Below, piece by piece: positions 1 to 64,000 of a stretch of 64,000 nt of DNA (the first letter of the stretch is position 1; every line of letters starts with the position of its first letter). The notes under the pieces were generated by a model. That model saw only the letters and a list, made by a program, of their open reading frames with translations. It searched no databases and was not told the origin of the DNA. The position numbers and the translations under genes are program-made. Source of the DNA: Novosphingobium pentaromativorans US6-1 (GTDB lineage: Bacteria > Pseudomonadota > Alphaproteobacteria > Sphingomonadales > Sphingomonadaceae); contig NZ_CP009291.1 in NCBI RefSeq assembly GCF_000767465.1, forward strand, positions 3,762,501 through 3,826,500, given 5' to 3'.

Positions 1-1220
1 GCCGAGCCCAGGGCATCGACCAGTGTGTTGCGGATCGAGGCCACCTGCTCGGCGACTTCGGAGGCGGCAAAACCGTAGGCGAGGGCGCGGCGATATTCAG
101 CCACGGCGGCCTGAAGTCCCTCGCGCCACTTGCCGTCGACGGTATCGACGATGAGGCGCGTCGAGCGCGCGGTTTCAAAAACGTCGCCGGTGCCGAACCC
201 CGCGCCTCGGAAAGGCGGGGACGCCTGGCGCGAGAGGCGCTGGAGGCGGCGATTGACGATGTCGTAGCCGATCGAGCGCAGCAGGTTTTCCTGCCGCTGC
301 TTCACGCTGTCGGGTTCGTAGAGCCAGGGGCCGTTGCGCAGCGCGGTTATCCGCTCGGAAAGAGCAGGGTCGACGTAGATTTCCGTGCGGCTCTTGTCTT
401 TCGCCCGAATCGGTCCGGCATCGGGCTGCGGTTCGGACGGTTCGGCCTGCCAGTCTCCGAAATGGCGCTGTATGCCGGCGACCATCTCGTCGATGTCGAA
501 ATCCCCTACGACGACAACGGTAACGTGCGCCGGCACATACTCGCGGTGGTAGAAGGCGCGCAGGCTTTGAGACGTGGCGGCATTGAGTGACTGTGTCGTG
601 CCGATCGGCAGGCGATTGGCATAGAGCGAGCCGGGGTAGAAGAACTTCAGCCCGTCGACCGCATTGCGAAATCCGAAGGTGTTGCGATCGCGCATTTCGG
701 ACAGAACGACGCCGCGCTCGCGCTCTACTGCGCCCTGCGAGATGGTCAGTTCGCTGGCGGTCTGGCGCATGAGCATCAGCGCCGTGTCGAGCAGGGTGGA
801 ATCGCTGCGCGGCAGGTCCAGCTTGTAGATCGTGCGGTCGAAGCTGGTCGAGGCATTGGTGTCCGCGCCGAAGGCGAGGCCGTCGCGCTCGAGCAGGGGA
901 ATCATCTCGCCTTCGGGCACGCGCTTGCTGCCGTTGAAGGCCATGTGCTCCACGAAGTGGGCGTAGCCCTGTTCGCTGTAGCTTTCGTCGAGCGAGCCGG
1001 CTTCGACCAGCATGCGCACCACGCCGGTCCCGGCAGGGGTGGCATTGTGCCGGACGACGTAACGCATGCCGTTGGCGAGGCGCCCGAAGCGATAGTCCGG
1101 ATCGAGCGGAATGTCGCTGGCCTCGAAGGCCCAGGAAGTGTCGTCGCGGGGGGGCGTGTTCTCCCGGGCTGCCAGCGGGGCCGGCAGGAGCAGGAGAAGC
1201 GCAATCAGGAGTCCTCTCAT
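1..1220 (-). CDS. M16 family zinc metallopeptidase (partial, C-terminus off the left edge)
   Basis: The frame stays open to the left edge, so about 406 N-terminal residues are visible. It starts at ATG 1220 with a hydrophobic signal peptide (residues about 1-19, ending APLAA), so the product is exported, probably to the periplasm. The inverted zinc motif HFVEH of the insulinase/pitrilysin family lies at residues 88-92, followed by the usual SLDE and GYAHFVEHMAFNGS context and an ERGVVLSEM segment typical of the active M16 domain. Family members degrade peptides in the periplasm. Full-length proteins of this type have about 900 residues, so more than half is missing. The gene is downstream of purC on the same strand, but a hairpin separates them. 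Family call is firm; the substrate is unknown. Confidence 0.9.
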   Translation of the reverse strand, partial: MRGLLIALLLLLPAPLAARENTPPRDDTSWAFEASDIPLDPDYRFGRLANGMRYVVRHNATPAGTGVVRMLVEAGSLDESYSEQGYAHFVEHMAFNGSKRVPEGEMIPLLERDGLAFGADTNASTSFDRTIYKLDLPRSDSTLLDTALMLMRQTASELTISQGAVERERGVVLSEMRDRNTFGFRNAVDGLKFFYPGSLYANRLPIGTTQSLNAATSQSLRAFYHREYVPAHVTVVVVGDFDIDEMVAGIQRHFGDWQAEPSEPQPDAGPIRAKDKSRTEIYVDPALSERITALRNGPWLYEPDSVKQRQENLLRSIGYDIVNRRLQRLSRQASPPFRGAGFGTGDVFETARSTRLIVDTVDGKWREGLQAAVAEYRRALAYGFAASEVAEQVASIRNTLVDALGS

Positions 1221-1257
1221 CGCGCCCAGACCTGCCCCAGCGGCGCGCATATAACAA

Positions 1258-1293
1258 GGGCCCGGATCGCGATTGCCACCGCGTTCCGGGCCC
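1258..1293 (-). terminator. Putative terminator downstream of purC
   Basis: A perfect 9-bp inverted repeat (GGGCCCGGA, 1258-1266, with TCCGGGCCC, 1285-1293) encloses an 18-nt loop that has a further CGCG/CGCG pairing. On the minus strand it is followed by TTGTTAT, a short T-rich tract. It lies between the purC stop and the M16 peptidase start. The T tract is weak, so this could instead be a processing hairpin. Confidence 0.5.
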
Positions 1294-1334
1294 TGAAAGG
1301 CTTTGTCAGCGCCCCGATCGAGGCGCGTGGCCGG

Positions 1335-2117
1335 TTACTTGCCGCGCAGCTTGCGGTGCTTCGAGAGATCGAAGACTTCGCTCGGGCCGTTATCGTCCTG
1401 CAGCAGGCCGAGGCGGCGCGCGACTTCCTGGTAGGCTTCTTCCTCACCGCCGAGGTCGCGGCGGAAGCGGTCCTTGTCCAGCTTTTCGCCGGTTGCCATG
1501 TCCCACAGGCGGCAGCCGTCGGGGCTGATTTCGTCGGCGAGGATCACGCGGCTGTAGTCGCCGTCCCAGATGCGTCCGAACTCGAGCTTGAAGTCCACGA
1601 GGCGGATGTTGATCGCCGCGAACATGCCGCACATGAAATCGTTCACGCGGATGGCCATGGCGGAGATGTCCTGCATCTCCTCGTTGTTGGCCCAGCCGAA
1701 GCACGCGATGTGCTCTTCGGCGATCAGCGGATCGCCCAGCGCGTCGTCCTTGTAGTAGTACTCGATCAGCGTGTGGGGCAGCGGCTCGCCCTCGGGAATG
1801 CCGAGGCGCTTGGAAATCGAACCAGCGGCCACGTTGCGCACGACGACCTCGATCGGAATGATCTCGACCTGGCGCACGAGCTGCTCGCGCATGTTGAGGC
1901 GGCGGATGAAGTGGTTGGGAACGCCGATGTGGTTGAGGCGCGTGAAGACATACTCGCTGATGCGGTTGTTGATCACGCCCTTGCCCTGGATCGTGCCCTT
2001 CTTCTGCGCGTTGAACGCAGTGGCATCGTCCTTGAAGTACTGGATCAGCGTGCCGGGCTCGGGGCCCTCATAAAGGATCTTGGCCTTGCCTTCGTAGATC
2101 TGGCGGCGACGGGACAT
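1335..2117 (-). CDS. purC: Phosphoribosylaminoimidazole-succinocarboxamide synthase (SAICAR synthetase)
   Basis: The 260-residue product matches the usual bacterial PurC length. It begins with the family signature [11 protein letters not shown] and contains the conserved KDDATAFN, the [17 protein letters not shown] segment (nucleotide and CAIR binding) and LVDFKLEFG near the middle. It ligates aspartate to CAIR using ATP in the cytoplasm, the eighth step of de novo purine synthesis. ATG 2117 is the only sensible start because the protein begins directly with the domain. It is probably a single transcription unit: 331 bases upstream are noncoding and a hairpin follows the gene. Confidence 0.97.
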
Positions 2118-2448
2118 CGGATTCGTCCTTGATACGGTAAAAGTACAAACCCCGGCACGATGGAGTCGCTTTCACGACTGCGCGGGCCGGGGCGTTCGCT
2201 TCGCGCATATAATGCAACACCGATCAAAAGCAAACTGCGCGGCTTTAGGGCTGGTGACAGGCGGCCGAGCGGGCAAGTTGGCGGCGCAGGCTTGCGGGCG
2301 CAGGCTGAGTAGCGATGCGGTTGAACGCCGATGAAGCAGCCTTTGCATTCATGCGCGTTCCCAGGAGCGCGCTCGAAGTTCGGCTGGAAGTGCCAACATG
2401 ATTCGCACGAAAGCGCGAGGGCGGCGCAGTCCCGGGCAGGCCGGTTAG
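2118..2448 (-). promoter_or_regulatory. Noncoding region upstream of purC with candidate promoter and leader hairpin
   Basis: No convincing gene was found in these 331 bases. Reading the minus strand, a possible sigma70-like promoter has TTGCTT near 2234-2229 and TATATG near 2212-2207, about 16 bases apart. In the leader, CCCCGGC (2150-2156) pairs with GCCGGGG (2186-2192), with a nested AGTCG/CGACT pair inside, and a T-rich stretch follows before the purC start. This could be an attenuator or only a stable leader. I see no recognised purine riboswitch core. Promoter and hairpin are inferences. Confidence 0.35.
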
Positions 2449-2937
2449 TTAACTGAAAGCATCGTCCAGCATGGCGGACACAAGATGGCTCGCCGCCAGA
2501 GCGACTTCCTGCCAGGTCTCTTCGAAGCCTTCGGGGCCGCCGAAATAGGGATCGGCGACGTCGCTGCCCTCCATGCCTGGAACGTGATCGAGCAGCATCG
2601 ACAATCGCGCGCTTGCCCCTTGAGGGGCGAGGCGTTGCAGATCGGCAAGATTGGAGTGGTCGAGCGCGATCACATGATTGAAGCGCTCGAAATCTTCGCT
2701 GCTGACCTGCCGCGCGCGGTAACGGGAGATGTCGATGCCGTGACGGCGCGCTTCGGCCTGCGCGCGCGGGTCGGGAGGGTTGCCGACATGCCAGGAGCCG
2801 GTGCCGGCCGAATCGATGTACAGCTCGAGCCCGGCTTGCTGCGCTTCATGGCGCAGCGCGGCCTCCGCCAGCGGCGATCGGCAGATATTGCCAAGGCAGA
2901 CGAAGAGGACTGACGGCTGGGTCGGTTCGCGGCTCAT
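2449..2937 (-). CDS. Low-molecular-weight protein-tyrosine phosphatase
   Basis: The 162-residue cytosolic enzyme has the class II PTP P-loop C-x5-R near the N-terminus (C14-LGNIC-R20-S) and the general-acid DP motif near residue 129 (VADPYFGG). It dephosphorylates phosphotyrosine through a cysteinyl-phosphate intermediate. ATG 2937 was chosen because the domain starts within ten residues; the frame is open far upstream only because of antisense codon bias. In bacteria such enzymes often sit with capsule kinases or arsenate genes, but neither is nearby, so the physiological substrate cannot be told. Convergence with other genes is absent; the next gene diverges. Confidence 0.93.
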   Translation of the reverse strand: MSREPTQPSVLFVCLGNICRSPLAEAALRHEAQQAGLELYIDSAGTGSWHVGNPPDPRAQAEARRHGIDISRYRARQVSSEDFERFNHVIALDHSNLADLQRLAPQGASARLSMLLDHVPGMEGSDVADPYFGGPEGFEETWQEVALAASHLVSAMLDDAFS

Positions 2938-3099
2938 ATGCCCGCTTCTAGACGGAGCGGGATGCCGCGTCATCCATGCTTGCACGAAGGGATCGGCTGG
3001 GCACCGGGGGAGGGAGCGCCGTTTGCAAGGTTCGTTAACGATTGCACGGTATTGAACGCTGCTGATCCGATGGGGAACTGAGGCAAACCGGGAAACCAA

Positions 3100-5022
3100 A
3101 TGCGCGATTTGAGGGCCTTGCTCGCACAATTCGTGCGCGAGAGGGAGGGAAACGTCCTGCCTCTGGCTGCGATCGGCATGCTCGTCGCCGCTGCGGTGGT
3201 GGGCTCGGGCATCGACCTCAGCCGCGCCTACAAGGTGGAGAACAGGCTTCAGTCCGCTTGCGATGCGGGCGTGCTTGCCGGTCGCCGCACGGTCACGACC
3301 AACGGCTTCGACGCGGCTTCGCAGAGCGCGGCCAAGGCGTTCTTCGCCGCGAACTTCGACGACGGTCGCCAGGAAACCCATTCGACGGCCTTCACGGTCA
3401 CGGCGGACGAAAAGGCCAACACGGTGACCGGCAAGGCCACGACCGTGCTCGACACCCTGATCATGCGCATTTTCGGTTACAACGACTTCACGCTGTCGGT
3501 GACCTGCGGATCGTCGATGGGCGTGGGCAATGCCGACATCATGATGGTGCTCGATACCACCGGATCGATGAACAGCTCGCTGTCCTATTCGCAGACCCGC
3601 ATCATGGCGCTGCGCGACGCGATGAAGAATTTCTACGACACGCTTGCCAATGCGACGTCCGGCACCAATGCCCGCATCCGCTATGGCTTCGTGCCCTATT
3701 CTTCCAGTGTGAACGTCGGTCGGCTGCTTTACGATGAGGACCCAAGCTATCTTGTCGATACGCGGGCCTACCAGTCGCGGCAGGCCTATTTCATAGACTA
3801 CACTTCGGCAACGAAGAGCGCCGGTACGCCGAGTTATCAGAATTACTCTGGCGCAGGCTGGTATCTTCTCAGCAACACGAGCTACTCCAACAACAAGTGC
3901 GGATACCAGGTCCCTTCGAACGATGCGGGCTATTCGGATTATGGTTCGCCCAGTTCCAGCACGAGTAAATCGGGAAGCGGATCCAGCTTGACGATAACCA
4001 AGACGACGACACAGGGGCAGAGAAAGGCGAGTTACCAGTGCTCCAGGTCGAGTCATGGTTATAGCTACTATATATGGGTATATTATGACACCCGGGATAA
4101 AGTTACGTCTGACACGTATAGTAACGCCGAGGTGGTGACAAAGCCGACGGCAAACTCGGATTTTTACTATTGGGAATACAAGCCGGTTTCTTATTCCACC
4201 AGCCAGTACAAGGCATTCTCGCCTGTCACGACTTATACAGGTGAAAGTGGCGCGACTGTCTCCTCCACCTGGGCCGGCTGCATCGAGGAGCGCAGTACGA
4301 CCGCTTCGTCGAGCTTCAGCTATTCCTCGTCGAACGGCTATTCGCCCTCGGGTGCGCTGGATATCGATATCGACACGGCACCGTCCTCGGCGGATTCGAC
4401 CAAATGGGCTCCGATGTGGCCCGAAGTGGCCTACCGGCGCTTCAACCAATATGGCTATCGCACGACTGCTACTTCGGATTCAGGGCGTTCCGCGTCGTCC
4501 TATTGCCCGGCAAAGGCGCAACTGCTTACTGGAATGAGCGAAGGCACCTTCGATTCTTATGCTGATTCACTGTCGGCGGAAGGCAGCACCTACCTCGATA
4601 TCGGCATGATCTGGGGCGGTCGAATGCTGTCCCCGGACGGCATTTTCGCGGACAACGTCAACACCGAGCCATCCAATGGTGGTGAGGTTTCACGCCACAT
4701 CGTGTTCATGACAGACGGTGTGATGGAACCCAACTACGACATCCAGCAGGCCTGGGGCATGGAATACTGGGATCGCCGGGTCACGAGCGATGGCTACAGC
4801 GACGATACTGCCCGCCATACCTCCCGTTTCCTCGCGGTCTGTAACGCGATCAAGGACAAGGGCATCCGAATCTGGGTTGTCGCCTTCACTTCCGGGCTGT
4901 CGGACGACCTCAAGACCTGCGCGTCGGACAACAGTTCTTTTACGGCGAACAGTTCGGCCGAACTCAACACCGCCTTCCAGGAAATCGCCAAGCAGGTCGG
5001 CGAGTTGAGGATCGTGGAATGA
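3100..5022 (+). CDS. TadG-like pilus assembly protein with von Willebrand factor A domain
   Basis: The 640-residue product has an N-terminal TadE/TadG-type transmembrane segment (about residues 18-40, after a short basic stretch) and a vWA domain whose metal-site motif DTTGSM starts at D152. Such proteins belong to Tad (Flp) pilus or related envelope systems, anchored in the inner membrane with the vWA domain outside the cytoplasm. Residues about 260-375 form a Ser/Tyr/Thr-rich insertion inside the vWA region, encoded by DNA visibly poorer in GC than its surroundings. The gene overlaps the next by ATGA, so translation is probably coupled. No other tad genes are in the window. The paralogue name is tentative because TadG-like vWA proteins are diverse. 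Confidence 0.82.
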   Translation: MRDLRALLAQFVREREGNVLPLAAIGMLVAAAVVGSGIDLSRAYKVENRLQSACDAGVLAGRRTVTTNGFDAASQSAAKAFFAANFDDGRQETHSTAFTVTADEKANTVTGKATTVLDTLIMRIFGYNDFTLSVTCGSSMGVGNADIMMVLDTTGSMNSSLSYSQTRIMALRDAMKNFYDTLANATSGTNARIRYGFVPYSSSVNVGRLLYDEDPSYLVDTRAYQSRQAYFIDYTSATKSAGTPSYQNYSGAGWYLLSNTSYSNNKCGYQVPSNDAGYSDYGSPSSSTSKSGSGSSLTITKTTTQGQRKASYQCSRSSHGYSYYIWVYYDTRDKVTSDTYSNAEVVTKPTANSDFYYWEYKPVSYSTSQYKAFSPVTTYTGESGATVSSTWAGCIEERSTTASSSFSYSSSNGYSPSGALDIDIDTAPSSADSTKWAPMWPEVAYRRFNQYGYRTTATSDSGRSASSYCPAKAQLLTGMSEGTFDSYADSLSAEGSTYLDIGMIWGGRMLSPDGIFADNVNTEPSNGGEVSRHIVFMTDGVMEPNYDIQQAWGMEYWDRRVTSDGYSDDTARHTSRFLAVCNAIKDKGIRIWVVAFTSGLSDDLKTCASDNSSFTANSSAELNTAFQEIAKQVGELRIVE

Positions 5023-5636
5023 TCGTGCGCAGTCCCCTGGTTACCATGCTGCCCGCCATGCTGCGTCGCTGCCGCCGCGAGAGCGACGGCGTGACCGCGG
5101 TGGAATTCGCCCTGGCATCGCCGGTGCTGATCATGCTGCTGGTCGGGATCTGGGATATCGGTCACATGGCCTATCTGTCCGCCGTGATGCACGGGGCAGT
5201 GCAGCAAGTTGCGCGCAAGGGCACGATCGAAGGCGCGGACACCTCGGCGGACGACGACTACGTGAAGAAGGTGGTGTCCGGCGTCGCGCCCGGCGCAAGG
5301 ATCACGACGAGCCGCACCAGCTATTACGACTTTGCCGATATCAGCCGCCCTGAATCGTGGAACGACAACAACGGCAACGGCGTGTGCGACAATTCCGAAA
5401 GCTATGTCGATGAAAACGGCAATGGCCAGTGGGACGCGGACATCGGGCAGGACGGAAACGGCGGTTCGGGCGATGTCGTGCTCTACACGGTGAAAGTCAC
5501 GTACGAACCGGTGTTTCCCTTGCCGTTCCTCGATAGCATGGACAACACGCGCACGCTTTCGGCCACCGCAGTGAAAAAGAACCAGCCTTATGCCCTGCAG
5601 GAACGGTACGGTTCTTCGGCGAGGACCTGCACATGA
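5019..5636 (+). CDS. TadE-like pseudopilin with calcium-loop-like insertion
   Basis: The 205-residue protein has the TadE-type N-terminus: a short basic leader, then GVTAVEFALASPVLIML with the conserved Glu at residue 29, and one membrane segment (about 26-48). Members are pseudopilins of Tad secretion, inserted in the inner membrane. Unusually, residues 116-143 contain two D-N-G-N-G-type loops (DNNGNGVCDNSE and DENGNGQWDADIG) that resemble EF-hand or thrombospondin type-3 calcium loops. It overlaps both neighbours by four bases (ATGA), which makes a three-gene operon likely. The calcium function is an inference. Confidence 0.8.
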   Translation: MIVRSPLVTMLPAMLRRCRRESDGVTAVEFALASPVLIMLLVGIWDIGHMAYLSAVMHGAVQQVARKGTIEGADTSADDDYVKKVVSGVAPGARITTSRTSYYDFADISRPESWNDNNGNGVCDNSESYVDENGNGQWDADIGQDGNGGSGDVVLYTVKVTYEPVFPLPFLDSMDNTRTLSATAVKKNQPYALQERYGSSARTCT

Positions 5637-6274
5637 TTGCCCGCGCCGTTCTGGCGGATCGGATCGCTCGTCTCGGCCGGGATAGCCGCGGCGTCTCGAT
5701 CCTCGAATTCGCGCTGATCCTGCCGATCCTGATCACGCTGGGGCTCTACGGCACTGAACTGGCCTACATGGCGACGATCAACATGCAGGTCTCTCAGATT
5801 GCGACCTCGGTGGCCGACAATGCCTCGCGCCTTGGCCAGACGGACAACAGCTCGGTCACGCCAACGGTGACGGAAGACCAGATCTCCTCGGTCATCAAGG
5901 GCGCGTTGGTCGAAGGCAATGCCTTCGACTTCGAGACGAATGGCCGGATCATCCTCTCCAGCCTGGAGAAGAACGGCGCGACCGGCGGTCAGTACATCCA
6001 CTGGCAGCGGTGCAGCGGGAGCCTTGCGAAGAACTCCGCATACGGCAAGCAGGGGGACTCGGTTACGGCCATGGGGACTTCTGGGCACACGGTCACCGCA
6101 CCCAGCGGATCGGCGGTGATGTATGCCGAGGTCTATTACCAGTATCAGCCGCTGTTCGGCACGATGTTCACCTCGAACACCCAGTTCCACCAGGAAGCGG
6201 CTTACGTGGTCAGGGACGATCGCAACCTGACGCCAGGCGTCACCGGAACCAGCGGCACCAACAGCTGCAGCTAG
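5633..6274 (+). CDS. TadE-like pseudopilin
   Basis: The 213-residue protein starts at an ATGA overlap with the previous gene. It shows the TadE leader pattern: RDSRGVSILEFALILPIL with the conserved Glu at residue 25 and one membrane helix (about 23-45), followed by a secreted domain of about 165 residues. It ends TNSCS. It probably acts with the two preceding proteins in a Tad-type pilus or envelope complex. Its stop codon overlaps the stop of the convergent sugar transporter by three bases (both use the CTAG at 6271-6274), so no terminator fits between them. Confidence 0.8.
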   Translation: MIARAVLADRIARLGRDSRGVSILEFALILPILITLGLYGTELAYMATINMQVSQIATSVADNASRLGQTDNSSVTPTVTEDQISSVIKGALVEGNAFDFETNGRIILSSLEKNGATGGQYIHWQRCSGSLAKNSAYGKQGDSVTAMGTSGHTVTAPSGSAVMYAEVYYQYQPLFGTMFTSNTQFHQEAAYVVRDDRNLTPGVTGTSGTNSCS

Positions 6275-7794
6275 GTTCCCTGGCCGATCCGCAGCGCTCC
6301 GGCAGCGGCGACCAGCAGCGTGGCGGCGGCGAAGGCCATCGTCCAGATCGGCTCGCCCGGGAAGAAGGCTTTCATGATCGAGCCCATGACGGTGGCCACC
6401 AGCAACTGGGGCAGAACCACGAAGACGTTGAACAGACCCATGAATATGCCGAGCTTGGCCTGCGGCAGGCTGCTGGCGAGGATCGCGTAAGGCATTGCGA
6501 GGATCGAGGCCCAGGCAATGCCGATGCCGATTTCGCACAGGACCAGCGCATCGGGATCGCGCAGCAGCATGAAGCCGGCAAAACCGGCTGCACCAGCCGT
6601 CAGGCACAGGGCGTGGGTGCGCGCCTTGCCGATACGACCTGCAAGCCAAGGCAGGATGAGCAGGGCAGCCAGCGCCGCGACGCCGTTATAGACGGAGAAC
6701 AGCACGCCGACCCAGTTGCCTGCCTCCTGATAGGCCGCGCTTGCAGGGTCTGCAGATCCGAAATGATACTGAGCCACCACCGGCGTCGTGTTGATCCACA
6801 TGATGAACAGGGCCGACCAGCTGAAGAACTGCACTAGTGCGAGGCGCTTCATGATCGGAGGCATGCCCGAGAAGTCACCGACAATTCCCGCCAGCATGGA
6901 GGCGGAACGACCGGCACGCGCCAGTCGGATCGCGACGATGACCGCGGCTCCATAGGCTGCCAGCAGGGCCGCGAGCAGGTAGACTTCCTTTTCCAGGCCC
7001 CACCCGCTTACTGCGAGCGCGACAAGTACGCCTGCGGCAATCCAGACCAGTCCGCCGAGCGGGCTGCGCGCTGCCAGCGCCTGTGAGGTAGCCGTGGATT
7101 CGACATCCTGCGCTTCGGCAAAGGCGGTCTGTTCCTCCGGTGAATATTCGCGCGTGCTGAGCACGGTCCACAGCACGGCGGCCAGCAGCGCCGCCCCGCC
7201 AGCCCAGAAGCTGAAACGCACCGTATCGGGAATGCCGCCGTCTGCCGCCGTATTCGAAACGCCCAGATGGTCGAGGACGTAGGGAAACAAGGATCCCACC
7301 ACCGCACCTGCGCCGATGAAGGCAGTCTGCACTGCGTAGCCGGCGGTGTGCTGGTCCTTGCGCAACATGTCTCCGACGAAGGCGCGGAACGGTTCCATCG
7401 AGATGTTGAGGCTGGCATCGAGCATCCAGAGCAGCATGGCCGCCATGAGCAGTCCGCCGCTTTCGGGCATGAGCAGGAGTGCGATCGTCGCGAGGATGGC
7501 TCCGGCAAGGAAGTAGGGACGGCGGCGGCCGAACCGGCCCAGCCAGGTGCGGTCGGACATGTGTCCGACGATCGGCTGAACCAGCAGGCCGGTAAGCGGT
7601 GCGGCCACCCACAGGGCGGGGAGGTCATCGATGCTGGAACCCAGAGACTGGAATACCCGGCTCATGTTTGCGTTCTGGAGAGCGAAGCCGATCTGGATGC
7701 CGAAGAAGCCGAAGCTGATGTTCCACAGTCCGGCAAACCCCAGCCGGGGTTTTTCGTTCACCGCAGGCATGTCTCCCTGCACGGGCATCTCCAT
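6271..7794 (-). CDS. MFS sugar transporter (GPH/SUT-like, probably maltose or maltodextrin)
   Basis: The roughly 507-residue protein has about 12 hydrophobic segments and the family pattern of the sucrose/maltose:proton symporters: GFFGIQIGFALQNANMSRVFQ in helix 1, PIVGHMSDRTWLGRFGRRRPY in the helix 2-3 loop (MFS motif A), and MEPFRAFVGD. It should carry maltose or short maltodextrins across the inner membrane to the cytoplasmic alpha-glucosidase at 15.6 kb. I prefer ATG 7794 over in-frame ATGs at 7827 and 7896: the last lies inside the putative LacI operator, and 7794 has an upstream GGGGA. The substrate is inferred from the neighbours. Confidence 0.85.
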   Translation of the reverse strand: MEMPVQGDMPAVNEKPRLGFAGLWNISFGFFGIQIGFALQNANMSRVFQSLGSSIDDLPALWVAAPLTGLLVQPIVGHMSDRTWLGRFGRRRPYFLAGAILATIALLLMPESGGLLMAAMLLWMLDASLNISMEPFRAFVGDMLRKDQHTAGYAVQTAFIGAGAVVGSLFPYVLDHLGVSNTAADGGIPDTVRFSFWAGGAALLAAVLWTVLSTREYSPEEQTAFAEAQDVESTATSQALAARSPLGGLVWIAAGVLVALAVSGWGLEKEVYLLAALLAAYGAAVIVAIRLARAGRSASMLAGIVGDFSGMPPIMKRLALVQFFSWSALFIMWINTTPVVAQYHFGSADPASAAYQEAGNWVGVLFSVYNGVAALAALLILPWLAGRIGKARTHALCLTAGAAGFAGFMLLRDPDALVLCEIGIGIAWASILAMPYAILASSLPQAKLGIFMGLFNVFVVLPQLLVATVMGSIMKAFFPGEPIWTMAFAAATLLVAAAGALRIGQGT

Positions 7795-7892
7795 GGCATC
7801 ATCCCCAAAGGTCGGCGCGGAATGCATCGCCCCAAGGCGCGGCCGCGTCACAAGAGCAATCGCGTGGCATGCGGCGCAGCGCTCGGCAACAT

Positions 7893-7904
7893 GCATACGA
7901 ATGC
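7893..7904. promoter_or_regulatory. Putative LacI-type operator upstream of the transporter
   Basis: GCATACGAATGC is a near-perfect dyad with the central CG expected for LacI-family operators. It differs at one position from the perfect copy at 9131-9142. It lies between the transporter gene and its regulator. It is inferred to be bound by the LacI-family protein at 7958-8992. Confidence 0.5.
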
Positions 7905-7957
7905 CTAATATGCATGGCGTAACTGCCGGATGGGCATGGAGGGGGCGGGCGGCAGGC

Positions 7958-8992
7958 TCACCCCGCCGTGCTTTTGCGCGGGATCAGCCGGGTGCCGATC
8001 TGGCGGGGCGGAGGGGGGGAGTCCTCGATCTGGGCTACCAGCGTATCGACCAGCAGTTCCCCCGCGCTGCGCAGGTCCTGCATCACCGTAGTCAGCGGAG
8101 GATTGGTCATGCTGGCTGCCGGCAGGTCGTCGAAGCCCATAACTGCCACGTCTTCGGGAACGCAGAGGCCTGCCGCTGCAAGGGCCTTCATCGCGCCGAT
8201 GGCGATGAGGTCGCTGGCGGCGAAGACGGCATCGAAGGGGGCGCCGCTTGCGATGATAGAGGCCATGGCTTCGCCGCCCAGTTCCTCGTGGCTGATGACA
8301 TTGCGCTTGAGCGCCGGGTCAGGCGCTATTCCGGCCGCTTCGAGCGCCATGCACAGGCCGCGGTAGCGATCCGCGAATTCGGGATAGTGTTCGTCCGCCT
8401 GTCCCAGGAATGCGATCTTTTTCCGGCCCAGGCCAAGCAGGTGTTCGCCCGCAAGCTTGCCCGCGCCGAGATTGTCAGATCCCACGGTCGCGCCGATGTT
8501 GTCGTCGTCCACAGAACCCCAGCGCACGAAATGCGTGCCTTGTCCGACAAGTTGTTCCAGTCGGCTTTCATAGAGGGTGTAGTCGCCGTAGCCGAGCAGG
8601 ATCAGGCCGTCGGCACGGTGGCTGTCCTGATAGCGCACGTGCCAGTCATCCTCCATCTTCTGGAACGAGATCAGCAGGTCGAGGCCGCGATGGGCGCATT
8701 GGCGCGTGATCGACCCCAGCATCGAGAGGAAGAAGGGGTTGATCTTGGAATCGTCGGGGGTCTGTTCCTCGAAGAAGAGCAGCGCGATCGTGTTCGAACG
8801 CTGGGTGCGCAGCGAGGATGCGTTCTTGTCGACCGAGTAGTTGAGTTCGCGGGCGATCTCCTCGATCCGGGCGCGTGTGGCGGCGCTCACGGACTTGCTG
8901 CCACGCAATGCGCGACTGACGGTGGGCTGGGATACACCGGCGCGATAGGCGATGTCGAAACTCGTCGGTCGGTTGCTCGGCTTGCGTCCCAC
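7958..8992 (-). CDS. LacI-family transcriptional regulator of the maltodextrin locus
   Basis: The 344-residue protein starts at GTG 8992 behind a GGGAGAAG Shine-Dalgarno. The N-terminal LacI helix-turn-helix spans about residues 11-31 (SFDIAYRAGVSQPTVSRALRG), followed by the hinge (EEIARELNYSVDKNASSLR) and a periplasmic-binding-protein-like sugar-binding core. It resembles regulators of maltose loci in Caulobacter and sphingomonads, which repress until maltose or a derivative binds. It sits between the transporter (same strand) and the divergent TonB receptor, with a candidate operator on each side. The effector is inferred. Confidence 0.9.
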   Translation of the reverse strand: MGRKPSNRPTSFDIAYRAGVSQPTVSRALRGSKSVSAATRARIEEIARELNYSVDKNASSLRTQRSNTIALLFFEEQTPDDSKINPFFLSMLGSITRQCAHRGLDLLISFQKMEDDWHVRYQDSHRADGLILLGYGDYTLYESRLEQLVGQGTHFVRWGSVDDDNIGATVGSDNLGAGKLAGEHLLGLGRKKIAFLGQADEHYPEFADRYRGLCMALEAAGIAPDPALKRNVISHEELGGEAMASIIASGAPFDAVFAASDLIAIGAMKALAAAGLCVPEDVAVMGFDDLPAASMTNPPLTTVMQDLRSAGELLVDTLVAQIEDSPPPPRQIGTRLIPRKSTAG

Positions 8993-9130
8993 TTTTTTCT
9001 TCTCCCACGCCAGGTAGCCTGGATTCCGGCAACCCCATCCTGACGATCACCAAGCTAATGCAATCGAATGAATTTCTCAGTTTTCCGACATAGTACGCTG
9101 GCACGATGCGGCGAGCCATGCCGTACCTTC

Positions 9131-9142
9131 GCATACGTATGC
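9131..9142. promoter_or_regulatory. Putative LacI-type operator upstream of the TonB-dependent receptor
   Basis: GCATACGTATGC is a perfect 12-bp palindrome, 137 bases before the receptor start. A near copy occurs at 7893-7904 upstream of the transporter. The pairing of two copies with the two transport genes and one LacI gene supports an operator role. Confidence 0.55.
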
Positions 9143-9278
9143 CATATTATGCGTAATGAAAACGTCCCTTATGCAAGGGTCATCGAGAGAGTCGCGGATG
9201 GAACTTCGGGCCTCATCGAAGCAGTTGTGGGTCACCAGTTTTCCGGGTCCCCGCAGGTAGGTTTAGGAGAGGACCAGA

Positions 9279-12050
9279 ATGTCGCTTCGCAAAGAGTTTT
9301 CGGCTGCCCGGACTGCGTCCGGAATGGCCATTGCCATCGCGCTTGTTGCCGGCATTCCCGCCGCGGCGCAGGCGCAGGATACCGCCGCGGCCGATGATGC
9401 GGACACAGCCAATCAGGTGATCATCGTCACTGGTTTCCGTGCCAGTCTCGAGAATGCCATCAACGAGAAGAAGCAGGCCCAGCAGATCGTCGAATCGGTC
9501 TCGGCCGAAGATATCGGCAAGCTGCCCGATGCCTCGATCGCGGAATCGATCGCTCGCCTGCCGGGCCTGACCTCGCAGCGCGTTTCCGGCCGTTCGAATG
9601 CCATCGCCATTCGCGGCTTTGCGCCGGACTTCTCGACCACGCTGCTCAATGGACGCGAGCAGACCTCGACCGGCGACAACCGCGCCGTCGAGTATGACCA
9701 GTATCCGTCCGAGGTGATCAGCCAGGTCAACGTCTACAAGACGCCGATGGCGAGCCTTGTCGGGCAGGGTCTCTCCGGCACCGTCGACATGCGCACGATC
9801 CGTCCGCTCGAGGCGGGCAAGCGGGTCGTCTCCTTCGGTGCGCGCGGTTCCTATGCGGATCTCGGCAAGCTCAACACCGGCTCCGATGACATGGGCTACC
9901 GCGTCAACGGCATGTACGTGGACCAGTTCGCCAACAACACGATCGGCGTGGCACTGGGCGCCAGCTACACCGACGAGCCTTATCAGATCGAGGAATTCAA
10001 CGCCTGGGGCTATGCCGACACGCCTGACGGCAACAAGGTGATCGGCGGCTCGAAGTCGTACAACACCTCGACCAAGCTCACGCGTCTGGGTCTCAACGGT
10101 ACGCTGCAATGGCGGCCCGACCCGCGCTTTACCTCGACGATCGATGCGTTCTACTCGAACTTCAAGGACGACCAGATCAAGCGCGGCATCGAGCTTCCGC
10201 TCTACTGGGGTAATGCAACGCTCAATCCCGATTATACCGCCAGCGACGGCCTGATCACTTCGGGCAGCTTCGACGACGTCAAGGGCGTGCTGCGCAACGA
10301 CGTGTTCCAGCGCCATGCCAAGCTCTACTCGTTCGGCTGGAACAACAAGTGGGAAGGCGACGACGGCTGGGATGCCATGTTCGACGCCAGCTACTCCAAG
10401 ACCGACCGCAACGAGCTTTCTATCGAGAGCTATTCGGGCACGGGGCGCGGTGATCTGGGAGCGACCGATACCATCGGCTTCACCAGCAAGTCGAGCGGCA
10501 CGGGCTTTACCCATGGCCTCGATTACGGCGACTACGACCTGATCCAGCTGACCTCGCCGCAGGGCTTGGGCGGTACCCAGATCGCGCAGGATGGCACCAG
10601 CATCGTCGGTGGTCAGGACGGCTACTACAACAACCGCATCGTCAAGGACGAACTCTGGCAGTTCCGCGTCGAGGTGCAGAAGCACATCGAAAACGGCTGG
10701 CTGGATTCGATCCGTGCAGGGTTGAACTACAACAACCGCTCCAAGTCGCTCGTTCCGGAAGAATACTTCCTCGGCCTTGCCGCCAATACCGACGGGCTCA
10801 CCAGCGTTCCGGTGCCCGAGGAATACCGCCTCGGCACTACCGACCTGAAGTACCTCGGCCTCGGTCCGGTGATCAGCTACAACCCGATCGACCTGATCAA
10901 CGACGGTATCTATAACCTCGTCGCGAACCCCTACGGCGATGTCGTGGTCAAGAGCTACTCGATCCGCGAGCGGATCATGACCGGCTATGTCCAGGCCAAC
11001 TTCGATGCCGACATCGGTTCGGCCAACCTGACCGGTAACATCGGCGTGCAGGCGAACTGGACCGACCAGAACTCGAAGGGCGCAACGGCTGTCCTGCTTG
11101 GCACCAATCCCAACGGTTCGCCCAATGTGGGTTCGCTCGTGCGCAACGAAAGCACGGACTATCTCGACGTGCTGCCGAGCCTCAACCTCTCGCTGCGCCT
11201 GCCGAGCGACTTCGTGATCCGCTTCGCCGCATCGCGCGAGATCATTCGTCCGCGCCTTGACGACATGCGCGCTTCGCTCAGCACGAGCTACACGATTACC
11301 GGCAATGTGGCTCAGGTCACCGGCGAATCCGGCAATCCGGACCTGCGTCCGTGGCGCGCCAATGCTCTCGACCTGACCTTCGAGAAGTACTTCGGCGGCA
11401 AGGGCTATATCTCGGCCCAGTTCTTCTGGAAGGAACTCAAGAGCTACGTCTACAAGCAGGACATCACGATCCCGTCGAGCCTGCTGGCACTTGCCGATCC
11501 GGGCAATGGCGTGACCATCTCGCCGACGGCGCAGATCCAGGTTCCGATCAACGGGCAGGGCGGCAAGCTCTACGGCGTGGAGCTGGCGACAACGCTGCCG
11601 TTCGACACGTTCGTACCCGCGCTTGAAGGCTTCGGCGTGACCGGCAGCGTCGCTTACACGAAGACGAAGATCCAGCCCGAGCCGGGCGCGCCTTCCAGCG
11701 ACCTTCCGGGCTATTCCAAGTGGGTCGCAAACGGCACCGCCTACTTCGAGAAGGCTGGCTTCAACTTGCGCGGTTCGGTTCGGTACCGCTCGACCTTCAT
11801 TGGCGAGGTTTCCGGTTTCGCGGCCAATCGCGTACGTCGCCGGGCGGCTTCGGAGCTGATCGTCGACGGCCAGATCGGCTACGACTTCCAGGAAGGCAGC
11901 GCACTCGAAGGTCTCTCGCTTTACCTGCAGGGCCAGAACCTGACCGACGAACCTTTCATCACCACCAACCCCGGAGGCGATTCGCGCCAGATCATCGACT
12001 ACCAGCGCTACGGTCGTCGTTTCCTGGCCGGCTTCTCCTACAAGTTCTGA
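9279..12050 (+). CDS. TonB-dependent outer-membrane receptor (probably maltodextrin)
   Basis: The 923-residue protein has a signal peptide (residues 1 to about 32, ending AQA), a plug domain (ANQVIIVTGFRASLENAINEK onward, with SIAESIARLPG and AIRGFAPDF typical of the sugar-linked TonB receptor subfamily) and a 22-strand barrel ending in the aromatic FSYKF needed for outer-membrane insertion. It resembles Caulobacter MalA-type receptors that import maltodextrins. ATG 9279 follows a GGAGAGGA Shine-Dalgarno. It leads the plus-strand glucan operon, but stable hairpins separate it from the halogenase-like gene. Its substrate is inferred from the amylase and glucosidase genes behind it. Confidence 0.92.
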   Translation: MSLRKEFSAARTASGMAIAIALVAGIPAAAQAQDTAAADDADTANQVIIVTGFRASLENAINEKKQAQQIVESVSAEDIGKLPDASIAESIARLPGLTSQRVSGRSNAIAIRGFAPDFSTTLLNGREQTSTGDNRAVEYDQYPSEVISQVNVYKTPMASLVGQGLSGTVDMRTIRPLEAGKRVVSFGARGSYADLGKLNTGSDDMGYRVNGMYVDQFANNTIGVALGASYTDEPYQIEEFNAWGYADTPDGNKVIGGSKSYNTSTKLTRLGLNGTLQWRPDPRFTSTIDAFYSNFKDDQIKRGIELPLYWGNATLNPDYTASDGLITSGSFDDVKGVLRNDVFQRHAKLYSFGWNNKWEGDDGWDAMFDASYSKTDRNELSIESYSGTGRGDLGATDTIGFTSKSSGTGFTHGLDYGDYDLIQLTSPQGLGGTQIAQDGTSIVGGQDGYYNNRIVKDELWQFRVEVQKHIENGWLDSIRAGLNYNNRSKSLVPEEYFLGLAANTDGLTSVPVPEEYRLGTTDLKYLGLGPVISYNPIDLINDGIYNLVANPYGDVVVKSYSIRERIMTGYVQANFDADIGSANLTGNIGVQANWTDQNSKGATAVLLGTNPNGSPNVGSLVRNESTDYLDVLPSLNLSLRLPSDFVIRFAASREIIRPRLDDMRASLSTSYTITGNVAQVTGESGNPDLRPWRANALDLTFEKYFGGKGYISAQFFWKELKSYVYKQDITIPSSLLALADPGNGVTISPTAQIQVPINGQGGKLYGVELATTLPFDTFVPALEGFGVTGSVAYTKTKIQPEPGAPSSDLPGYSKWVANGTAYFEKAGFNLRGSVRYRSTFIGEVSGFAANRVRRRAASELIVDGQIGYDFQEGSALEGLSLYLQGQNLTDEPFITTNPGGDSRQIIDYQRYGRRFLAGFSYKF

Positions 12051-12058
12051 CGAATGCC

Positions 12059-12084
12059 CCGGCCCGGGCGCAACCCCGGGCCGG
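12059..12084. repeat. Strong hairpin just after the TonB receptor gene
   Basis: A perfect 10-bp stem (CCGGCCCGGG with CCCGGGCCGG) encloses a 6-nt loop (CGCAAC). It starts eight bases after the receptor stop. No T run follows on either strand, so it is more likely an mRNA-stability or processing element than a canonical terminator. Confidence 0.6.
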
Positions 12085-12135
12085 ACCAGAGAATTCGGCG
12101 CCGGGAATCCCTCCTCCTCCAGCTCTCGGCGCCGG

Positions 12136-12179
12136 GCGGCGGAACCGCAATTTGGGACACAGTTTTGCGGTTCCGCCGC
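12136..12179. repeat. 15-bp perfect hairpin upstream of the halogenase-like gene
   Basis: Positions 12136-12150 pair perfectly with 12165-12179 around a 14-nt loop. A smaller GGCGCC-type pairing lies just before it. It may set lower expression of the downstream enzymes relative to the receptor. A TTTT tract occurs only within the stem, so termination is not obvious. Confidence 0.6.
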
Positions 12180-12253
12180 TCCCTGCGCAGGGGATATGAG
12201 GAGGCACTGCCGGTGAAGCGCGCCGGGCCGAACCAGACGGGAGAGCAACAGGC

Positions 12254-13777
12254 GTGACCCAGACCCGCTTCAGCATCGTCATTGTCGGCGGCGGAACGGC
12301 CGGCTGGATGAGCGCCGCGGCACTCGCCCGCTTTGCCCCTCCCGGATACGCGGTGACGCTCGTGGAAAGCGAGGCGATCGGTACCGTCGGCGTCGGTGAG
12401 GCGACGATCCCGGCCATCCGCCTGTTCAACAAGGCTCTCGGCATCGACGAGGCGCAGTTCCTGCGCGAGACATCGGCTTCCTACAAGCTGGGCATCGCCT
12501 TCGATGGCTGGCTAGGCGAAGGGCACAGCTACATGCACGCCTTCGGAACGGTGGGCCGTCCCCTCGGCCTGCTGCCCTTCCGCCATTATTGGGCGCGCGC
12601 GAAGGCGGCGGGCAATGCCAAGCCGCTGGCACATTACGCCGCCAATGAACTGGCCGCGCGCACCGGACGCATGGCAACCGGCGTGTCCGGTCCCGGCATT
12701 CCCGAATTGCCCTGGGCCTATCATTTCGACGCCGGTCTCTATGCCACCTTCCTGCGTCGCCTGGCGCAGAGCATGGGCGTCACCCGGCACGAGGGACGCA
12801 TCGCCCGGGTCATCCGCAAGGATGAAGGCGATATCGCAGCGGTGCAGACCGAGGGCGGTCAGACGCTTGCGGCCGATTTCTTCATCGATTGCTCGGGCTT
12901 CAAGGGCCTGCTCATCGAAGAGGAACTGCAGACCGGCTATGAGGACTGGCGCCATTGGCTGCCTTGCGACCGGGCCGTTGCCGCGCCTTGCGAGGCGGCA
13001 GGGCCGTTCACGCCTTACACCCGCTCGATCGCGCGCAGCGCGGGATGGCAGTGGCGCATCCCCCTGCAGCATCGCATCGGCAACGGGCTCGTCTATTGCA
13101 GCGAATACCTGAGCGATGAAGCGGCTACCGAGTCACTTCTCGCATCTCTCGAGGCGCCGGCGCAGGCCGATCCGCGCCTGTTGCGCTTCACGACCGGTCG
13201 GCGCCGCAAGGCATGGAACCGCAATGTCCTGGCCGTAGGTCTGGCGAGCGGATTCATGGAGCCGCTGGAGTCGACCTCGATCCACCTGATCCAGTCCACG
13301 ATCATGCGGTTCCTGACCGTATTGCCCTGCGGTCCTGCAAGCCCTGCCATCGTCAGCGCCTTCAATCGCCGGACCGCGGAAGAATTCGAGTGCATCCGCG
13401 ACTTCCTGATTTTGCACTACAAGGCCAATGCCCGCGCAGGCGAACCGTTCTGGGATCGGTGCCGCGACATGGCCGTGCCTGATTCGCTGGCTGCCCGCAT
13501 CGCCGAGTTCGAGGAAGCCTGCCAGATTCAGCCTGCCGGTGACGAACTGTTCCAGGAGGCGGCCTGGCTGCAGGTGATGGCCGGGCAGGGGATCGAGCCG
13601 AAAGGCTGGAACCCCATTGCCGATGCCCTGAGCGAGGAAGATCTCGCCGGCTTCCTCGGCGCCGTCGAACAGGCTTGCCTGCAGACGGTAGGCCCGATGC
13701 CGCGCCACATGGATTTCCTGGCGGCAACTTGCGCTTCGGCATTGTCCAGCTCCCCCGAATTGGAGACACTTCCTTGA
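12254..13777 (+). CDS. FAD-dependent tryptophan-halogenase-family protein
   Basis: The 507-residue cytosolic flavoprotein starts at GTG 12254 with GGGAGAG upstream. It has the FAD-binding GGGTAGW near residue 12, the VGEATIP segment, a Lys at residue 78 in SYKLGI (the position of the catalytic Lys of PrnA), the halogenase signature W-x-W-x-I-P at residues 265-270, and a Glu at residue 339 in PLESTS. All residues for hypohalous-acid chemistry appear present. Members placed next to TonB receptors and glycan enzymes are frequent in sphingomonads and Caulobacter, but their substrates are unknown. Its stop overlaps the start of the amylase gene, so it is co-translated with sugar enzymes. Confidence 0.88.
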   Translation: MTQTRFSIVIVGGGTAGWMSAAALARFAPPGYAVTLVESEAIGTVGVGEATIPAIRLFNKALGIDEAQFLRETSASYKLGIAFDGWLGEGHSYMHAFGTVGRPLGLLPFRHYWARAKAAGNAKPLAHYAANELAARTGRMATGVSGPGIPELPWAYHFDAGLYATFLRRLAQSMGVTRHEGRIARVIRKDEGDIAAVQTEGGQTLAADFFIDCSGFKGLLIEEELQTGYEDWRHWLPCDRAVAAPCEAAGPFTPYTRSIARSAGWQWRIPLQHRIGNGLVYCSEYLSDEAATESLLASLEAPAQADPRLLRFTTGRRRKAWNRNVLAVGLASGFMEPLESTSIHLIQSTIMRFLTVLPCGPASPAIVSAFNRRTAEEFECIRDFLILHYKANARAGEPFWDRCRDMAVPDSLAARIAEFEEACQIQPAGDELFQEAAWLQVMAGQGIEPKGWNPIADALSEEDLAGFLGAVEQACLQTVGPMPRHMDFLAATCASALSSSPELETLP

Positions 13778-15597
13778 GCAGATTTACCGCTTCGCTGGCC
13801 GCGATGGCCACATGCCTGCTTGCACAGACGGCCTCTGCCGCTCCGGCGGCACAGAGCGATTTTCGCGCGCGCAAGCCCGAGCAGGAAGTGATCTACTTCG
13901 TTCTGCCAGACCGCTTCGAGAACGGCGATCGGTCGAACGACAAGGGCGGGTTGAAGGGCGACAGGTTCTCGACCGGTTTCGATCCGGCGGACAAGGCCTT
14001 CTACCACGGCGGCGACCTCAAGGGCCTGATGCAGCGGCTCGACTATATCCAGCGCCTTGGCGCGACGGCGATATGGGTCGGCCCGATTTTCAAGAACAAG
14101 CCCGTGCAGGGCCCGGAAGGAAACAAGAGCGCAGGGTATCACGGCTACTGGATCACCGACTTCACGCAAGTCGATCCCCATTTCGGCACCAATGCCGATT
14201 TCAAGGCCCTCGTCGATGCGGCCCATGCGCGCGGGATGAAGGTCTACATGGACATCATCGCCAATCACACCGCCGACGTCATCCAGTACCGTGAAGGCAA
14301 GGAGGGAAACTACGCCTATCGCAGCAAGGCGGACTATCCCTATTCGACCCATGGCGATGCCAGCGGCAAGGCGATCAACCCGGGCTTTGCCGGTGACGAC
14401 GTGGCGACGCCTCGGAACTGGGCGAAGCTGACCGATCCGTCGTTCGCCTACACGCCCTTCGTGCCCAAGGCCGAAAAGAACGTGAAGGTTCCCGCCTGGC
14501 TCAACGATCCGATCTACTACCACAATCGCGGCGACACGAACTGGAAGGGCGAATCCTCGCAATACGGCGATTTCGTCGGGCTGGACGACCTGGCGACCGA
14601 GAATCCGCGCGTCGTGGAAGGGATGATCGCGATCTACGGGGACTGGATCGACCGGTTCGGCATAGACGGCTTTCGCATCGACACGGCCAGACACGTCAAT
14701 CCGGAATTCTGGCGCGCCTTCGTTCCCGCGATGCTTTCGCGCGCGCGACAGAAAGGCATCCCCAATTTTCATATCTTCGGGGAAGTCGCGACGGGTGAAT
14801 ACGACCCGGCACTGCTGGCGAGCTGGACGCGCAATGCCGGTCTGCCCGCCGTGCTCGACTTCGCTTTCATGCACGCCGTCATCGCTGCTGTGGACGGCAA
14901 GGCGGGGACGCAGGAACTGGCGCGGCTGGGAGAAGACGATGCACTCTACCAGGGCGGAGCGCAGGCGGCGTTGCAACTGCCCACGTTCCTCGGCAACCAC
15001 GATGCCGGGCGCTTCACCTACTTCATCAGGAAGGCCAATCCCGGGATCGCGCCTGAAGACCTGCTGGCGCGCGTAGAGCTGGGCCACGCCATGCTGCTGA
15101 CTTTGCGCGGCGTGCCGACGATCTACTATGGTGACGAGCAGGGTTTCGGGGGCGAGGGCGGCGACCAGCTATCGCGGCAGGACATGTTCCCCTCGCGCAC
15201 CGCGATCTACAATGCGGACAGCCTGGTCGGCACAGACGACACGAGCGCAGCATCGAACTTCGACGAGAGCCATCCGCTCTACAGGTTCATCGCGAAACTC
15301 GCAGCGCTGCGGGTGAAGACGCCTGCCTTGACCTCCGGCACCACCAGGCTGCGCGCAACGTCGGAAGGCCCGGGGCTCTTCGCCGTCTCTCGCTTCGATC
15401 CCGACACCGGAAAGGAAGTGCTGCTGGCCTTCAATACCTCGGCCGAACCCATCTCCGCGCAAGTCTCTGTCGAGACCGGTTCGCTCAAGTTCAAGACGCT
15501 GGCCGGCGCAGGGTGTCCTTCCATGGCAACGGCCCCGGGCAGCGCCGCCGTTTCCCTTCCGCCGCTGGGTTTTGCCGTCTGCGCGGCTGACGACTGA
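13774..15597 (+). CDS. Secreted alpha-amylase family protein (GH13)
   Basis: The 607-residue enzyme is best started at TTG 13774 (TTGA overlap with the halogenase stop, GGAG nine bases upstream), because this gives a proper signal peptide (MSRFTASLAAMATC to TASAAPA). A longer frame begins upstream but would bury the signal. The GH13 barrel motifs are complete: DIIANH, nucleophile D303 in GFRIDTARH, acid/base E337 in FGEV, and D410 in GNHD. It hydrolyses alpha-1,4-glucans in the periplasm or at the outer membrane, feeding the transporter and cytoplasmic glucosidase. Subfamily assignment is uncertain; cyclomaltodextrinase-like activity is possible. Confidence 0.9.
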   Translation: MSRFTASLAAMATCLLAQTASAAPAAQSDFRARKPEQEVIYFVLPDRFENGDRSNDKGGLKGDRFSTGFDPADKAFYHGGDLKGLMQRLDYIQRLGATAIWVGPIFKNKPVQGPEGNKSAGYHGYWITDFTQVDPHFGTNADFKALVDAAHARGMKVYMDIIANHTADVIQYREGKEGNYAYRSKADYPYSTHGDASGKAINPGFAGDDVATPRNWAKLTDPSFAYTPFVPKAEKNVKVPAWLNDPIYYHNRGDTNWKGESSQYGDFVGLDDLATENPRVVEGMIAIYGDWIDRFGIDGFRIDTARHVNPEFWRAFVPAMLSRARQKGIPNFHIFGEVATGEYDPALLASWTRNAGLPAVLDFAFMHAVIAAVDGKAGTQELARLGEDDALYQGGAQAALQLPTFLGNHDAGRFTYFIRKANPGIAPEDLLARVELGHAMLLTLRGVPTIYYGDEQGFGGEGGDQLSRQDMFPSRTAIYNADSLVGTDDTSAASNFDESHPLYRFIAKLAALRVKTPALTSGTTRLRATSEGPGLFAVSRFDPDTGKEVLLAFNTSAEPISAQVSVETGSLKFKTLAGAGCPSMATAPGSAAVSLPPLGFAVCAADD

Positions 15598-15635
15598 TCC
15601 CCCAGACCAGTGCAACTCCTCCCTCCTGGACAACG

Positions 15636-17258
15636 ATGACAGACGATATCATTTCATCCCCCCCTGCTGCGACCGGGCAAGCGGAATGGTGGCGCGGAGC
15701 CGCCATTTACCAGATCTACCCGCGCAGCTTCGCCGATTCCAACGGCGATGGCGTAGGAGACCTGCCGGGGATTACCTCGCGGCTCGATTACGTGGCCTCG
15801 CTTGGCGTCGAGGCGATCTGGATCTCTCCGTTCTACGCCTCGCCGATGGCCGACTTCGGATACGACATCTCTGACTATCGGGCGGTCGATCCGATTTTCG
15901 GCACGCTGGAGGATTTCGATGAGCTGGTCGCCCGTGCGGACGCACTTGGCCTGAAGGTCATCGTCGACCAGGTCTATGCTCATACATCGGACAAGCATGT
16001 CTGGTTCGAACAGAGCCGCGCAAGCCGGGAAAATCCCTTCGCCGACTGGTACGTATGGGCCGATCCCAAGCCCGACGGCTCTCCGCCCAACAACTGGCAA
16101 TCGGTGTTCGGCGGACCTTCGTGGTGCTGGGACGCGCGGCGCCGCCAGTATTACCTGCACAATTTCCTGCCGCAGCAACCGCAGCTCAACGTGCACAATC
16201 CCAGGGTTCAGGAGGCGCTGCTCGATGTCGCGCGGTTCTGGCTCGACCGGGGCGTTTCCGGCTTTCGCATCGACGCGCTCAACTTCACGATGCACGATCC
16301 CCTGCTGCGCGACAATCCGCCCGCACCGGAGGACGGCAAGCTGCGCACGCGCTCGTTCGATTACCAGCTGCAGACCTACAACCAGTCTCACGCTGATATC
16401 CCGCAGTTCATCGAAAAGCTGCAGGCGCTGATCGCCAGCTACCCAGGTACGTTCTCGCTCGCCGAAGTCGGCGGTCGAAACGCCGAACGCGAAATGCGCG
16501 AGTTCACGGCAGGGGCCAAGCGGCTCGACAGTGCTTACGGGTTCGACTTCCTCTACGCCGACGCGATCTCTCCCTCGCTCGTCGAAAGCGCTCTCGAAGG
16601 TTGGTCCGAGCAGCAATCCGCCGGGTGGCCGAGCTGGGCCTTCGAAAATCACGATGCCCCGCGCGCCCTCTCACGCTGGTGCAAGGCGCAGGATCGCGCG
16701 GCTTTCGCGCGGATGAAGGCGATGCTGCTGGCCTCGCTGAGGGGCAATCCGATCGTCTACCAGGGTGAGGAACTGGGCCTGCTGCAGGTCGATGTGCCTT
16801 TCGAAATGCTGCAGGACCCCGAGGCCATCGCGAACTGGCCGCTGACCCTCTCACGCGATGGCGCACGCACGCCGATGCCATGGCAGGGCGATGATGCCGC
16901 TGGCGGGTTCACCAGCGCACAGCCGTGGCTTCCGCTGGGTGAAGAGAACCTCGCGCGCGCAGTGGACCGGCAGCAGGACGACCCGCAATCGCTGCTTAGC
17001 CTGACCCGCCACCTGATTGCCGTGCGGCGCAGTAATGCGCCCTTGCGGCGGGGTTCATGCGAGGTTCTGTTGGCCGTCGAAACCCGCCTCGTGCTGCGCC
17101 GCGAATGCGAGGGGCAGGGCATCCTGGCCCTGTTCAACATGAGCGCCGAGCCGGCCGCATGGCCGGTCGAGGTGCCGACGCAGGCCAATGTTGTCGCCGC
17201 CGTCAATGGAGCAGAGCCCGGCACCTTGCCTGCCTGGGGCGCGCTCTGGATCAACTGA
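15636..17258 (+). CDS. Cytoplasmic alpha-glucosidase (GH13)
   Basis: The 540-residue protein lacks a signal peptide and has the GH13 oligo-glucosidase layout beginning WWRGAAIYQIYPRSFADSNGDG. Catalytic residues are visible: nucleophile D213 in GFRIDALN, acid/base E277 in SLAEVGG, and D340 in ENHD. Region I reads DQVYAHTS rather than the common D-x-V-x-N-H, as in the GH13_23 alpha-glucosidases such as that of Halomonas. It releases glucose from maltose and short maltodextrins brought in by the MFS transporter. It lies 38 bases after the amylase gene and 12 before the GH97 gene, in one operon. Confidence 0.92.
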   Translation: MTDDIISSPPAATGQAEWWRGAAIYQIYPRSFADSNGDGVGDLPGITSRLDYVASLGVEAIWISPFYASPMADFGYDISDYRAVDPIFGTLEDFDELVARADALGLKVIVDQVYAHTSDKHVWFEQSRASRENPFADWYVWADPKPDGSPPNNWQSVFGGPSWCWDARRRQYYLHNFLPQQPQLNVHNPRVQEALLDVARFWLDRGVSGFRIDALNFTMHDPLLRDNPPAPEDGKLRTRSFDYQLQTYNQSHADIPQFIEKLQALIASYPGTFSLAEVGGRNAEREMREFTAGAKRLDSAYGFDFLYADAISPSLVESALEGWSEQQSAGWPSWAFENHDAPRALSRWCKAQDRAAFARMKAMLLASLRGNPIVYQGEELGLLQVDVPFEMLQDPEAIANWPLTLSRDGARTPMPWQGDDAAGGFTSAQPWLPLGEENLARAVDRQQDDPQSLLSLTRHLIAVRRSNAPLRRGSCEVLLAVETRLVLRRECEGQGILALFNMSAEPAAWPVEVPTQANVVAAVNGAEPGTLPAWGALWIN

Positions 17259-17270
17259 GGAATACCGATC

Positions 17271-19328
17271 ATGAAACCGACACGTATTCTCGCTGTGGCG
17301 GGGTTTTGCCTCGCCGCGATTTGCGCCAATGGCGCCGCAGCGCAAGAGGAGCGGCCGAGCGTGACGGCGTCATCTCCGGATGGCTCGCTGGTGCTTTCGG
17401 TCACGACCGACAACGATGCGCGCCCGACATGGTCGCTATCGCGTAAGGGCAAGCTGCTGATTGCGCCCAGCAAATTGGGCTTCGTCCTGACCGATGGCCT
17501 CAACATGGTGCGCGGCTTTTCCATTTCCGGCAGCGAGAAAGCGTCTGCCGACGACACCTGGGAGCAGCCCTGGGGGGAGCGCCGCTTCGTGCGCGACCAC
17601 TACAACGAGGTCGTTGTGCGTTTCCAGCAGTCGCAAGTGCAGGGCGCGCGGCGTATGAACGTGCGCTTCCGGCTTTTCGATAACGGCATCGGCTTTCGCT
17701 ACGAACTGCCCGAGCAGCCCGCGCTCAAGACCATGCGCATTGCCGAGGAGACGACCGAGTTCGACATCGTCCCCAAGGGCAAGGCCTGGTGGATTCCGGG
17801 CGGCGAATGGAATCGCTACGAACAGGTCTATCAGGAGACGCCGATCGATGCGGTTTCCACCGCGCATACGCCGATCACCATGCGGCTGGATGACGGCACG
17901 CACCTCTCGTTCCATGAAGCGGCGCTGGTCGACTATGCCGGCTACTGGTTCAAGCGCGCGAGCGGGCAGCTCTTCCGCACCGAGCTGGCGCCGGGATCGG
18001 ACAGCGCGAAAGTCGTGCGTGACCTGCCTTTTGCCACGCCATGGCGAACGGTCCGCATTGCGAATGACGCTGCCGGTCTGGTCGAGAACGACCTCGAGCT
18101 CAACCTCAACGAGCCCAACAAGCTGGGCGATGTGAGCTGGTTCAAGCCGGCGCGCTATATCGGCATCTGGTGGGGCATGATCCGCGGCGACTGGAGCTGG
18201 GCGGAAGGACCTCGCCATGGTGCCACGACGAAGCGGACGAAGCAGTACATCGATTATGCTGCGCAGCATGGCTTTCGCGGCGTACTCGTCGAAGGCTGGA
18301 ACAAAGGCTGGAACGGCGACTGGTTCGGCCACGGCGATGATTTCAGTTTCACCCAGCCCACGCCCGATTTCGACCTCGAGGGGCTCAGCGCCTATGCAGC
18401 CAGAAAGGGTGTGCACCTGATCGGCCACCATGAGACCGGCGGCAACATCGCCAACTACGAACCGCAGCTCGACGACGCCATGGCGCTTTACGGAAAGCTG
18501 GGCGTCGACGTGGTCAAGACCGGCTACGTCGCCGATGCCGGCGGGATCATCGCCCCCGGAAACAAGCCGGGCGAAACGAAGATGGTCTGGCACGATGGCC
18601 AGCGCATGGTGAACCACTATCTCGATGTCGTGAAAGTCGCTGCGCAGCATCACGTCGCGGTCAATTCGCATGAACCGGTGAAGGATACCGGCCTGCGACG
18701 CACTTATCCCAACTGGGTCTCGCGCGAGGGTGCGCGCGGTATGGAGTACAATGCCTGGGGGACTTTCGCCAACGGGCCGGACCATGAACCCACGCTCGTC
18801 TATACGCGCATGCTGTCCGGGCCGATGGATTTCACTCCCGGCGTGCTCAGCCTGGAGGGGGCGGAACATGCCCCCTTGGCCTCGACTCTGGCCAAGCAGC
18901 TCGGGCTCTATCTCGCGCTCTATTCACCGATCCAGATGGCGGCCGATTTCGTTGAAAACCTCAAGGCCCATCCGCGCGAGATGGAATTCATCGAACATGT
19001 GCCGACCGACTGGGCCGAAAGTCACCTGATCGCAGGCCAGGTTGGCGATTATGCGATCTTCGCCCGCAAGGATCGCAACGGGCCGGAATGGTTCGTGGGC
19101 GGCGTGAACGATGCCACCGCGCGCAAGGTCACGCTCGACTTCGACTTCCTCGATGCTGGCAAGACCTACGAGGCCAGGATCTGGAAGGACGGCGAGGGCG
19201 CAACTTACCAGACCGAGGCCCGCCACCGAATTGCCTATGACACCCAAGCGGTGCGCAAGGGCGACAGGATCGAGATCTGGCTGGCCCCGGGCGGCGGTAC
19301 GGCCATGCGCCTCATCCCGCAGGATTGA
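17271..19328 (+). CDS. GH97 family glucosidase (SusB-like)
   Basis: The 685-residue protein carries a signal peptide (residues 1 to about 24, ending GAAA) and the three-part GH97 architecture: N-terminal beta-sandwich (about 28-280), catalytic barrel (RYIGIWWGMIRGDWSWAEG onward), and a short C-terminal sandwich. Two Glu residues in conserved context, E468 in NSHEPVKDTG and E492 in GMEYNAW, match the inverting, calcium-dependent SusB-type enzymes rather than the retaining Asp type; I assign this by motif only. It cleaves alpha-glucans in the periplasm. It is the last gene of the maltodextrin operon and the last host gene before the prophage. Confidence 0.9.
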   Translation: MKPTRILAVAGFCLAAICANGAAAQEERPSVTASSPDGSLVLSVTTDNDARPTWSLSRKGKLLIAPSKLGFVLTDGLNMVRGFSISGSEKASADDTWEQPWGERRFVRDHYNEVVVRFQQSQVQGARRMNVRFRLFDNGIGFRYELPEQPALKTMRIAEETTEFDIVPKGKAWWIPGGEWNRYEQVYQETPIDAVSTAHTPITMRLDDGTHLSFHEAALVDYAGYWFKRASGQLFRTELAPGSDSAKVVRDLPFATPWRTVRIANDAAGLVENDLELNLNEPNKLGDVSWFKPARYIGIWWGMIRGDWSWAEGPRHGATTKRTKQYIDYAAQHGFRGVLVEGWNKGWNGDWFGHGDDFSFTQPTPDFDLEGLSAYAARKGVHLIGHHETGGNIANYEPQLDDAMALYGKLGVDVVKTGYVADAGGIIAPGNKPGETKMVWHDGQRMVNHYLDVVKVAAQHHVAVNSHEPVKDTGLRRTYPNWVSREGARGMEYNAWGTFANGPDHEPTLVYTRMLSGPMDFTPGVLSLEGAEHAPLASTLAKQLGLYLALYSPIQMAADFVENLKAHPREMEFIEHVPTDWAESHLIAGQVGDYAIFARKDRNGPEWFVGGVNDATARKVTLDFDFLDAGKTYEARIWKDGEGATYQTEARHRIAYDTQAVRKGDRIEIWLAPGGGTAMRLIPQD

Positions 19329-19440
19329 CGGACCTGCGATAGCGCAAAAGCACAGACGGGGGCGCAGGGCACGGCTTTGCGCTCCCACTGGTACATGGGA
19401 GCTGCAAGAAAGGGCGAGCCGGGCTGATCGGAAGTCGAGT

Positions 19441-19487
<47 letters not shown>

Positions 19488-19596
19488 TGCATAGATACCA
19501 GCCGATTCAATGGCATAGGCGTAAACCAGTGTCCTTATCGGGACAATGGAATCAATGGCTTACTAAACGAGTGTAAACCGCTCGGGCCTCTTTGTC

Positions 19597-19869
19597 ATGC
19601 GTGATTGGCAAGCCGACGCGCCGCGCATGATAGCCGCCATTCATGCTGATATGCCCGGCTGCACGCCGGACGAATTGCGCAAGGCGCTGCGCAAGAAGGC
19701 GTGGGAATTCCACTGCGGGACATCGTGGGGGAAGCGCGTCTGGTCGAAGCACTGTCGGATCTACCTGGCGAAGCTCACCGGCAACGGGGCCTATCGCGGC
19801 GACGGCCGGGCCACCCAATGGCCAGACGACATCATCTTCCCGTTCAGGGACGTCAATCCTGACAATTGA
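19597..19869 (+). CDS. Hypothetical phage protein (90 aa)
   Basis: The 90-residue basic protein, rich in Trp, Lys and Arg, is the first gene inside attL. I do not recognise the family. No membrane segment or signal peptide is present. It is followed after 50 bases by the DHH phosphoesterase gene on the same strand, with a GAAGGG upstream of that gene. Confidence 0.65.
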   Translation: MRDWQADAPRMIAAIHADMPGCTPDELRKALRKKAWEFHCGTSWGKRVWSKHCRIYLAKLTGNGAYRGDGRATQWPDDIIFPFRDVNPDN

Positions 19870-19919
19870 AACTGCGGCGCCGCAACGTGCGGCCCCGCCC
19901 GTGTGAAGGGTGTTAAGAC

Positions 19920-21416
19920 ATGGAAAACGGCGAAATTACGTCAGCCACTTCCGGAACAGATCATGATTCAAGCGAGAACGAAGCGCGATCTGCTGACCAT
20001 TTGCTGACCACCGATCATTCTGTTGATGCCATCAAGATGATCGCCGACCAGTGGTCTCCTGACCTGATCATATACCACGACAAATGCGCCGATGGTATCG
20101 TCGCGGCCTGGGCATGCTGGCGCCGCTGGGGAAATCAGCCTGCCTATCTCGCGTGCAACTATGGCATGTCGCCGCCGGAGGTCGACGCCATCCTCGGCCG
20201 CAACATCCTGATCGTCGACTTCTCGTTTCCCGAGGAGGATTTGCGGGCGATGATCGCGCTAGGCGCGCAGTCGATCGTGATACTCGATCATCACAAAACA
20301 GCGCAGGCGGCGCTTGAGCCTTTCCAGGTATTTGCGGCGCGGCCCGAACGGTTCACGCCCGAAGTCGCCGCATCGATGTTCAACGACCTGCAGATCGGAG
20401 GATACCCTCCAATCCTTGCACTGTTCGACATGGAGCGCAGCGGCGCGCGCATGGCGTGGGATTTCGCCAGCCGGTTCACGTTCACGCCGCGACTCGTCGA
20501 ACTCGCCGAGCAGTATGACCTCTGGCGCTTCCAGCCGGGCGAGCACTCCCCAGCCGAGGCGCTGCACGTCGAGATCCAGGCGGGCGAGATGACGGTCGAG
20601 CGCATGGAGGTGCTGGACGGACAACTCACACTCGATGATCGTCCAATCGAGCGCGGCCGGGCCATCTTGCGGTGGAAGGACCAGCTCGTGCAGGAGATCG
20701 CTGCACGTGCCCACCTGCGGACCGTGGCGGGCGTTCCGGACGTAATTGCCGTCGAGTGCCCTTACTCGCTCGTGTCGGCCGTCGGGCACTACCTCCTCGA
20801 CCAGCATCCCGCCGCACCGTTCGCCGCGATGTCGGTGAGCGGAGAGAAGTCCGTCACCTGGTCTCTGCGCAGCCACGACGACCGCACCGACGTCAGCGAG
20901 GTGGCGAAGAGCATGGGCGGCGGAGGGCACCGCAACGCGGCAGGGTTCCGAGAGAACATGGTCGACGATGCTGCCGCATTGGCAGCCAAGGTCACGCAGC
21001 AGGGCGCCGATCTCGTCTATCAGGCGAAGATGCTCGAGCGCGTGCGCGACGGCCTGCTTTTCATGGACGAACTCGATGACGAAGGCGACCGCGTCTACTT
21101 CCGCAGCACCAACCACGCCGACCACTTCCGCGATCTCTACCGCGATCTACGCGATTGGGATATGGAGCGCGCTGTTTTCCCGGCCGAGGACCGTGACCTC
21201 TATGCTGAGATGCGGGCGCTGCGGGCTGAGAATGACCGGCTCTACGATCTAATCAAGAATCCGCCGAAGCACGATTACTGGAAGCCCGGCGATCCCGACT
21301 GCCCGCGCGAGATTAAGGCCGGCAACGGCGAACTTCACACGCTGCGCTGCAAGGTATGCGGGCAGGACAGTCCGCGCGATGTGATCTGCCGTGCTGGTTT
21401 GGGAGACGTGGCATGA
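19920..21416 (+). CDS. DHH-DHHA1 family phosphoesterase
   Basis: The 498-residue protein has the DHH core motifs: HDKCADG (residues 53-59), a metal Asp at about 100 (LIVDFSF), and the DHH triad at 123-125 (ILDHHKT). The DHHA1 nucleic-acid/nucleotide site GGGGHRNAAGF follows near 331-341. The remaining 150 residues hold a helical stretch and a CxxC-x10-C element near the end (CKVCGQDSPRDVIC), possibly a zinc ribbon. The family includes nanoRNases, RecJ and cyclic-dinucleotide or pApA hydrolases. Its position at the prophage edge, apart from replication genes, suggests an accessory role, such as degrading short oligonucleotides or cyclic nucleotide signals. The exact substrate cannot be read from sequence. 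Confidence 0.88.
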   Translation: MENGEITSATSGTDHDSSENEARSADHLLTTDHSVDAIKMIADQWSPDLIIYHDKCADGIVAAWACWRRWGNQPAYLACNYGMSPPEVDAILGRNILIVDFSFPEEDLRAMIALGAQSIVILDHHKTAQAALEPFQVFAARPERFTPEVAASMFNDLQIGGYPPILALFDMERSGARMAWDFASRFTFTPRLVELAEQYDLWRFQPGEHSPAEALHVEIQAGEMTVERMEVLDGQLTLDDRPIERGRAILRWKDQLVQEIAARAHLRTVAGVPDVIAVECPYSLVSAVGHYLLDQHPAAPFAAMSVSGEKSVTWSLRSHDDRTDVSEVAKSMGGGGHRNAAGFRENMVDDAAALAAKVTQQGADLVYQAKMLERVRDGLLFMDELDDEGDRVYFRSTNHADHFRDLYRDLRDWDMERAVFPAEDRDLYAEMRALRAENDRLYDLIKNPPKHDYWKPGDPDCPREIKAGNGELHTLRCKVCGQDSPRDVICRAGLGDVA

Positions 21417-21676
21417 AGAAGCCGAGCAAGCGCAAGGCCATACGTCAGCAGGAATCTGACAACGCCTATCGCCTGCATTCCAGCCGGGCGCGGCATGCGG
21501 CGCGGTATCGCTCAACATACGTGCGCGAGAACTGGCGGGATTACAGGCGCCCAGTGCAGCCGAGCGCAGGCGTGGGACTTGGTCTCGCATTGGAGACGGC
21601 GCCCACCGGGACTGATCCTCTTTGGATTAGTATAGTCAATCTGGTACCGACCTCTGATCCGGAGTCGCGGCCATGA
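21413..21676 (+). CDS. Hypothetical small basic protein
   Basis: The 87-residue product starts with an ATGA overlap on the DHH gene, so it is probably translated with it. Its N-terminal half is strongly basic (MKKPSKRKAIRQQ and an Arg/Tyr-rich stretch); the C-terminal half is neutral. No family recognised. The overlap suggests a functional link with the phosphoesterase. Confidence 0.6.
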   Translation: MKKPSKRKAIRQQESDNAYRLHSSRARHAARYRSTYVRENWRDYRRPVQPSAGVGLGLALETAPTGTDPLWISIVNLVPTSDPESRP

Positions 21677-21686
21677 GGGGGCGCCT

Positions 21687-22031
21687 GTGCAAAAGTTCAA
21701 GATCGCGGGAACTCTTGCCTCGTCATTACCAGCCGGCATTGGCTCTTACATCATTCAGCGCGCGCTCGCGACATCTAGGGTTTTTGACCCTCTTGCAGAT
21801 GCAATCGGACGGAGGCTGGCTGTGACGTTTTCATCAGAAGCGGCCGCATGGGTTGTTGCTTTGGTCGTGTTCCTGGTCTTTTATGCTTTCTTGTGTTGGC
21901 TTATCTGGAGAAGGCCAAAGCCCGACGATCCGGAAAAGATAACGCAATCTGGGCCCACATTGGGGGGTGACCATTATGAGCAACATAATGTATTGGGACC
22001 CAACGAGATGAATATCGACCGGAAGGTGTGA
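21687..22031 (+). CDS. Putative membrane protein of a low-GC two-gene cassette
   Basis: The 114-residue protein starts at GTG 21687. It has a hydrophobic N-terminal stretch (SSLPAGIGSYIIQRALA), a strong membrane helix (about residues 52-73: AAWVVALVVFLVFYAFLCWLI) and a polar tail ending with an Asn/His/Gly-rich motif (GDHYEQHNVLGPNEMN). The DNA is clearly poorer in GC than the flanking phage genes, a sign of separate origin. Its stop overlaps the next start (TGATG). No known family recognised; a superinfection-exclusion or defence membrane component is possible but unproven. Confidence 0.6.
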   Translation: MQKFKIAGTLASSLPAGIGSYIIQRALATSRVFDPLADAIGRRLAVTFSSEAAAWVVALVVFLVFYAFLCWLIWRRPKPDDPEKITQSGPTLGGDHYEQHNVLGPNEMNIDRKV

Positions 22032-22339
22032 TGGGCGACACATTTAATCAAAGCAATGTGCATGGGGACAACATCATTAACTTGGGTCGCCAGCCTTTTC
22101 AGTTAACTCAGGGATTTCTTGAGCAAATTGCGGGCGAGCTGAATAAAGCGCAGCTGGTCAACCTGAAAACAGCCGGGAAAGACAAAGATAAAGTAGAAAT
22201 GGGCAAATCCGTTGCCGGATATCTGGCGGCTCAGGGCTTCAAGGTAGCCCATAAACATGCCTATGATTTAATTAATATTCCACCTCTACCTAAACCCCTC
22301 TACATTGCCGGCAATAATGTGACATTCGATCCGACATGA
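22031..22339 (+). CDS. Hypothetical protein of the low-GC cassette
   Basis: The 102-residue cytosolic protein starts at ATG 22031, coupled to the membrane protein by TGATG. The N-terminus has a motif (NQSNVHGDNIINLG) that resembles the Asn/His/Gly motif at the end of its partner, suggesting that the two interact or share a short module. The body is Lys-rich and helical, and it ends in a Pro-rich strand segment. DNA base composition is near 46% GC by eye, against over 60% around it. Function unknown. Confidence 0.6.
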   Translation: MGDTFNQSNVHGDNIINLGRQPFQLTQGFLEQIAGELNKAQLVNLKTAGKDKDKVEMGKSVAGYLAAQGFKVAHKHAYDLINIPPLPKPLYIAGNNVTFDPT

Positions 22340-22431
22340 TCGATCCCAACAACTAAAGAGCTTGGGCAAGCCAGATACCCCTATTCCTCGCCGCGGCAGC
22401 CTGCATCGCCTACGTCCACGACGGCGACACG

Positions 22432-22737
22432 GTGCGCCTGTGTGATGGCGAGCGGATCCGGGTGGAGAACATCGACGCGCCGGAGCTCAGCGGGTCCTCT
22501 CGCTGCTCCGCGCAGTCACGCCAGCGCCTGGCCGGCTCGAACAATCCGCCATGGTGCGACTTCGCCCTGGGCGAGCGGTCGCGCGATGCACTGGCGGATT
22601 TCTTGTCGCGTGGTCCGGTGACCGTGTCGCGCAACGGCACCGATCGGTACGGCCGGACGCTCGCCACACTGTCAGTCAATGGCCGGGACGCTGGCCGCTA
22701 TCTCGTGTCGCTGGGACTGGCGCGCGTCTGGCAATAA
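22432..22737 (+). CDS. Thermonuclease (SNase)-like nuclease, start uncertain or displaced
   Basis: The staphylococcal-nuclease fold residues are present: Arg in RIRVENIDAPE, Glu in LGERSRDAL and Arg in DRYGRTLA match the catalytic Arg/Glu/Arg set. The annotated GTG at 22432 gives 101 residues but cuts off the DGDT metal motif, which lies just upstream in frame (AYVHDGDTVRL, after a hydrophobic LFLAAAAC). That upstream frame is open back to 22357 but has no ATG, GTG or TTG; a TAA at 22354 separates it from an in-frame ATG at 22336. The gene may therefore have lost its start, perhaps when the low-GC cassette was inserted. It may be a pseudogene, or use a rare start such as ATA 22375. Confidence 0.65.
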   Translation: MRLCDGERIRVENIDAPELSGSSRCSAQSRQRLAGSNNPPWCDFALGERSRDALADFLSRGPVTVSRNGTDRYGRTLATLSVNGRDAGRYLVSLGLARVWQ

Positions 22738-22740
22738 AAA

Positions 22741-22762
22741 GGGCCCGGAGTCACCCGGGCCC
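22741..22762 (-). terminator. Intrinsic terminator (minus strand)
   Basis: A perfect 8-bp stem GGGCCCGG/CCGGGCCC with loop AGTCAC. On the minus strand it is followed directly by TTTTTATT, so it best terminates leftward (late-operon) transcription; on the plus strand no T run follows the nuclease gene. It could close the late transcript that begins in the terminase region. Confidence 0.75.
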
Positions 22763-23077
22763 GAGTTGGGAGTCGGCAGTTGAAATTACGGAGTGGCCGA
22801 GCGCTGGCCCTCCGATCTACTGCGCCGCAACAGTAATCCTTTCGCAACTGCGAAGTAAGCCCCTTTTTGGTAACATTTTGATCTCAGGGGATGAATGGCC
22901 GATGCAGAGGCTTGGACAAGGGGGACCCGGTGCGGTCCGGGCCCCTAGTCTGAGTGCGAAACCGCCTTATTGAAGGAGGCCGGACGAGCTTGTCCTTCTG
23001 GCGACCGCCCTCTGATTTTACCCCGCCATACCCGCTTAGGCCACAGTCCGACTCCGCTATGTCTGGTCGCTCTTTCG
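22763..23077. other. Noncoding stretch with several hairpins
   Basis: No credible coding frame was found. Several pairings are visible: CGGAG...CTCCG near 22785-22818, GGGGACCCGG...CCGGGCCCC near 22920-22948 (one bulge), and GGAC-GAGCTT-GTCC near 22981-22995. These might fold a small RNA or leader of the gene at 23108. There is no proof of transcription. Confidence 0.3.
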
Positions 23078-23092
23078 GAACATAGTAGGAAC
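23078..23092. promoter_or_regulatory. SOS (LexA) box-like sequence
   Basis: GAAC-ATAGTAG-GAAC is an exact GAAC-N7-GAAC direct repeat, which on the other strand is GTTC-N7-GTTC, the LexA box of alphaproteobacteria. It ends 15 bases before the ATG at 23108, a position suited to repression. The match is eight defined bases, so chance cannot be excluded. Confidence 0.5.
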
Positions 23093-23107
23093 ATGTAGAG
23101 AGCGGGC

Positions 23108-23374
23108 ATGACCTACCTCTCCCGATTCTCCACCATGTCCGACGACGAGATCGTCGACGAAGCTCAGCGCCGCTTTGATCGCGTGAAGGAATCGACCAGC
23201 GCCGACATGGGCCTGATCGAGCTGCGCAACATCATGCCCGAGATGATCGGACGGCTACGCAAGCATGCCGACACGATGCGCGACCTGGTCGAGATACCCG
23301 AGTACGATCTCAGCGATCCGGCGCACGTGCAGATGCTGCTTCAGCAGGCCGGGAAGATCCGGCAGCCTGACTAA
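23108..23374 (+). CDS. Hypothetical protein, possibly SOS-regulated
   Basis: The 88-residue, acidic, mostly helical protein (MSDDEIVDEAQRRFDR, then ELRNIMPEMIGRLRKHADTMRDL) has no membrane segment and no recognised family. It is an isolated plus-strand gene facing the lysis genes, with an SOS-box-like sequence just upstream. Induction by DNA damage would be expected if that box is real. Confidence 0.6.
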   Translation: MTYLSRFSTMSDDEIVDEAQRRFDRVKESTSADMGLIELRNIMPEMIGRLRKHADTMRDLVEIPEYDLSDPAHVQMLLQQAGKIRQPD

Positions 23375-23381
23375 CCGCGGT

Positions 23382-23549
23382 TCACCAACGCAGGGCGGTC
23401 GCGATGAGAACGACGACGGCAACCACAATCAGCACCAGCGTCATGCCCAGCCGGATTTCGCGCGAGCTTTGATCGCGTCCTATGTCCATCTCAGTCTCGC
23501 TGGGATGTTTTATTTCCTCAATCACGTCGTCAAGGTCTGGCTTGTCCAC
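23382..23549 (-). CDS. Small single-span membrane protein (55 aa)
   Basis: A GTG start at 23549 has an excellent Shine-Dalgarno (AAGGAG, six bases upstream). The product has an acidic N-terminal half (DKPDLDDVIEEIKHP), a basic patch (SSREIRLG) and one membrane helix (MTLVLIVVAVVVLIATALRW) at the C-terminus. It is the last gene of the lysis cassette, after Rz1. It could be a regulator of lysis or an accessory holin-type protein. No family recognised. Confidence 0.65.
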   Translation of the reverse strand: MDKPDLDDVIEEIKHPSETEMDIGRDQSSREIRLGMTLVLIVVAVVVLIATALRW

Positions 23550-23574
23550 CGTCCGCTCCTTCGCGCCCGATCCC

Positions 23575-23583
23575 TACGGACAC
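23575..23583 (-). repeat. Stop-associated repeat copy (divergent)
   Basis: On the minus strand GTGTCCGTAGG resembles the CGTCCGTAGAG element found after several late-gene stops. Here it lies ten bases after the Rz1 stop and departs from the consensus at one core position, so it is the weakest copy. Confidence 0.35.
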
Positions 23584-23593
23584 GATTTAAGCA

Positions 23594-23899
23594 TTACTTG
23601 CCGTGAGTTGAAGGCCACGCCTCGACGGTTCGATGATGGCGGCCGGCGCACTCGCCATAGAGCGAAATAAGCGCGTTCTCCCAGATCGATCGCTCAGGGT
23701 CGATCAGCGGAACCGGCGCCACCGGCAGTGGCGGACACGCCTGGCGCAGGTTCGCCTGCAGCTCGGGCGTTGGCGGAACGGACGGCGTCGTTGAGCACGC
23801 CGCGGACATCATCACCAACAGCGCAATCGGCAGGCACCGGCCGGTCGCGATAGATCTCGCGGATCGTGCTTTCGCGCACGTTGGTCTGCACTCGTGCAT
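23594..23899 (-). CDS. Rz1-like outer-membrane spanin lipoprotein, nested in Rz
   Basis: The frame is +1 relative to the Rz-like gene and begins inside it. ATG 23899 has AGGAG seven bases upstream. The N-terminus is a lipoprotein signal with lipobox SAAC (LPIALLVMMSAAC), followed by a Pro-rich stretch (STTPSVPPTPE, ACPPLPVAPVPL) typical of o-spanins. The 101-residue product extends beyond the Rz stop. Together with Rz it should bridge inner and outer membranes and fuse them in the last step of lysis. An embedded Rz/Rz1 arrangement is common in lambdoid and other phages. Confidence 0.85.
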   Translation of the reverse strand: MHECRPTCAKARSARSIATGRCLPIALLVMMSAACSTTPSVPPTPELQANLRQACPPLPVAPVPLIDPERSIWENALISLYGECAGRHHRTVEAWPSTHGK

Positions 23900-24098
23900 C
23901 TTCTCGCTCCTGCTCATAGGCCTGCGCCGCCGCGTCGATCGTTGCAAGCTGCTCGTTGACGAGCTCGGTCGCCTTCTCGATTCCGGCGAGGACTTCGCTG
24001 TCCCGCTTCCAGTCGCGGACCGTCCAGCCGCCCCAGGCGCCAACGAGGGCAGCTGCTGCAGCCCCGCCGAGGCACCAGCTGATGGGGATAGGGTTCAT
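23694..24098 (-). CDS. Rz-like inner-membrane spanin
   Basis: The 134-residue protein has one N-terminal membrane helix (about residues 6-25) and then a periplasmic coiled-coil region (EVLAGIEKATELVNEQLATI and onwards), as in i-spanins. Its start overlaps the holin-like gene stop by ATGA, and the Rz1 frame is nested inside it. Its function in outer-membrane disruption follows from this layout. Confidence 0.85.
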   Translation of the reverse strand: MNPIPISWCLGGAAAAALVGAWGGWTVRDWKRDSEVLAGIEKATELVNEQLATIDAAAQAYEQEREDARVQTNVRESTIREIYRDRPVPADCAVGDDVRGVLNDAVRSANARAAGEPAPGVSATAGGAGSADRP

Positions 24099-24478
24099 TC
24101 TCCATCGTCCTTGATAGAGGCGGGATCATCCTTGCCGAACTGCAACTCGCGGTCGCCCCACTTGGCGCGCAGCCAGTCGGCACCGAAGACGATCAGCCCC
24201 AAGATCACGGCGAACCATGCGACGAGCGCGGAGTTGAACCGCATTTGCTCCTGGATCAGATCGAAGAGCGGCCGGTAAGCCTCGCCCTGAGCAACAGCGC
24301 GGCGGGCGAAATAGGTGTAGATGAAGTTCTGCCCAGATAGGGAGATCATCCCGCCGATCATGGCGAGCGAGAACAGCGCGCGCATCTGCTGGCGCGTCAG
24401 GTTCACCAAGACAGTTAGGGCGGAGACGACAGCCCGCAGCGGATGGCCGAGCCAGTGCAGGAACTCGCGGACCGTCAT
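24095..24478 (-). CDS. Putative holin (2-TM membrane protein)
   Basis: The 127-residue protein has two likely membrane helices (about 33-50, ALFSLAMIGGMISLSG, and about 84-101, LVAWFAVILGLIVFGADWL) and charged ends. It sits between the endolysin and Rz genes, overlapping both by ATGA, which is the classic holin position. The family is not recognised by sequence, so the call rests on topology and context. Confidence 0.7.
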   Translation of the reverse strand: MTVREFLHWLGHPLRAVVSALTVLVNLTRQQMRALFSLAMIGGMISLSGQNFIYTYFARRAVAQGEAYRPLFDLIQEQMRFNSALVAWFAVILGLIVFGADWLRAKWGDRELQFGKDDPASIKDDGE

Positions 24479-25125
24479 CGCATCGCACTCGCCAGCTTCT
24501 TGTGATAGTCGAACCGCTCGTAGGCCGGGCCGTTGTAGCGACGGGCGAACGCGCGGCAGTCCTCGGGATCGGTGCTCAAGGCACGCAACTCGTCGGCAAG
24601 ACCGAAGGCCTCGATGTACCGGCTGAGCAAATCATAGTGCGCGGCCTCGCTCTCCACCGTCGACACGGCCAGCGCGAACGGGCTTTCATAGCCGAGCTTT
24701 GACCAGTGCAGGCCGAGCACCTGGAACTTGCCCCACGAGCACGAGGAAAAAGCCGCGTCTGGGTCTTTGGCGCAGGCGAGCAGGAGTTTGCCCCAACTGT
24801 CCTCGGAATATCTGCCCCCCGTAGCCTGGCTAAAGGATGACGGCGACCATCGGCCTCCGGTCTGCCTGTGGAACAGGTGGCGCTCGAACAGGATCTTGGG
24901 CCGTCCGCGATCGTCGAATCCGCCGCCTGCGCTCTCAACCTTGGCGACGGCAGCGAGCTGCTTGCCGGAGCAGTGTAGCCGGGAAGCGAAGCTGATCAGA
25001 TCCGCGCTGTTCACGGCCGGCGCGGCAGTGTTGGTAAAGCGTGCGATCAGCGCGGCGCGGCTCTTGGGACCGAACATGCCATCGGCCGCAACGCCAAGTC
25101 TCGACTGCAGGGCGCGAACGTCCAT
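24475..25125 (-). CDS. Endolysin: N-acetylmuramidase (DUF3380-type) with peptidoglycan-binding domain
   Basis: The 216-residue enzyme begins at ATG 25125 in a TGATG overlap with the preceding gene (a GTG one codon earlier is also possible). The N-terminus is a short peptidoglycan-binding repeat (VRALQSRLGVAADGMFGPKSRAAL). The catalytic part, from about residue 45, matches muramidase DUF3380: AAVAKVESAGGGF with the catalytic-position Glu, ILFERHLFHR, SWGKFQVLG and the FARRYNGPAY end motif. It cleaves the glycan backbone of host peptidoglycan at lysis. No signal peptide is seen, so it should depend on the holin. Confidence 0.92.
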   Translation of the reverse strand: MDVRALQSRLGVAADGMFGPKSRAALIARFTNTAAPAVNSADLISFASRLHCSGKQLAAVAKVESAGGGFDDRGRPKILFERHLFHRQTGGRWSPSSFSQATGGRYSEDSWGKLLLACAKDPDAAFSSCSWGKFQVLGLHWSKLGYESPFALAVSTVESEAAHYDLLSRYIEAFGLADELRALSTDPEDCRAFARRYNGPAYERFDYHKKLASAMR

Positions 25126-25517
25126 CACTTCGACCTTTCTCTAATCGACAGGACCTCAGCTGCTTGCTCGGTCGCGATGCGCTGCCGGGCATCACCGTAT
25201 CCCTGCATCATCGCCTCAAGGTGCTTGTTGCGAGCCTCGGCGACAGCGTGCTGTTCCTTGCATTCGGAAAGCTCTTGCTCGACGTGGTCGAGCCGCTTCG
25301 TCAGTGCATCGATCCTATCTTCGAGGCCTTTGATCAGCTTGTCCGTACTCGCGTCGAGCCGGTCGGCCCTCTTGTCCATTCGTCCCCCGAAGTATTCGAT
25401 GATCCACCGCGCGGCGCTGCCCAGAGCACGCATGATCCCGATGGCGAGCACGCCGCCTGCACCGAGCCCGACGCCCATCGGCAGCGTTGTCGACGCAAGA
25501 GAGGCAAGGTCAGGCAC
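25125..25517 (-). CDS. Membrane-anchored coiled-coil phage protein
   Basis: The 130-residue protein starts at GTG 25517 behind AAAGGG. It has one hydrophobic segment (about residues 14-40, MGVGLGAGGVLAIGIMRAL) followed by a long heptad-like coiled coil (residues 50-125: DKRADRLDASTDKLIKGLED and on). It lies just ahead of the endolysin in the late operon. It could be a lysis accessory or a second holin-type protein; the family is not recognised. Confidence 0.6.
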   Translation of the reverse strand: MPDLASLASTTLPMGVGLGAGGVLAIGIMRALGSAARWIIEYFGGRMDKRADRLDASTDKLIKGLEDRIDALTKRLDHVEQELSECKEQHAVAEARNKHLEAMMQGYGDARQRIATEQAAEVLSIRERSK

Positions 25518-25520
25518 CGT

Positions 25521-25637
25521 TCACGCCCTTTGCCTGTAATATGCGGCAAACACTGGATTGCGCAGTTCTTCGGAGATCTGCGCCTCGCTCATCTGCCCCG
25601 AACGGATGCAGGCAATCAGGCGTTCGAAGTGGCTCAT
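25521..25637 (-). CDS. Small hypothetical protein (38 aa)
   Basis: ATG 25637 overlaps the stop of the preceding gene by ATGA and the frame runs 38 codons (MSHFERLIACIRSGQMSEAQ onward, ending YYRQRA). It closes four bases before the next gene start. Tight packing and codon use support translation. Function unknown. Confidence 0.55.
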   Translation of the reverse strand: MSHFERLIACIRSGQMSEAQISEELRNPVFAAYYRQRA

Positions 25638-25843
25638 ATCTCGCCCGTTCCCAGAGGACGCCCACCGAAGGCCGTGACAGGGCTCCCGCATGCGCAGGAG
25701 ATGCGCCAGTGATGCTTGACCCGCCCGATGGCGTCAGATTGCACCTCCACGCAGTCGGGATCGTCGCTGGGCCAGGTCACGCGCTCGCCGCAGGACTTGC
25801 AGACCGTGTTGAAGGCGATGACCATGCCTTGCTCCTCACTCAT
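25634..25843 (-). CDS. Small zinc-ribbon-like protein (69 aa)
   Basis: The protein carries two Cys pairs, CKSCG near residue 15 and CACG near residue 50, consistent with a zinc ribbon. It overlaps the tail-fibre gene and the following small gene by ATGA on both sides. Function unknown; such small zinc proteins are frequent between phage tail and lysis genes. Confidence 0.6.
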   Translation of the reverse strand: MSEEQGMVIAFNTVCKSCGERVTWPSDDPDCVEVQSDAIGRVKHHWRISCACGSPVTAFGGRPLGTGEI

Positions 25844-27207
25844 GTCAGGCGCACCTTGACCGCGCCGGATGTGTGATAAAGCCCGCCAACAGGAACGCCC
25901 CCGGCGGCGGCGGCTGTGTCATCAGCAAAAGAGAATGACGGCAGGTCAATGATTTGAATGCCGCCGCCGATAGGAATTACAACACGATCAAAAGCAGACG
26001 CGCCAACGCCATATCCGAATGTGATTTGAGATGTCCCCCCGGATAGCCCACGAAACGACATCCACGGCGAGCTTGCTGCCGCGTCGGAACCATCCACGCT
26101 GCCGCGAAACCTGAGTTCCGTAGAGGTCCAATCCGAGCCTGCGGCATAGCGGTTGAACTCGACATGTCCGGCAAGGGCGTTGCCGCTTGCCGCTTCAAGA
26201 AGGTAGCACTCCTGACGCGCGTACTGCCCCGTTTCAAGGTCACCCGGATTGACGTAGACTCTCCCATCCCCATCGACCTGAAAGGCTGTCCGCCCTTCGA
26301 AAATAGCGGTGATGTGGTTGCCGAACTGCCCGCCGCTGACTTCGGTGATGAACAGCAGGCCATAATCGATCGTTCCGGTATTTGGCGTGGCATAGTAACC
26401 GAACGAGGTATTATTGACCGTATCGATGACGCCCATCTGGGTTCGGATATCGAGCAGCGTAGTGCCGCCGCCATCGATATGCTTCGTCGTCCCCTCGTGC
26501 TGTCCCCAGAAGCCGGTCCCACCGTTCCAACCGGCAACATCGGTCAGGATCGCGCACGCGTCCGACGCCGTACCGGCCTGACGGACAACGATATTGAGGC
26601 CGTCAATCTCACCGACATTTGTGCCGCCCTTGATGACGGAAATATTGAACCCGATATCGGCGTTGGCCGGTCCATTCGCCAGAGAACCGGTAGGGCGAAG
26701 ACTAAGCCCAAGACCGGAGAATTGCTCGCCACTATGAGAACCCCTGTCCGCAGGTTCCATGAGGTGCCGCGCGGTGCGGCCCGATTCACCGCTTGTCTCG
26801 TACACACTCCACGAGGTCGGAGTTTGACCAGCTATCGTATAGGTGATGTTGTACGGCGTGAAGTTGACAAGGGTAGCCCCTTTGTCTGCCTCGGTCGAGG
26901 CGAGATCCTCGTTTTTGGCATATGTCGCTTCAGAGTATGCAGTTGTCGCAAGCGTCCGTTGGGCAACTGCAACACCAAGATTGTTCAAGTATACAGTTAC
27001 AGTTCCGTCGCCATTATCGACAGCAAATGCCTCTCCATCGCTGGTTGAAGCGAGACCTGCAGCTGTGCTGCTGTAAGTTGGACCAGCTGCAGATTCCGCC
27101 GTTGCCGCCGAAATGGTCGCGGACGCTTCCGATGCGGCTGCTCTGGTCGCAGATCCAATTGCGAGGCGAGCGCCAGGGCCAACGAAATCAAGTTCAATGT
27201 CGGCCAT
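25840..27207 (-). CDS. Putative tail fibre / receptor-binding protein
   Basis: The 455-residue protein begins with an Ala/Ser/Thr-rich helical stretch (residues about 15-60) and continues as Gly- and Asn-rich beta-structure without recognised enzymatic motifs. The C-terminus SFADDTAAAAGGVPVGGLYH is a recurring end motif of phage tail fibre-like and hypothetical tail proteins. It is the last structural gene before the lysis cassette, a usual place for the distal fibre. Host specificity would depend on it. Assignment by context and composition. Confidence 0.65.
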   Translation of the reverse strand: MADIELDFVGPGARLAIGSATRAAASEASATISAATAESAAGPTYSSTAAGLASTSDGEAFAVDNGDGTVTVYLNNLGVAVAQRTLATTAYSEATYAKNEDLASTEADKGATLVNFTPYNITYTIAGQTPTSWSVYETSGESGRTARHLMEPADRGSHSGEQFSGLGLSLRPTGSLANGPANADIGFNISVIKGGTNVGEIDGLNIVVRQAGTASDACAILTDVAGWNGGTGFWGQHEGTTKHIDGGGTTLLDIRTQMGVIDTVNNTSFGYYATPNTGTIDYGLLFITEVSGGQFGNHITAIFEGRTAFQVDGDGRVYVNPGDLETGQYARQECYLLEAASGNALAGHVEFNRYAAGSDWTSTELRFRGSVDGSDAAASSPWMSFRGLSGGTSQITFGYGVGASAFDRVVIPIGGGIQIIDLPSFSFADDTAAAAGGVPVGGLYHTSGAVKVRLT

Positions 27208-27593
27208 CAGATAGACCCCTTGATTGGAAAGGCGCCGTACATGAGGGTTGTTTCGGCATCGCTTCCCGTCTCACCCGCGAGCGCAGAGACGCGAAATTCG
27301 TAGTAAAGGTTGAGGTTTGCGCCTTCGTCAGAAGGTGCCAGCACCGCCTTTGCCGCCTGCACAGCCGCTTTCGAAGCGTATGCCTGCAATATCGATGTCG
27401 GCACGCCATCGTCATCGTAGATGACCTCGATCAGCGTTACAGTTGCCGCTATAGCCGGTGACGCCTCTGGGGCCGTGGCAATGTTGAACACGCCGGTCTC
27501 GCCAGTCATATCAACGCCGACGAGCGAGAAAACGAACTTGAGATCGCTGCCCGTGAATGCCGAAAGGCCATCAACCCTGCGCGCGATAGCCAT
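27207..27593 (-). CDS. Hypothetical tail-region protein
   Basis: The 128-residue, beta-rich protein is coupled to both neighbours (TAATG at its start, TGATG at its stop). No recognised family. Its place between two distal-tail genes suggests a small fibre adaptor. Confidence 0.6.
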   Translation of the reverse strand: MAIARRVDGLSAFTGSDLKFVFSLVGVDMTGETGVFNIATAPEASPAIAATVTLIEVIYDDDGVPTSILQAYASKAAVQAAKAVLAPSDEGANLNLYYEFRVSALAGETGSDAETTLMYGAFPIKGSI

Positions 27594-28273
27594 TAGGAAA
27601 CCCCCACTGGTACGGATTCAATGAAAGTGATTGAGCTCTCGGAAAACCGTCCGAAGTTGATAGGACTCTCGAAATCCTGGGCGGGCTGCATGCGGCACCT
27701 TACGACCGGCCAATCGAAATTGACTGCGGCGCCGGCGGTTACAGCCTCGCGGAGCGGCGGGCGGATCGAGAAGATCCCCGCCGAGGTTTCGCGCACAATG
27801 CGATAGGCGTAGTCTCCAATGCTGAACTTCTCGCCACCGACAATCTCGCCCTGAGACGTCAGGTTGATCTGCAGTGAAGTCGCTCGAAGGGCAGCGTTTG
27901 CTCCAATTGATGCTGACATATGCGAAACCGAATAAGCTGCGCTGGTCGGAAACACGTCGTTATCGGTGACCAGTTTCGAGACGCGCACCGCCTTATCCCA
28001 TGCGAAGGGCCTCGGGCCTGTCGGCAGTGAAAGGATCGGGACCAGACACTCGGTTGCCCCGCCATCGAGATAGCCGGCCCATGCACTCCAGGCACGCTGC
28101 TGTGCGGGCGTGGTCAAATTGATTCCGGAAAATTCAATGATCCAGCGACCGCCGCCATCTGTGGCAATCACGTCCTCGACGCCAGACAGAGACGCGCCTC
28201 CCGAGATCGTCTGTGAAACCGGGCGTGCGTTCACGATCTTCGGCTTGAAAAGATGAGCGGGCCAGATGAACAT
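27593..28273 (-). CDS. Hypothetical tail protein
   Basis: The 226-residue protein (MFIWPAHLFKPKIVNARPVS at the start) has the style of minor tail proteins found after the tip protein in alphaproteobacterial siphophages: Trp/Tyr-rich strands, GRWIIEFSGINLTTPAQQRAW, and a C-terminal FESPINFGRFSESSITFIE. I cannot name the family. A stop-associated repeat lies between it and the upstream tip-protein gene. Confidence 0.6.
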   Translation of the reverse strand: MFIWPAHLFKPKIVNARPVSQTISGGASLSGVEDVIATDGGGRWIIEFSGINLTTPAQQRAWSAWAGYLDGGATECLVPILSLPTGPRPFAWDKAVRVSKLVTDNDVFPTSAAYSVSHMSASIGANAALRATSLQINLTSQGEIVGGEKFSIGDYAYRIVRETSAGIFSIRPPLREAVTAGAAVNFDWPVVRCRMQPAQDFESPINFGRFSESSITFIESVPVGVS

Positions 28274-28307
28274 GGCCGCATCTTGGCCACGATGGAGCGT
28301 GTCGCTC

Positions 28308-28316
28308 TACGGACGG
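28308..28316 (-). repeat. Stop-associated repeat (CCGTCCGTA)
   Basis: On the minus strand CCGTCCGTAGAG follows the TAG stop of the tail-tip gene without a gap, then GAGCG-ACA-CGCTC can form a small hairpin. It is one of six good copies at late-gene ends. Confidence 0.6.
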
Positions 28317-30488
28317 CTAGGTGACGGTTACCGGAATAGGGCCGGTCGTTGAGTAGGCGGTGCCGGCTGAATTGTAGGACACCGTCCACAGGTAGTAGTC
28401 ATCGGCCGACAAGCTCTCTGTGAACACCTCTCCTTCGCCAGCGCCACCGGTATAGTCACCGCCGAGCTGCGTTGCGCTGCCGAATACCGACGTCGTCCCA
28501 TACCAGAGTTCGGAGTGCCCGAAATTCGACGAAGTGCTGTTCGACCAGCTACCCGATACCTCGCCGGTGCCGCCGTTCGCGGTAAAGGCTGTGTTGGGCG
28601 AGGGGGCGAGATTTTCGGTCGTCGTGTCGACGGTTTCGGTGCTCGCCCAGTCCGAAGTGCGCCCGTCGCCCACTTGGTAGGCGACAGAGACATCGACGCT
28701 GGCGTTCGATGGCACGGAATCGGAAAGCAGTTGCACCGACGTCCCCGCATCGATGTCGGTATACTCAGCCTCATTCCAGACCGTGTTCGCCGAGAGTTTC
28801 CAGCGCAGGAACCAAGTGAGATCGGATCGGTCTTCGGCGTCGACGGTCACGCTGATTTGGGCGAAAGACCCATCCGATGACAACACGGCAGATGCTGTAT
28901 CGATCGTCGGCGTTGTCAACGGCTCGAGTGCGACGCGGTTACCTACCGGGGCCGGGTCGCCTTCTTCGGTCGCTGGGTTCCATGCATCGATATTCGGGTC
29001 GACGGCCACCCATGAGAAGGTGACGCCGCCTGTGCTGAGATTGCGCGTGACCGCGGTGATCTCGACGGGACCGTCATAGAACGTGGTACCGGCCTCGGTG
29101 AGCGTCAGGTTGATAAAGCGCTCTCCGCGCACAACGCGTCCGGACGCATTGGTCGTAACAGTGCCGCGATAGAGGGCGTTCTTGCGAGCCATTTGCCGCT
29201 TGGCAAGGCGGCGCACCTGACCCCATGACGGCACCTGTGGCTCAAGCGAATCCGTGAGTATTTGACCGCGCTCAGCGATGTCGTCTTCGTCACGCCAGGC
29301 ATTGGTCTCCACGGTGTTGTAATCGTGGTCAGCCGAAACATATGAGCAGATGATCTCGTTGATGGCTTCGTCGTCATCGACGCCGACACCGTTCCATTCA
29401 AAGGCAATGATTTCATCTGCGCCGATGCTTATTGTCGGGGTGTAGTATTTCCCCGCGTAGACGACATAAGCACCGTCAGAGCGGGTGGCGATCCACCCGT
29501 CGCAGCACTGCATGATGGCTGACTTAACCGAGGCATGCGTGTCGGTATGCTTGTGAGCGACACATGACCGCCAACGTTTTTCAGTGCCCCCAGCCTTGAG
29601 CGCGATATCCTCGTCGCATACGTCCGCAGCGGCCTTCCAGTAGTCCAGTGCCGGCGCGATCTTGGTCGCATAATCGATCTGCTCATGCACAAGCATGTAG
29701 TGCATCAGGTGCCGGATTGCGTTCTCGGTCCAGGTCCATGCGCTTTCGTCGGTTGGATCTGTGGCGTAGGGATCAGGGCACTTCTGCCATTTCGCCGCCA
29801 TGGAAGCGACGGGCACGCCGTTAGGGTAGATGTCGAGGAAGTGTTTCGACTTCACCGCCTCACAGATGACAGCGAGTTGCACGACTCCATCGCCACGGTG
29901 AGCGGTGCCCCAGATCGATGAACCGAGTTTCGTCGTGACTGCCGAAATAGAAGCGCCAGGCGAGGCACCTGTCGTGCTGTAGATTTTGACCGTGCTGTCG
30001 GCGTAACGACCATCATCGCCTTCATTCACCACACTTCCAGTGAGCGTCACCGCGTCATCGGCGAGGTAATATTGGAGGATCTGGGTGAGCTCTCCGTCAT
30101 GTACCGCGTAGACATCGACTGCGGCGCCATCAGGTGCGGTCTCGTAGAGGATATAGGCTCCGTAGAGACGGCTCGTGCCGTAAGCTGAGACACGCGGCGG
30201 GCGGGAATTCTTGATCGCCGTTTCTGCCTGATCTGGCTTCGGCGCCGATGGCCCGAGACCGAGGATGCCACCAACGGTCTGCAAGCCATTAATGGTGAGG
30301 CCCGTCGTGAGCGCGAACGCCGCCACCTGACTGAAAGTCAGGGCCGCAGATGCGGCCAAGCCCACCGTGCCGGTTACAGCACTCAGGCCGCCGAAGATGG
30401 CGCCGCTGATTGCCTGGCCGACACCGGGAATGACGTTGACCGCGACAGCCAGGCCGACCGAAATGATGGCGCCTACCGTCTTACCCAT
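28317..30488 (-). CDS. Tail tip / central fibre protein (lambda J-like)
   Basis: The 723-residue protein is best started at ATG 30488; a TTG three codons upstream is less likely. Residues 1-80 are hydrophobic and Gly/Ala-rich (tip membrane-interacting type region), followed by a PPRVSAYGTSRLYGAYILYE segment and hub domain seen in J-like proteins of siphophages. From about residue 510 to the end there are fibronectin-III-like repeats (SFAQISVTVDAEDRSDLTWF, then EVSGSWSNSTSSNFGHSELWY). It should form the tail tip and contact the receptor. It follows the cell-wall-hydrolase-like and hub genes, as in lambda (L-K-I-J). Confidence 0.8.
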   Translation of the reverse strand: MGKTVGAIISVGLAVAVNVIPGVGQAISGAIFGGLSAVTGTVGLAASAALTFSQVAAFALTTGLTINGLQTVGGILGLGPSAPKPDQAETAIKNSRPPRVSAYGTSRLYGAYILYETAPDGAAVDVYAVHDGELTQILQYYLADDAVTLTGSVVNEGDDGRYADSTVKIYSTTGASPGASISAVTTKLGSSIWGTAHRGDGVVQLAVICEAVKSKHFLDIYPNGVPVASMAAKWQKCPDPYATDPTDESAWTWTENAIRHLMHYMLVHEQIDYATKIAPALDYWKAAADVCDEDIALKAGGTEKRWRSCVAHKHTDTHASVKSAIMQCCDGWIATRSDGAYVVYAGKYYTPTISIGADEIIAFEWNGVGVDDDEAINEIICSYVSADHDYNTVETNAWRDEDDIAERGQILTDSLEPQVPSWGQVRRLAKRQMARKNALYRGTVTTNASGRVVRGERFINLTLTEAGTTFYDGPVEITAVTRNLSTGGVTFSWVAVDPNIDAWNPATEEGDPAPVGNRVALEPLTTPTIDTASAVLSSDGSFAQISVTVDAEDRSDLTWFLRWKLSANTVWNEAEYTDIDAGTSVQLLSDSVPSNASVDVSVAYQVGDGRTSDWASTETVDTTTENLAPSPNTAFTANGGTGEVSGSWSNSTSSNFGHSELWYGTTSVFGSATQLGGDYTGGAGEGEVFTESLSADDYYLWTVSYNSAGTAYSTTGPIPVTVT

Positions 30489-30885
30489 GGTCGCCAACCG
30501 CCCAAACGGTCACGATGCAGTCCTGATCGACCGACGAAAAGCCGATGCCGCGCTCGCCTACAAAAACCCAGCGGCGGCCAGTGTAGATCGAGCCGGCCTC
30601 CTGTTCTCCCACGCGCAGGACTGCTACATCGCCCTCGCGTGGCTCGTCGTAGCGCTCTTCGATGCCGATCGAGGCATATCCCGCCGCAAAAAGGCTTTCG
30701 AGGCTCCCGGCCTGCTCGATGATCTCGAGCGCACCTTCTTCGGTATCGTAGGTTCCGCGCCAAGCTGCCATCGGATCGGGAAGACCAAGCGCAACGGTCC
30801 AGTCCGCAGGCAGCGTGACACAATCGTGAACGCCGGGCTCGCGCCGCTTGGCGTTGAGGGTGAGAAGGTAGTCGCCGAGGGTCAT
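30481..30885 (-). CDS. DUF6950-like tail protein (NlpC/P60-like position)
   Basis: The 134-residue protein starts at ATG 30885 (ATGA overlap). It has HDC near residue 20 (EPGVHDCVTLPADWTVALGL) and the GDVAVLRVG strand typical of the small phage proteins named DUF6950, which take the place of lambda K near the tail tip. The Cys may be a remnant or active NlpC/P60 nucleophile. The family name is from memory of the pattern. Confidence 0.65.
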   Translation of the reverse strand: MTLGDYLLTLNAKRREPGVHDCVTLPADWTVALGLPDPMAAWRGTYDTEEGALEIIEQAGSLESLFAAGYASIGIEERYDEPREGDVAVLRVGEQEAGSIYTGRRWVFVGERGIGFSSVDQDCIVTVWAVGDHG

Positions 30886-31442
30886 TTGGGTCCAAACCTG
30901 CGCGAGGTGCCAAGCGTAATTCCGCCGACGTGACTGAATATCGCATCGTCCGAGGAGCGACGGCGTTGATCTGAATCGGTGAAGAAGGCGATCTTGGCGC
31001 GGCTCCGCGTTGTCGAACCCTGCACGATCGTCAGGGTTATGGAGCGCGTCAGGTTGCCCGAACTGTCGGATTGCGGACGGCTGACGGATAGCGAGCGTGC
31101 CTCGAATACCTGCTCCCATGTCACCGACGCCAACTGCCAGTCGTTGTCGAAGCGAATGGTTCCGATATCGACCCTGGCGCCGCGGACTGTTGCAGCATCA
31201 TCGATGGCAAAGCGGACAGTCTCATCGGATACGCCTGAGACAGTGAAGTCTAGCCGCTCAGCAGTGCCGCCGATGAGTTGCTGGAAGTCAGGAACGCTGA
31301 CGAGCTCACCGCCACCAAGCGCAATTGCGTCTGCTGGAATGACATCATCAGCCGGCATCAGAAGGTTGCCGATCCCGGACCAGAGAAGGGCTGGGGGATC
31401 GCAATCGATGCGAACCACGACGCTCTCGCGGTAGCTTGCCAT
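30882..31442 (-). CDS. Putative tail hub / distal tail protein
   Basis: The 186-residue protein lies between the tape measure and the DUF6950-like gene and is coupled to both (TGATG, ATGA). It is beta-rich, with a central RLDFTVSGVSDETVRFAIDD and a Ser/Arg-rich C-terminal segment. By position it corresponds to a distal tail or lambda L-like protein; the family was not recognised. Confidence 0.6.
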   Translation of the reverse strand: MASYRESVVVRIDCDPPALLWSGIGNLLMPADDVIPADAIALGGGELVSVPDFQQLIGGTAERLDFTVSGVSDETVRFAIDDAATVRGARVDIGTIRFDNDWQLASVTWEQVFEARSLSVSRPQSDSSGNLTRSITLTIVQGSTTRSRAKIAFFTDSDQRRRSSDDAIFSHVGGITLGTSRRFGPK

Positions 31443-33022
31443 CAGGTACCGTCTCTTTGGAAGCTGCTCAGGCGGCTAGGGATGCCACGCATGACGGCCT
31501 GTCCCATTGCTCCTGCCGCCTGCGCCGCTTTCGCGCTCGCCGTGTCGTTGACGTACTGCAGAAGCTCAGGCGTCGTGATGCCACCGCGCGCGTCGAGGAC
31601 AAAAGTCTGGTTGATCTGGGCGGGTGCGCCTCCACCGCGTGAAAGGCTCGGATTGGTTACATGAAGAGTTTCGCCGTTCGAGACTTTAGCGATGGGCGAG
31701 CCATTGAGCGAAAGCACGTTCTTGTCGATGCCGCCGCGCCCGCCGATCGAGAGTGATCCTCCGCTTGCGAAACCGGGAATGGCTGAACTGATCGCAGACG
31801 TAAGCGCTCCGCCCAGGCTAAATTCGCCGCCTCCAATCTTGGCGATCGTGAAACGCGCGAGAACCTCGGCGATGACGCGCAGCCCGATTGCCTTGAAGTC
31901 AGCCCAAATCGCGCTTGTGCCGCCCCGAAAGGCATCTTCATAGATCGACGCGAGTGAACGGACCTGCTGCTCCTGCTGGTAATGCAGACGGGCATCGGTG
32001 CGTTCGCGCTCTTGCGCGCGGAATTCCTCCATTCGCCGAACTTGCTCGCGAAAATCGTCCCAGTCGGCATCGCTCTGCTTCTGAAATGCATCAGCGAATG
32101 CGACGAGCATGTCCTGCTGTGCCTGCGCAATTACATCGTCGAGAGATTCCTTCACAGGTGTCGTATCGACGCGGGAGGAGCGGGCGCCGCGACCGGATGA
32201 GCTGGAGGATCTGGGCGACGGCGTGCGCGTTGGTGTTTGGCTTTGCCGAGCCCGCGCCTCGGCTTGCATCTGGGCGACCTGCGCATCGCTAGCGATTTGC
32301 TTCAGATCCTTGCGAGACTGCTGGATATCAGCATTGATCCGCTCCTTCTCGCTATTCAATCGGACCAGCCGATTATTTAGGATCTCGAGCGAGTTGCCAC
32401 CTCCGGCCGAGCGCGCGGCGTCCTCCAGAAGGTTCTGCGTCTGGGCAATATCGCGGTTGGTCTTCGCCAGCTCGCCGAGATTGCCGACCAGCTTCTTCGT
32501 TACTTCGTCTGCGGCATTTGAGGCGACCGAAGTCGTGTTGAGGGACGCACGCAGTTTGTCCATCGCGTCCTGCGCAGCGTCTCCTACGCGATCGAGCGCA
32601 TCTTCGGTATCAATCAGGCGCTCCACCAGCGGGGCGAGGACGGCAACTGCTGTAGTTAGGGCGATGCCCCACGGCCCACCGAAGAACGTTGCGAGTTTGC
32701 CTGCCTCACTGCCGGTATTGCCGAGTAGATAGGCGATGTCGGGGAGCTGGATCGCGAGTGCCTGGAACGGGCTCGACCCCGCGGCGACCTGCTGGCCCAT
32801 CTGACTGAATTGCGCGCCGAGCATGGAGGCATTGCGGCCTGTTCCCTGCATTGCCTGCCCGGAATTGCGAGCTGATTGCACGATGGCCCGCTCTGATCGC
32901 TCGACGGAGTTCGTGATTTTGGCTGCGTTCGCGTCGACGACACGGGTGGCGCCGGTCATTTCCTTTTCGAGTTGGTCCAGATCTGCACGAACCTCGACGG
33001 CGATCAGTTCAAGCGGATCCAT
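31442..33022 (-). CDS. Tail tape measure protein
   Basis: The 526-residue protein starts at ATG 33022 (TGATG with the gpT-like ORF). The N-terminal 90 residues are coiled coil (LDQLEKEMTGATRVVDANAAK), followed by hydrophobic segments (LATFFGGPWGIALTTAVAVLAPLV) and long helices, then a Gly-rich region and MHV-type strands near the end. It fixes tail length; at about 0.15 nm per residue the tail would be near 80 nm, a rough inference. Its location just after the chaperone genes fits. Confidence 0.85.
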   Translation of the reverse strand: MDPLELIAVEVRADLDQLEKEMTGATRVVDANAAKITNSVERSERAIVQSARNSGQAMQGTGRNASMLGAQFSQMGQQVAAGSSPFQALAIQLPDIAYLLGNTGSEAGKLATFFGGPWGIALTTAVAVLAPLVERLIDTEDALDRVGDAAQDAMDKLRASLNTTSVASNAADEVTKKLVGNLGELAKTNRDIAQTQNLLEDAARSAGGGNSLEILNNRLVRLNSEKERINADIQQSRKDLKQIASDAQVAQMQAEARARQSQTPTRTPSPRSSSSSGRGARSSRVDTTPVKESLDDVIAQAQQDMLVAFADAFQKQSDADWDDFREQVRRMEEFRAQERERTDARLHYQQEQQVRSLASIYEDAFRGGTSAIWADFKAIGLRVIAEVLARFTIAKIGGGEFSLGGALTSAISSAIPGFASGGSLSIGGRGGIDKNVLSLNGSPIAKVSNGETLHVTNPSLSRGGGAPAQINQTFVLDARGGITTPELLQYVNDTASAKAAQAAGAMGQAVMRGIPSRLSSFQRDGT

Positions 33023-33189
33023 CAATGCACTCCTTGCGATGCTGCCGTGATGAGAAGTTCGTCAAACTCTTCCGGGGTGAGAGCCTCGACCTCATCATCA
33101 TCGCTACCCTGAGCCTTCGCCCAGTGATGAAGGGCGGCCTGGTAGTCATAGAGGGACATCGACAGCACCTCGGAGGGCGCGATGCCCAT
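33022..33189 (-). CDS. Tail assembly chaperone, gpT-like part
   Basis: The frame codes for 55 residues from ATG 33189 (SLYDYQAALHHWAKAQG, acidic middle, ending ASQGVH), overlapping the gpG-like stop as TAATG. The same frame is open upstream through the A9 run at 33260-33268, so it can also be joined to the upstream gene by -1 frameshifting, giving a gpGT-like fusion as in lambda. Both modes may occur. The product should help the tape measure during tail assembly. Confidence 0.7.
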   Translation of the reverse strand: MGIAPSEVLSMSLYDYQAALHHWAKAQGSDDDEVEALTPEEFDELLITAASQGVH

Positions 33190-33674
33190 TACGAGGCCAT
33201 TGCCGACGACTTGCCCTCGGTCGAAGCGGCCTTCGGCTTCCGACTGGTACGTTTCACGGTTTTTTTTTGAGCCTCGGCCTGCGCCGGCTCGTAGCCGTTC
33301 ACGCATGCGCTCATGATGACCTCAGCGAGATCCCATGCTTTCGTAAGTGGGTTGCCGGAGTCCGGTTCGAGATATGTTCGGACAAGGTGCGTCGCCAGAT
33401 GGTCGGTGACCTTGATGTCGCGGCCATCGACGAAGCCGGCACCGCCGCCGATCAGCCCTTGCCGACAGATCTCCATGACCTCGCGCAAACCGAAATTCGC
33501 CTGCAGGCCGTACCCGAAGCTGACGCCATCCTTCTGGTAGCGGCCATCCATGACATGCGCATAGATCGCGCCGATTCGGGCATTGCACTTTTCCTCGATG
33601 GCAATGATCTGTGCCATGCCGAGGCGGAAGGTGTAATCGCCATCACCGAACGGGATGTCGCGATGCGTCTGCAT
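33189..33674 (-). CDS. Tail assembly chaperone, gpG-like
   Basis: The 161-residue protein (FGDGDYTFRLGMAQIIAIEEK start, LREVMEICRQGLIGGG in the middle) matches the tail chaperone type seen in gene-transfer-agent-like and siphophage tails. It lies between the tail tube and tape measure genes. Its Lys-rich end (QKKTVKRTSRKPK) is coded by the slippery A run, after which a -1 shift would leave this frame. Confidence 0.75.
   Translation of the reverse strand: MQTHRDIPFGDGDYTFRLGMAQIIAIEEKCNARIGAIYAHVMDGRYQKDGVSFGYGLQANFGLREVMEICRQGLIGGGAGFVDGRDIKVTDHLATHLVRTYLEPDSGNPLTKAWDLAEVIMSACVNGYEPAQAEAQKKTVKRTSRKPKAASTEGKSSAMAS
33260..33268 (-). promoter_or_regulatory. Putative -1 ribosomal frameshift site (A9 run)
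   Basis: Minus-strand A9 read in frame as CAA AAA AAA ACC provides an A-AAA-AAA slip heptamer. A -1 shift joins the gpG-like frame to the gpT-like frame, which is open on both sides of the run. The position between tail tube and tape measure genes is the conserved place for such a shift. Confidence 0.75.
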
Positions 33675-33677
33675 GGA

Positions 33678-34112
33678 TCAACCCTTGGTAAGAACGCCGT
33701 TGCCGGAGAGGGTAATGGAGATCGAGCACTTGTCGCCATTGACGGCCCCAAGCGTCAGGTCGGTCATGATGGCGTTTCCGGTGTAGGAGCGGACGGTCGT
33801 GCCGGAACTGTCGACGAAGTTTAGTTTCCAGTTCGAGGCTGCGTCATACGCGGCCTCAAGATCATCCAGAACCGAAAGCACCGCTTGACCGGAGCCGTTC
33901 ATCGTCCAGTCGCCAGCGAGAATCTCGCGCTCGGTAATAGGGCTGGCTTCCGGGTCGGTGCAGTCCCACAGAACCGTGTCCTGCGTCTGCCGCGTGCGCT
34001 GCAGACCCTTCGTAGTGATGCCGCAGACGGTCGTGAATGCCTCAGTAGGGGTTGCGCCGTCGCCGAGCTGGAGAAGGACGCGCTGGCCCTTGATTGTGGT
34101 CGGATAGGTCAT
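33678..34112 (-). CDS. Major tail tube protein
   Basis: The 144-residue protein (IKGQRVLLQLGDGATPTEAF, TRQTQDTVLWDCTDP, DWTMNGSGQAVLS) follows the pattern of the short phage major tail / tail tube proteins. It precedes the tail chaperone pair. It polymerises into the tail tube. Its gene is preceded by a 64-base gap that holds a stop-associated repeat and a hairpin (AGCGT-TCCGG...CCGGA-G-ACGCT), which could serve high expression. Confidence 0.85.
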   Translation of the reverse strand: MTYPTTIKGQRVLLQLGDGATPTEAFTTVCGITTKGLQRTRQTQDTVLWDCTDPEASPITEREILAGDWTMNGSGQAVLSVLDDLEAAYDAASNWKLNFVDSSGTTVRSYTGNAIMTDLTLGAVNGDKCSISITLSGNGVLTKG

Positions 34113-34167
34113 CTGTCAGCGTCTCCGGTCATTTGCCGGAACGCTATGGCTATGCTGCCACGCGCTC

Positions 34168-34176
34168 TACGGACGC
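34168..34176 (-). repeat. Stop-associated repeat (GCGTCCGTA)
   Basis: GCGTCCGTAGAG on the minus strand follows the TAA stop of the DUF3168 gene directly. Same core as at 28308, 34636, 41849 and 45111. Confidence 0.6.
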
Positions 34177-34602
34177 TTATGCGGCCTCGGCCCGGAAGGT
34201 GACGAAGGAATGCCAGGATGATGCATCGCCATCCTGCATGCACTGGACCTGCTGGACATAGACGTTGAGTTCGACACCGTCCTCGAGTGAGATCGAGGTC
34301 ATGGCATCGAGAATGCGCGCGATGTGCGCGGCAATGGTCGTCGCCATCTGCCGGCCGTCAGGCGTGGCCGTCGTGGAATCGGTGAAGCAATGTACGGCCG
34401 CAGATACGTCAGCGCTGTCCCCGCCATCCACTTTGCGTGGGGTAATGATCGGAGCCCCGAACCTGACGAACGGGCGAACCGGCTCTGTCGGCGCCTGCTG
34501 AGGGTAGATGCGCGATGTTAGGGCGGCTAGTGCCACGTCATCCGCGAGAGCCTTCAGGATGGCTTCCTGCACTTCATTGGCTGGATTGAGGCGGGTGATC
34601 AT
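34177..34602 (-). CDS. Tail completion / terminator protein (DUF3168)
   Basis: The 141-residue protein has the DUF3168 pattern: VQEAILKALADDVALAALTS, RIYPQQAPTEPVRPFVRFG, then a VHCFTDSTTATPDGRQMATTI strand-helix unit. Such proteins cap the tail and connect it to the head. It lies between gp10-like and tail tube genes, as expected. Confidence 0.85.
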   Translation of the reverse strand: MITRLNPANEVQEAILKALADDVALAALTSRIYPQQAPTEPVRPFVRFGAPIITPRKVDGGDSADVSAAVHCFTDSTTATPDGRQMATTIAAHIARILDAMTSISLEDGVELNVYVQQVQCMQDGDASSWHSFVTFRAEAA

Positions 34603-34635
34603 GGCGCAGGCATGCGATGGCCGCGTGCGCGATGA

Positions 34636-34644
34636 TACGGACGG
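34636..34644 (-). repeat. Stop-associated repeat (CCGTCCGTA)
   Basis: CCGTCCGTATC on the minus strand follows the TAG stop of the 80-residue hypothetical gene with no gap; 33 bases separate it from the DUF3168 start. Confidence 0.6.
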
Positions 34645-34887
34645 CTATTCTTTGATGACGCGAATGCGCTTCCTCATGCGCTCCGCGCGCTGTTCCGATG
34701 AGGTTGTCCCGGCCGCCTCGATGGCCCACAGGCGCAGCGCCAGAGCAATACTCTCGTCGTGCCCATCACCATCGATCTGATCAGCCAGATTGAGGATTGT
34801 TTCTTCAGAGATACTGCCCGACCGGATAAGTGCCGGGATCAGCTTCTCAAGTAGCTTCTCGGCCCAGCAAGGTTGGTCATGGCTCAC
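34645..34887 (-). CDS. Hypothetical phage protein (80 aa)
   Basis: GTG 34887 starts an acidic helical protein (CWAEKLLEKLIPALIRSG, ETILNLADQIDGDG) with a basic tail. It lies in the connector region but resembles no connector protein I know. Followed directly by a stop-associated repeat. Confidence 0.55.
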   Translation of the reverse strand: MSHDQPCWAEKLLEKLIPALIRSGSISEETILNLADQIDGDGHDESIALALRLWAIEAAGTTSSEQRAERMRKRIRVIKE

Positions 34888-34925
34888 GATGCGGGAACAT
34901 ACGCCATACAGTCGCCAGCGGCAAT

Positions 34926-35165
34926 CTAGCGCCGGTACATGGCCGCGCGGTTGCAGTCCATCGACGCAATCCCAGACCAGCGCGAGACGTTCTCGGTGTC
35001 GTGATCACGTACATATGCCTCGCGCGCCCGGGTCGCTGCGTCGCACATGTCCTGAATGTTCGTGGACGGGCTCGACTTCGCGAATTCGTAGTCCTCGGCC
35101 GCCTTATCACCTTCGCTTGCGCACGCCGTAAGCGCAAAGCCGACCAGAAGAATCGCTCGTCTCAT
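34926..35165 (-). CDS. Small phage-encoded lipoprotein
   Basis: ATG 35165 gives a 79-residue product with a clear lipoprotein signal (MRRAILLVGFALTACASEG, lipobox LTAC). A longer frame upstream would hide the signal. The mature part is short and polar with two more Cys. A lipoprotein within the head-tail connector genes is unusual; superinfection exclusion (as for Cor- or Llp-type proteins) is possible, but unproven. Confidence 0.7.
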   Translation of the reverse strand: MRRAILLVGFALTACASEGDKAAEDYEFAKSSPSTNIQDMCDAATRAREAYVRDHDTENVSRWSGIASMDCNRAAMYRR

Positions 35166-35169
35166 GGGC

Positions 35170-35694
35170 TTATAGTTTACCGGTCTTGAGCACCCTAGCA
35201 ACCGCGGCCTTCATCAGCGCCTTACCGCTCTTCTGGTTTTTGATGCCTGCAGGACGCATGAAGGGGCGCTCGGGCAGCGTGATCGTGTGCGGCTTCGTCT
35301 TAGGTAAATGATGGAACGCACCATACCCGCTGTTGCTCACGAAAACGGGCTTACCATCCTTCATGAAGTACGGAGTGCCACCGGGGTGATTGATGGTCCC
35401 GCCAAGCTCCTGAATCGCCGCGTACTCAGCTTTCGCAACGACGCGGGCGCGCAGAGGCCCCATTTCCTCGACCTCGATACTATCGGCAAGATGGCCGGTG
35501 TCGCTGTTCGGCGGTGTGCCTGGTGCGCTTGGGACGTGGCCAGCACCGGATACCGCTCCGGTAGATAGACTGATCTGCGCATCGGTCTTTACTTCGTCCG
35601 CTATCGCATAGACGACCGGCCGCAATGCCGCCTCGATCTCCGGCGTCAGCTTCTGGATCTTGATCGCGATGTTGCCTGTGCGCTTCACGGGCAT
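35170..35694 (-). CDS. HK97 gp10-like head-tail connector protein
   Basis: The 174-residue protein starts at ATG 35694 (TGATG). It shows the gp10 family pattern: an N-terminal helix with KIQKLTPEIEAALRPVVYAIADEVKTDAQISLS, then GTPPNSDTGHLADSI, EYAAIQELGG and the PERPFMRPA motif near the end. It joins tail to head. Five bases separate it from the lipoprotein gene. Confidence 0.88.
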   Translation of the reverse strand: MPVKRTGNIAIKIQKLTPEIEAALRPVVYAIADEVKTDAQISLSTGAVSGAGHVPSAPGTPPNSDTGHLADSIEVEEMGPLRARVVAKAEYAAIQELGGTINHPGGTPYFMKDGKPVFVSNSGYGAFHHLPKTKPHTITLPERPFMRPAGIKNQKSGKALMKAAVARVLKTGKL

Positions 35695-36052
35695 CAGGTC
35701 GGCACCTTCCGTCCCCGACAGACCCAATGGCTTGCCGCCGCATCCAGCTCGACCGACTGCAGGCTGTACTTCACGCCCGCGACAGTGACCGAGTGATCCG
35801 AGGTGACCGCCACGCCGTTGGCAAGGATGATCAGCCGGACATCACCTTCTGCAAAGCCGTCCGCCTGGCGCATCGCCTGCGTCGCGGCGTCTACTTGCGC
35901 CTTCGCTGCCTGACTGCTTCCAGAATAGCCGGTGATGACACCGCCGGCGCCGTAGATCGGTTCGCCAGTGCCAGCATTGACCGTGGCGTCGAGATACATT
36001 CCCGAGAAGGCCGCCGAGAACAGCGCGGCAATATCGCCATCAAGCAACCCCA

Positions 36053-36053
<1 letters not shown>
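35694..36053 (-). CDS. Putative head-tail joining (stopper) protein
   Basis: The 119-residue protein lies between the DUF4054 adaptor and gp10-like genes and is coupled to both. Sequence such as DIAALFSAAFSGMYLDATV and HSVTVAGVKYSLQSVELD fits a beta-barrel stopper or ATP-binding sugar-transporter-like phage connector. Assignment is mainly positional. Confidence 0.6.
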
Positions 36054-36724
<671 letters not shown>

Positions 36725-36746
36725 TTACGCTTGAGGCCGTTCGCGA

Positions 36747-36755
36747 TACGGACGG
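36747..36755 (-). repeat. Stop-associated repeat (CCGTCCGTA), shifted copy
   Basis: CCGTCCGTATCGC on the minus strand lies 27 bases after the stop of the Gly-rich gene rather than directly after it. It is in the same kind of late intergenic gap; CCGT...ACGG can pair into a small hairpin. Confidence 0.55.
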
Positions 36756-36782
36756 GGTTGCAATGTCGCGGGAAGGGCGGAG

Positions 36783-38357
36783 TTATGCTGCTGATCGGCT
36801 TGGCCGGTTGGATGAGGCTAGGCGCGTCGTCGTCGGGTTTGCATCGACCAGAACGGTCGTCGCGAAGGTGTCGGAGCCTACTTCGACCGCATAGAGGGCG
36901 CCGGTTACCCTGGCGGTGGCTGCGCCCGCCGCGAAGTCCTGTCCCGTCTCTGCAGCGACGAGCGATCCCGCGATGGAAACGCCCCCTGTCGCCGCAAGAT
37001 TGTCGTTCGCAGCCTCTTGCGCGGCGAGGGCGCCGTTGATCGCCACAGAACCGGAAGCAGCGGCACTGTCTGCCCCCGATTCCTGAGCCGTGAGAGTGCC
37101 GGTGATGCTCGCGCCGTCAGTTACCGTGCCGCTCGCACCGAGATCATCGGTTCCGGTCTCCTGCGCGGCCAATGCACCCGATATTGCAACTGACCCGCTT
37201 ACCGATGGGCTATCCTGCCCTGTCTCTTGCGCCGTGAGCGCCCCGGTGACAGCAACAGCGAGTGTTCCCGTTGCCGCGTCTGCACCTGCCTCGATACCGG
37301 CGAGCGATCCGACGATTGCCACACCGCCCGATGCGCTGGCCGTGTCGCTGCCCGTTTCCTGCGTAGATGCCGCTCCCGACACTTCGACCGTACCCGAAGC
37401 GCTGGCGGTGTCGGTTCCGCTTTCCTGCGCGATCAGGGTGCCGGTGACGCCCGATACGACGTCATAGACCAGGACGATGTAGCCTGCGCCCCCAGAGCCA
37501 GCCGTGACGCTTCCGGTATCACGGGCACCACCGCCACCGGCACCATAGGAGCCGTTGGCACCGTTCTGCGAAGATGGAGTGCCGCCCGAGCCCCCACCGC
37601 CGCCGCCGCCAGGGCCGATGGAAACGCCGTCATTTGCGCCGCCGCTATTGTCGGTCCAGAGCGCCTCGTAGGAACCAGCGCCGCCGTTGCCCGAAGGTGT
37701 CGCGGCATCGCCACCTGCACCGCCACCACCTGACGAGCCTGCACCAGATGGCGGACTACCGCCTCCTGTCGAAAAGCGGTTGTTGCCTCCGGCGCCGCCG
37801 GCTCCGGATTGGCCTTCGCTTGATCCGGTTGGGGTGGACCCGTTGCCGCCCGCGCTGCCCCCGTTCGCACCGCCGCCACCGCCAGCGCCGCTGCCATTGT
37901 AGCTTGCGTGCTGAGAAGATCGCCCGCCATCGGCACCGGCCCCATTCGGCCCTGCGGCACCGCCACCGCCTCCACCGCCGTAGCAGTTCGAGTTCGTGAT
38001 GCGCCCGCCGGCACCGCCTGAGAACTTCGTGCTACCGAACGACGATGCTGCCGAGCCACCTGGCGCAGCCGACCCCAAGGAAGCATTCGCGCCCGCCTTC
38101 GCCATGACGGTCGAGGCCGACGAGAACCAGGTGTCCGTTCCGGAGCCACCGGCGCCGATCTGGATCGAGACTGGTACACCAGCGGTAACTGAGACGGTTC
38201 CGGACGCGAAGGCGCCGCCACCGCCACCATTGCGCGACCCGCCGCCACCCTTGACGCCATTACCGCCCGGCGCGCCGCAATGTGCGACGACGCTTGTGAC
38301 ACCGGCAGGCGGTGTCCATGAGCTGCCGGAAAGCAGGATCTCGGTGATTGTGGCCAT
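36783..38357 (-). CDS. Gly-rich repeat protein, putative fibre or adhesin
   Basis: The 524-residue protein has three parts: an N-terminal jelly-roll-like start (TEILLSGSSWTPPAGVTSVV), a Gly-rich region (about 30-290) with runs such as GGGGGGGAAGPNG, typical of the phage Gly-rich domain that may form polyglycine-II packing, and a C-terminal region (about 300-510) of roughly nine 20-26-residue repeats around ALTAQETGxDxxxASGSVAISG. It lies among head and connector genes rather than tail genes. A capsid- or neck-attached fibre is plausible. Function inferred from composition. Confidence 0.7.
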   Translation of the reverse strand: MATITEILLSGSSWTPPAGVTSVVAHCGAPGGNGVKGGGGSRNGGGGGAFASGTVSVTAGVPVSIQIGAGGSGTDTWFSSASTVMAKAGANASLGSAAPGGSAASSFGSTKFSGGAGGRITNSNCYGGGGGGGAAGPNGAGADGGRSSQHASYNGSGAGGGGGANGGSAGGNGSTPTGSSEGQSGAGGAGGNNRFSTGGGSPPSGAGSSGGGGAGGDAATPSGNGGAGSYEALWTDNSGGANDGVSIGPGGGGGGGSGGTPSSQNGANGSYGAGGGGARDTGSVTAGSGGAGYIVLVYDVVSGVTGTLIAQESGTDTASASGTVEVSGAASTQETGSDTASASGGVAIVGSLAGIEAGADAATGTLAVAVTGALTAQETGQDSPSVSGSVAISGALAAQETGTDDLGASGTVTDGASITGTLTAQESGADSAAASGSVAINGALAAQEAANDNLAATGGVSIAGSLVAAETGQDFAAGAATARVTGALYAVEVGSDTFATTVLVDANPTTTRLASSNRPSRSAA

Positions 38358-38381
38358 GTCGGTCGCGCGGCGTCAGTGCGC

Positions 38382-38753
38382 TCAGGCGTGCTGGATCGCG
38401 GCGCTCGATAGAGTGACGTTTTGCCCGTCTGCGATGTTCACGTTATCGAGAACAATGTCTGTGCCTGAAATGCCGACGGTCAGGCCCGTCAGATGGGCAT
38501 TTCCACCACTGTCCTTGATCTGTGCTTTGGTCGCATCTGTTCCGGCGCCCGCACCAGCCTCAGCCGCGACCGTGTTGGCATCAAATCCCAGCGTCCAGGT
38601 GTCAGCCGCGATCGAACCGCCGGAAGCCGACAGGTCGAAGATCGCGAGAACGGCGTCATTCGCTGCGAGCAGCTCAAGCGTGCCGTTTGCAAAATAGTCG
38701 CGCGTGGCGGTGATCCGGGCAGTCTTGACCGCGGTATTGTAAGTTACAGCCAT
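38382..38753 (-). CDS. Hypothetical structural protein (123 aa)
   Basis: The small beta-rich protein (AVTYNTAVKTARITATRDYF start, Asn/Asp-rich end) is typical of phage fibre or decoration hypothetical proteins. It lies directly after a strong terminator and before the Gly-rich gene, so the two may form a unit of lower expression. Confidence 0.65.
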   Translation of the reverse strand: MAVTYNTAVKTARITATRDYFANGTLELLAANDAVLAIFDLSASGGSIAADTWTLGFDANTVAAEAGAGAGTDATKAQIKDSGGNAHLTGLTVGISGTDIVLDNVNIADGQNVTLSSAAIQHA

Positions 38754-38767
38754 TCTATCCTCCTACG

Positions 38768-38795
38768 AAAAAGGGCGGGCGCTGATCGCCCGCCC
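38768..38795 (-). terminator. Intrinsic terminator downstream of the capsid genes
   Basis: A perfect 9-bp stem GGGCGGGCG/CGCCCGCCC with loop ATCAG (minus strand) is followed by TTTTT. It sits between the capsid-adjacent coiled-coil gene and the next structural gene, inside the late operon, so it should reduce downstream transcription unless antitermination acts. Confidence 0.85.
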
Positions 38796-38822
38796 TTCCG
38801 GTGGTTCCCATGGAGGGGGAAC

Positions 38823-39125
38823 TTATTTCGACGGCTTCGTCAGGTCCTCGACCTGCTTGGTCAGCGCGTCCTTGTCATGGGCGAGCTCGTCGCGTTCCTT
38901 CGTCAGGTCCTCGACCTGCTTGGTCAGGGCAGTTACCCTGGCCTTCAGTTCATCGATTGCGCCCGTATCGACTGCGGCTTCGCTAGCCTTGCCGAGATCC
39001 GGGAGCGGCTCGACGATGTCAGCCTGCTTGAGGTCAATGGACTGGCCGGGTTCCAGCCACTTGATGGTTCCGTCCTTGAGGCTGATGCCTCGCGGACCGC
39101 GCGCGTGATTGGTGAACTTAGCCAT
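38823..39125 (-). CDS. Hypothetical coiled-coil protein next to the capsid gene
   Basis: The 100-residue protein starts with KFTNHARGPRGISLKDGT and ends in a coiled coil with a near-exact 11-residue repeat (ALTKQVEDLTK twice). It lies four bases after the capsid gene. A head-decoration or assembly role is possible. Confidence 0.65.
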   Translation of the reverse strand: MAKFTNHARGPRGISLKDGTIKWLEPGQSIDLKQADIVEPLPDLGKASEAAVDTGAIDELKARVTALTKQVEDLTKERDELAHDKDALTKQVEDLTKPSK

Positions 39126-39128
39126 GGA

Positions 39129-40214
39129 TCAGATCCCGTCCCGATAAGTGAGCGCCTTGGGCAGCCGAATTTCGGTGCCACCGACGTTCATGATGCCCGC
39201 CACTTCGTAGACCATGCTGCCCTTTTGGAAGGGCGGCAGGAACTCGTGGTCGCCGGGCAGGTGGAACTTCGACACCTCTTCCGAATTGTCGTAGGCCACC
39301 ATGCGGTCGGTGCTGCCCGAGCCAGCGCCAGCCAATTCACGGATAGGCACGAAGTTGATGTTCTCGCCACCGTCGCGGTTGCCGCGAATGTAGGAGAGGA
39401 TCGTGCTGCCGGTGTCCGTCATGCGGGTCTGCTCGATGTAGCGCAGCTTCTGGGTCGGAAGGCCAACCGTGGTCGCGGTGTGCGTTTCGCCAGTTTGCGT
39501 TTCCACTGCATTCACCGCAGCCCAGATATCGCGGCTGATCTGATCGGGCGTCTTGTTCGCCCACGGAGTGGTCGAGCCAGTACCATCTGCGGTGACGTTC
39601 GCGGCCGGTACCGATGCGTTGTTGACCAGTCCGGTCCAACCCTTCTCGCTGGTCGCGGCACCGGGAGCCTTCCCGGTCATTGCGATCGAGCGCTTGAACG
39701 CAGCGGCCGACTTGCGAGCGGCGCCCGCCTTGTCCGCAGAAAGCGCGCGTCCCAGCTTGGCGGCGCGCTGCATGTCTTGGATGTTCCACTCATAGCCGAT
39801 GCCGGCCAGGTAGAATCCATGGACATGCTGGTCATTCAGCACATCGGCGTAAGGCACGTCGAAGGAGCCGCCAGCAAGGAACGCGGCCTTGCCGACCTGG
39901 TCCATACTGTAGAAGACGGTGCCGACATCCCACATGTCGCCGTCTTCGTTGACCGAGAGAATGCCAGTCAGGTCGAAGCTGGGATACTTGCGCATGTAGA
40001 CCATGGTCTCGATGCGGTGCAGCTGCGGCGTCAGAAATGCCCGGCCGACCTGAGCGTCGACGAGGAATTCATGAACGCGATCAGCAAAAGCGAGTGCCTG
40101 CTGTGCGTCGTACACCGCCCAGAGATTGAAGATCCGGCTCTGGGTGGCGTCATCGGCCATCACGAACGCTTCAACGTCCGAGATCATGCCGTCCTTGAAG
40201 GTGATTGCGGTCAT
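39129..40214 (-). CDS. Major capsid protein (DUF2184 type)
   Basis: The 361-residue protein (FKDGMISDVEAFVMADD start, ARKSAAAFKRSIAMTGKAPG, QLHRIETMVYMRKYPSFDL, C-terminal FQKGSMVYEVAGIMNVGG) matches the DUF2184 family of HK97-fold major capsid proteins. It follows the protease/scaffold and cement genes, the normal order. It builds the icosahedral head. Confidence 0.9.
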   Translation of the reverse strand: MTAITFKDGMISDVEAFVMADDATQSRIFNLWAVYDAQQALAFADRVHEFLVDAQVGRAFLTPQLHRIETMVYMRKYPSFDLTGILSVNEDGDMWDVGTVFYSMDQVGKAAFLAGGSFDVPYADVLNDQHVHGFYLAGIGYEWNIQDMQRAAKLGRALSADKAGAARKSAAAFKRSIAMTGKAPGAATSEKGWTGLVNNASVPAANVTADGTGSTTPWANKTPDQISRDIWAAVNAVETQTGETHTATTVGLPTQKLRYIEQTRMTDTGSTILSYIRGNRDGGENINFVPIRELAGAGSGSTDRMVAYDNSEEVSKFHLPGDHEFLPPFQKGSMVYEVAGIMNVGGTEIRLPKALTYRDGI

Positions 40215-40224
40215 TTCAGCCCCC

Positions 40225-40692
40225 TTAGCGCTTCACGATGCGGCAAACGCCGTCCGTGACGGTTTCGTCAGCGATCCAGCCGGTCGCGATGTGAGTTGCG
40301 TCGGCGGTGGTTGCGCCGATGTCGTCAGCGGCGCCTGCGCCAGTACCGATGGTGATCGGATCGCCGTCGTTCACCGATCCAGTGACTTCAACGAAGATCG
40401 CCCCGCTAGTCTTGATTGAGACATTGTCGTACTGGGCGTAGGTGTCCGCAGATTGGCCCGCGAGGAGGCCGAGGCCAGAGGTTGCGCGGGTGAAGCCCAA
40501 GAAAGTTGCGAGTGTGCCGACGGTCCCGGTCAGACCGTGGTCTCCCGATCCGCGATACGCTGGGCGGCCGAAGGCAATACCGGCAGCGTCTTCACAAGAG
40601 CGAGTGATGCGGTTTTCGGTTTCGCCATCGGCGTCCATGCCAGCAAAGCCCGAAGCAAGCTGGTCGGTGTAGCTAATCTGAAGCTCAGCCAT
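40225..40692 (-). CDS. Structural cement (head decoration) protein
   Basis: The 155-residue protein (ELQISYTDQLASGFAGM, DNVSIKTSGAIFVEVTG) fits the cement protein family that precedes DUF2184 capsids (gp24-like). It should stabilise the expanded capsid. The gap to the capsid gene is ten bases. Confidence 0.8.
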   Translation of the reverse strand: MAELQISYTDQLASGFAGMDADGETENRITRSCEDAAGIAFGRPAYRGSGDHGLTGTVGTLATFLGFTRATSGLGLLAGQSADTYAQYDNVSIKTSGAIFVEVTGSVNDGDPITIGTGAGAADDIGATTADATHIATGWIADETVTDGVCRIVKR

Positions 40693-40704
40693 TGATCGGG
40701 CTCC

Positions 40705-41202
40705 TTAGCGGTTGCGCGCGGACTTAGCCGCGGCGTGAATCGAGGCGGAATCGTTCGCCACGAACTGCGGGTTGCGGATGCTGTCGAGCACCTTGGGCTT
40801 GTTCGGCGACGCGTCCTTGAGCGCATCGAAACGCGCCTCAACGTAATCGTCCGACTTGTCCTTGGTATCGATGCCCTTGGCGTCGAGAGCCATGCGGCGA
40901 ACGTCAGCGACGGTCTTACCGGCGGTATCGCCAAGCTTGTCGCCCGCGATCTTCTTGGCATCGGCGACGACCGCAGCCTTCGCATCGGCGAGGGCGTCAA
41001 TCTGCGCCTGGTCGACGACCTTGGACTTGAGATCGTCGATCTCGGCATCCTTGGCGGCCATAGCCTTGTCATGGGCGGACTGAGCGTCGGCGAGGGCCTT
41101 GTCGCTCGTGGCGATCTTGGTCTGCAGCTTGTCGATCGCGACGGCGACGGCATCCGCATCCGCCAGATCGACCTGCAGACCGTCGAGCACGATCTTCTTC
41201 AT
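40705..41202 (-). CDS. Possible in-frame nested scaffold protein
   Basis: Within the protease-scaffold gene, ATG 41202 follows AAAGGA with a seven-base gap and begins MKKIVLDGLQVDLADADAV, exactly where the scaffold domain starts. The 165-residue product would be equivalent to lambda Nu3 or other nested scaffolds. It is a second start in the same frame, not a separate gene. Confidence 0.5.
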   Translation of the reverse strand: MKKIVLDGLQVDLADADAVAVAIDKLQTKIATSDKALADAQSAHDKAMAAKDAEIDDLKSKVVDQAQIDALADAKAAVVADAKKIAGDKLGDTAGKTVADVRRMALDAKGIDTKDKSDDYVEARFDALKDASPNKPKVLDSIRNPQFVANDSASIHAAAKSARNR

Positions 41203-41814
41203 GTTGCTGTCCTTTGTCAGGGATGCCTGGAGCTTCGCCAGCTCATCGGCGGTGATGGCGTCGCAGATCGCATGATCCTTGATCGCGCATTCGGGACCGG
41301 CTCGGCCTGCGTCGACGAGCGCGACGTGGTTGCCGGTGATCTTGGTCTGACGAGCGACACAGACTGTGCCGTCCTTCGCCGTGAAGTTGCCGATCTCGAT
41401 ATCGGCGCTGTAGCCGTTCGAGAGTTCGCGCTTGCCGCCATCGACCTTACGGATCGCACTGGCGTCGGTCAGCAGGAGGTCGAAAGCGAGATAGTCGCCA
41501 TCGCGCATCGCTCCCATGACGGTGCCGCGTGCATGATCGCGCCAATTCTCGGATGTGACTGCCTCGCGAGGGTGATTGTCGGTAATGGGCTTACCGATGA
41601 ACGAGCGGGCCGCTGTCTCGTCGAACACGGTCGCATCGTCGCGCAGAACGTTGACGAGACCCTTGTCGCGCAGGCCGTGCTGGTTCTGCGGGTCGATCTC
41701 GCTGCCGAGGTACTGGTAGACGCCAGTGCGAGCGGCCCGCGCGCGAACAGCGAGAAAGCCGTCCTTGGTGCGGCGCGGGGCGTCTAGCGTCAGGGTGTCG
41801 CGGAACTGTGCCAT
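40705..41814 (-). CDS. Prohead protease (DUF2213) fused to scaffold
   Basis: The 369-residue protein has an N-terminal DUF2213 protease domain (residues 1 to about 200; DNHPREAVTSENWRDHARG, LSNGYSADIE, ITGNHVALVDAGRAG) with candidate catalytic His residues, followed by an acidic, Ala/Lys/Asp-rich coiled-coil scaffold (about 205-330). Such proteins process the prohead and release themselves. An internal ATG at 41202 with its own Shine-Dalgarno could yield the scaffold alone. Confidence 0.85.
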   Translation of the reverse strand: MAQFRDTLTLDAPRRTKDGFLAVRARAARTGVYQYLGSEIDPQNQHGLRDKGLVNVLRDDATVFDETAARSFIGKPITDNHPREAVTSENWRDHARGTVMGAMRDGDYLAFDLLLTDASAIRKVDGGKRELSNGYSADIEIGNFTAKDGTVCVARQTKITGNHVALVDAGRAGPECAIKDHAICDAITADELAKLQASLTKDSNMKKIVLDGLQVDLADADAVAVAIDKLQTKIATSDKALADAQSAHDKAMAAKDAEIDDLKSKVVDQAQIDALADAKAAVVADAKKIAGDKLGDTAGKTVADVRRMALDAKGIDTKDKSDDYVEARFDALKDASPNKPKVLDSIRNPQFVANDSASIHAAAKSARNR

Positions 41815-41848
41815 TGCCCGTGTTTTGCGGGCAGGGCGGTGGCAACTC

Positions 41849-41857
41849 TACGGACGG
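41849..41857 (-). repeat. Stop-associated repeat (CCGTCCGTA)
   Basis: CCGTCCGTAGAG on the minus strand follows the TAA stop of the 64-residue gene directly. The 43-base gap also has TGCCCG-CAAAACA-CGGGCA, a hairpin ending at the protease start codon. Confidence 0.6.
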
Positions 41858-42052
41858 TTAGGCGCGAATGACAGGCGCCGTGCTTTCACCCTTCACAATC
41901 ATCACCTTGTCACCATCGGGCCCGACAACGGACCATCCTTTCGTCTCGGCCAGCGCTGCTTGCTCGGCAGAGACGATGACGCGGCCGGAGGTGATGAACC
42001 CGCGCCCGTCCAGATCTATCGAGCCATTCTCGAGGACGTCACCGGCGGCCAT
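41858..42052 (-). CDS. Hypothetical phage protein (64 aa)
   Basis: ATG 42052 overlaps the head-morphogenesis stop (TGATG) and gives a small beta-rich protein (NGSIDLDGRGFITSGRVIVS). A longer frame upstream is an artefact of the overlap. Function unknown. Confidence 0.6.
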   Translation of the reverse strand: MAAGDVLENGSIDLDGRGFITSGRVIVSAEQAALAETKGWSVVGPDGDKVMIVKGESTAPVIRA

Positions 42053-42915
42053 CAGGCGCCAATCTCGGCCATGATGGGGAGATATGCCTGCTCGCGGCAA
42101 CCGCACCACGGCGGCATGCCTGCACGATCGTCGGCTTCAATCACATCTCCGCCTTTCATCGCGGTGCCGTCTGGGTTGACCTGCTTTCCGGTCGCGCTGT
42201 CGTAGATCTTGCCGTCGCGGGCCTTGTGCCAGGGGCGAGCGTGGACCTTTCCCGAATGCCGGTACTTGAACAGCGAGACGCCAGCCTCATCGCGGCGCTT
42301 ACGGTCTAGTGCGGCACTGAGTTTGCTGTTCTGGTCTGCAGCGATGCGCAGCGATCGATCCCGGCCCATAGCTACGGCTTCGCGGATGTTTTTCGCCACA
42401 TCTCGCGCCGGCAAGCGCTGTTCGTATCCACGATAGACCGCATCGGCGATCCTACCCTGCGCCTGGTCGGAGACGTTGCGCACGAGCGCGACGTTGCGAG
42501 CAATGAACGCTTCGACCGTTTCGGACACGTCACCCATGGTGAGCATCATGGACAAGTCGATGTCGATGGCGGCCTTGACGGCATCAGTCCATTTTCCGCG
42601 GTGCCAGCGTTCGGCGCGCACAACCCATTCGCGCAGGCCCGCTGTGAACTCGCCGATCAGGCGGGTTGCCTCGCGCTCGGCTTGCTCAATGTTCGCTGCC
42701 TGATCGGATGGCGCGTCCAGCACCATGGCATCGGCCACGCCCTTGGCGGGCTGTTCGTAGCCACGCATGAGGGAATCGACATCCCATGCCTTGAGGACGG
42801 GCAGGTAGATCGCTGCGAGGGCCTGCGCGTTCGCCTGTGTCGGTTCGATGGGGCGAAAAGTCAGGTTGCGCTTGATGCCGCGCTGGCGGGCCATGGCGGC
42901 TAGGTTGTAGGCCAT
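42052..42915 (-). CDS. Phage head morphogenesis (minor head) protein
   Basis: The 287-residue protein starts at ATG 42915 (TGATG with the previous gene). It shows the SPP1 gp7/Mu F-like layout: helical N-terminus, RNVSDQAQGRIADAVYRGYEQ, RSLRIAADQNSKLSAALDRKR, then a His/Cys end (VHARPWHKARDGKIY, PPWCGCREQAYLP). It follows the portal as expected and helps DNA entry and head assembly. Confidence 0.88.
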   Translation of the reverse strand: MAYNLAAMARQRGIKRNLTFRPIEPTQANAQALAAIYLPVLKAWDVDSLMRGYEQPAKGVADAMVLDAPSDQAANIEQAEREATRLIGEFTAGLREWVVRAERWHRGKWTDAVKAAIDIDLSMMLTMGDVSETVEAFIARNVALVRNVSDQAQGRIADAVYRGYEQRLPARDVAKNIREAVAMGRDRSLRIAADQNSKLSAALDRKRRDEAGVSLFKYRHSGKVHARPWHKARDGKIYDSATGKQVNPDGTAMKGGDVIEADDRAGMPPWCGCREQAYLPIMAEIGA

Positions 42916-43151
42916 CAGGACCAATGCCACCCGTCTGGAAGGGTATCGCGGTAAGCGCTCCGCCAAGCGGGTTTGCCTCCCACGAGCGGCATTCCATCCC
43001 CAGCCAGTAGCCACGGCCAGTCAAGCGGAGAATGCCCAGCCATTATGCGGATTGCGGCGCGCTGGCCTGATAGGGTGTTGATGGAATAAGCCCACGATCC
43101 GGCAGCTTTGCACCGGCGCCATGCGAACAGCGAGCGGACCCACCGGATCAC
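42915..43151 (-). CDS. Hypothetical phage protein (78 aa)
   Basis: GTG 43151 overlaps the portal stop (GTGA) and the stop overlaps the head-morphogenesis start (TGATG), so it is embedded in the operon. The protein is Trp-rich (IRWVRSLFAWRRCK, PLDWPWLLAGDG). No family recognised. Confidence 0.6.
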   Translation of the reverse strand: MIRWVRSLFAWRRCKAAGSWAYSINTLSGQRAAIRIMAGHSPLDWPWLLAGDGMPLVGGKPAWRSAYRDTLPDGWHWS

Positions 43152-45076
43152 GCCTCGGTGACCTTGCTTTTCCAATCGAGGTCGAGCGGCTCAAAAATCT
43201 CCGGTCCGAACTCCAGCGCGCCGCTGAACGGCTTGACCGCCTCAAGATCGAATTCAGCCGGGACCTCATACGACAGGGTGATGTGGGGCTGATACGTGTC
43301 AAAGTCGTGCGAACCGCCTGCCTCGACCATGGACCGATGGCGGCTCTCAATCTCCCACGACGAGAACAGCAGCACGACGGCGCTCTCGCCAAGCCGCTCG
43401 ATCGCGCGCGGGCCACCCGGCTTGATCCGGATCCGGCCTTCATCGTCACCGGTCCAGCTGTCGCCCATCTTCATGGGATCGACCGGCGTGCGCGAAAACA
43501 GCACGGTCACGTGCATGTCGTCGGCTGCAAGCGTCGACTTGAAGCCGTTGGCCTTTGCCCAGGCAATCAGTTCGCCAGCGTTGAGCAGCTTGCGCTGGAC
43601 ATAGAGTGGTCGGGGCTGAGCGTCAGCGAAGAACGCATCCTGAGCAGGGCTGGGCGAGCCGCTTCCAATCGACCCGCCGACACCCCGAGACGATTGACCA
43701 CCTCCTTTCGCTCTGGCCACGAGGGCGCTTGGATCAGGCAAATTCGGATCGGCCTCGGGAATCTCCGGCATCTTCGCCAGTTCATCGCCGAGCTCAGGCC
43801 AATTGCCACTGTCGACCATGCGGGCGGCCATGGACTTCGTGAGCGGACCTTCGGGGAATCCTGCGTTGACCAGTTTCGTGTAGGTGTCCGCTTCCTTGTT
43901 CTCGACTTCGGCGCGCTCCTTCTCAGTTGGCGTGTCGAGCGGGCAGAAGTCCCAATAGGTGTCCGAGGCGATACCGAGGCCTGGCAGGAGAAGACGGTCG
44001 AGCTTGTCGAGGGCAGGGCGCAGCGTCATGTCCTGCTTGGTCGCGATGCTGGCTCGGTAGTTCTTCTCGTCGCTCTCGCCTGTGCTGTTCATGCCGTCGG
44101 GTGACTTGCCGAGAAGGCGGGTGGCGGGAATGTCGGCGGCACCGGCAACGATCGCGAGATAGGTCTTGATCATGTCGGGCATGCCAGCCCAGTTGATCTG
44201 ACGCTGCTCCCAGTCGTCGCCCGCATCCATGATAACAGCGCGGTGCGTTGACTTCGCCATGTTCATGGCCTCGACCCGCGCTCGAGCCTTGTCGAGGCCT
44301 CCGGGCTGTAAGAGCAAATTCGCTAGTTCGGCGAGCTTGTAGTAATCGATCTTGGCTTCATCGATCAGAGTGGCAAAGCCATCCGTCGCCGTGTCCGCGT
44401 TCTTCACCGCGCGATCAATGCGCTCGATCACGCTGTCGCCCCAGAATTGCTCCTCGCTGGTCAGGCCGGTGAGTCCGGGGACACGCTCGCCCTTGAACAC
44501 GATGACGCGAGAGGGGTGGATTCGGTCAGATCCCCGCGCGCCGTTGATCGTGAACCACGCCGGTTCGCCGAAATTCTCACTGGTCACGTCCCAGTCGGTT
44601 TCGCCCAAGCCGATCACGCGGCGGGGTAGTGCCTTGACGTACAGCAGCTTGTCGCTGTCACGGGCGGGCGCGGCCATGTCGGTGCCGGATCCGAGGATGA
44701 CGACTCCGCCGCCGAGCCTGCCGTAGATGAGGCCGGTCAGGATCGCCTGACGAACACCGAGGCGCTTCTCGGCCTCCTCGACCTTCTTGATCTCTTCGGC
44801 GTCGAGTTCCCATTCACGCCACTCGCGCACCATGTCCATTGCGGGCAAGTCGACGATCTTGCTCATCAGCCAGGACGAGCGATAGGCCGCCTCGATCTGC
44901 TCGGGCGGCATCGGAATGTGGTGCCAGAAGTTGTGCGACGTGCGGTCGACACTGGTCCCGCGCCCGGTGAGCAGATTGACGATGCTGTCGTGCGTCATGG
45001 ACTGCGGGACAACCGCGCGCCCGTCGAAGACGAAGCCGGGTTTCGGTCGGACGTTGCGGATGCGGACTTCGGCCAT
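43148..45076 (-). CDS. Portal protein (DUF1073) fused to an Acb1-like anti-CBASS domain
   Basis: The 642-residue protein has a DUF1073 portal region (residues about 20-440; SSWLMSKIVDLPAMDMVREW, ILTGLIYGRLGGGVVILG, ATRLLGKSPDGMNSTGE), a Gly/Ser-rich linker (about 455-480), and a C-terminal domain from about residue 489. That domain has two H-x-T motifs, HVT at 522-524 and HIT at 598-600, spaced like the 2H phosphoesterase Acb1 of phage T4, which cleaves cyclic oligonucleotide signals of CBASS immunity. The portal forms the DNA-entry ring of the head. Current family naming links DUF1073 to Acb1-like domains, so such fusions are known; activity of this one is inferred. Confidence 0.88.
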   Translation of the reverse strand: MAEVRIRNVRPKPGFVFDGRAVVPQSMTHDSIVNLLTGRGTSVDRTSHNFWHHIPMPPEQIEAAYRSSWLMSKIVDLPAMDMVREWREWELDAEEIKKVEEAEKRLGVRQAILTGLIYGRLGGGVVILGSGTDMAAPARDSDKLLYVKALPRRVIGLGETDWDVTSENFGEPAWFTINGARGSDRIHPSRVIVFKGERVPGLTGLTSEEQFWGDSVIERIDRAVKNADTATDGFATLIDEAKIDYYKLAELANLLLQPGGLDKARARVEAMNMAKSTHRAVIMDAGDDWEQRQINWAGMPDMIKTYLAIVAGAADIPATRLLGKSPDGMNSTGESDEKNYRASIATKQDMTLRPALDKLDRLLLPGLGIASDTYWDFCPLDTPTEKERAEVENKEADTYTKLVNAGFPEGPLTKSMAARMVDSGNWPELGDELAKMPEIPEADPNLPDPSALVARAKGGGQSSRGVGGSIGSGSPSPAQDAFFADAQPRPLYVQRKLLNAGELIAWAKANGFKSTLAADDMHVTVLFSRTPVDPMKMGDSWTGDDEGRIRIKPGGPRAIERLGESAVVLLFSSWEIESRHRSMVEAGGSHDFDTYQPHITLSYEVPAEFDLEAVKPFSGALEFGPEIFEPLDLDWKSKVTEA

Positions 45077-45095
45077 GCGGCCGTGATGGCTTGGG

Positions 45096-45118
45096 CGTCC
45101 GTACTATTTCTACGGACG
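45096..45118 (-). repeat. Stop-associated repeat in hairpin form
   Basis: Minus strand: TCGTCCGTAGAA follows the terminase TAG stop directly, and an inverted copy follows it: CGTCCGTA and TACGGACG are separated by seven bases, forming a perfect 8-bp hairpin. It precedes the portal gene. Confidence 0.65.
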
Positions 45119-45119
45119 A

Positions 45120-46547
45120 CTACATGCTGTCCCAGATACTCGCCTTGTTCAGCGAGACGATCTCGAAGGCCCGCGATGTAGCGTCTACCTCGTCGTCATG
45201 CTTCGCGACCGGGAAGCCCTCAAGGGCATTGAACCATCCGTCGTTCCATACCCCACGCAGAACATCCACGTTGCCCGCCTCTGCCTGAGCAGAAAACGGC
45301 CCGAAGCGCGTCGCCTTATCGCCTGTCTCGGTTGAATAGCGAACGGTGTACCCGCTCAGCATCTTCACGAGCTGGGCGACCTGGCTCTTACCTGCCTGAC
45401 CCGGATCTTGCGGCAGTGAGATTTCGACGGAATGCCCGTCCTCGGACGCTGTGTTGAGGATAAAGCGCTCCATGCCAGCGGGACTGGTCCTCGTCGTGCG
45501 GCAATCTGTCACGATGTACCGGCCATCTGGCGTGCGGCCAATCCGAACCGATGCGAGGAAGTCAGGGTCTGGGTTGTCGGGAGTCGGTATCGTTGCCGCC
45601 AGGTCGTAGCCACGCCCCCATACTGTTCCGGCCGGCACCGCATCGACGACACGGCACCATGATCGCTGGAAGTACAAGCCAGCTGCGGGTCGGATCTTCC
45701 AGTTGCCGCCTAGCAGGCGCTCGCGCTCGACCAGCGGCAGGGCGAGCAGCGACGCCATGTAGCCCGGGTCGGCTGCCATTAGCGCCTTGTTGTCCGTCAG
45801 CTTGGCAGGGATGAAGGTCAGCGACTTCGGCGGGATCGGAACTTGCTCGCCCGCGTCGTTGATCATGGTGTAGCATGCGAGCTCGTCGGGGCTGTCTGCC
45901 CACTTGAGGTCTTCGCCAACGCGAACGAACCAGCGCAGCACGCCGGACCGTTCCGGAATCGGCAGACCAGTGTCCTGATCGATCCACCATGCGATGAGTT
46001 CGGCGACCCAACTGTCTGCGTCAGGGTTGCAGGTCGCGCGGATGTAGGGCCGCACGCCGCACATCGAGCGGTTGCGGCTGACCATGTACCAGAACTGGAC
46101 CGCGCTGAAGTGCGTGAGCTCGTCGAAGCAGATCAGTGGGATCTGCGAGCCCTGCCAGTTGAAGCGGGTCTTATCGTGCTCCAGGTGGGCGAAGCTGACC
46201 GACGCGCCGGTCGGGAAGTCCCACGAGAGCACATGCTCTTTCGGGCTGCCTCCGATCTGCGGATACAGGACGGCGCTCTCGTCCCATAGGCCGCCCTCGT
46301 TGCGGATCTGGACCGTCGACCGGCGGAAGAAGACCGCACCGAAACCGGGATTGCCGATGTGCCGCAGGGGCTCCATGAGCAGGCCCCAGGTCTTCCCACC
46401 GCCAGCGCCGCCACCGTAGATGACGATATCGGCGGGAGAGGAAAGGAACTCGGTCTGGGGACCCGGCTGCGGCTTGATCGTGGTTTCGGTGATCGGCGGG
46501 CCGCCGTTGTGGCCTATGCCGGGAGTGATCGAGGTGTGGGCATTCAC
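45120..46547 (-). CDS. Terminase large subunit
   Basis: The 475-residue packaging motor starts at GTG 46547 (GTGA overlap). Walker A GGGAGGGKT lies near residue 47, Walker B ICFDE near 138, and the nuclease domain has acidic sites in RGYDLAAT and KHDDEVDAT. It cuts concatemers and drives DNA into the head through the portal encoded next. Confidence 0.95.
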   Translation of the reverse strand: MNAHTSITPGIGHNGGPPITETTIKPQPGPQTEFLSSPADIVIYGGGAGGGKTWGLLMEPLRHIGNPGFGAVFFRRSTVQIRNEGGLWDESAVLYPQIGGSPKEHVLSWDFPTGASVSFAHLEHDKTRFNWQGSQIPLICFDELTHFSAVQFWYMVSRNRSMCGVRPYIRATCNPDADSWVAELIAWWIDQDTGLPIPERSGVLRWFVRVGEDLKWADSPDELACYTMINDAGEQVPIPPKSLTFIPAKLTDNKALMAADPGYMASLLALPLVERERLLGGNWKIRPAAGLYFQRSWCRVVDAVPAGTVWGRGYDLAATIPTPDNPDPDFLASVRIGRTPDGRYIVTDCRTTRTSPAGMERFILNTASEDGHSVEISLPQDPGQAGKSQVAQLVKMLSGYTVRYSTETGDKATRFGPFSAQAEAGNVDVLRGVWNDGWFNALEGFPVAKHDDEVDATSRAFEIVSLNKASIWDSM

Positions 46548-46813
46548 AGGTGGATGCGATCCTCACGCAGCGCTTCCGCGACACGGCGCAGGTAGGCGTA
46601 GTGCATCCCCGCCCGGCCGTCCTTCGGGAGCAGGCCTTCGATCATGCGGGCGGCCACCAAGTGCGGCGCGCTGTCGAAGCACCGACCGTCCATGGTGCAT
46701 CGGCCTTGGTCCGAGCAGGATGGTGCGTATCCTTCGCACGCGAGGATAGCATTGCCGAAGCGTACCGAATCGGCGCCGTGGCGTAGGTCGCGCTCGGTGA
46801 CTTTGACCTTCAC
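46544..46813 (-). CDS. Hypothetical Cys-rich protein (89 aa)
   Basis: GTG 46813 overlaps the previous stop (GTGA) and the gene's stop overlaps the terminase start. Four Cys in CEGYAPSCSDQGRCTMDGRC suggest a metal-binding knuckle. It lies between the terminase subunits; function unknown. Confidence 0.6.
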   Translation of the reverse strand: MKVKVTERDLRHGADSVRFGNAILACEGYAPSCSDQGRCTMDGRCFDSAPHLVAARMIEGLLPKDGRAGMHYAYLRRVAEALREDRIHL

Positions 46814-46998
46814 CCATCATCTCCGTTGGCAACCGTGACGACTACCTCAAAGCGAACTCCATCCATCGTGAAGCCCCACTTGGCCTGCGTGCCGGGCAAT
46901 ACCTTGTGGCCTACCTTCACGCGGTCAGCCATCTCGGCGACCTTCATGCCGATTGCGCATGCGTCATCGAAACTCAGGATTCCATCATCCTCAGTCAT
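46810..46998 (-). CDS. Hypothetical small protein (62 aa)
   Basis: An acidic protein (TEDDGILSFDDACAIGM) coupled by ATGA and GTGA overlaps to both neighbours within the terminase block. No family recognised. Confidence 0.6.
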   Translation of the reverse strand: MTEDDGILSFDDACAIGMKVAEMADRVKVGHKVLPGTQAKWGFTMDGVRFEVVVTVANGDDG

Positions 46999-47462
46999 GC
47001 ATCCCTCCCATTGTCCGGTAGCGCGAAGATCGCCACAGCAGGTGCAGCGGCAGGCAGATCCTTCCCGTCCTTGCCGGTGTGTTCACGCCGGTTTGTAAAT
47101 GAGTTGCCTTCCTCCATTGCTGCTTGCTTTGCGGCATCTAGTACGAGGGCAAGGTTCCCCATCTCCTCCGCCTTCTCACCAACGCGTTGGATGACGCGTA
47201 GCCGGGTGGATCGATGCGCCCAACCAATGTGAGCTGTGTTTGTGATGAAGCCGTCGCGGGTCGCTTCGAATATCGCCTTGAGCTTTTTCGATAGGCTTTG
47301 CCCTGCGCGCTTTGTTGGGTCGTATTTCTCGACCTGTTGGCGCGAAATCTTCAAGCCAAATTCCTGGTTGACGGCCTTCACTACTGTGCCTGGGCTGTCG
47401 AAACAGGCAACAGACTGAACGATAAAGATTTTCACGTTGTCAGGGAGTCTCGTTCCATTCAT
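46995..47462 (-). CDS. Terminase small subunit (DUF2280-like)
   Basis: The 155-residue protein (LPDNVKIFIVQSVACFDSPGTV, ISRQQVEKYDPTKRAGQ) has the helix-turn-helix of the DUF2280 family, which occupies the small-terminase position in many proteobacterial phages. It would recognise the packaging site. The product ends with a Pro/Ala-rich tail. Confidence 0.8.
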   Translation of the reverse strand: MNGTRLPDNVKIFIVQSVACFDSPGTVVKAVNQEFGLKISRQQVEKYDPTKRAGQSLSKKLKAIFEATRDGFITNTAHIGWAHRSTRLRVIQRVGEKAEEMGNLALVLDAAKQAAMEEGNSFTNRREHTGKDGKDLPAAAPAVAIFALPDNGRDA

Positions 47463-48124
47463 TTTTCAGTCAACCCAGCATCAACTTGCGCCATGATTTT
47501 ACGAAACTGTTCGCCCGCCTTTCGCTCGGCGATACGATTGGACTTCATACTAGCCTCTACTTCTTTGTCCTTGGCGCACAGGAGAGATCGCGCGCTGCGT
47601 GCCAAGCTCTGGAACAGATCAGCCCGTTCTTCTTTCGTCATGTCATCCAACATATCCAAAGGAACTGATGGATCTGCATTCTCGAATACGGCGAGTGACC
47701 ACTGCACCGAAGCATGGAACCGCTCGACATCGCCGAGCTGGCCCGGTCCGATATTAGTCAGGCGATGCTTGGCTGCCTGGATGATTCGCCGCTCGATCGA
47801 ATACGCGTGGCCCTCACTCAGGCCATCCATCACGACAGCTACGATGAGCGGAGAGCCCGACGCAGCTATGGATCGCAGTCGTTCTGCCTTCGCAAGGTTC
47901 GGCTCTTTCCCTTTCAGGGCAAGCGGCATGTGACTGAGGGCACGTTTGCCTTTCCCCTTGCCGATATAGAACGGGAAACCGGTGCGAGGATCGGCAAGCA
48001 CATAGACATAGAAGCCTCTTTCCGCTCCGAAACCGCGATATGGCAGACCAGCGAAATCGAACGCAGCCGCCAAGGTTTGACCATCCGCTAACGCGGCGGC
48101 GAAGCGATCTACAGCCTCCGTCAT
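47459..48124 (-). CDS. GIY-YIG family endonuclease
   Basis: The 221-residue protein starts at ATG 48124 (ATGA). It has the GIY-YIG core: YVYVLADP (residues 39-46), FYIGKGKGKR (52-61) with the catalytic-type Tyr and Arg, and a Glu in AYSIERRII. Its place just upstream of the terminase genes matches homing-type or packaging-related nucleases next to cos sites of many phages. A homing role or participation in packaging are both possible. Confidence 0.82.
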   Translation of the reverse strand: MTEAVDRFAAALADGQTLAAAFDFAGLPYRGFGAERGFYVYVLADPRTGFPFYIGKGKGKRALSHMPLALKGKEPNLAKAERLRSIAASGSPLIVAVVMDGLSEGHAYSIERRIIQAAKHRLTNIGPGQLGDVERFHASVQWSLAVFENADPSVPLDMLDDMTKEERADLFQSLARSARSLLCAKDKEVEASMKSNRIAERKAGEQFRKIMAQVDAGLTEK

Positions 48125-48744
48125 GCCGCGGCGCGCAGGCATGTGCCGCACGCTCCTGCGATTGATGCCCGGCCAATGGTGGGCCCGCGCTGCGCGGCGT
48201 CGACCATCGCCGTGACCTCTGCAGCCCCTGCGCCGTACCGCTCTACGACGCCTACGAACTGCTCGACGTCGTGGCCCCGGATCTGGAATTGCGGCCGTCC
48301 GTCGCGACCGAATGCGGGCATGCCGTATTTGTCGAGCTTTTGGGCGCAGTGATAAAGCTCATGCTCAATAAGGGCGCAGAAGGTCGGATCATCCATTCCG
48401 GACGCAGCCGGCGCGCTGAACGTCAGCAGGAAATCGGGCATCCCGTCGAACCATTCTTCGATCTGCTGAATTGCCCGGGCCTTCTGCCATTTGCCCATCG
48501 CCATGGGGGGCATGATCTCCGCCTGGCCGATTACTGAGCGCATGTTCCGGCTGTTGTTGCAGTTGGTCCAAAGGACGCCAAGGTGGGCTTCCTGTAGATG
48601 GGCGTGCTCGTGATTGTAGAGCGGGCTTGCCTCGTCGAGGAACGTGGTGCGGATCCAGCTGAGCAGGTCAGGCGCAGGCACGAACCGGTCAAGCATCTCG
48701 ATGTCCGAGAAGGTGGCGAGCTCTTCGGGTGGGTGTGGCCTCAC
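48121..48744 (-). CDS. Putative phage metallopeptidase
   Basis: GTG 48744 (GTGA overlap) gives a 207-residue protein with the zinc-protease motif HELYH in CALIEHELYHCAQKL, followed by PAFGRDGRPQFQIRGHDVEQF, which matches the putative phage metallopeptidase family. Upstream frame extension would overlap the DUF2442 gene and is unlikely. It may process a phage or host protein; the substrate is unknown. Confidence 0.8.
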   Translation of the reverse strand: MRPHPPEELATFSDIEMLDRFVPAPDLLSWIRTTFLDEASPLYNHEHAHLQEAHLGVLWTNCNNSRNMRSVIGQAEIMPPMAMGKWQKARAIQQIEEWFDGMPDFLLTFSAPAASGMDDPTFCALIEHELYHCAQKLDKYGMPAFGRDGRPQFQIRGHDVEQFVGVVERYGAGAAEVTAMVDAAQRGPTIGRASIAGACGTCLRAAA

Positions 48745-48995
48745 AGCATCTTCTCCGAACCAGTTCGCCGAGCGAGCAGGAAATCCGAGCTCACTGTCTC
48801 TCCCAGGTCGGGCCATGAAATCGACAGGCCGTCGCCTGCGATTTCGAATCCGTCCAATTGCCCGGCCTTGGCCGCGTTGAGGATTGGGAACCACTCGAGC
48901 GGGGCGCAGAGGAGCCGACCGTCGCCGAGCTCGACGCACAGGGACCGGCGCTCGAAGCGCACATCGCAAATCGTGTGATCAAGCGGCACAATCAT
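48741..48995 (-). CDS. DUF2442 family protein
   Basis: The 84-residue protein has the DUF2442 pattern (VRFERRSLCVELGDGRLLCAPLEWFPIL, then GDGLSISWPDLGETVSSDFLLA). The family has an HTH-like or translation-linked fold, often in toxin-antitoxin or phage contexts. It overlaps the metallopeptidase start. Confidence 0.8.
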   Translation of the reverse strand: MIVPLDHTICDVRFERRSLCVELGDGRLLCAPLEWFPILNAAKAGQLDGFEIAGDGLSISWPDLGETVSSDFLLARRTGSEKML

Positions 48996-49191
48996 TCTTC
49001 ACCTCTCGAAGCCTTAGTCGGTACTCACGGCGGCGCTTGATCAGGTCGCAGCCTCCACATTCCTGCACCCAGCGCTTGTTGCAGTCGGTGCGCGATCCGA
49101 AGACCGTTTCCACCCCGCGCCATCCCCAGCGGATGAAGACTTCGGGAAAGCCTGCGGGCGGCGGTTTGCGACGAGTGGCGGCAGTGGCCAT
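48979..49191 (-). CDS. Hypothetical protein (70 aa)
   Basis: ATG 49191 has GGGGGA upstream; an ATG at 49206 is also in frame. The product has Cys residues (DCNKRWVQECGGCDL) followed by a very basic tail, possibly a small zinc-binding DNA protein. Function unknown. Confidence 0.5.
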   Translation of the reverse strand: MATAATRRKPPPAGFPEVFIRWGWRGVETVFGSRTDCNKRWVQECGGCDLIKRRREYRLRLREVKNDCAA

Positions 49192-49192
49192 T

Positions 49193-49450
49193 TCAATTTC
49201 CCCCATTGCTGCAAAGGTGGCGGCGACGGCGGTTGAGGGTCCACATCCAGATGTCTTTCGGAAGGACCGTGACGACGGCGCCGTGATCGATGACGATGCG
49301 CTGTCCGGTACCGAGCTTCACGAAGGGCGCGCCGATTTCGGCTGCCTTCTCGACGGCTGCGGTGGAGAGGGCCGCGCGGGCTTCGTCCTCGGTTACCGGG
49401 CGAACTCGCTCCTGGAAGCGCTGAACGGCATGGCGCGTGATCCGGATCAT
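49193..49450 (-). CDS. Hypothetical DUF4258-like small protein
   Basis: The 85-residue protein (IRITRHAVQRFQERVRPVTEDEA, then GQRIVIDHGAVVTVLPKD) looks like the small barstar/RelE-shaped folds grouped near DUF4258. The assignment is weak. It overlaps the preceding gene by ATGA. Confidence 0.5.
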   Translation of the reverse strand: MIRITRHAVQRFQERVRPVTEDEARAALSTAAVEKAAEIGAPFVKLGTGQRIVIDHGAVVTVLPKDIWMWTLNRRRRHLCSNGGN

Positions 49451-49689
49451 GAGATCGGCTCCTCGGTTACCGGATGCTGCTGGCGCCAGTTGAAACGCCG
49501 GCGCTCGTCTTCGCGGATCTCATCTTCACGGGCGCGGCGGGCGGCGGACACCTGTTCGTCGTCTGTGAGCATAGGAATGCCCGCGCTACCGACGATCCAA
49601 ATCAGGCCTTTACCTTGGGCGGCAAGCTCAGCATTGCGCCAGGCGCAGTAAGCGTGAGGATCCGAATATCCGTTGGGGCACTGGTCCAT
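49447..49689 (-). CDS. Hypothetical protein (80 aa)
   Basis: ATG 49689 (TGATG) begins a protein with a Cys pair (MDQCPNGYSDPHAYCAW) and a very charged helix (ARRAREDEIREDERRRFNW). No family recognised. Confidence 0.55.
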   Translation of the reverse strand: MDQCPNGYSDPHAYCAWRNAELAAQGKGLIWIVGSAGIPMLTDDEQVSAARRAREDEIREDERRRFNWRQQHPVTEEPIS

Positions 49690-50117
49690 CACGCGGCGTC
49701 CCCTTCAGCCCATTCGAGGCGCCCGCCACGCTCCACGATCCATCCACGGTTCAGGCCCATGCGTCGCAGGCTCGGCATCAGTGTTTCAGGGTCCGGCAAC
49801 GGCAGTTCCGAGAGGGGCGGCACCTCAGCGACGGGGGCTACAAGGCGAAGCGCTGGCGGCACCTTCGGGCGGTTATACCAGGCGAGCTCTTCGCGAGTTT
49901 CCTTCACGATCGCGGGCACGATCTGCGAGTGATGCGTGCAGGTTTGGCGGGCCGCACGGCAGCCTGCCTCGAAAATATGGAGCGGAATGTGTGCCACGGC
50001 TTCGAACGCAACTTCGAGCCAATCCGCCGTTTCCTGAGCAGTCATCCCTACTGGACGGACCAGAGCAAGGCTGGCTGACAGCATGGCGACCATCGTGACT
50101 TCAGCTTCATCTTCCAC
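49689..50117 (-). CDS. Hypothetical protein next to the replication initiator
   Basis: The start is either GTG 50117 (142 residues, GAGG upstream) or ATG 50093. The product has a helical core (TAQETADWLEVAFEAVAHIPLH, FEAGCRAARQTCTHHSQIVP) found next to DnaD-like phage initiators, so a helicase-loader-like role is possible. The family is not certain. Confidence 0.55.
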   Translation of the reverse strand: MEDEAEVTMVAMLSASLALVRPVGMTAQETADWLEVAFEAVAHIPLHIFEAGCRAARQTCTHHSQIVPAIVKETREELAWYNRPKVPPALRLVAPVAEVPPLSELPLPDPETLMPSLRRMGLNRGWIVERGGRLEWAEGDAA

Positions 50118-50952
50118 TGATTGCGATCCTCTTTTCTTGCTCCTGACGCGACGCTCGACGGCGGGCGGCGATCTCCGCGCCGATCTCGCTGACGGCTGCG
50201 CGCTGCGGACGCTGTTCCATGGGTTGCGGCGCCTGACCGGCCGCACGTTGCTGTTCGGCTTGCAGGGCCTTGGTGACCCACTCGACAGGGTTAGATGGCT
50301 GGGCGGTCTGACAGCGGGCCAGAACGGCGAGCACGGATCCGTCGGAATAGGTCTTCCGCCAACGGCCGATGATCGAACGGGCATTGCGGTCGTCGTGACC
50401 GGTGGCCTTGAGGATCGTCAGACCGGTGCGAAAAATGATCGCGCAGGCATCCAGAGCAAGAAGATCCGGCGCGCCGCGCCCGTCACCGTCAGGTGACGGA
50501 ATATCTCTTGTTCCCTTGTTCCCTTGTTCTTTTATGTCCCGCTTCTGTCCCAACTCTGTCCCATTTTGCGGTTCAGATGCTGTCCCAGCTTCCGGGGAGA
50601 AGTCTTGATATTTTCTGTAATTACATACAGTTATGATAAGTCTATCTGTCCCAGAGCTTGTCCCGCGCGCTGTCCCGGTTTTTGCACGGGTCAAGTTCAC
50701 CATGCCTTCAAGTTCAAGGCGCTTGAGAAAGCGATCCGCTGTAGACTTGGACCAACCCCACTGCTCCGCCAGTTCACGGATCGAATAGGAAAGCTGACCA
50801 CGCTCCAGAGTGATCATCTTTCCGCCGACGTCGAACGGTGCGGACTTCCAGCAGGCCTTCGCCACGATCCAGAACCACGCACGGAACTTCTCCCCATCCT
50901 TAAGGAGGGGATGTTCCAGGGCTCCACGGTCCAAGGCGATAAAGCCGCTCAC
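50107..50952 (-). CDS. Putative phage replication initiator (winged-helix, DnaD-like)
   Basis: The 281-residue protein starts at GTG 50952 (GTGA). The N-terminal 120 residues are a winged helix of the phage replication type (IALDRGALEHPLLKDGEKFRAW, GQLSYSIRELAEQWGWSKSTADRFLKRLE), then a linker and a helical region (ARSIIGRWRKTYSDGSVLAVL) seen in phage O-like proteins. It should bind the phage origin and load host helicase. An origin was not identified. Confidence 0.75.
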   Translation of the reverse strand: MSGFIALDRGALEHPLLKDGEKFRAWFWIVAKACWKSAPFDVGGKMITLERGQLSYSIRELAEQWGWSKSTADRFLKRLELEGMVNLTRAKTGTARGTSSGTDRLIITVCNYRKYQDFSPEAGTASEPQNGTELGQKRDIKEQGNKGTRDIPSPDGDGRGAPDLLALDACAIIFRTGLTILKATGHDDRNARSIIGRWRKTYSDGSVLAVLARCQTAQPSNPVEWVTKALQAEQQRAAGQAPQPMEQRPQRAAVSEIGAEIAARRRASRQEQEKRIAISGR

Positions 50953-51284
50953 AGGCTGATCTCGACCTTTCCCGGAGCCTCAGGCTCGCAGAAGACGAAG
51001 GATGGCACGAAGCGGCGATCGTTGACCTTCAGGGCATCGGCGATGCCGTCGAAGATCGGCTTCATGCGGTTGGGAAAGTTGGTGCGGTCACTGCGCCTGT
51101 CAGGCGGATAGAAGCGCACGACGATCTTGATGTCGCCATCCGCCGGTACTTCGACCTTTGCCTCCAGCGCGGCTGCGAAGGCCCATGCGCGCCACTTGCG
51201 AGTGACGGTGGCCTTGCGGCGCCAATGACCATTACTGTGACCAGATAAGGAAGCAGGAGGGAAAGGCATGGTGATGAGCGTCAC
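50949..51284 (-). CDS. RusA-like Holliday-junction resolvase
   Basis: The 111-residue protein (GTG 51284, GTGA) has the RusA signature: DRTNFPNRMKPIFDGIADAL and KVNDRRF with the metal-binding Asp residues. It cuts four-way junctions made during phage recombination and clears DNA for packaging. Confidence 0.88.
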   Translation of the reverse strand: MTLITMPFPPASLSGHSNGHWRRKATVTRKWRAWAFAAALEAKVEVPADGDIKIVVRFYPPDRRSDRTNFPNRMKPIFDGIADALKVNDRRFVPSFVFCEPEAPGKVEISL

Positions 51285-51838
51285 GAAGCTCTCCCATGAT
51301 TAGGATGATAGCCATGTGCGGATTGAGCTGTTCGGCGGGCTGCAACAGCATCATCGAATGCATCAAAGTACCCGATATGCGTTTGAGGCCGAGTGCCTAT
51401 ATAAGCGCGCCACTTTCCCTTCGAACGAGAGAAGCACACGCCGATTACGCCGCTGCGATTGTGAGCGGGAATCGCAAGGTTCCGCTTGTTCTCGGCAGAC
51501 GTTACGGCCCGCAAATTCAATGCGGCATTATTGGTTTTATCACCATCGATGTGGTCGATTTCACAATCAGGATCGTGGCCGGTGTAAAGAGCAAACGCAA
51601 TCCGATGAGCGCGGTAGCGCTTGCTATTGATGATGCCGTGCAAATAGCCACGAATCAGTGTCGAAAACGCCGGAGTGCCAGAGAATTGGGTATTCCATGA
51701 CGCTGCGGACGCCTCGCTACGGAAGTGGGATGCTGGTCGACGCCGCCATGTCATCAATCCTGTTCTGGGATCGATTGATATGGCTGCGCGCAGCACGTCG
51801 ATGGATGGTAGCGGACATCTTCTCATCGCTGTGCTCAT
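51281..51838 (-). CDS. HNH endonuclease with AP2 domain (homing type)
   Basis: The 185-residue protein has an HNH motif (CEIDHIDGDKTNNAALNLRAV) and an AP2/ERF-like DNA-binding domain at the C-terminus (SGVIGVCFSRSKGKWRAYIG, THIGYFDAFDDAVAARR). This pairing marks mobile, free-standing homing endonucleases. It overlaps both neighbours by four bases, so it would have been taken up cleanly into the operon. Confidence 0.9.
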   Translation of the reverse strand: MSTAMRRCPLPSIDVLRAAISIDPRTGLMTWRRRPASHFRSEASAASWNTQFSGTPAFSTLIRGYLHGIINSKRYRAHRIAFALYTGHDPDCEIDHIDGDKTNNAALNLRAVTSAENKRNLAIPAHNRSGVIGVCFSRSKGKWRAYIGTRPQTHIGYFDAFDDAVAARRTAQSAHGYHPNHGRAS

Positions 51839-52386
51839 GTAAACAACGCCTCCCGAAGTGCTTCGGAGCCACGCATCATCATAAGTCGATAATCGATGTC
51901 AGCGCGCTCGATGTGATCGAGTTCTTCGGTGACGGGTTCGGCCTCGGCCGCCTTGATCTTGTCCTGCTCACGCCTGAGCCGCAGACGGGCGCGATTGCGT
52001 TCCTGAGCAGCGGCCTTCACGGCAGCGTAGTCGGACATGGCGAGGGGCGTCATGTCGATCCCGACAGAAGGCCGCCAGCCAGTATCGGCAAGGAATGGCT
52101 CGCAATGCTCGGCATAAGCTCGCATTGCGTCCATGAGGGGGGCTAGGTTCGGAAATATGCGCTCATATGTCGGGATCTGTCTCACGCCATTGATGACGCT
52201 GGAGTGGTCGCGACCGCCGACGAAAGCCCCGATCTCCGGGAAAGAGAAACCCTGGTCGCGAGAGACAGCGTAAACAGCGAAGCGGACCGCGATGTACTCG
52301 CGCTTGCGACTGGCGCCCCGGATGTGGTGCTCGCTGACGCCAGTCAGGCGCGAGGCGATCGTAATGATGTCAGCAACACGCGCCAT
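51835..52386 (-). CDS. DnaA domain-IV-like DNA-binding protein
   Basis: ATG 52386 (TGATG) gives 183 residues. The first 80 match the C-terminal DNA-binding domain of DnaA: VSEHHIRGASRKREYIAVRFAVYAV and the signature GGRDHSSVINGV. The ATPase domain is absent; the rest is helical. It could bind DnaA-box-like sites at the phage origin or compete with host DnaA. It lies near the initiator and GapR genes. Confidence 0.85.
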   Translation of the reverse strand: MARVADIITIASRLTGVSEHHIRGASRKREYIAVRFAVYAVSRDQGFSFPEIGAFVGGRDHSSVINGVRQIPTYERIFPNLAPLMDAMRAYAEHCEPFLADTGWRPSVGIDMTPLAMSDYAAVKAAAQERNRARLRLRREQDKIKAAEAEPVTEELDHIERADIDYRLMMMRGSEALREALFT

Positions 52387-52568
52387 CAGATCGCCTCCCA
52401 ATCGATTGGAGGTAGGTCATGACCCTTGCCCCGCAGGTCAGCGCGGATCTTGTTCGTCATGTCTCGAACGAGCGCGCGGCTCTTGTCGTGGCGCACCTGC
52501 CCAAGAGCCCGGCCAGCTTCACTTGCACTGGCCCGAACAGGTTCACGCCTTCGGAAGATGCTGAACAT
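52386..52568 (-). CDS. Hypothetical small basic protein (60 aa)
   Basis: Starts at ATG 52568 (TAATG) and ends in the next start. Arg-rich (FSIFRRREPVRASASEAGR). Function unknown. Confidence 0.55.
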   Translation of the reverse strand: MFSIFRRREPVRASASEAGRALGQVRHDKSRALVRDMTNKIRADLRGKGHDLPPIDWEAI

Positions 52569-52828
52569 TATGATGAAACTCCAAGCGGGAGGTCCAACTG
52601 CATTCCGAGAGCGCCACAGTAGGTATCCAGGAGTGCGTCCATCTCCCGGCGCGCATCATCCTGCATCTTGCGCAGTTTGATCACCTTTCGCACGATCTTC
52701 GGATCGTATCCGACCGCTTTCATCTCCGCGAAAACGTCTCGGATATCCTCTCCGATTCCCTTTCGCTCTTCTTCGAGTCGCTCCACCCGTTCGACGAGCA
52801 GCTTCAAGCGTTCATCGATGTTGCTCAT
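52568..52828 (-). CDS. GapR-like nucleoid-associated protein (DUF2312)
   Basis: The 86-residue protein fits DUF2312/GapR closely: ERLKLLVERVERLEEERKGI, then EDIRDVFAEMKAVGYDPKIV and a C-terminal LRKMQDDARREMDALLDTY. GapR of Caulobacter binds overtwisted AT-rich DNA ahead of polymerases and supports replication. A phage copy may aid phage replication or alter host chromosome control. Confidence 0.9.
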   Translation of the reverse strand: MSNIDERLKLLVERVERLEEERKGIGEDIRDVFAEMKAVGYDPKIVRKVIKLRKMQDDARREMDALLDTYCGALGMQLDLPLGVSS

Positions 52829-53283
52829 GCCACCGCCCTGAGCCGTATGGCCCGGTTGCGTAGTTCCTCACGCTCGCATGGTGAAAGCTCACGACCAGCA
52901 GGGCTATCGACGTGATGCGCCTTGCCCTTCGCTTCAAGGAAGCTGCGAGCCTCGTCCTCGATGTCGTCGTAGTCGAGGCCATCGGGCTTGTGGAATGCGA
53001 CCTGGCCGACCGGTGCAAGCCACTCCGAGGTGAACTCCGGCCCGAGGAACGACATGAGGGAAAGCATTGCGCCCATGTCGAGCGGTCGGTGGTCGGGGTG
53101 GCCGGAACGATAGGACCGGAAGCAGTCGATACGGCGATGCGAAATGCCGGTCGCTCGCTCTACCTGCTTGGAGGTGTAGCGGCGCCCGCGGCCGACGAAC
53201 AGGTTCAACGCCGAGGCGAACGCGTTCTCAGATTGTTCGCGGGAGAAAAGCGGAGACAAATCCGCTGAGTGGTTCTCAGTCAT
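52825..53283 (-). CDS. Putative phage regulator in the CII position
   Basis: ATG 53283 gives 152 residues with a likely helix-turn-helix (GRRYTSKQVERATGISHRRIDCF) and a following helical region (MGAMLSLMSFLGPEFTSEWLA). It is the first gene after the terminator behind the Cro-like operon, the place of cII in lambda. Its role as activator or repressor is inferred from position and HTH only. Confidence 0.65.
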   Translation of the reverse strand: MTENHSADLSPLFSREQSENAFASALNLFVGRGRRYTSKQVERATGISHRRIDCFRSYRSGHPDHRPLDMGAMLSLMSFLGPEFTSEWLAPVGQVAFHKPDGLDYDDIEDEARSFLEAKGKAHHVDSPAGRELSPCEREELRNRAIRLRAVA

Positions 53284-53503
53284 GGGATACACCCCGATCA
53301 TGGAAAGGAGAAAAAACACCCGCGACGGTCTGAAAAGCAGGGCGGTTCACATTGCCGTGCACCGTCGCGGGCAGGTTGGCCGCTGCGAGGGGATTGCAGC
53401 GGTTCGGAGAAGTGTGGCCGGCACGACTTGTGACGCTACCGGCCTGCGACCCGCTGGGCGGGATTGTCTCAGTGATTTCGGAAAGGCCCCCCATTGCCTG
53501 CAT
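53276..53503 (-). CDS. Small ORF overlapping the early terminator (uncertain)
   Basis: A 75-codon frame (ATG 53503, AMGGLSEITETIPPSGSQ start, NRPAFQTVAGVFSPFHDRG near the end) runs through the whole intrinsic terminator and overlaps the following gene start. Translation through the hairpin could affect termination. Composition is plausible, but no family is recognised and the Shine-Dalgarno is weak; it may be noncoding. Confidence 0.35.
   Translation of the reverse strand: MQAMGGLSEITETIPPSGSQAGSVTSRAGHTSPNRCNPLAAANLPATVHGNVNRPAFQTVAGVFSPFHDRGVSHD
53311..53371 (-). terminator. Intrinsic terminator in the early leftward operon (tR1-like)
   Basis: Perfect 11-bp stem (CCCGCGACGGT, 53319-53329, with ACCGTCGCGGG, 53361-53371) and a 31-nt loop, followed on the minus strand by TGTTTTTTC. 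It separates Cro and two small genes from the replication genes, as tR1 does in lambda. Early and late expression beyond it would need antitermination or a second promoter. Confidence 0.82.
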
Positions 53504-53506
53504 GGA

Positions 53507-53593
53507 TCAGGACGCGCCTTTGAGCGCGAAGTATACTGCAGCCCCAGCGAGGCAGAGCATGATGACGCAGAAGGCGAAGGTGAGGTCGGACAT
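53507..53593 (-). CDS. Tiny membrane protein (28 aa)
   Basis: ATG 53593 follows a strong GGGAGG seven bases upstream. The product is one hydrophobic helix (MSDLTFAFCVIMLCLAGAAV, ending ALKGAS). It lies in the immediate-early operon after Cro. It might act at the membrane as a small regulator or exclusion peptide; no family recognised. Confidence 0.6.
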   Translation of the reverse strand: MSDLTFAFCVIMLCLAGAAVYFALKGAS

Positions 53594-53596
53594 CGG

Positions 53597-53731
53597 TCAG
53601 CCTCCCAAGCCTTCGTCGAGATCGATCGGACCACGAATGGCCTTGCCGATCAAAATCCCCAGCCCGAAGGCGAAGGTCAGCCAACTAAGGCCGATGCCGG
53701 TCGCGATGGCGATGCTCTGGGCGGCGGTCAT
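53597..53731 (-). CDS. Small membrane protein (44 aa)
   Basis: ATG 53731 overlaps the Cro-like stop (ATGA). One membrane helix (AAQSIAIATGIGLSWLTFAF and on) with a short acidic tail (GPIDLDEGLGG). Immediate-early position; function unknown. Confidence 0.6.
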   Translation of the reverse strand: MTAAQSIAIATGIGLSWLTFAFGLGILIGKAIRGPIDLDEGLGG

Positions 53732-53928
53732 GCTGCGGCCTTCGTGTCGCTGGCGTTGCGAACATGCGGCTCGATCTTGCGCAGGACATCCAACGTAGGA
53801 TTCCAGTCGTCTCGGTCGCATCCAAGTAGGGTGTTGCGGTGAAGGCCAGTCAGCCGTGCGAGCTTCGCCTTGGAGTTTCCGGGTGCCCCCAGCCACTCGC
53901 GAATGTCGATGATGAGGTTCTCAACCAT
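53728..53928 (-). CDS. Cro-like helix-turn-helix repressor
   Basis: The 66-residue protein contains a helix-turn-helix (SKAKLARLTGLHRNTLLGC) and a WNPTLDVLRKIEPHV helix, like phage Cro/YdaS-type regulators. It faces away from the S24 repressor across an 84-bp control region carrying two dyad operators. It should favour the lytic route by repressing the repressor promoter. Confidence 0.75.
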   Translation of the reverse strand: MVENLIIDIREWLGAPGNSKAKLARLTGLHRNTLLGCDRDDWNPTLDVLRKIEPHVRNASDTKAAA

Positions 53929-53938
53929 GGCCTCGACA

Positions 53939-53960
53939 AAAGCATATCAGAATATGCTTT
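53939..53960. promoter_or_regulatory. Operator OR-a between Cro-like and CI-like genes
   Basis: AAAGCATAT-CAGA-ATATGCTTT is a perfect 9+9 dyad with a 4-bp spacer, just before the Cro-like start. TTGCAA at 53959-53964 and TTTTGT on its other side could be -35 and -10 of the leftward promoter, with the operator filling the 17-bp spacer. Confidence 0.75.
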
Positions 53961-53973
53961 GCAAGGACAGAAT

Positions 53974-53989
53974 GCATACCGCAATATGC
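53974..53989. promoter_or_regulatory. Operator OR-b
   Basis: GCATAC-CGCA-ATATGC has the same 6+6 dyad plan as OR-a with one mismatch. Its centre is 32 bp from that of OR-a, about three helical turns. It lies in the presumed repressor promoter, 24 bases before the CI-like ATG. Confidence 0.65.
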
Positions 53990-54012
53990 GATCGTATTGC
54001 TACTCGCGACGA

Positions 54013-54681
54013 ATGGAAAAGACGCCGGACGAAAGACGCGCTATCCTGCGCAAATATATTTCGGACAACCGACTGAAGGTCGCGCCGTGGGCGAAGTCTG
54101 CAGGTGTCGATAAGAATTCGATCTACAATTTCCTGAATGGTCATAGCCAAGCGCTCGATCCAATGACCTACGCTAAGCTTGCCAGGGCATCTCGCGTGCC
54201 CTCATGGAAGCTTTCGGGCGAGACGCCGGAGCCGCCGTCGCCAACGGCAATTTGGGTTATTGGGAAGGTGCAGGCAGGGGTTTTCGTAGACGCCGTGGAA
54301 TGGGATCAATCCGACTGGTACGCGATCGACGTCCCCGTGCCTCCGCGCTTTCGGTCGAAGGCAAAAGCGCTGCTGGTAGCAGGCTCATCCATGGACCTGG
54401 AGTACAAGGAAGGTTCGATCGTGATTTGGGTGGATATGCTCGACTTCCGTCCGCCCCAGCACGGCGATCACGTGATTGCGTTCGCCTATGACCATCATCG
54501 CGAGGTTGAAGCCACTGTGAAGGAGCTTCGCATCAGCGAAGATGGCAAGCGCTGGCTTTGGCCCCGCAGTTCAAAGCCTGAATTTCAGGCGCCGATCTGT
54601 GTCGATGATCTTCCGCCTGACATTATTGATGTCGAGGTGAAAGGGATTGTCATCGGTGATTACCGCCCCCGCGTGAACTGA
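54013..54681 (+). CDS. S24 (LexA/CI-like) phage repressor
   Basis: ATG 54013 gives 222 residues; a longer open frame upstream runs through the operators and is unlikely. The N-terminus has an HTH (LKVAPWAKSAGVDKNSIYNFLNG, about residues 21-43). The C-terminus is an S24 autoprotease: cleavage-type Ala-Gly in KVQAGVF, nucleophile Ser126 before Met in GSSMDL, and Lys170 in ATVKEL. It should keep the prophage silent by binding the GCAYAT-N4-ATRTGC operators and self-cleave on SOS induction. No strong Shine-Dalgarno is seen; translation from a short or leaderless transcript is possible. Confidence 0.85.
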   Translation: MEKTPDERRAILRKYISDNRLKVAPWAKSAGVDKNSIYNFLNGHSQALDPMTYAKLARASRVPSWKLSGETPEPPSPTAIWVIGKVQAGVFVDAVEWDQSDWYAIDVPVPPRFRSKAKALLVAGSSMDLEYKEGSIVIWVDMLDFRPPQHGDHVIAFAYDHHREVEATVKELRISEDGKRWLWPRSSKPEFQAPICVDDLPPDIIDVEVKGIVIGDYRPRVN

Positions 54682-55118
54682 ATTTCGTGAAAAATTCGAA
54701 TGACCCGAGTACCCTTTGGTGGATTCTCTGGTGAGCTGGTGAGAAACAGGCATAGGGCAAGATAGCCCTGCCGTAGCAGAAGCTATCCCGCACCTGTTTG
54801 AAGCTGTCGTACCCTTCGGAGCCATCCCCCGGAGCCGCTGTATGCTTCACAGGCCCGAACGTAGCTCGCCAGCTCGTCGGTCGGTCGTTTCTTCACGGAG
54901 GCAGCTTTCGCTGTGCGTTCCTCCGGCGTGGCTTGGGCATCGACCTTTCGGGCTACCCTTCTTGCGCATCCACGCGCCCCGGCATACAAGTCTCGCGTCG
55001 TAGCCGCCGGTCATCGCAACCCTAGCTACGCGCACGCCCCAGATCCGCAGCAACGGGTCTGGGGCAACTTGTTTCTGCACATCCCTACACCTCAGCACAA
55101 GTTGCGCGTCAGGTTTAT
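54682..55118. other. Noncoding region downstream of the repressor, with a possible terminator
   Basis: No frame here has convincing composition, start and context; short frames on both strands look random. The clearest structure is at 55036-55065: GCCCCAGATCC pairs with GGGTCTGGGGC (one G-T pair) around an 8-nt loop, followed by AACTTGTTTCTG, a possible plus-strand terminator for the repressor transcript. A small early regulator RNA or gene cannot be excluded. Confidence 0.4.
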
Positions 55119-55134
55119 GCACATCCTGATGTGC
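55119..55134. promoter_or_regulatory. Operator OL-a
   Basis: GCACAT-CCTG-ATGTGC is a perfect 6+6 dyad with 4-bp spacer, a variant of GCATAT-N4-ATATGC with C/G at the fourth position. Confidence 0.55.
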
Positions 55135-55163
55135 TGATCGTGATTCGGCCCAGCGCAAGAGCA

Positions 55164-55185
55164 AAAGCATATTGAGATGTGCTTT
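55164..55185. promoter_or_regulatory. Operator OL-b
   Basis: AAAGCATAT-TGAG-ATGTGCTTT has the OR-a left arm and the OL-a right arm, with one mismatch, and the flanking AAA/TTT of OR-a. Confidence 0.7.
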
Positions 55186-55197
55186 TTCTCTTGCGCG

Positions 55198-55213
55198 GCA
55201 TATCAGGATATGC
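55198..55213. promoter_or_regulatory. Operator OL-c in the rightward early promoter
   Basis: GCATAT-CAGG-ATATGC is a perfect dyad 31 bp from OL-b. TTGCGC (55192-55197) before it and TTTTTA after it mirror the arrangement around OR-a, so it probably covers the rightward early promoter. Confidence 0.7.
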
Positions 55214-55281
55214 TTTTTAGAACTCCATCAGCCCGACGGTGAGCCGCAAGCGCAGACCCCGAAGGCTTCAGGCATCACGCC

Positions 55282-55560
55282 ATGGAGGTTTCCTTGCAAA
55301 TCACCACGATAACCGCAGAGAAGTCCGCAGACGCGCACCTTCCTGCCACCTTCTTCCCGCCCTATGCGGTCAATGCGCTCCGTGAAGCGCTGACCGAGGC
55401 GGAATACATCGTCGCCAAGGACAATGACCTGGCTGTCGAGCAGCGTGCCGGTTTCGTGATCGAGCGCTGCGAGTACGCGATCTGCCGTCTCCGTGACGCG
55501 CTGGATCGCGCTGACGGCAGGGCTTGGATTGCCGCGCAGTTGGCGGGGAGGGCGCAGTAA
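55282..55560 (+). CDS. Hypothetical early protein (92 aa)
   Basis: First gene of the rightward early operon, 68 bases after OL-c. A helical, acidic protein (YAVNALREALTEAEYIVAKD, EQRAGFVIERCEYAI). No family recognised. Its stop overlaps the next start (TAATG). Confidence 0.65.
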   Translation: MEVSLQITTITAEKSADAHLPATFFPPYAVNALREALTEAEYIVAKDNDLAVEQRAGFVIERCEYAICRLRDALDRADGRAWIAAQLAGRAQ

Positions 55561-55904
55561 TGCCCGGCACCCGTCAAACCGCGCGGCTGTTGAATGCCAG
55601 TGCATCCGATCTGCACTTCGCTCTCGGCAAGTCGCTGTCTCAAGGTCAGCACACGTTCCACGCAGGCGATCACAACTATGACGCCGATGTGCGGCGCTTC
55701 GACGGTCTGGCACTCGAATGCACGGTGCGTCGGATCAATGTGCCGGAGGTTCCCGCCAGCGCAGCCGCGATTGATGCTGACTGGCTCGAAACCGAGCGCC
55801 TTCTCGACGAAGTCTTCCGCGAGTTCCGGCCGCTTCTCGCCACTGGAAATCAGGCTCACAAGGCTGCTTACCGCGCAGCGTGCCGGAAGGTCATAGACCG
55901 ATGA
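55560..55904 (+). CDS. Hypothetical early protein (114 aa)
   Basis: ATG 55560 (TAATG) is preferred; an upstream extension overlaps the previous gene. The protein has a helical C-terminal half (AIDADWLETERLLDEVFREF). No recognised family. Confidence 0.6.
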   Translation: MPGTRQTARLLNASASDLHFALGKSLSQGQHTFHAGDHNYDADVRRFDGLALECTVRRINVPEVPASAAAIDADWLETERLLDEVFREFRPLLATGNQAHKAAYRAACRKVIDR

Positions 55905-56083
55905 ACCGCACGCTCTCCGGCAAGCCCGCCATGCGCGAGGCCCGTCGCCAGCACGTCCATGGGCCGCTGCAAGCGCTCAACGACGATAACCTCTGGCGTT
56001 CCATCTACTCCGGCTTGGTCTGGTCGAACGCTGCCATGTGGGGCGTTGCCGCTGTGATCGCCGCTTTCGTCATTTCTCACTGA
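55901..56083 (+). CDS. Small membrane protein (60 aa)
   Basis: ATG 55901 (ATGA). A basic N-terminus and one C-terminal membrane helix (SNAAMWGVAAVIAAFVISH). Early operon; function unknown. Confidence 0.6.
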   Translation: MNRTLSGKPAMREARRQHVHGPLQALNDDNLWRSIYSGLVWSNAAMWGVAAVIAAFVISH

Positions 56084-56123
56084 GGGAGCCGGGAGCGGCC
56101 AACAACCGCCCCGGTCAGTTTCC

Positions 56124-56873
56124 ATGAATGCTCAGACCCCAATCGAAGCTGCGACTGACGCTAACGTGCCGGCTGTCTACATGGCGATTTCGAACGTCAT
56201 GGAGCAAATGTCCAAGGAAGGCATCGGCAAGGGCCGGCGCAACACGCAGCAGGGCTACAACTTCCGCGGCATCGACGACGTGTATAACACGCTCTGCGGC
56301 GTCCTGGCTTCGAACCGCCTGATGATGCTCCCGTTTATGGTCAATATGGTGCGGGAGGAACGTCCGACGCAGAAGGGCGGCGTCCTCAATTACACGATCC
56401 TGACTGTCGACTTCAAACTCGTGTCGGCTCTGGATGGATCGAGCGACACTGTGCGCATGGTCGGTGAGGCCATGGATAGCGCCGACAAGAGCAGCAACAA
56501 GGCTCAATCGGCAGCGATGAAGTACGCTGCACTTCAAGTATTCATGATCCCGACGGAGGGCGACAACGACGCAGACGCGACCACGCATGAGGTCGCTCCA
56601 CGCAGGCAGCGCCAAGATGCGCCGGAGCGCATCAGCCCGGCTCAATGGTCGCGGGTTATCTCGTTGCTCGAAAGCACCAATTCGAGCGCCGACGCCATAC
56701 TCAAGCACTTCAAGGTCAAAGACTTGAAGCACCTGACCGCCCCCCAGGCGATCAAGGCCATCAACCAGCTCGAAGACAAGCTCGCCGACATGGCGAAGGA
56801 AGAAACCAACCGCGCCGGTCAAACCGACGGCGGTGGCTTCGACGACATCAACGACAGCGACATCCCATTCTGA
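56124..56873 (+). CDS. ERF-family single-strand annealing protein
   Basis: The 249-residue protein has the ERF pattern: IGKGRRNTQQGYNFRGIDDV, a beta-strand set, and SSNKAQSAAMKYAALQVFMI. It anneals single strands in phage recombination. The C-terminus is GGFDDINDSDIPF, an acidic tip ending in Ile-Pro-Phe like the protein-binding tail of SSB. A nearby SSB gene supports joint action. Confidence 0.88.
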   Translation: MNAQTPIEAATDANVPAVYMAISNVMEQMSKEGIGKGRRNTQQGYNFRGIDDVYNTLCGVLASNRLMMLPFMVNMVREERPTQKGGVLNYTILTVDFKLVSALDGSSDTVRMVGEAMDSADKSSNKAQSAAMKYAALQVFMIPTEGDNDADATTHEVAPRRQRQDAPERISPAQWSRVISLLESTNSSADAILKHFKVKDLKHLTAPQAIKAINQLEDKLADMAKEETNRAGQTDGGGFDDINDSDIPF

Positions 56874-56884
56874 GGAGCCCCATC

Positions 56885-57868
56885 ATGTTGACCCATTACA
56901 ACTCAAGCAGCGGCCCGAAGGAAATCGCCAAAATGCCGCTGTCCTACGCCAAGAATGCGCGCAACAAGCTGCAGCGCAATGAACCGGAACGCGCCGACGA
57001 AATCGAGGCGCTGACCGCTCACGTCGACAAGCTCGAAGCCGAGGCCACTGAGAAGGCACTGGCCGGCGAGGCTCCTGTGCGCGACGGCCCGGCCCCCAAG
57101 GGTGACAACGGCGGCCCTGATCTGGATGAGCCAGCGCCTCTTCTCAAGGGCCGCGCTGCCATCGATGCACATGTCGATGACCTGCTGTCCGAGGCCTCGA
57201 ACTGGGCCGACGGCTTTGTCATCGCCAATCAAGATCAAGCCGATGCTGTGGGGCGCCTCATGCGCCAGCTGCAGCAAGCCGCCAAGCTGGTGGACGATGC
57301 CGCCGCCGAGGAAAAGAAACCGCACAACGACGCTATTGCCGAAATTGCGACCTGGCAGAACGGCTATACGTCGAAGGGCAAGAAGACCATTGCCGATGGC
57401 AAGCTGACGAAGGCCATTCTCGCGACCGGCAACATGTCGACGGCATGGCTCAACAAGCTGGACGATGAACGCCGCCAGCGTGAACAGGAGGCCGCAGCCG
57501 CCGCTGCCAAAGCGGCACAAGAGGCAATCTCGGCCCGCGAAGAGGCGAAGACCTCCACCGATCTGGCCGAAATGGAAAAGGCCGACGACCTGCTCGCCGG
57601 TGCAGAAGCCCTGATCAAGCAGGCCAAGGGCGTCAGCAAGGAGCGAGTGTCGGCAGGAGGAGGGGAGGGCGTCCGCGCGCTCGGCCTGCGCTCCACATGG
57701 CATGCCGAGATCACCGACCAGAAGGCCGCTCTCCTGCACTACCTCAAGGCGCAGCCCGAGGCCTTCCAGTCGCTCATCCAGGAGCTGGCCGAGCGTGACG
57801 CCCGCAATGAGGCCACTCGCCGCACCATCCCCGGCGTGAAGTTCATCGAAACCAAGAGGGCCGCATAA
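56885..57868 (+). CDS. Hypothetical phage coiled-coil protein (327 aa)
   Basis: ATG 56885 gives 327 residues; an upstream open frame overlaps ERF and is not used. The protein is helical with an Ala/Glu/Lys-rich middle (REQEAAAAAAKAAQEAISAR) and a structured end (GLRSTWHAEITDQKAALLHY). Such proteins commonly lie between ERF or RecT and SSB in phages and probably help recombination. Function unproven. Confidence 0.7.
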   Translation: MLTHYNSSSGPKEIAKMPLSYAKNARNKLQRNEPERADEIEALTAHVDKLEAEATEKALAGEAPVRDGPAPKGDNGGPDLDEPAPLLKGRAAIDAHVDDLLSEASNWADGFVIANQDQADAVGRLMRQLQQAAKLVDDAAAEEKKPHNDAIAEIATWQNGYTSKGKKTIADGKLTKAILATGNMSTAWLNKLDDERRQREQEAAAAAAKAAQEAISAREEAKTSTDLAEMEKADDLLAGAEALIKQAKGVSKERVSAGGGEGVRALGLRSTWHAEITDQKAALLHYLKAQPEAFQSLIQELAERDARNEATRRTIPGVKFIETKRAA

Positions 57869-58203
57869 TGTCCGAGATCAAGTTCGCCCGTAATTATGGA
57901 CTCGCCCCTGCCGCGCCGTTCTGGCTCGTCTGGAATGAAGACGGCTTCGCTCCTCGCTTCAAGCACCCGAACCTTGCGTCGGCGGAATGCGAGGCCGCGC
58001 GCCTGGCTTCCGAAAACCCCGGCACCGCGTTCCATGTGCTTGGCGTGCTCTCGACTATCACTACGAGCGCCGAGATCGTCGGAACCCGCTTCGACCCGAT
58101 GCGCGATCCCCCCGTGGCCATCGAGGACATTGCGCCACCGCCGCCGGAGGAAGCCTCCCCGGTACCGGCGTTCCTCGCCGATGATTGTGAGCAGCCATTC
58201 TGA
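57868..58203 (+). CDS. Hypothetical protein (111 aa)
   Basis: Coupled by TAATG. Core FWLVWNEDGFAPRFKHPN and a Pro-rich linker, ending ADDCEQPF, which faintly resembles the acidic tips of ERF and SSB. No family recognised. Confidence 0.6.
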   Translation: MSEIKFARNYGLAPAAPFWLVWNEDGFAPRFKHPNLASAECEAARLASENPGTAFHVLGVLSTITTSAEIVGTRFDPMRDPPVAIEDIAPPPPEEASPVPAFLADDCEQPF

Positions 58204-58421
58204 TGGCAAGCCCTCATCATCATCCCGATTGCCCGCGCTGCAAAGGGCAGGGCTTCTACCTTCGCCGCGAGGGGCGCGGATACTACCGTGACGGTAGCTT
58301 CGGCCACAACGATTGGCAGGATTGCGACTGCTATCCGCACATGCCGGTCGATCGCCTTCCCGCCGCCGTCGATCCGACGCCACGCGTAGACCTTAAGATT
58401 TTTGGAAGGACGTCAGCATAA
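58203..58421 (+). CDS. Small zinc-binding protein (72 aa)
   Basis: Coupled by [25 protein letters not shown] and DCDC supply Cys ligands of a DnaJ-type or rubredoxin-like zinc knuckle. Function unknown. Confidence 0.65.
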
Positions 58422-59002
58422 TGGCCAGCGTCAACAAGGTAATCCTCGTCGGCAACCTCGGCGCTGACCCTGAGGTGAAGTCTTTCCAGAACGGTGGCCG
58501 CATCGCGTTGATGCGTATCGCGACCTCGGAAAGCTGGAAGGACCGCAACACTGGCGAGCGCCAGGAGCGGACCGAGTGGCACAGCATTTCGGTCCAGTCG
58601 GAAGGTCTGGTCGGAGTGGTCGAGCGGTACCTTCGCAAGGGATCGAAGATCTACGTCGAGGGCCAGCTCCGCACCCGCAAGTGGCAGGACCAGAACGGCA
58701 ATGACCGCTACTCGACCGAAGTCGTGCTTGCCGGTCCGCGCGCGGTGCTGGTCATGCTGGACGGCGCGCAGGGCAACGGCGGCGGCCGTGACGACTGGGG
58801 CGGCAATCAGCAGCGCCGCGGGACATCACGGGGGCACGGGCAGCGCGAAGGCGACCGCGAACTCTACAATTCCGCAAAGGGTGGCTGGCAAGACGATCAG
58901 TCCCGTGGAGGCGGTGGCCGCAACGACTGGGGCAACGACGGCGGTTTTGGCGACGACCTCGACGACGATATTCCATTCATCACTGATCGGAGCATCTGGT
59001 AA
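58421..59002 (+). CDS. ssb: Single-stranded DNA-binding protein
   Basis: The 193-residue protein has an OB fold ([56 protein letters not shown]) and a Gly/Asn-rich linker. The acidic tip DLDDDIPF is present but is followed by seven more residues (ITDRSIW), unusual since the Phe normally ends the chain. It protects single strands during replication and recombination. Confidence 0.93.
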
Positions 59003-59358
59003 TGGCGCTCCCAGCCCGCATCGCGAAGCAGCGCAACCGGTCAGAGCGCTGGCGCTCACCGGCGCACTGTAACTTCGTCCGCTCACATCACTGCGTCGTC
59101 CCCGGCTGCGATAGCATGCCGATCGAGGTCGCCCACGTCCGTGGCGGTTCTGATGCGGGAATGGGACGCAAGCCGAGCGACTGGTTCACCGTAAGCCTCT
59201 GCAGGGATCATCATGCCGAGCAGCACCGCATCGGCGAAGGGCCCTTCGAGCGCCTCCACGGCATCGACTTTCACGCGCTGGCCGCCGAGTTCGCCACAGC
59301 GAGCCCGAAAGCAGCGGAAATCCGTATCGAACAGATGGAGCGCCGCAATGTCTGCTGA
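59002..59358 (+). CDS. HNH-like nuclease / DUF968-type recombination protein
   Basis: The 118-residue protein has CVVPGCDSMPIEVAHVRGG and LCRDHHAEQH, a Cys/His set typical of DUF968-like HNH phage proteins that act with Ninb/NinG-type recombination. Overlaps SSB by TAATG. Confidence 0.75.
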   Translation: MALPARIAKQRNRSERWRSPAHCNFVRSHHCVVPGCDSMPIEVAHVRGGSDAGMGRKPSDWFTVSLCRDHHAEQHRIGEGPFERLHGIDFHALAAEFATASPKAAEIRIEQMERRNVC

Positions 59359-59782
59359 TCGCCCGCCACTCATGTTTGAAACCCGCTTGGGCATGCTTCG
59401 TCCCGCGAACCGAGCTGCCGAAGAAGCGATGCGCGAGATCAAGGGCAAGGTGCGCGTCGAGATCAAGGGCGGCGTCGCCAACCAGCGCCGTCGCGGCCTG
59501 TATTGGTCCGTCGCAGCACTGGTTGCGCCGCTACTCAACGATATGCATGGCCTCACGCTCGACGAGCAGGATCTCCACGACATCACCCGGGACAAGCTCC
59601 GGGTTTACGATGAGCAAGTCCTACCATCCGGCGAGGTCTACCGCCGCCGTCGCTCGACCAGCAATCGCGCGATGAATGAGGCCGAGCGCGCCGAGTTCAC
59701 CACGAAGGCCCTCCACCTGTGGAGCACATGGACCGGCGTCGCGGTGGAAACCCTGCACACGGAGGCCCGCGATGCAGCTTAA
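59348..59782 (+). CDS. Hypothetical protein (DUF1367-like?)
   Basis: ATG 59348 gives 144 residues, overlapping the previous gene by 11 bases. It has KGKVRVEIKGGVANQRRRGL and RRRRSTSNRAMNEAERAEF, similar in style to DUF1367/NinB-type phage proteins. The assignment is weak. Confidence 0.6.
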   Translation: MSADRPPLMFETRLGMLRPANRAAEEAMREIKGKVRVEIKGGVANQRRRGLYWSVAALVAPLLNDMHGLTLDEQDLHDITRDKLRVYDEQVLPSGEVYRRRRSTSNRAMNEAERAEFTTKALHLWSTWTGVAVETLHTEARDAA

Positions 59783-60302
59783 TGAAGAATGGCGGGATAT
59801 CCCTGGCTACCCCGGTTATCAGATTTCGAGCGTCGGACGCGCCCGCAGTAACCGCACCGGTTCTTGGCGTATCCTTAAGCCTAGGATGAGCAAAGGATAT
59901 TTGCGAATCCATACGTCTATCAACGGGAAGGCCCAGAATCTCGGAATCCACCGGGCGATTTGCTTAGCCTTTCATGGCGAGCCCGGTCCCGACATGCTGG
60001 CGGCCCACAACGACGGCGACCGATTGCACAACGAGGTGTCTAACCTTCGTTGGGCCACTCAGGCTGAAAACGCCGAGGATCGCGGGAAGCATGGAAATCC
60101 TTACACAGGATCCAACAATCCCCATGCGAAGCTGTCTGTTGACGACGTAGCCGAAATCTTGAGCAGTTCCGAAAGCGGCCCTGTTTTGGCGCGCCGCTTC
60201 GGTGTCAGCCGCACTCAGATCTGCCGCATCCGAAATCGGAAGAGTTGGCAAGCCGTGGACGTCACGACACTCCGGCAGGAGGCAATGCAACATGCAGCGT
60301 GA
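59772..60302 (+). CDS. NUMOD4-HNH homing endonuclease
   Basis: ATG 59772 gives 176 residues. NUMOD4 motif EEWRDIPGYPGYQISSVGRA at the start, HNH part LGIHRAICLAFHGEPG and AAHNDGDRLHNEVSNLRWAT, then a C-terminal HTH (PVLARRFGVSRTQICRIRNR). Free-standing homing endonuclease inserted between early genes with short overlaps. Confidence 0.9.
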   Translation: MQLNEEWRDIPGYPGYQISSVGRARSNRTGSWRILKPRMSKGYLRIHTSINGKAQNLGIHRAICLAFHGEPGPDMLAAHNDGDRLHNEVSNLRWATQAENAEDRGKHGNPYTGSNNPHAKLSVDDVAEILSSSESGPVLARRFGVSRTQICRIRNRKSWQAVDVTTLRQEAMQHAA

Positions 60303-60486
60303 TGCCGGTGCGCTGCACCTCACTTACGACGAGGCCGAGAAGGTCGCAGCTTATGTCGTCCGGGTCTGGCCCGGCGCGACCGGCCTGTCTGAGGCCCCGA
60401 AGGTCGAGAAGGTGGCCGACCTGATCCAGCTTACGCTGCGCAAATCCCGCGAAGTGATCGCTGAACGAGAGGAGAGCGCCGCATGA
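60292..60486 (+). CDS. Hypothetical protein (64 aa)
   Basis: ATG 60292 overlaps the previous stop region. Helical (LTYDEAEKVAAYVVRVWPG, LIQLTLRKSREVIAEREES). Coupled to the helicase by ATGA. Function unknown. Confidence 0.6.
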   Translation: MQRDAGALHLTYDEAEKVAAYVVRVWPGATGLSEAPKVEKVADLIQLTLRKSREVIAEREESAA

Positions 60487-61598
60487 GCTGGTCTCCGCAA
60501 CAGGATGCCGCGATCCGCAATGTTCGTGGATGGCTCGCCGACAAGGCCAGTCCGCAGGTATTTCGCCTGTTCGGCTATGCGGGAACCGGCAAGACGACGC
60601 TCGCGAAAGAGCTCGCCGATTCCGTCAAGGGCAAGGTCCTCTATGCCACCTTCACCGGCAAGGCGGCGCTGGTCCTGCGGAAGAAGGGCTGCGAAGACGC
60701 TTCGACTATCCATTCCCTGATCTACCGCGTCGAGATCGACGAGCGAACTGGCGAGGCAGAGTTCAAGCTCAACGATGAGAGCGACCTCGCGGGAGCTGCT
60801 CTGCTGATCGTCGACGAGGTGTCGATGGTCGGCGAGGATTTGGCGCGCGATCTGCTCAGCTTCGGTACGCGGATCCTTGTCCTTGGCGATCCGGCCCAGC
60901 TTCCGCCGGTCAAGGACGAAGGCTTCTTCATCAACGCAGAGCCGGACGTCATGCTGACCGAGGTTCATCGGCAGGCGCAGGACAATCCAATCATCCGCAT
61001 GTCTATGGACATACGAGATGGCAAGCGCCTGACGCCGGGCACTTACGGGAACAGCCTGATCGCGCGTTCGCGCGAACTTGGCCGGGAACGCTTGGGCGAG
61101 CTTGTGCTCGGCGCGGACCAGTTGCTGTGCGGCCTGAACCGGACGCGCACTTCGTACAATCAGCGCGTCAGGTCCATGAAGGGCCTCGCTGGCTCTCGCC
61201 GTCCATGGCACCCGACCGTCGGCGACCGGCTGATCTGCCTCCGCAACGACAAGACCAAGCACCTTTTCAACGGCGGCCTTTGGGATGCCGAGTCAATTGA
61301 GGACCTGGGCGGAAAGCTCGGGATCACTGTCAACTCGCTCGATGAAAAGCGCGATCCATTGAAGGTCGAGGTCTTCGAGGAGTTCTTCAACGGGACCGAG
61401 CAGACCATCCCTTGGCAGGAGAAGCGTGGCTCGCAGGAGTTCACCTTCGGATGGGCGATTACATGCCACAAGAGCCAAGGTTCTCAGTGGGATAACGTCA
61501 TAATCTTCGACGAGTCCGGAGCTTTTCGCGATGCGAAGAAGAACTGGCTGTACACCGCGGTCACGCGCGCGGCCGAGCAAGTCACGGTGATCGTATGA
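60483..61598 (+). CDS. SF1 helicase (RecD2/Dda-like)
   Basis: The 371-residue ATPase has Walker A GYAGTGKTT, motif Ia TGKAALVLRKKG, Walker B LLIVDEVSMV, motif III LGDPAQLPPV, and motif VI with TFGWAITCHKSQGSQW and YTAVTRA. It unwinds DNA 5'-3' in phage replication or recombination. The size matches Dda-type phage helicases. Confidence 0.93.
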   Translation: MSWSPQQDAAIRNVRGWLADKASPQVFRLFGYAGTGKTTLAKELADSVKGKVLYATFTGKAALVLRKKGCEDASTIHSLIYRVEIDERTGEAEFKLNDESDLAGAALLIVDEVSMVGEDLARDLLSFGTRILVLGDPAQLPPVKDEGFFINAEPDVMLTEVHRQAQDNPIIRMSMDIRDGKRLTPGTYGNSLIARSRELGRERLGELVLGADQLLCGLNRTRTSYNQRVRSMKGLAGSRRPWHPTVGDRLICLRNDKTKHLFNGGLWDAESIEDLGGKLGITVNSLDEKRDPLKVEVFEEFFNGTEQTIPWQEKRGSQEFTFGWAITCHKSQGSQWDNVIIFDESGAFRDAKKNWLYTAVTRAAEQVTVIV

Positions 61599-61774
61599 AC
61601 GAGCACCTTTCCCCCATCAACGATGCCCCGCGCGACGGCAGCTACGTCCGCATTGCGCGCCCTTCCGGCGGCTTCGTCCTCACTTACTGGGTCCGCGATG
61701 CCTGGCGTTACGCCAATGGCTGCGAGCTCAATTTCGAACCGACCCACTTTCTTCCGATGGAGAGCAACGCATGA
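61595..61774 (+). CDS. Small hypothetical protein (59 aa)
   Basis: ATG 61595 overlaps the helicase stop (ATGA) and the stop overlaps the next start (ATGA). NEHLSPINDAPRDGSYVRIA and YWVRDAWRYANGCEL; composition is protein-like. Function unknown. Confidence 0.65.
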   Translation: MNEHLSPINDAPRDGSYVRIARPSGGFVLTYWVRDAWRYANGCELNFEPTHFLPMESNA

Positions 61775-61989
61775 ACCTCCTCGAACAGGCCACCGACTGG
61801 ACCAATCAGACTTGGCAGGAACGCCTCGAAATGTGTGCTTCCGCGCTCTACGTCCATGCCCTCATGCCTAGCGCTGACCATCAGCGCACGCTGAACCGCA
61901 TTGCGGCCCGCGCTGAAATCCAGCGAGCAGAGAATGCCAAGACCTCCCCGGTCACCGAGGAAGGCCAGCCGCGCGGGGTGATGGCATGA
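61771..61989 (+). CDS. Small hypothetical protein (72 aa)
   Basis: Coupled at both ends by ATGA. Trp-rich start (LLEQATDWTNQTWQERLEM) and helical. No family recognised. Confidence 0.6.
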   Translation: MNLLEQATDWTNQTWQERLEMCASALYVHALMPSADHQRTLNRIAARAEIQRAENAKTSPVTEEGQPRGVMA

Positions 61990-62258
61990 GCGGGAAGCAT
62001 CCAGAGACGTTCACCGTCAAGGCATGGGCTGTAAACGCGATCAAGTTCATCGACGATCGTGGGCTCACTCGCGAGTTCAGTGATTGGTGCGGCGGGTGGC
62101 CGTGCCCTGTGAAGCCGGAGATGGTGTCCGCCGCGCCTGAGCTGCTCAACCTCCTCGCTGAAGCTGATCGCCGCATTGCGTGGGAAAGCGTTGGCCTGGG
62201 CAACACCTTCTCCGATCGCGTCGAAGCCGCCATCGCCAAGGCGGAGGGCAGGGCATGA
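61986..62258 (+). CDS. Small hypothetical protein (90 aa)
   Basis: ATGA-coupled. KHPETFTVKAWAVNAIKFID start and VSAAPELLNLLAEADRRI, a motif shared with the next protein (IAAAPELYAELFLARDE), so the two may derive from a common phage module found in many phage small proteins. Confidence 0.6.
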   Translation: MSGKHPETFTVKAWAVNAIKFIDDRGLTREFSDWCGGWPCPVKPEMVSAAPELLNLLAEADRRIAWESVGLGNTFSDRVEAAIAKAEGRA

Positions 62259-62596
62259 GCGGGCAGCATACAACCGGACCTTGGCGCAAGTCTGGCGCAG
62301 CCATGGACGGCTTTCGTCCCATCATGGCGCCGGGCGGCGTGATTGTGGCGCTGATCTCTACGTTTTTTGGGAGAAAAGCCGACGAGGATCTGATCGCCGC
62401 CGCGCCTGAGCTTTACGCTGAGCTTTTCCTTGCCCGCGACGAGGTCGCCGAGAAGCGCGACGTAATTTTCGATTGCCACACGATAGGTGGTGATCCTGAC
62501 ACGCTGGAAGACGAAGCAAGGCCGGATCTCGAACACCTCGACGCACAGTTAGCTCGCATCGATTCAGCGCTCGCCAAGGCGAGGGGGGAAGCATGA
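62255..62596 (+). CDS. Hypothetical protein (113 aa)
   Basis: ATG 62255 (ATGA). SGQHTTGPWRKSGAAMDGF start is typical of small phage proteins that begin HTPGPW; AAAPELYAELFLARDE follows. Function unknown. Confidence 0.65.
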   Translation: MSGQHTTGPWRKSGAAMDGFRPIMAPGGVIVALISTFFGRKADEDLIAAAPELYAELFLARDEVAEKRDVIFDCHTIGGDPDTLEDEARPDLEHLDAQLARIDSALAKARGEA

Positions 62597-62793
62597 CCGA
62601 CCTGCGCAACGACCCGGAGTTCCTGCGCTATTATGCGCAAGTCCTGATCCGCGAGGCTGTTGCGCGCGAATGGCAGGGCGATCCCAGCTTTCGCGAATTC
62701 CTGATCGCTGGTGCCGAGCGCGCCAAGCGGGAAGCCGCTGCCATTGAGGCGGCCAAACCCGACCAGATGGACCTTTTCGGAGCAGCCGCATGA
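62593..62793 (+). CDS. Small hypothetical protein (66 aa)
   Basis: ATGA-coupled. TDLRNDPEFLRYYAQVLIRE and a C-terminal PDQMDLFGAAA, resembling the sliding-clamp binding QxxLF pattern (QMDLF); this could be a beta-clamp-binding motif, but is only suggestive. Confidence 0.6.
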   Translation: MTDLRNDPEFLRYYAQVLIREAVAREWQGDPSFREFLIAGAERAKREAAAIEAAKPDQMDLFGAAA

Positions 62794-63035
62794 AGAACAA
62801 GCTCACCGACCTCAACGATCACCTGTTCATGCAGCTCGAGCGCCTGGGCGACGAGGACATGGACGCTGACAAGATCGAGCAGGAGGCCAAGCGCGCCGAC
62901 GCGATGGTCCAGGTCGCAGACCAGATCATCCGCAACGCCGACCTTCAACTCAAGGCCGCAAATCTCATCGCCAGCCACGGCGACCGCTTCCGGCCCATGC
63001 TCCCCATGATCGGAAAGACCGATGCCGAAGGGTAA
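62790..63035 (+). CDS. Hypothetical protein (81 aa)
   Basis: ATGA-coupled. Helical and acidic (KLTDLNDHLFMQLERLGDED, RADAMVQVADQIIRNADLQL). Frequent type of small phage protein near HNH genes; function unknown. Overlaps the next gene by 14 bases. Confidence 0.6.
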   Translation: MKNKLTDLNDHLFMQLERLGDEDMDADKIEQEAKRADAMVQVADQIIRNADLQLKAANLIASHGDRFRPMLPMIGKTDAEG

Positions 63036-63678
63036 GTTCATCCCCTACAGCGCCGCCGAATTGGACTGGCTTGAGGAGCACCGCTCGATGGTCATCAGCG
63101 ACTATCACCGCGCGTTCGTCGCCGAGTTTGCGCGCGATGATGTCACCGCCGGCCATCTGCACGCACTTCGCAAGCGGAAGGGCTGGAAGACTGGCCGCAC
63201 CGGGCATTTCGCCAAGGGGCAGGAGCCGATGAACAAGGGCAAGAAGTGTGCGCCCGGCACTGGCGGGCTGCACCCGAACGCGCGCCGCACGCAGTTCAAG
63301 AAAGGCGAGCGTAAGGGTGTTGCGGTCAAGCTCTACAAGCCGGTGGGCGCAGAACGCCTGAGCAAGAACGGCTATCGCGAGCGCAAGATCCACGATGACA
63401 TGCCGCTGCAATCGCGTTGGCGCGCGGTACACCTGATCGAATGGGAAGCCGCCAACGGACCTGTTCCGGAAGGCTATTGCCTCAAGTGCTTGGGCGACAA
63501 GCTCAACACCGATCCGAGCAATTGGGAGCTGATCTCGCGGGCGCTTCTGCCCCGTCTCGCTGGCGGCAATCGCTACCGGCATGTGCTGGCCTACGATGAC
63601 GCTCCCGACGAACTCAAGCCAGCAGTCCTCGCGGTGGCAAAGGTCGAGCACGCGGCGCGGGAGGCTCGCAAGTCATGA
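63022..63678 (+). CDS. HNH endonuclease signature protein
   Basis: The 218-residue protein has the phage HNH pattern: YSAAELDWLEEHRSMVISDY, a GRTGHFAKGQEPMNKGKKC middle, and RAVHLIEWEAANGPVPEGYC followed by the N-rich KLNTDPSNWELISRALLPR. It is a DNA-cutting or homing-type nuclease. It overlaps the methyltransferase by ATGA. Confidence 0.85.
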   Translation: MPKGKFIPYSAAELDWLEEHRSMVISDYHRAFVAEFARDDVTAGHLHALRKRKGWKTGRTGHFAKGQEPMNKGKKCAPGTGGLHPNARRTQFKKGERKGVAVKLYKPVGAERLSKNGYRERKIHDDMPLQSRWRAVHLIEWEAANGPVPEGYCLKCLGDKLNTDPSNWELISRALLPRLAGGNRYRHVLAYDDAPDELKPAVLAVAKVEHAAREARKS

Positions 63679-64000
63679 CCGGGCAGGAATCGAACCCGCC
63701 AGCGCATAATCGCTTTGGACACGACCTGGCTCCACACAGCCGCGCTCCACAAACCAGTGGCGGCGCGCCCGATAACACTGATTTCGTTTCGAATTCCAGT
63801 GGCAAGCGCAACACCTGGCCCTTCGGCACCATGCGCCCGTTCTCCTACGGCGCGCTCTTGGTCGATCCCCCGTGGCACTTCCGGAACTTCAGCGGGAAGG
63901 GCGAGGGCAAGAACCCGACGGCGCACTACCAGTGCATGTCGCTCGACGACATCGCCGCGCTTCCCGTTGCGCACCTCGCTGCACCGGACTGCGCCATGTT
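63675..64000 (+). CDS. MT-A70 family adenine-N6 methyltransferase (partial, right edge)
   Basis: ATG 63675 (ATGA overlap) gives 108 residues before the window ends. The catalytic DPPW lies at residues 64-67 (ALLVDPPWHF), followed by HYQCMSLDDIAALPV, as in phage MT-A70 proteins that methylate adenine in DNA or RNA. It may guard phage DNA against host restriction or alter gene regulation. The C-terminal part is missing. Confidence 0.88.
   Translation, partial: MTGQESNPPAHNRFGHDLAPHSRAPQTSGGAPDNTDFVSNSSGKRNTWPFGTMRPFSYGALLVDPPWHFRNFSGKGEGKNPTAHYQCMSLDDIAALPVAHLAAPDCAM

Follow-up and report, generated by a model that had tools for sequence, protein, structure and literature searches.

Does an Acb1-type enzyme act from within a phage head when it forms the end of the portal protein and, if so, on which signal and in which cell? 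This question is raised by one gene of the window, the whole stretch of 64,000 nucleotides of Novosphingobium pentaromativorans US6-1 analysed here, in which a first-pass annotation had seen a DUF1073 portal followed by a linker and a C-terminal domain with two H-x-T motifs, and had proposed that this domain is an Acb1-like 2H phosphoesterase directed against CBASS.

The portal gene and its C-terminal domain

From its open reading frame and profile searches, the portal-Acb1 fusion gene occupies 43148..45076 (minus strand, as all features of the window given here) and encodes 642 aa from an ATG start. The portal core, residues 60-401 (43874..44899), matches PF06381 (Phage_portal_3; DUF1073/TIGR01555) with 301.9 bits in Pfam; the protein is a DUF1073 portal, as both PF06381 and TIGR01555 are over their cut-offs and the gene adjoins terL. 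A Pro/Gly/Ser-rich linker extends over about residues 437-488 (43613..43768, limits set by eye), and the Acb1/2H phosphoesterase domain follows at residues 489-642 (43151..43612), as delimited by a PF23474 match at 490-637 and by the predicted fold. In the alignment the catalytic motifs are HVT 522-524 (43505..43513), opposite H44/T46 of T4 Acb1, and HIT 598-600 (43277..43285), opposite H113/T115, the T4 residue numbers being those of Hobbs et al. 2022 (PMC9117128, text seen in part). The order of portal, linker and double-motif domain is thus confirmed by PF06381, PF23474 and the alignment.

According to profile searches, the large terminase subunit gene (terL, 45120..46547) lies upstream of the fusion gene, while a MuF/SPP1-gp7-like head morphogenesis gene (42052..43014; PF04233 at 28.6 bits, just below the cut-off of 29.6, and PHROG 324 at E 1.9e-31) and a DUF2213 head maturation protease gene (40705..41814) lie downstream. 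Two further genes were characterised by eye: 36783-38357 encodes a fibre-like, Gly-rich protein of 524 aa with repeated units, and 47459-48151, near the terminase genes, has the look of a GIY-YIG-type nuclease. In a profile search of the host genome, of whose contig C1 the window covers 3762501-3826500, the fusion gene was the sole PF23474 match, with 136.1 bits, and PADLOC assigned the portal protein to no family at E 1e-3. The Acb1 domain is 100% identical over all 154 residues to that of a 49 kb IMG/VR contig (L102); such identity to a viral contig fits a prophage origin of the locus.

The proposed assignment of the C-terminus was right as to family, fold and tetrad. Indeed, in Pfam the portal C-terminus matches PF23474 (Acb1) with 132 bits against a curated cut-off of 27, and the fold search with a predicted model of the domain returned a 2H phosphoesterase fold whose nearest relative is Acb1 and not LigT or Usb1. 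The HxT/HxT tetrad is complete (H522, T524, H598, T600). The Acb1 structures of T4 and FBB1 (7t26/7t27; PMC9117128, seen in part) have this fold and tetrad in common with the window domain, which is 26% identical to FBB1 Acb1. By alignment, the base-stacking aromatics Y12, F107 and W147 of Acb1 correspond to Y492, F592 and W635, and E141, which contacts adenine N6, corresponds to E629; opposite T4 W74 there is no aromatic, at a site where the alignment is uncertain. A chance occurrence of two HxT motifs was considered and is ruled out by the profile match together with the fold. Judged from sequence and model, the prophage portal ends in a well-preserved putative enzyme domain related to phage Acb1.

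A cyanophage portal of 621 aa (Pam3, 8hds) aligns with residues 28-639 of the window protein, C-terminal domain with HVT...HIS included, and is 31.3% identical overall and 37.0% in the domain. This structure is absent among the best 50 matches listed by Foldseek and likewise by VIA; the domain might not be modelled there, being flexible or cut off, but absence from the listed matches does not prove this.

Head proteins that carry the domain

Of 630 proteins of portal-like length that were found, 120 were listed, and all 120 carry PF06381 with PF23474 in precomputed Pfam annotation. In order to survey the fusion partners, 624 sequences (298 proteins and 326 ORFs, contigs fetched twice included) were labelled with six local HMMs: 445 matched PF06381, 25 XkdF, 23 PF06074, 20 PF04860, 17 DUF2213 and 8 S78. 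In genome contigs the domain is borne by Mu-type portals (PF06074; L077, L080, L081, L085), HK97-type portals (PF04860; L078, L079, L083), an S78 prohead protease (L086), DUF2213 proteases (L087, L088) and an XkdF protease, there after a NUDIX domain (L090), and further protease and portal fusions are also listed. The six HMMs left 86 of the 624 sequences without label. When 17 of these were scanned with Pfam (15 plus L004 and P0169), seven showed no partner family (L004, L089, L199, L210, L241, P0205, P0252); judged by length, the remaining ones would seem to be contig fragments or proteins of solo length, except a few such as L183 and L206. P0184 and P0192, also among the unlabelled, are listed with PF06074. 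The side of attachment depends on the partner: of 488 portal fusions, 487 have the domain in their C-terminal half, whereas 49 of the 50 protease fusions have it in the N-terminal half.

Fusion of a 2H domain to MuF or to a portal had been described by Iyer et al. in 2017 (PMC5512222) and 2022 (PMC9503650). In the passages available, the earlier paper proposes that the domain acts as an RNase or else removes immune nucleotides, and cites parallel PBECR fusions, and the later one proposes packaging in the head and injection, and describes NUDIX joined to MuF, portal and capsid-processing peptidase. The architecture is that of the window portal and much of the proposal is the same; the idea of a head-carried 2H-portal fusion acting against immune nucleotides is hence already published, and Pfam as well as some UniProt and NCBI names already read Acb1 for such proteins. 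These passages contain neither a 2H-prohead protease fusion nor a link to the triggering of CBASS by assembly proteins. What is new here is the domain on two further portal families and on three prohead-protease families; no paper on an Acb1-protease fusion was among the best matches in the open-access literature, a weak negative.

Outside these families the domain was found with ART-PolyVal (L203), an oxidoreductase domain (L189), an SLT transglycosylase (L259) and a helicase domain (L246), with PBECR3 in P0033, and with MuF in L219, a fragment at a contig edge. Several individual architectures are recorded here in their own right. In three viral contigs (L184, L201, L240) portal, Acb1 and MuF form one long chain, and in L189, L246, L259 and L210 the domain sits within viral-contig proteins of 1800-2700 aa, three of which have extra domains. 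The 1051-aa protein at L090:5323-8478 combines NUDIX, Acb1 and XkdF protease, its second catalytic His reads Asn, and a scan with its Acb1 domain alone returned no relative. The annotation of Synechococcus phage Yong-M3-232 (L002:158-2144) splits portal and Acb1 into two ORFs that overlap in different frames, whereas its relative Ssp-JY40 has a single portal-Acb1 ORF, so that Yong-M3-232 presents either a fission or a sequencing error. Acb1-type genes are furthermore often named 'RNA ligase' or 'prohead protease' (PHROG 755, T4-like records, L004:2116-2715, Roseobacter phage DSS3P8).

A quick tree was built from 118 domains, with rows chosen by label, some labels (e.g. 'solo') assigned by hand and SH-aLRT support only; of its 115 inner branches, 52 are open. 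When the proteases are pooled and set beside the three portal types, the resulting four coarse classes require no fewer than 11 changes on this tree, where the minimum possible is 3; if only starred branches are counted, however, none of the six architectures taken singly is forced to change more than twice. These sequence relationships suggest that the domain was likely fused to head proteins recurrently. The T4-type solo Acb1 sits beyond a very long branch, a setting in which the tree program issues its own warning about long-branch joins.

Portals that lack the domain were found as well. A PF06381 portal occurs in 8 of the 296 genomes of the order, with an Acb1 match alongside in 5 of the 8. 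The portal of G551 (L337) ends in the linker without Acb1, that of G579 (L342) has a PBECR3-like domain in the place of Acb1 (E 8e-4, below cut-off) and that of G616 is remote and shorter. L003 is likewise a portal without Acb1; with its 481 aa, the portal of RHph_N28_2, an isolated Rhizobium phage, is too short for it. Related portals thus function without the domain, and its position on the portal is an interchangeable slot. The linker in front of this slot is variable in sequence among relatives; of 364 distinct PF06381-type linkers, 154 contain the motif AAND, against 1 of 36 in the two other portal types. A short RRAAND-like motif, possibly a protease site, recurs in portal linkers and is also found in the Acb1-less L337 and L342. 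An enzyme placed on head proteins, where other effector domains accompany or replace it, corresponds in its architecture to a head-packaged (polyvalent) effector. PBECR, ART and NUDIX effectors on MuF, portal and polyvalent proteins are likewise enzymatic cargo on head proteins, but their folds and presumed targets differ from those of Acb1.

Conservation of the active site

The tetrad, with S accepted for T, is complete in 521 of 527 distinct complete domains, obtained from the 624 sequences by removing 20 incomplete domains and merging duplicates; the six exceptions are L090, L126, L144, L278, P0031 and P0038. In three protein sets gathered without the HVT pattern, it is complete in 102/104, 39/39 and 114/114 distinct, complete domains. 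Among the loci, H598 is kept in 269 of 270 and T600 in 268 of 270, neither residue being part of any scan pattern, whereas locus counts for H522 and T524 are biased because the scans used patterns containing HVT. The six least variable among 152 columns are T524, H598, H522, R557, G511 and R579. Omega was below 0.47 in all 1582 pairs (non-independent; median 0.18), and only its being below 1 is relied on, the pairs having been chosen by an Acb1 identity of 0.70-0.985, which biases any comparison of the domain with the portal. The purifying selection seen in these sequences fits a working enzyme.

A catalytically idle domain with a structural part in the portal crown or in scaffold docking is accordingly highly improbable. 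Its location on an assembly protein and its presence in phages as distant as Pam3 would suit such a part, but the nearly invariant tetrad, the loss or replacement of Acb1 in the related portals L003, L337 and L342 and its occurrence on unrelated proteins all argue against it.

Glu is present at the E629 position in 265/383 PF06381-type, 19/20 PF06074-type and 12/25 XkdF-type domains, and in 2/16 PF04860-type, 3/15 DUF2213-type and 0/6 S78-type domains; where Glu is absent, the residue is mostly A or S. Adenine recognition may therefore differ. This variable Glu, the missing clear counterpart of the base-stacking Trp (W74) and the long branch that separates this portal-fused domain from the solo Acb1 of T4 and FBB1 weaken a plain 'Acb1' label. 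The first two would also suit a 2H enzyme that acts on RNA instead of CBASS signals, trimming or opening 2',3'-cyclic phosphate ends or working as an RNase, perhaps together with PBECR-type nucleases. Such an enzyme would agree with the RNase option of Iyer 2017, with the fold common to LigT, CPDase and Usb1, and with the PBECR3 match that follows Acb1 in some relatives (P0033 over, P0070 and P0080 below cut-off). Against it, both the nearest fold and the family are Acb1, and the positions of Y12, F107 and W147 are all aromatic in the window protein; action on RNA is thus unlikely.

CBASS and the site of action

The host genome itself contains, at about 30.0-34.2 kb of contig C1 (L336:6022-10200; profile and PADLOC searches), a row of genes for a SMODS cyclase, HORMA, TRIP13, a Cap17-like/TIR effector and an exonuclease effector. 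We take cyclase, HORMA and TRIP13 to be the layout of a type III CBASS operon. Across genomes, SMODS was over cut-off with 16 of 50 fused-Acb1 loci (the first 50 of 56 alphaproteobacterial ones among 76, L060, the second locus of the L043 genome, left out) against 15 of 385, and with 6 of 17 Sphingomonadales loci against 20 of 296. In the small random sample of the order the association is absent (1/6 against 19/290). Genome size, lineage and prophage load act as confounders in the 16/50 contrast; the association between CBASS and fused Acb1 is no more than suggestive, and no conclusion is built on it here.

Portal C-termini usually point into the head interior, and the portal stays outside the cell, attached to the spent head. 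Activity, substrate, location and timing of the domain are inferences here. The domain is probably an active Acb1-family 2H phosphodiesterase, which sequence and model would place on a flexible linker at the inward-facing end of the portal, where it would cleave CBASS-made cyclic di- and trinucleotides, or close relatives of them, in the procapsid. Fusion to a portal C-terminus or to a prohead-protease N-terminus would bring the enzyme inside the procapsid in both cases, and this common location in the lumen favours a tethered phosphodiesterase over one that is released and injected. It would act in the producing cell during head assembly, the stage at which a phage protease reportedly triggers CBASS, and/or in the cell infected next, provided that the head protease frees the domain for ejection; action in the producing cell is slightly more likely.

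The expectation that about twelve copies would enter the cell is in turn doubtful, given that the portal stays behind with the spent head, so that entry of the domain would need proteolytic release. Nor does an internal start that frees the domain find positive support: start codons lie at 416, 420, 436, 446 and 453, none is present between codons 454 and 520, and by eye no clear ribosome-binding site precedes the 416-453 starts.

The fusion could also merely couple Acb1 synthesis to that of an abundant late protein, with the domain at work in the producing cell, on portals that are free or part of a procapsid, and nothing reaching the next cell. We consider this quite possible, if somewhat doubtful; it concerns timing, is compatible with the enzyme assignment preferred above, and its likelihood is not to be added to those of the other readings. 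Portals that stay with the spent head and main fusion partners that are late head genes agree with it, as does the reported triggering of CBASS by a phage protease. The company of ART-PolyVal, PBECR3, SLT, NUDIX and giant proteins speaks against it, as it resembles the head-packaged or polyvalent proteins taken to be injected in the available passages of Iyer et al.

As to this trigger, Richmond-Buccola is said to have reported in 2024 that the prohead protease is a determinant of CBASS activation, and Hobbs and Kranzusch reportedly described in 2026 the activation of CBASS by phage proteases. A review likewise ties the phage prohead protease to CBASS activation (PMC12409349, in the passage available). 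If phage proteases activate CBASS, the protease fusions may unite trigger and antidote in a single chain, and the domain could have been welded repeatedly to proteins that build or mature the procapsid (portal C-termini, protease N-termini), so as to destroy the CBASS signal where and when it arises. That reading is speculative and rather unlikely, yet the junction of a putative anti-CBASS domain with a protein class reported to trigger CBASS would be the novel part and the one that deserves testing; were it true, other effector fusions of head proteins would follow the same logic.

The portal-Acb1 protein links a structural head protein with a putative immune-signal-degrading enzyme, and where and when phages disarm CBASS thereby becomes testable. 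An injected domain would be a pre-emptive form of counter-defence, for which T4 internal protein I offers a comparison. Part of the text of Hobbs et al. 2022 (PMC9117128) places T4 acb1 next to ipI and mentions 9 further acb1 genes as tested. If the tethered enzyme works locally, this would explain why a counter-defence enzyme sits on assembly proteins and would tie the sensing of phages by CBASS to its evasion.
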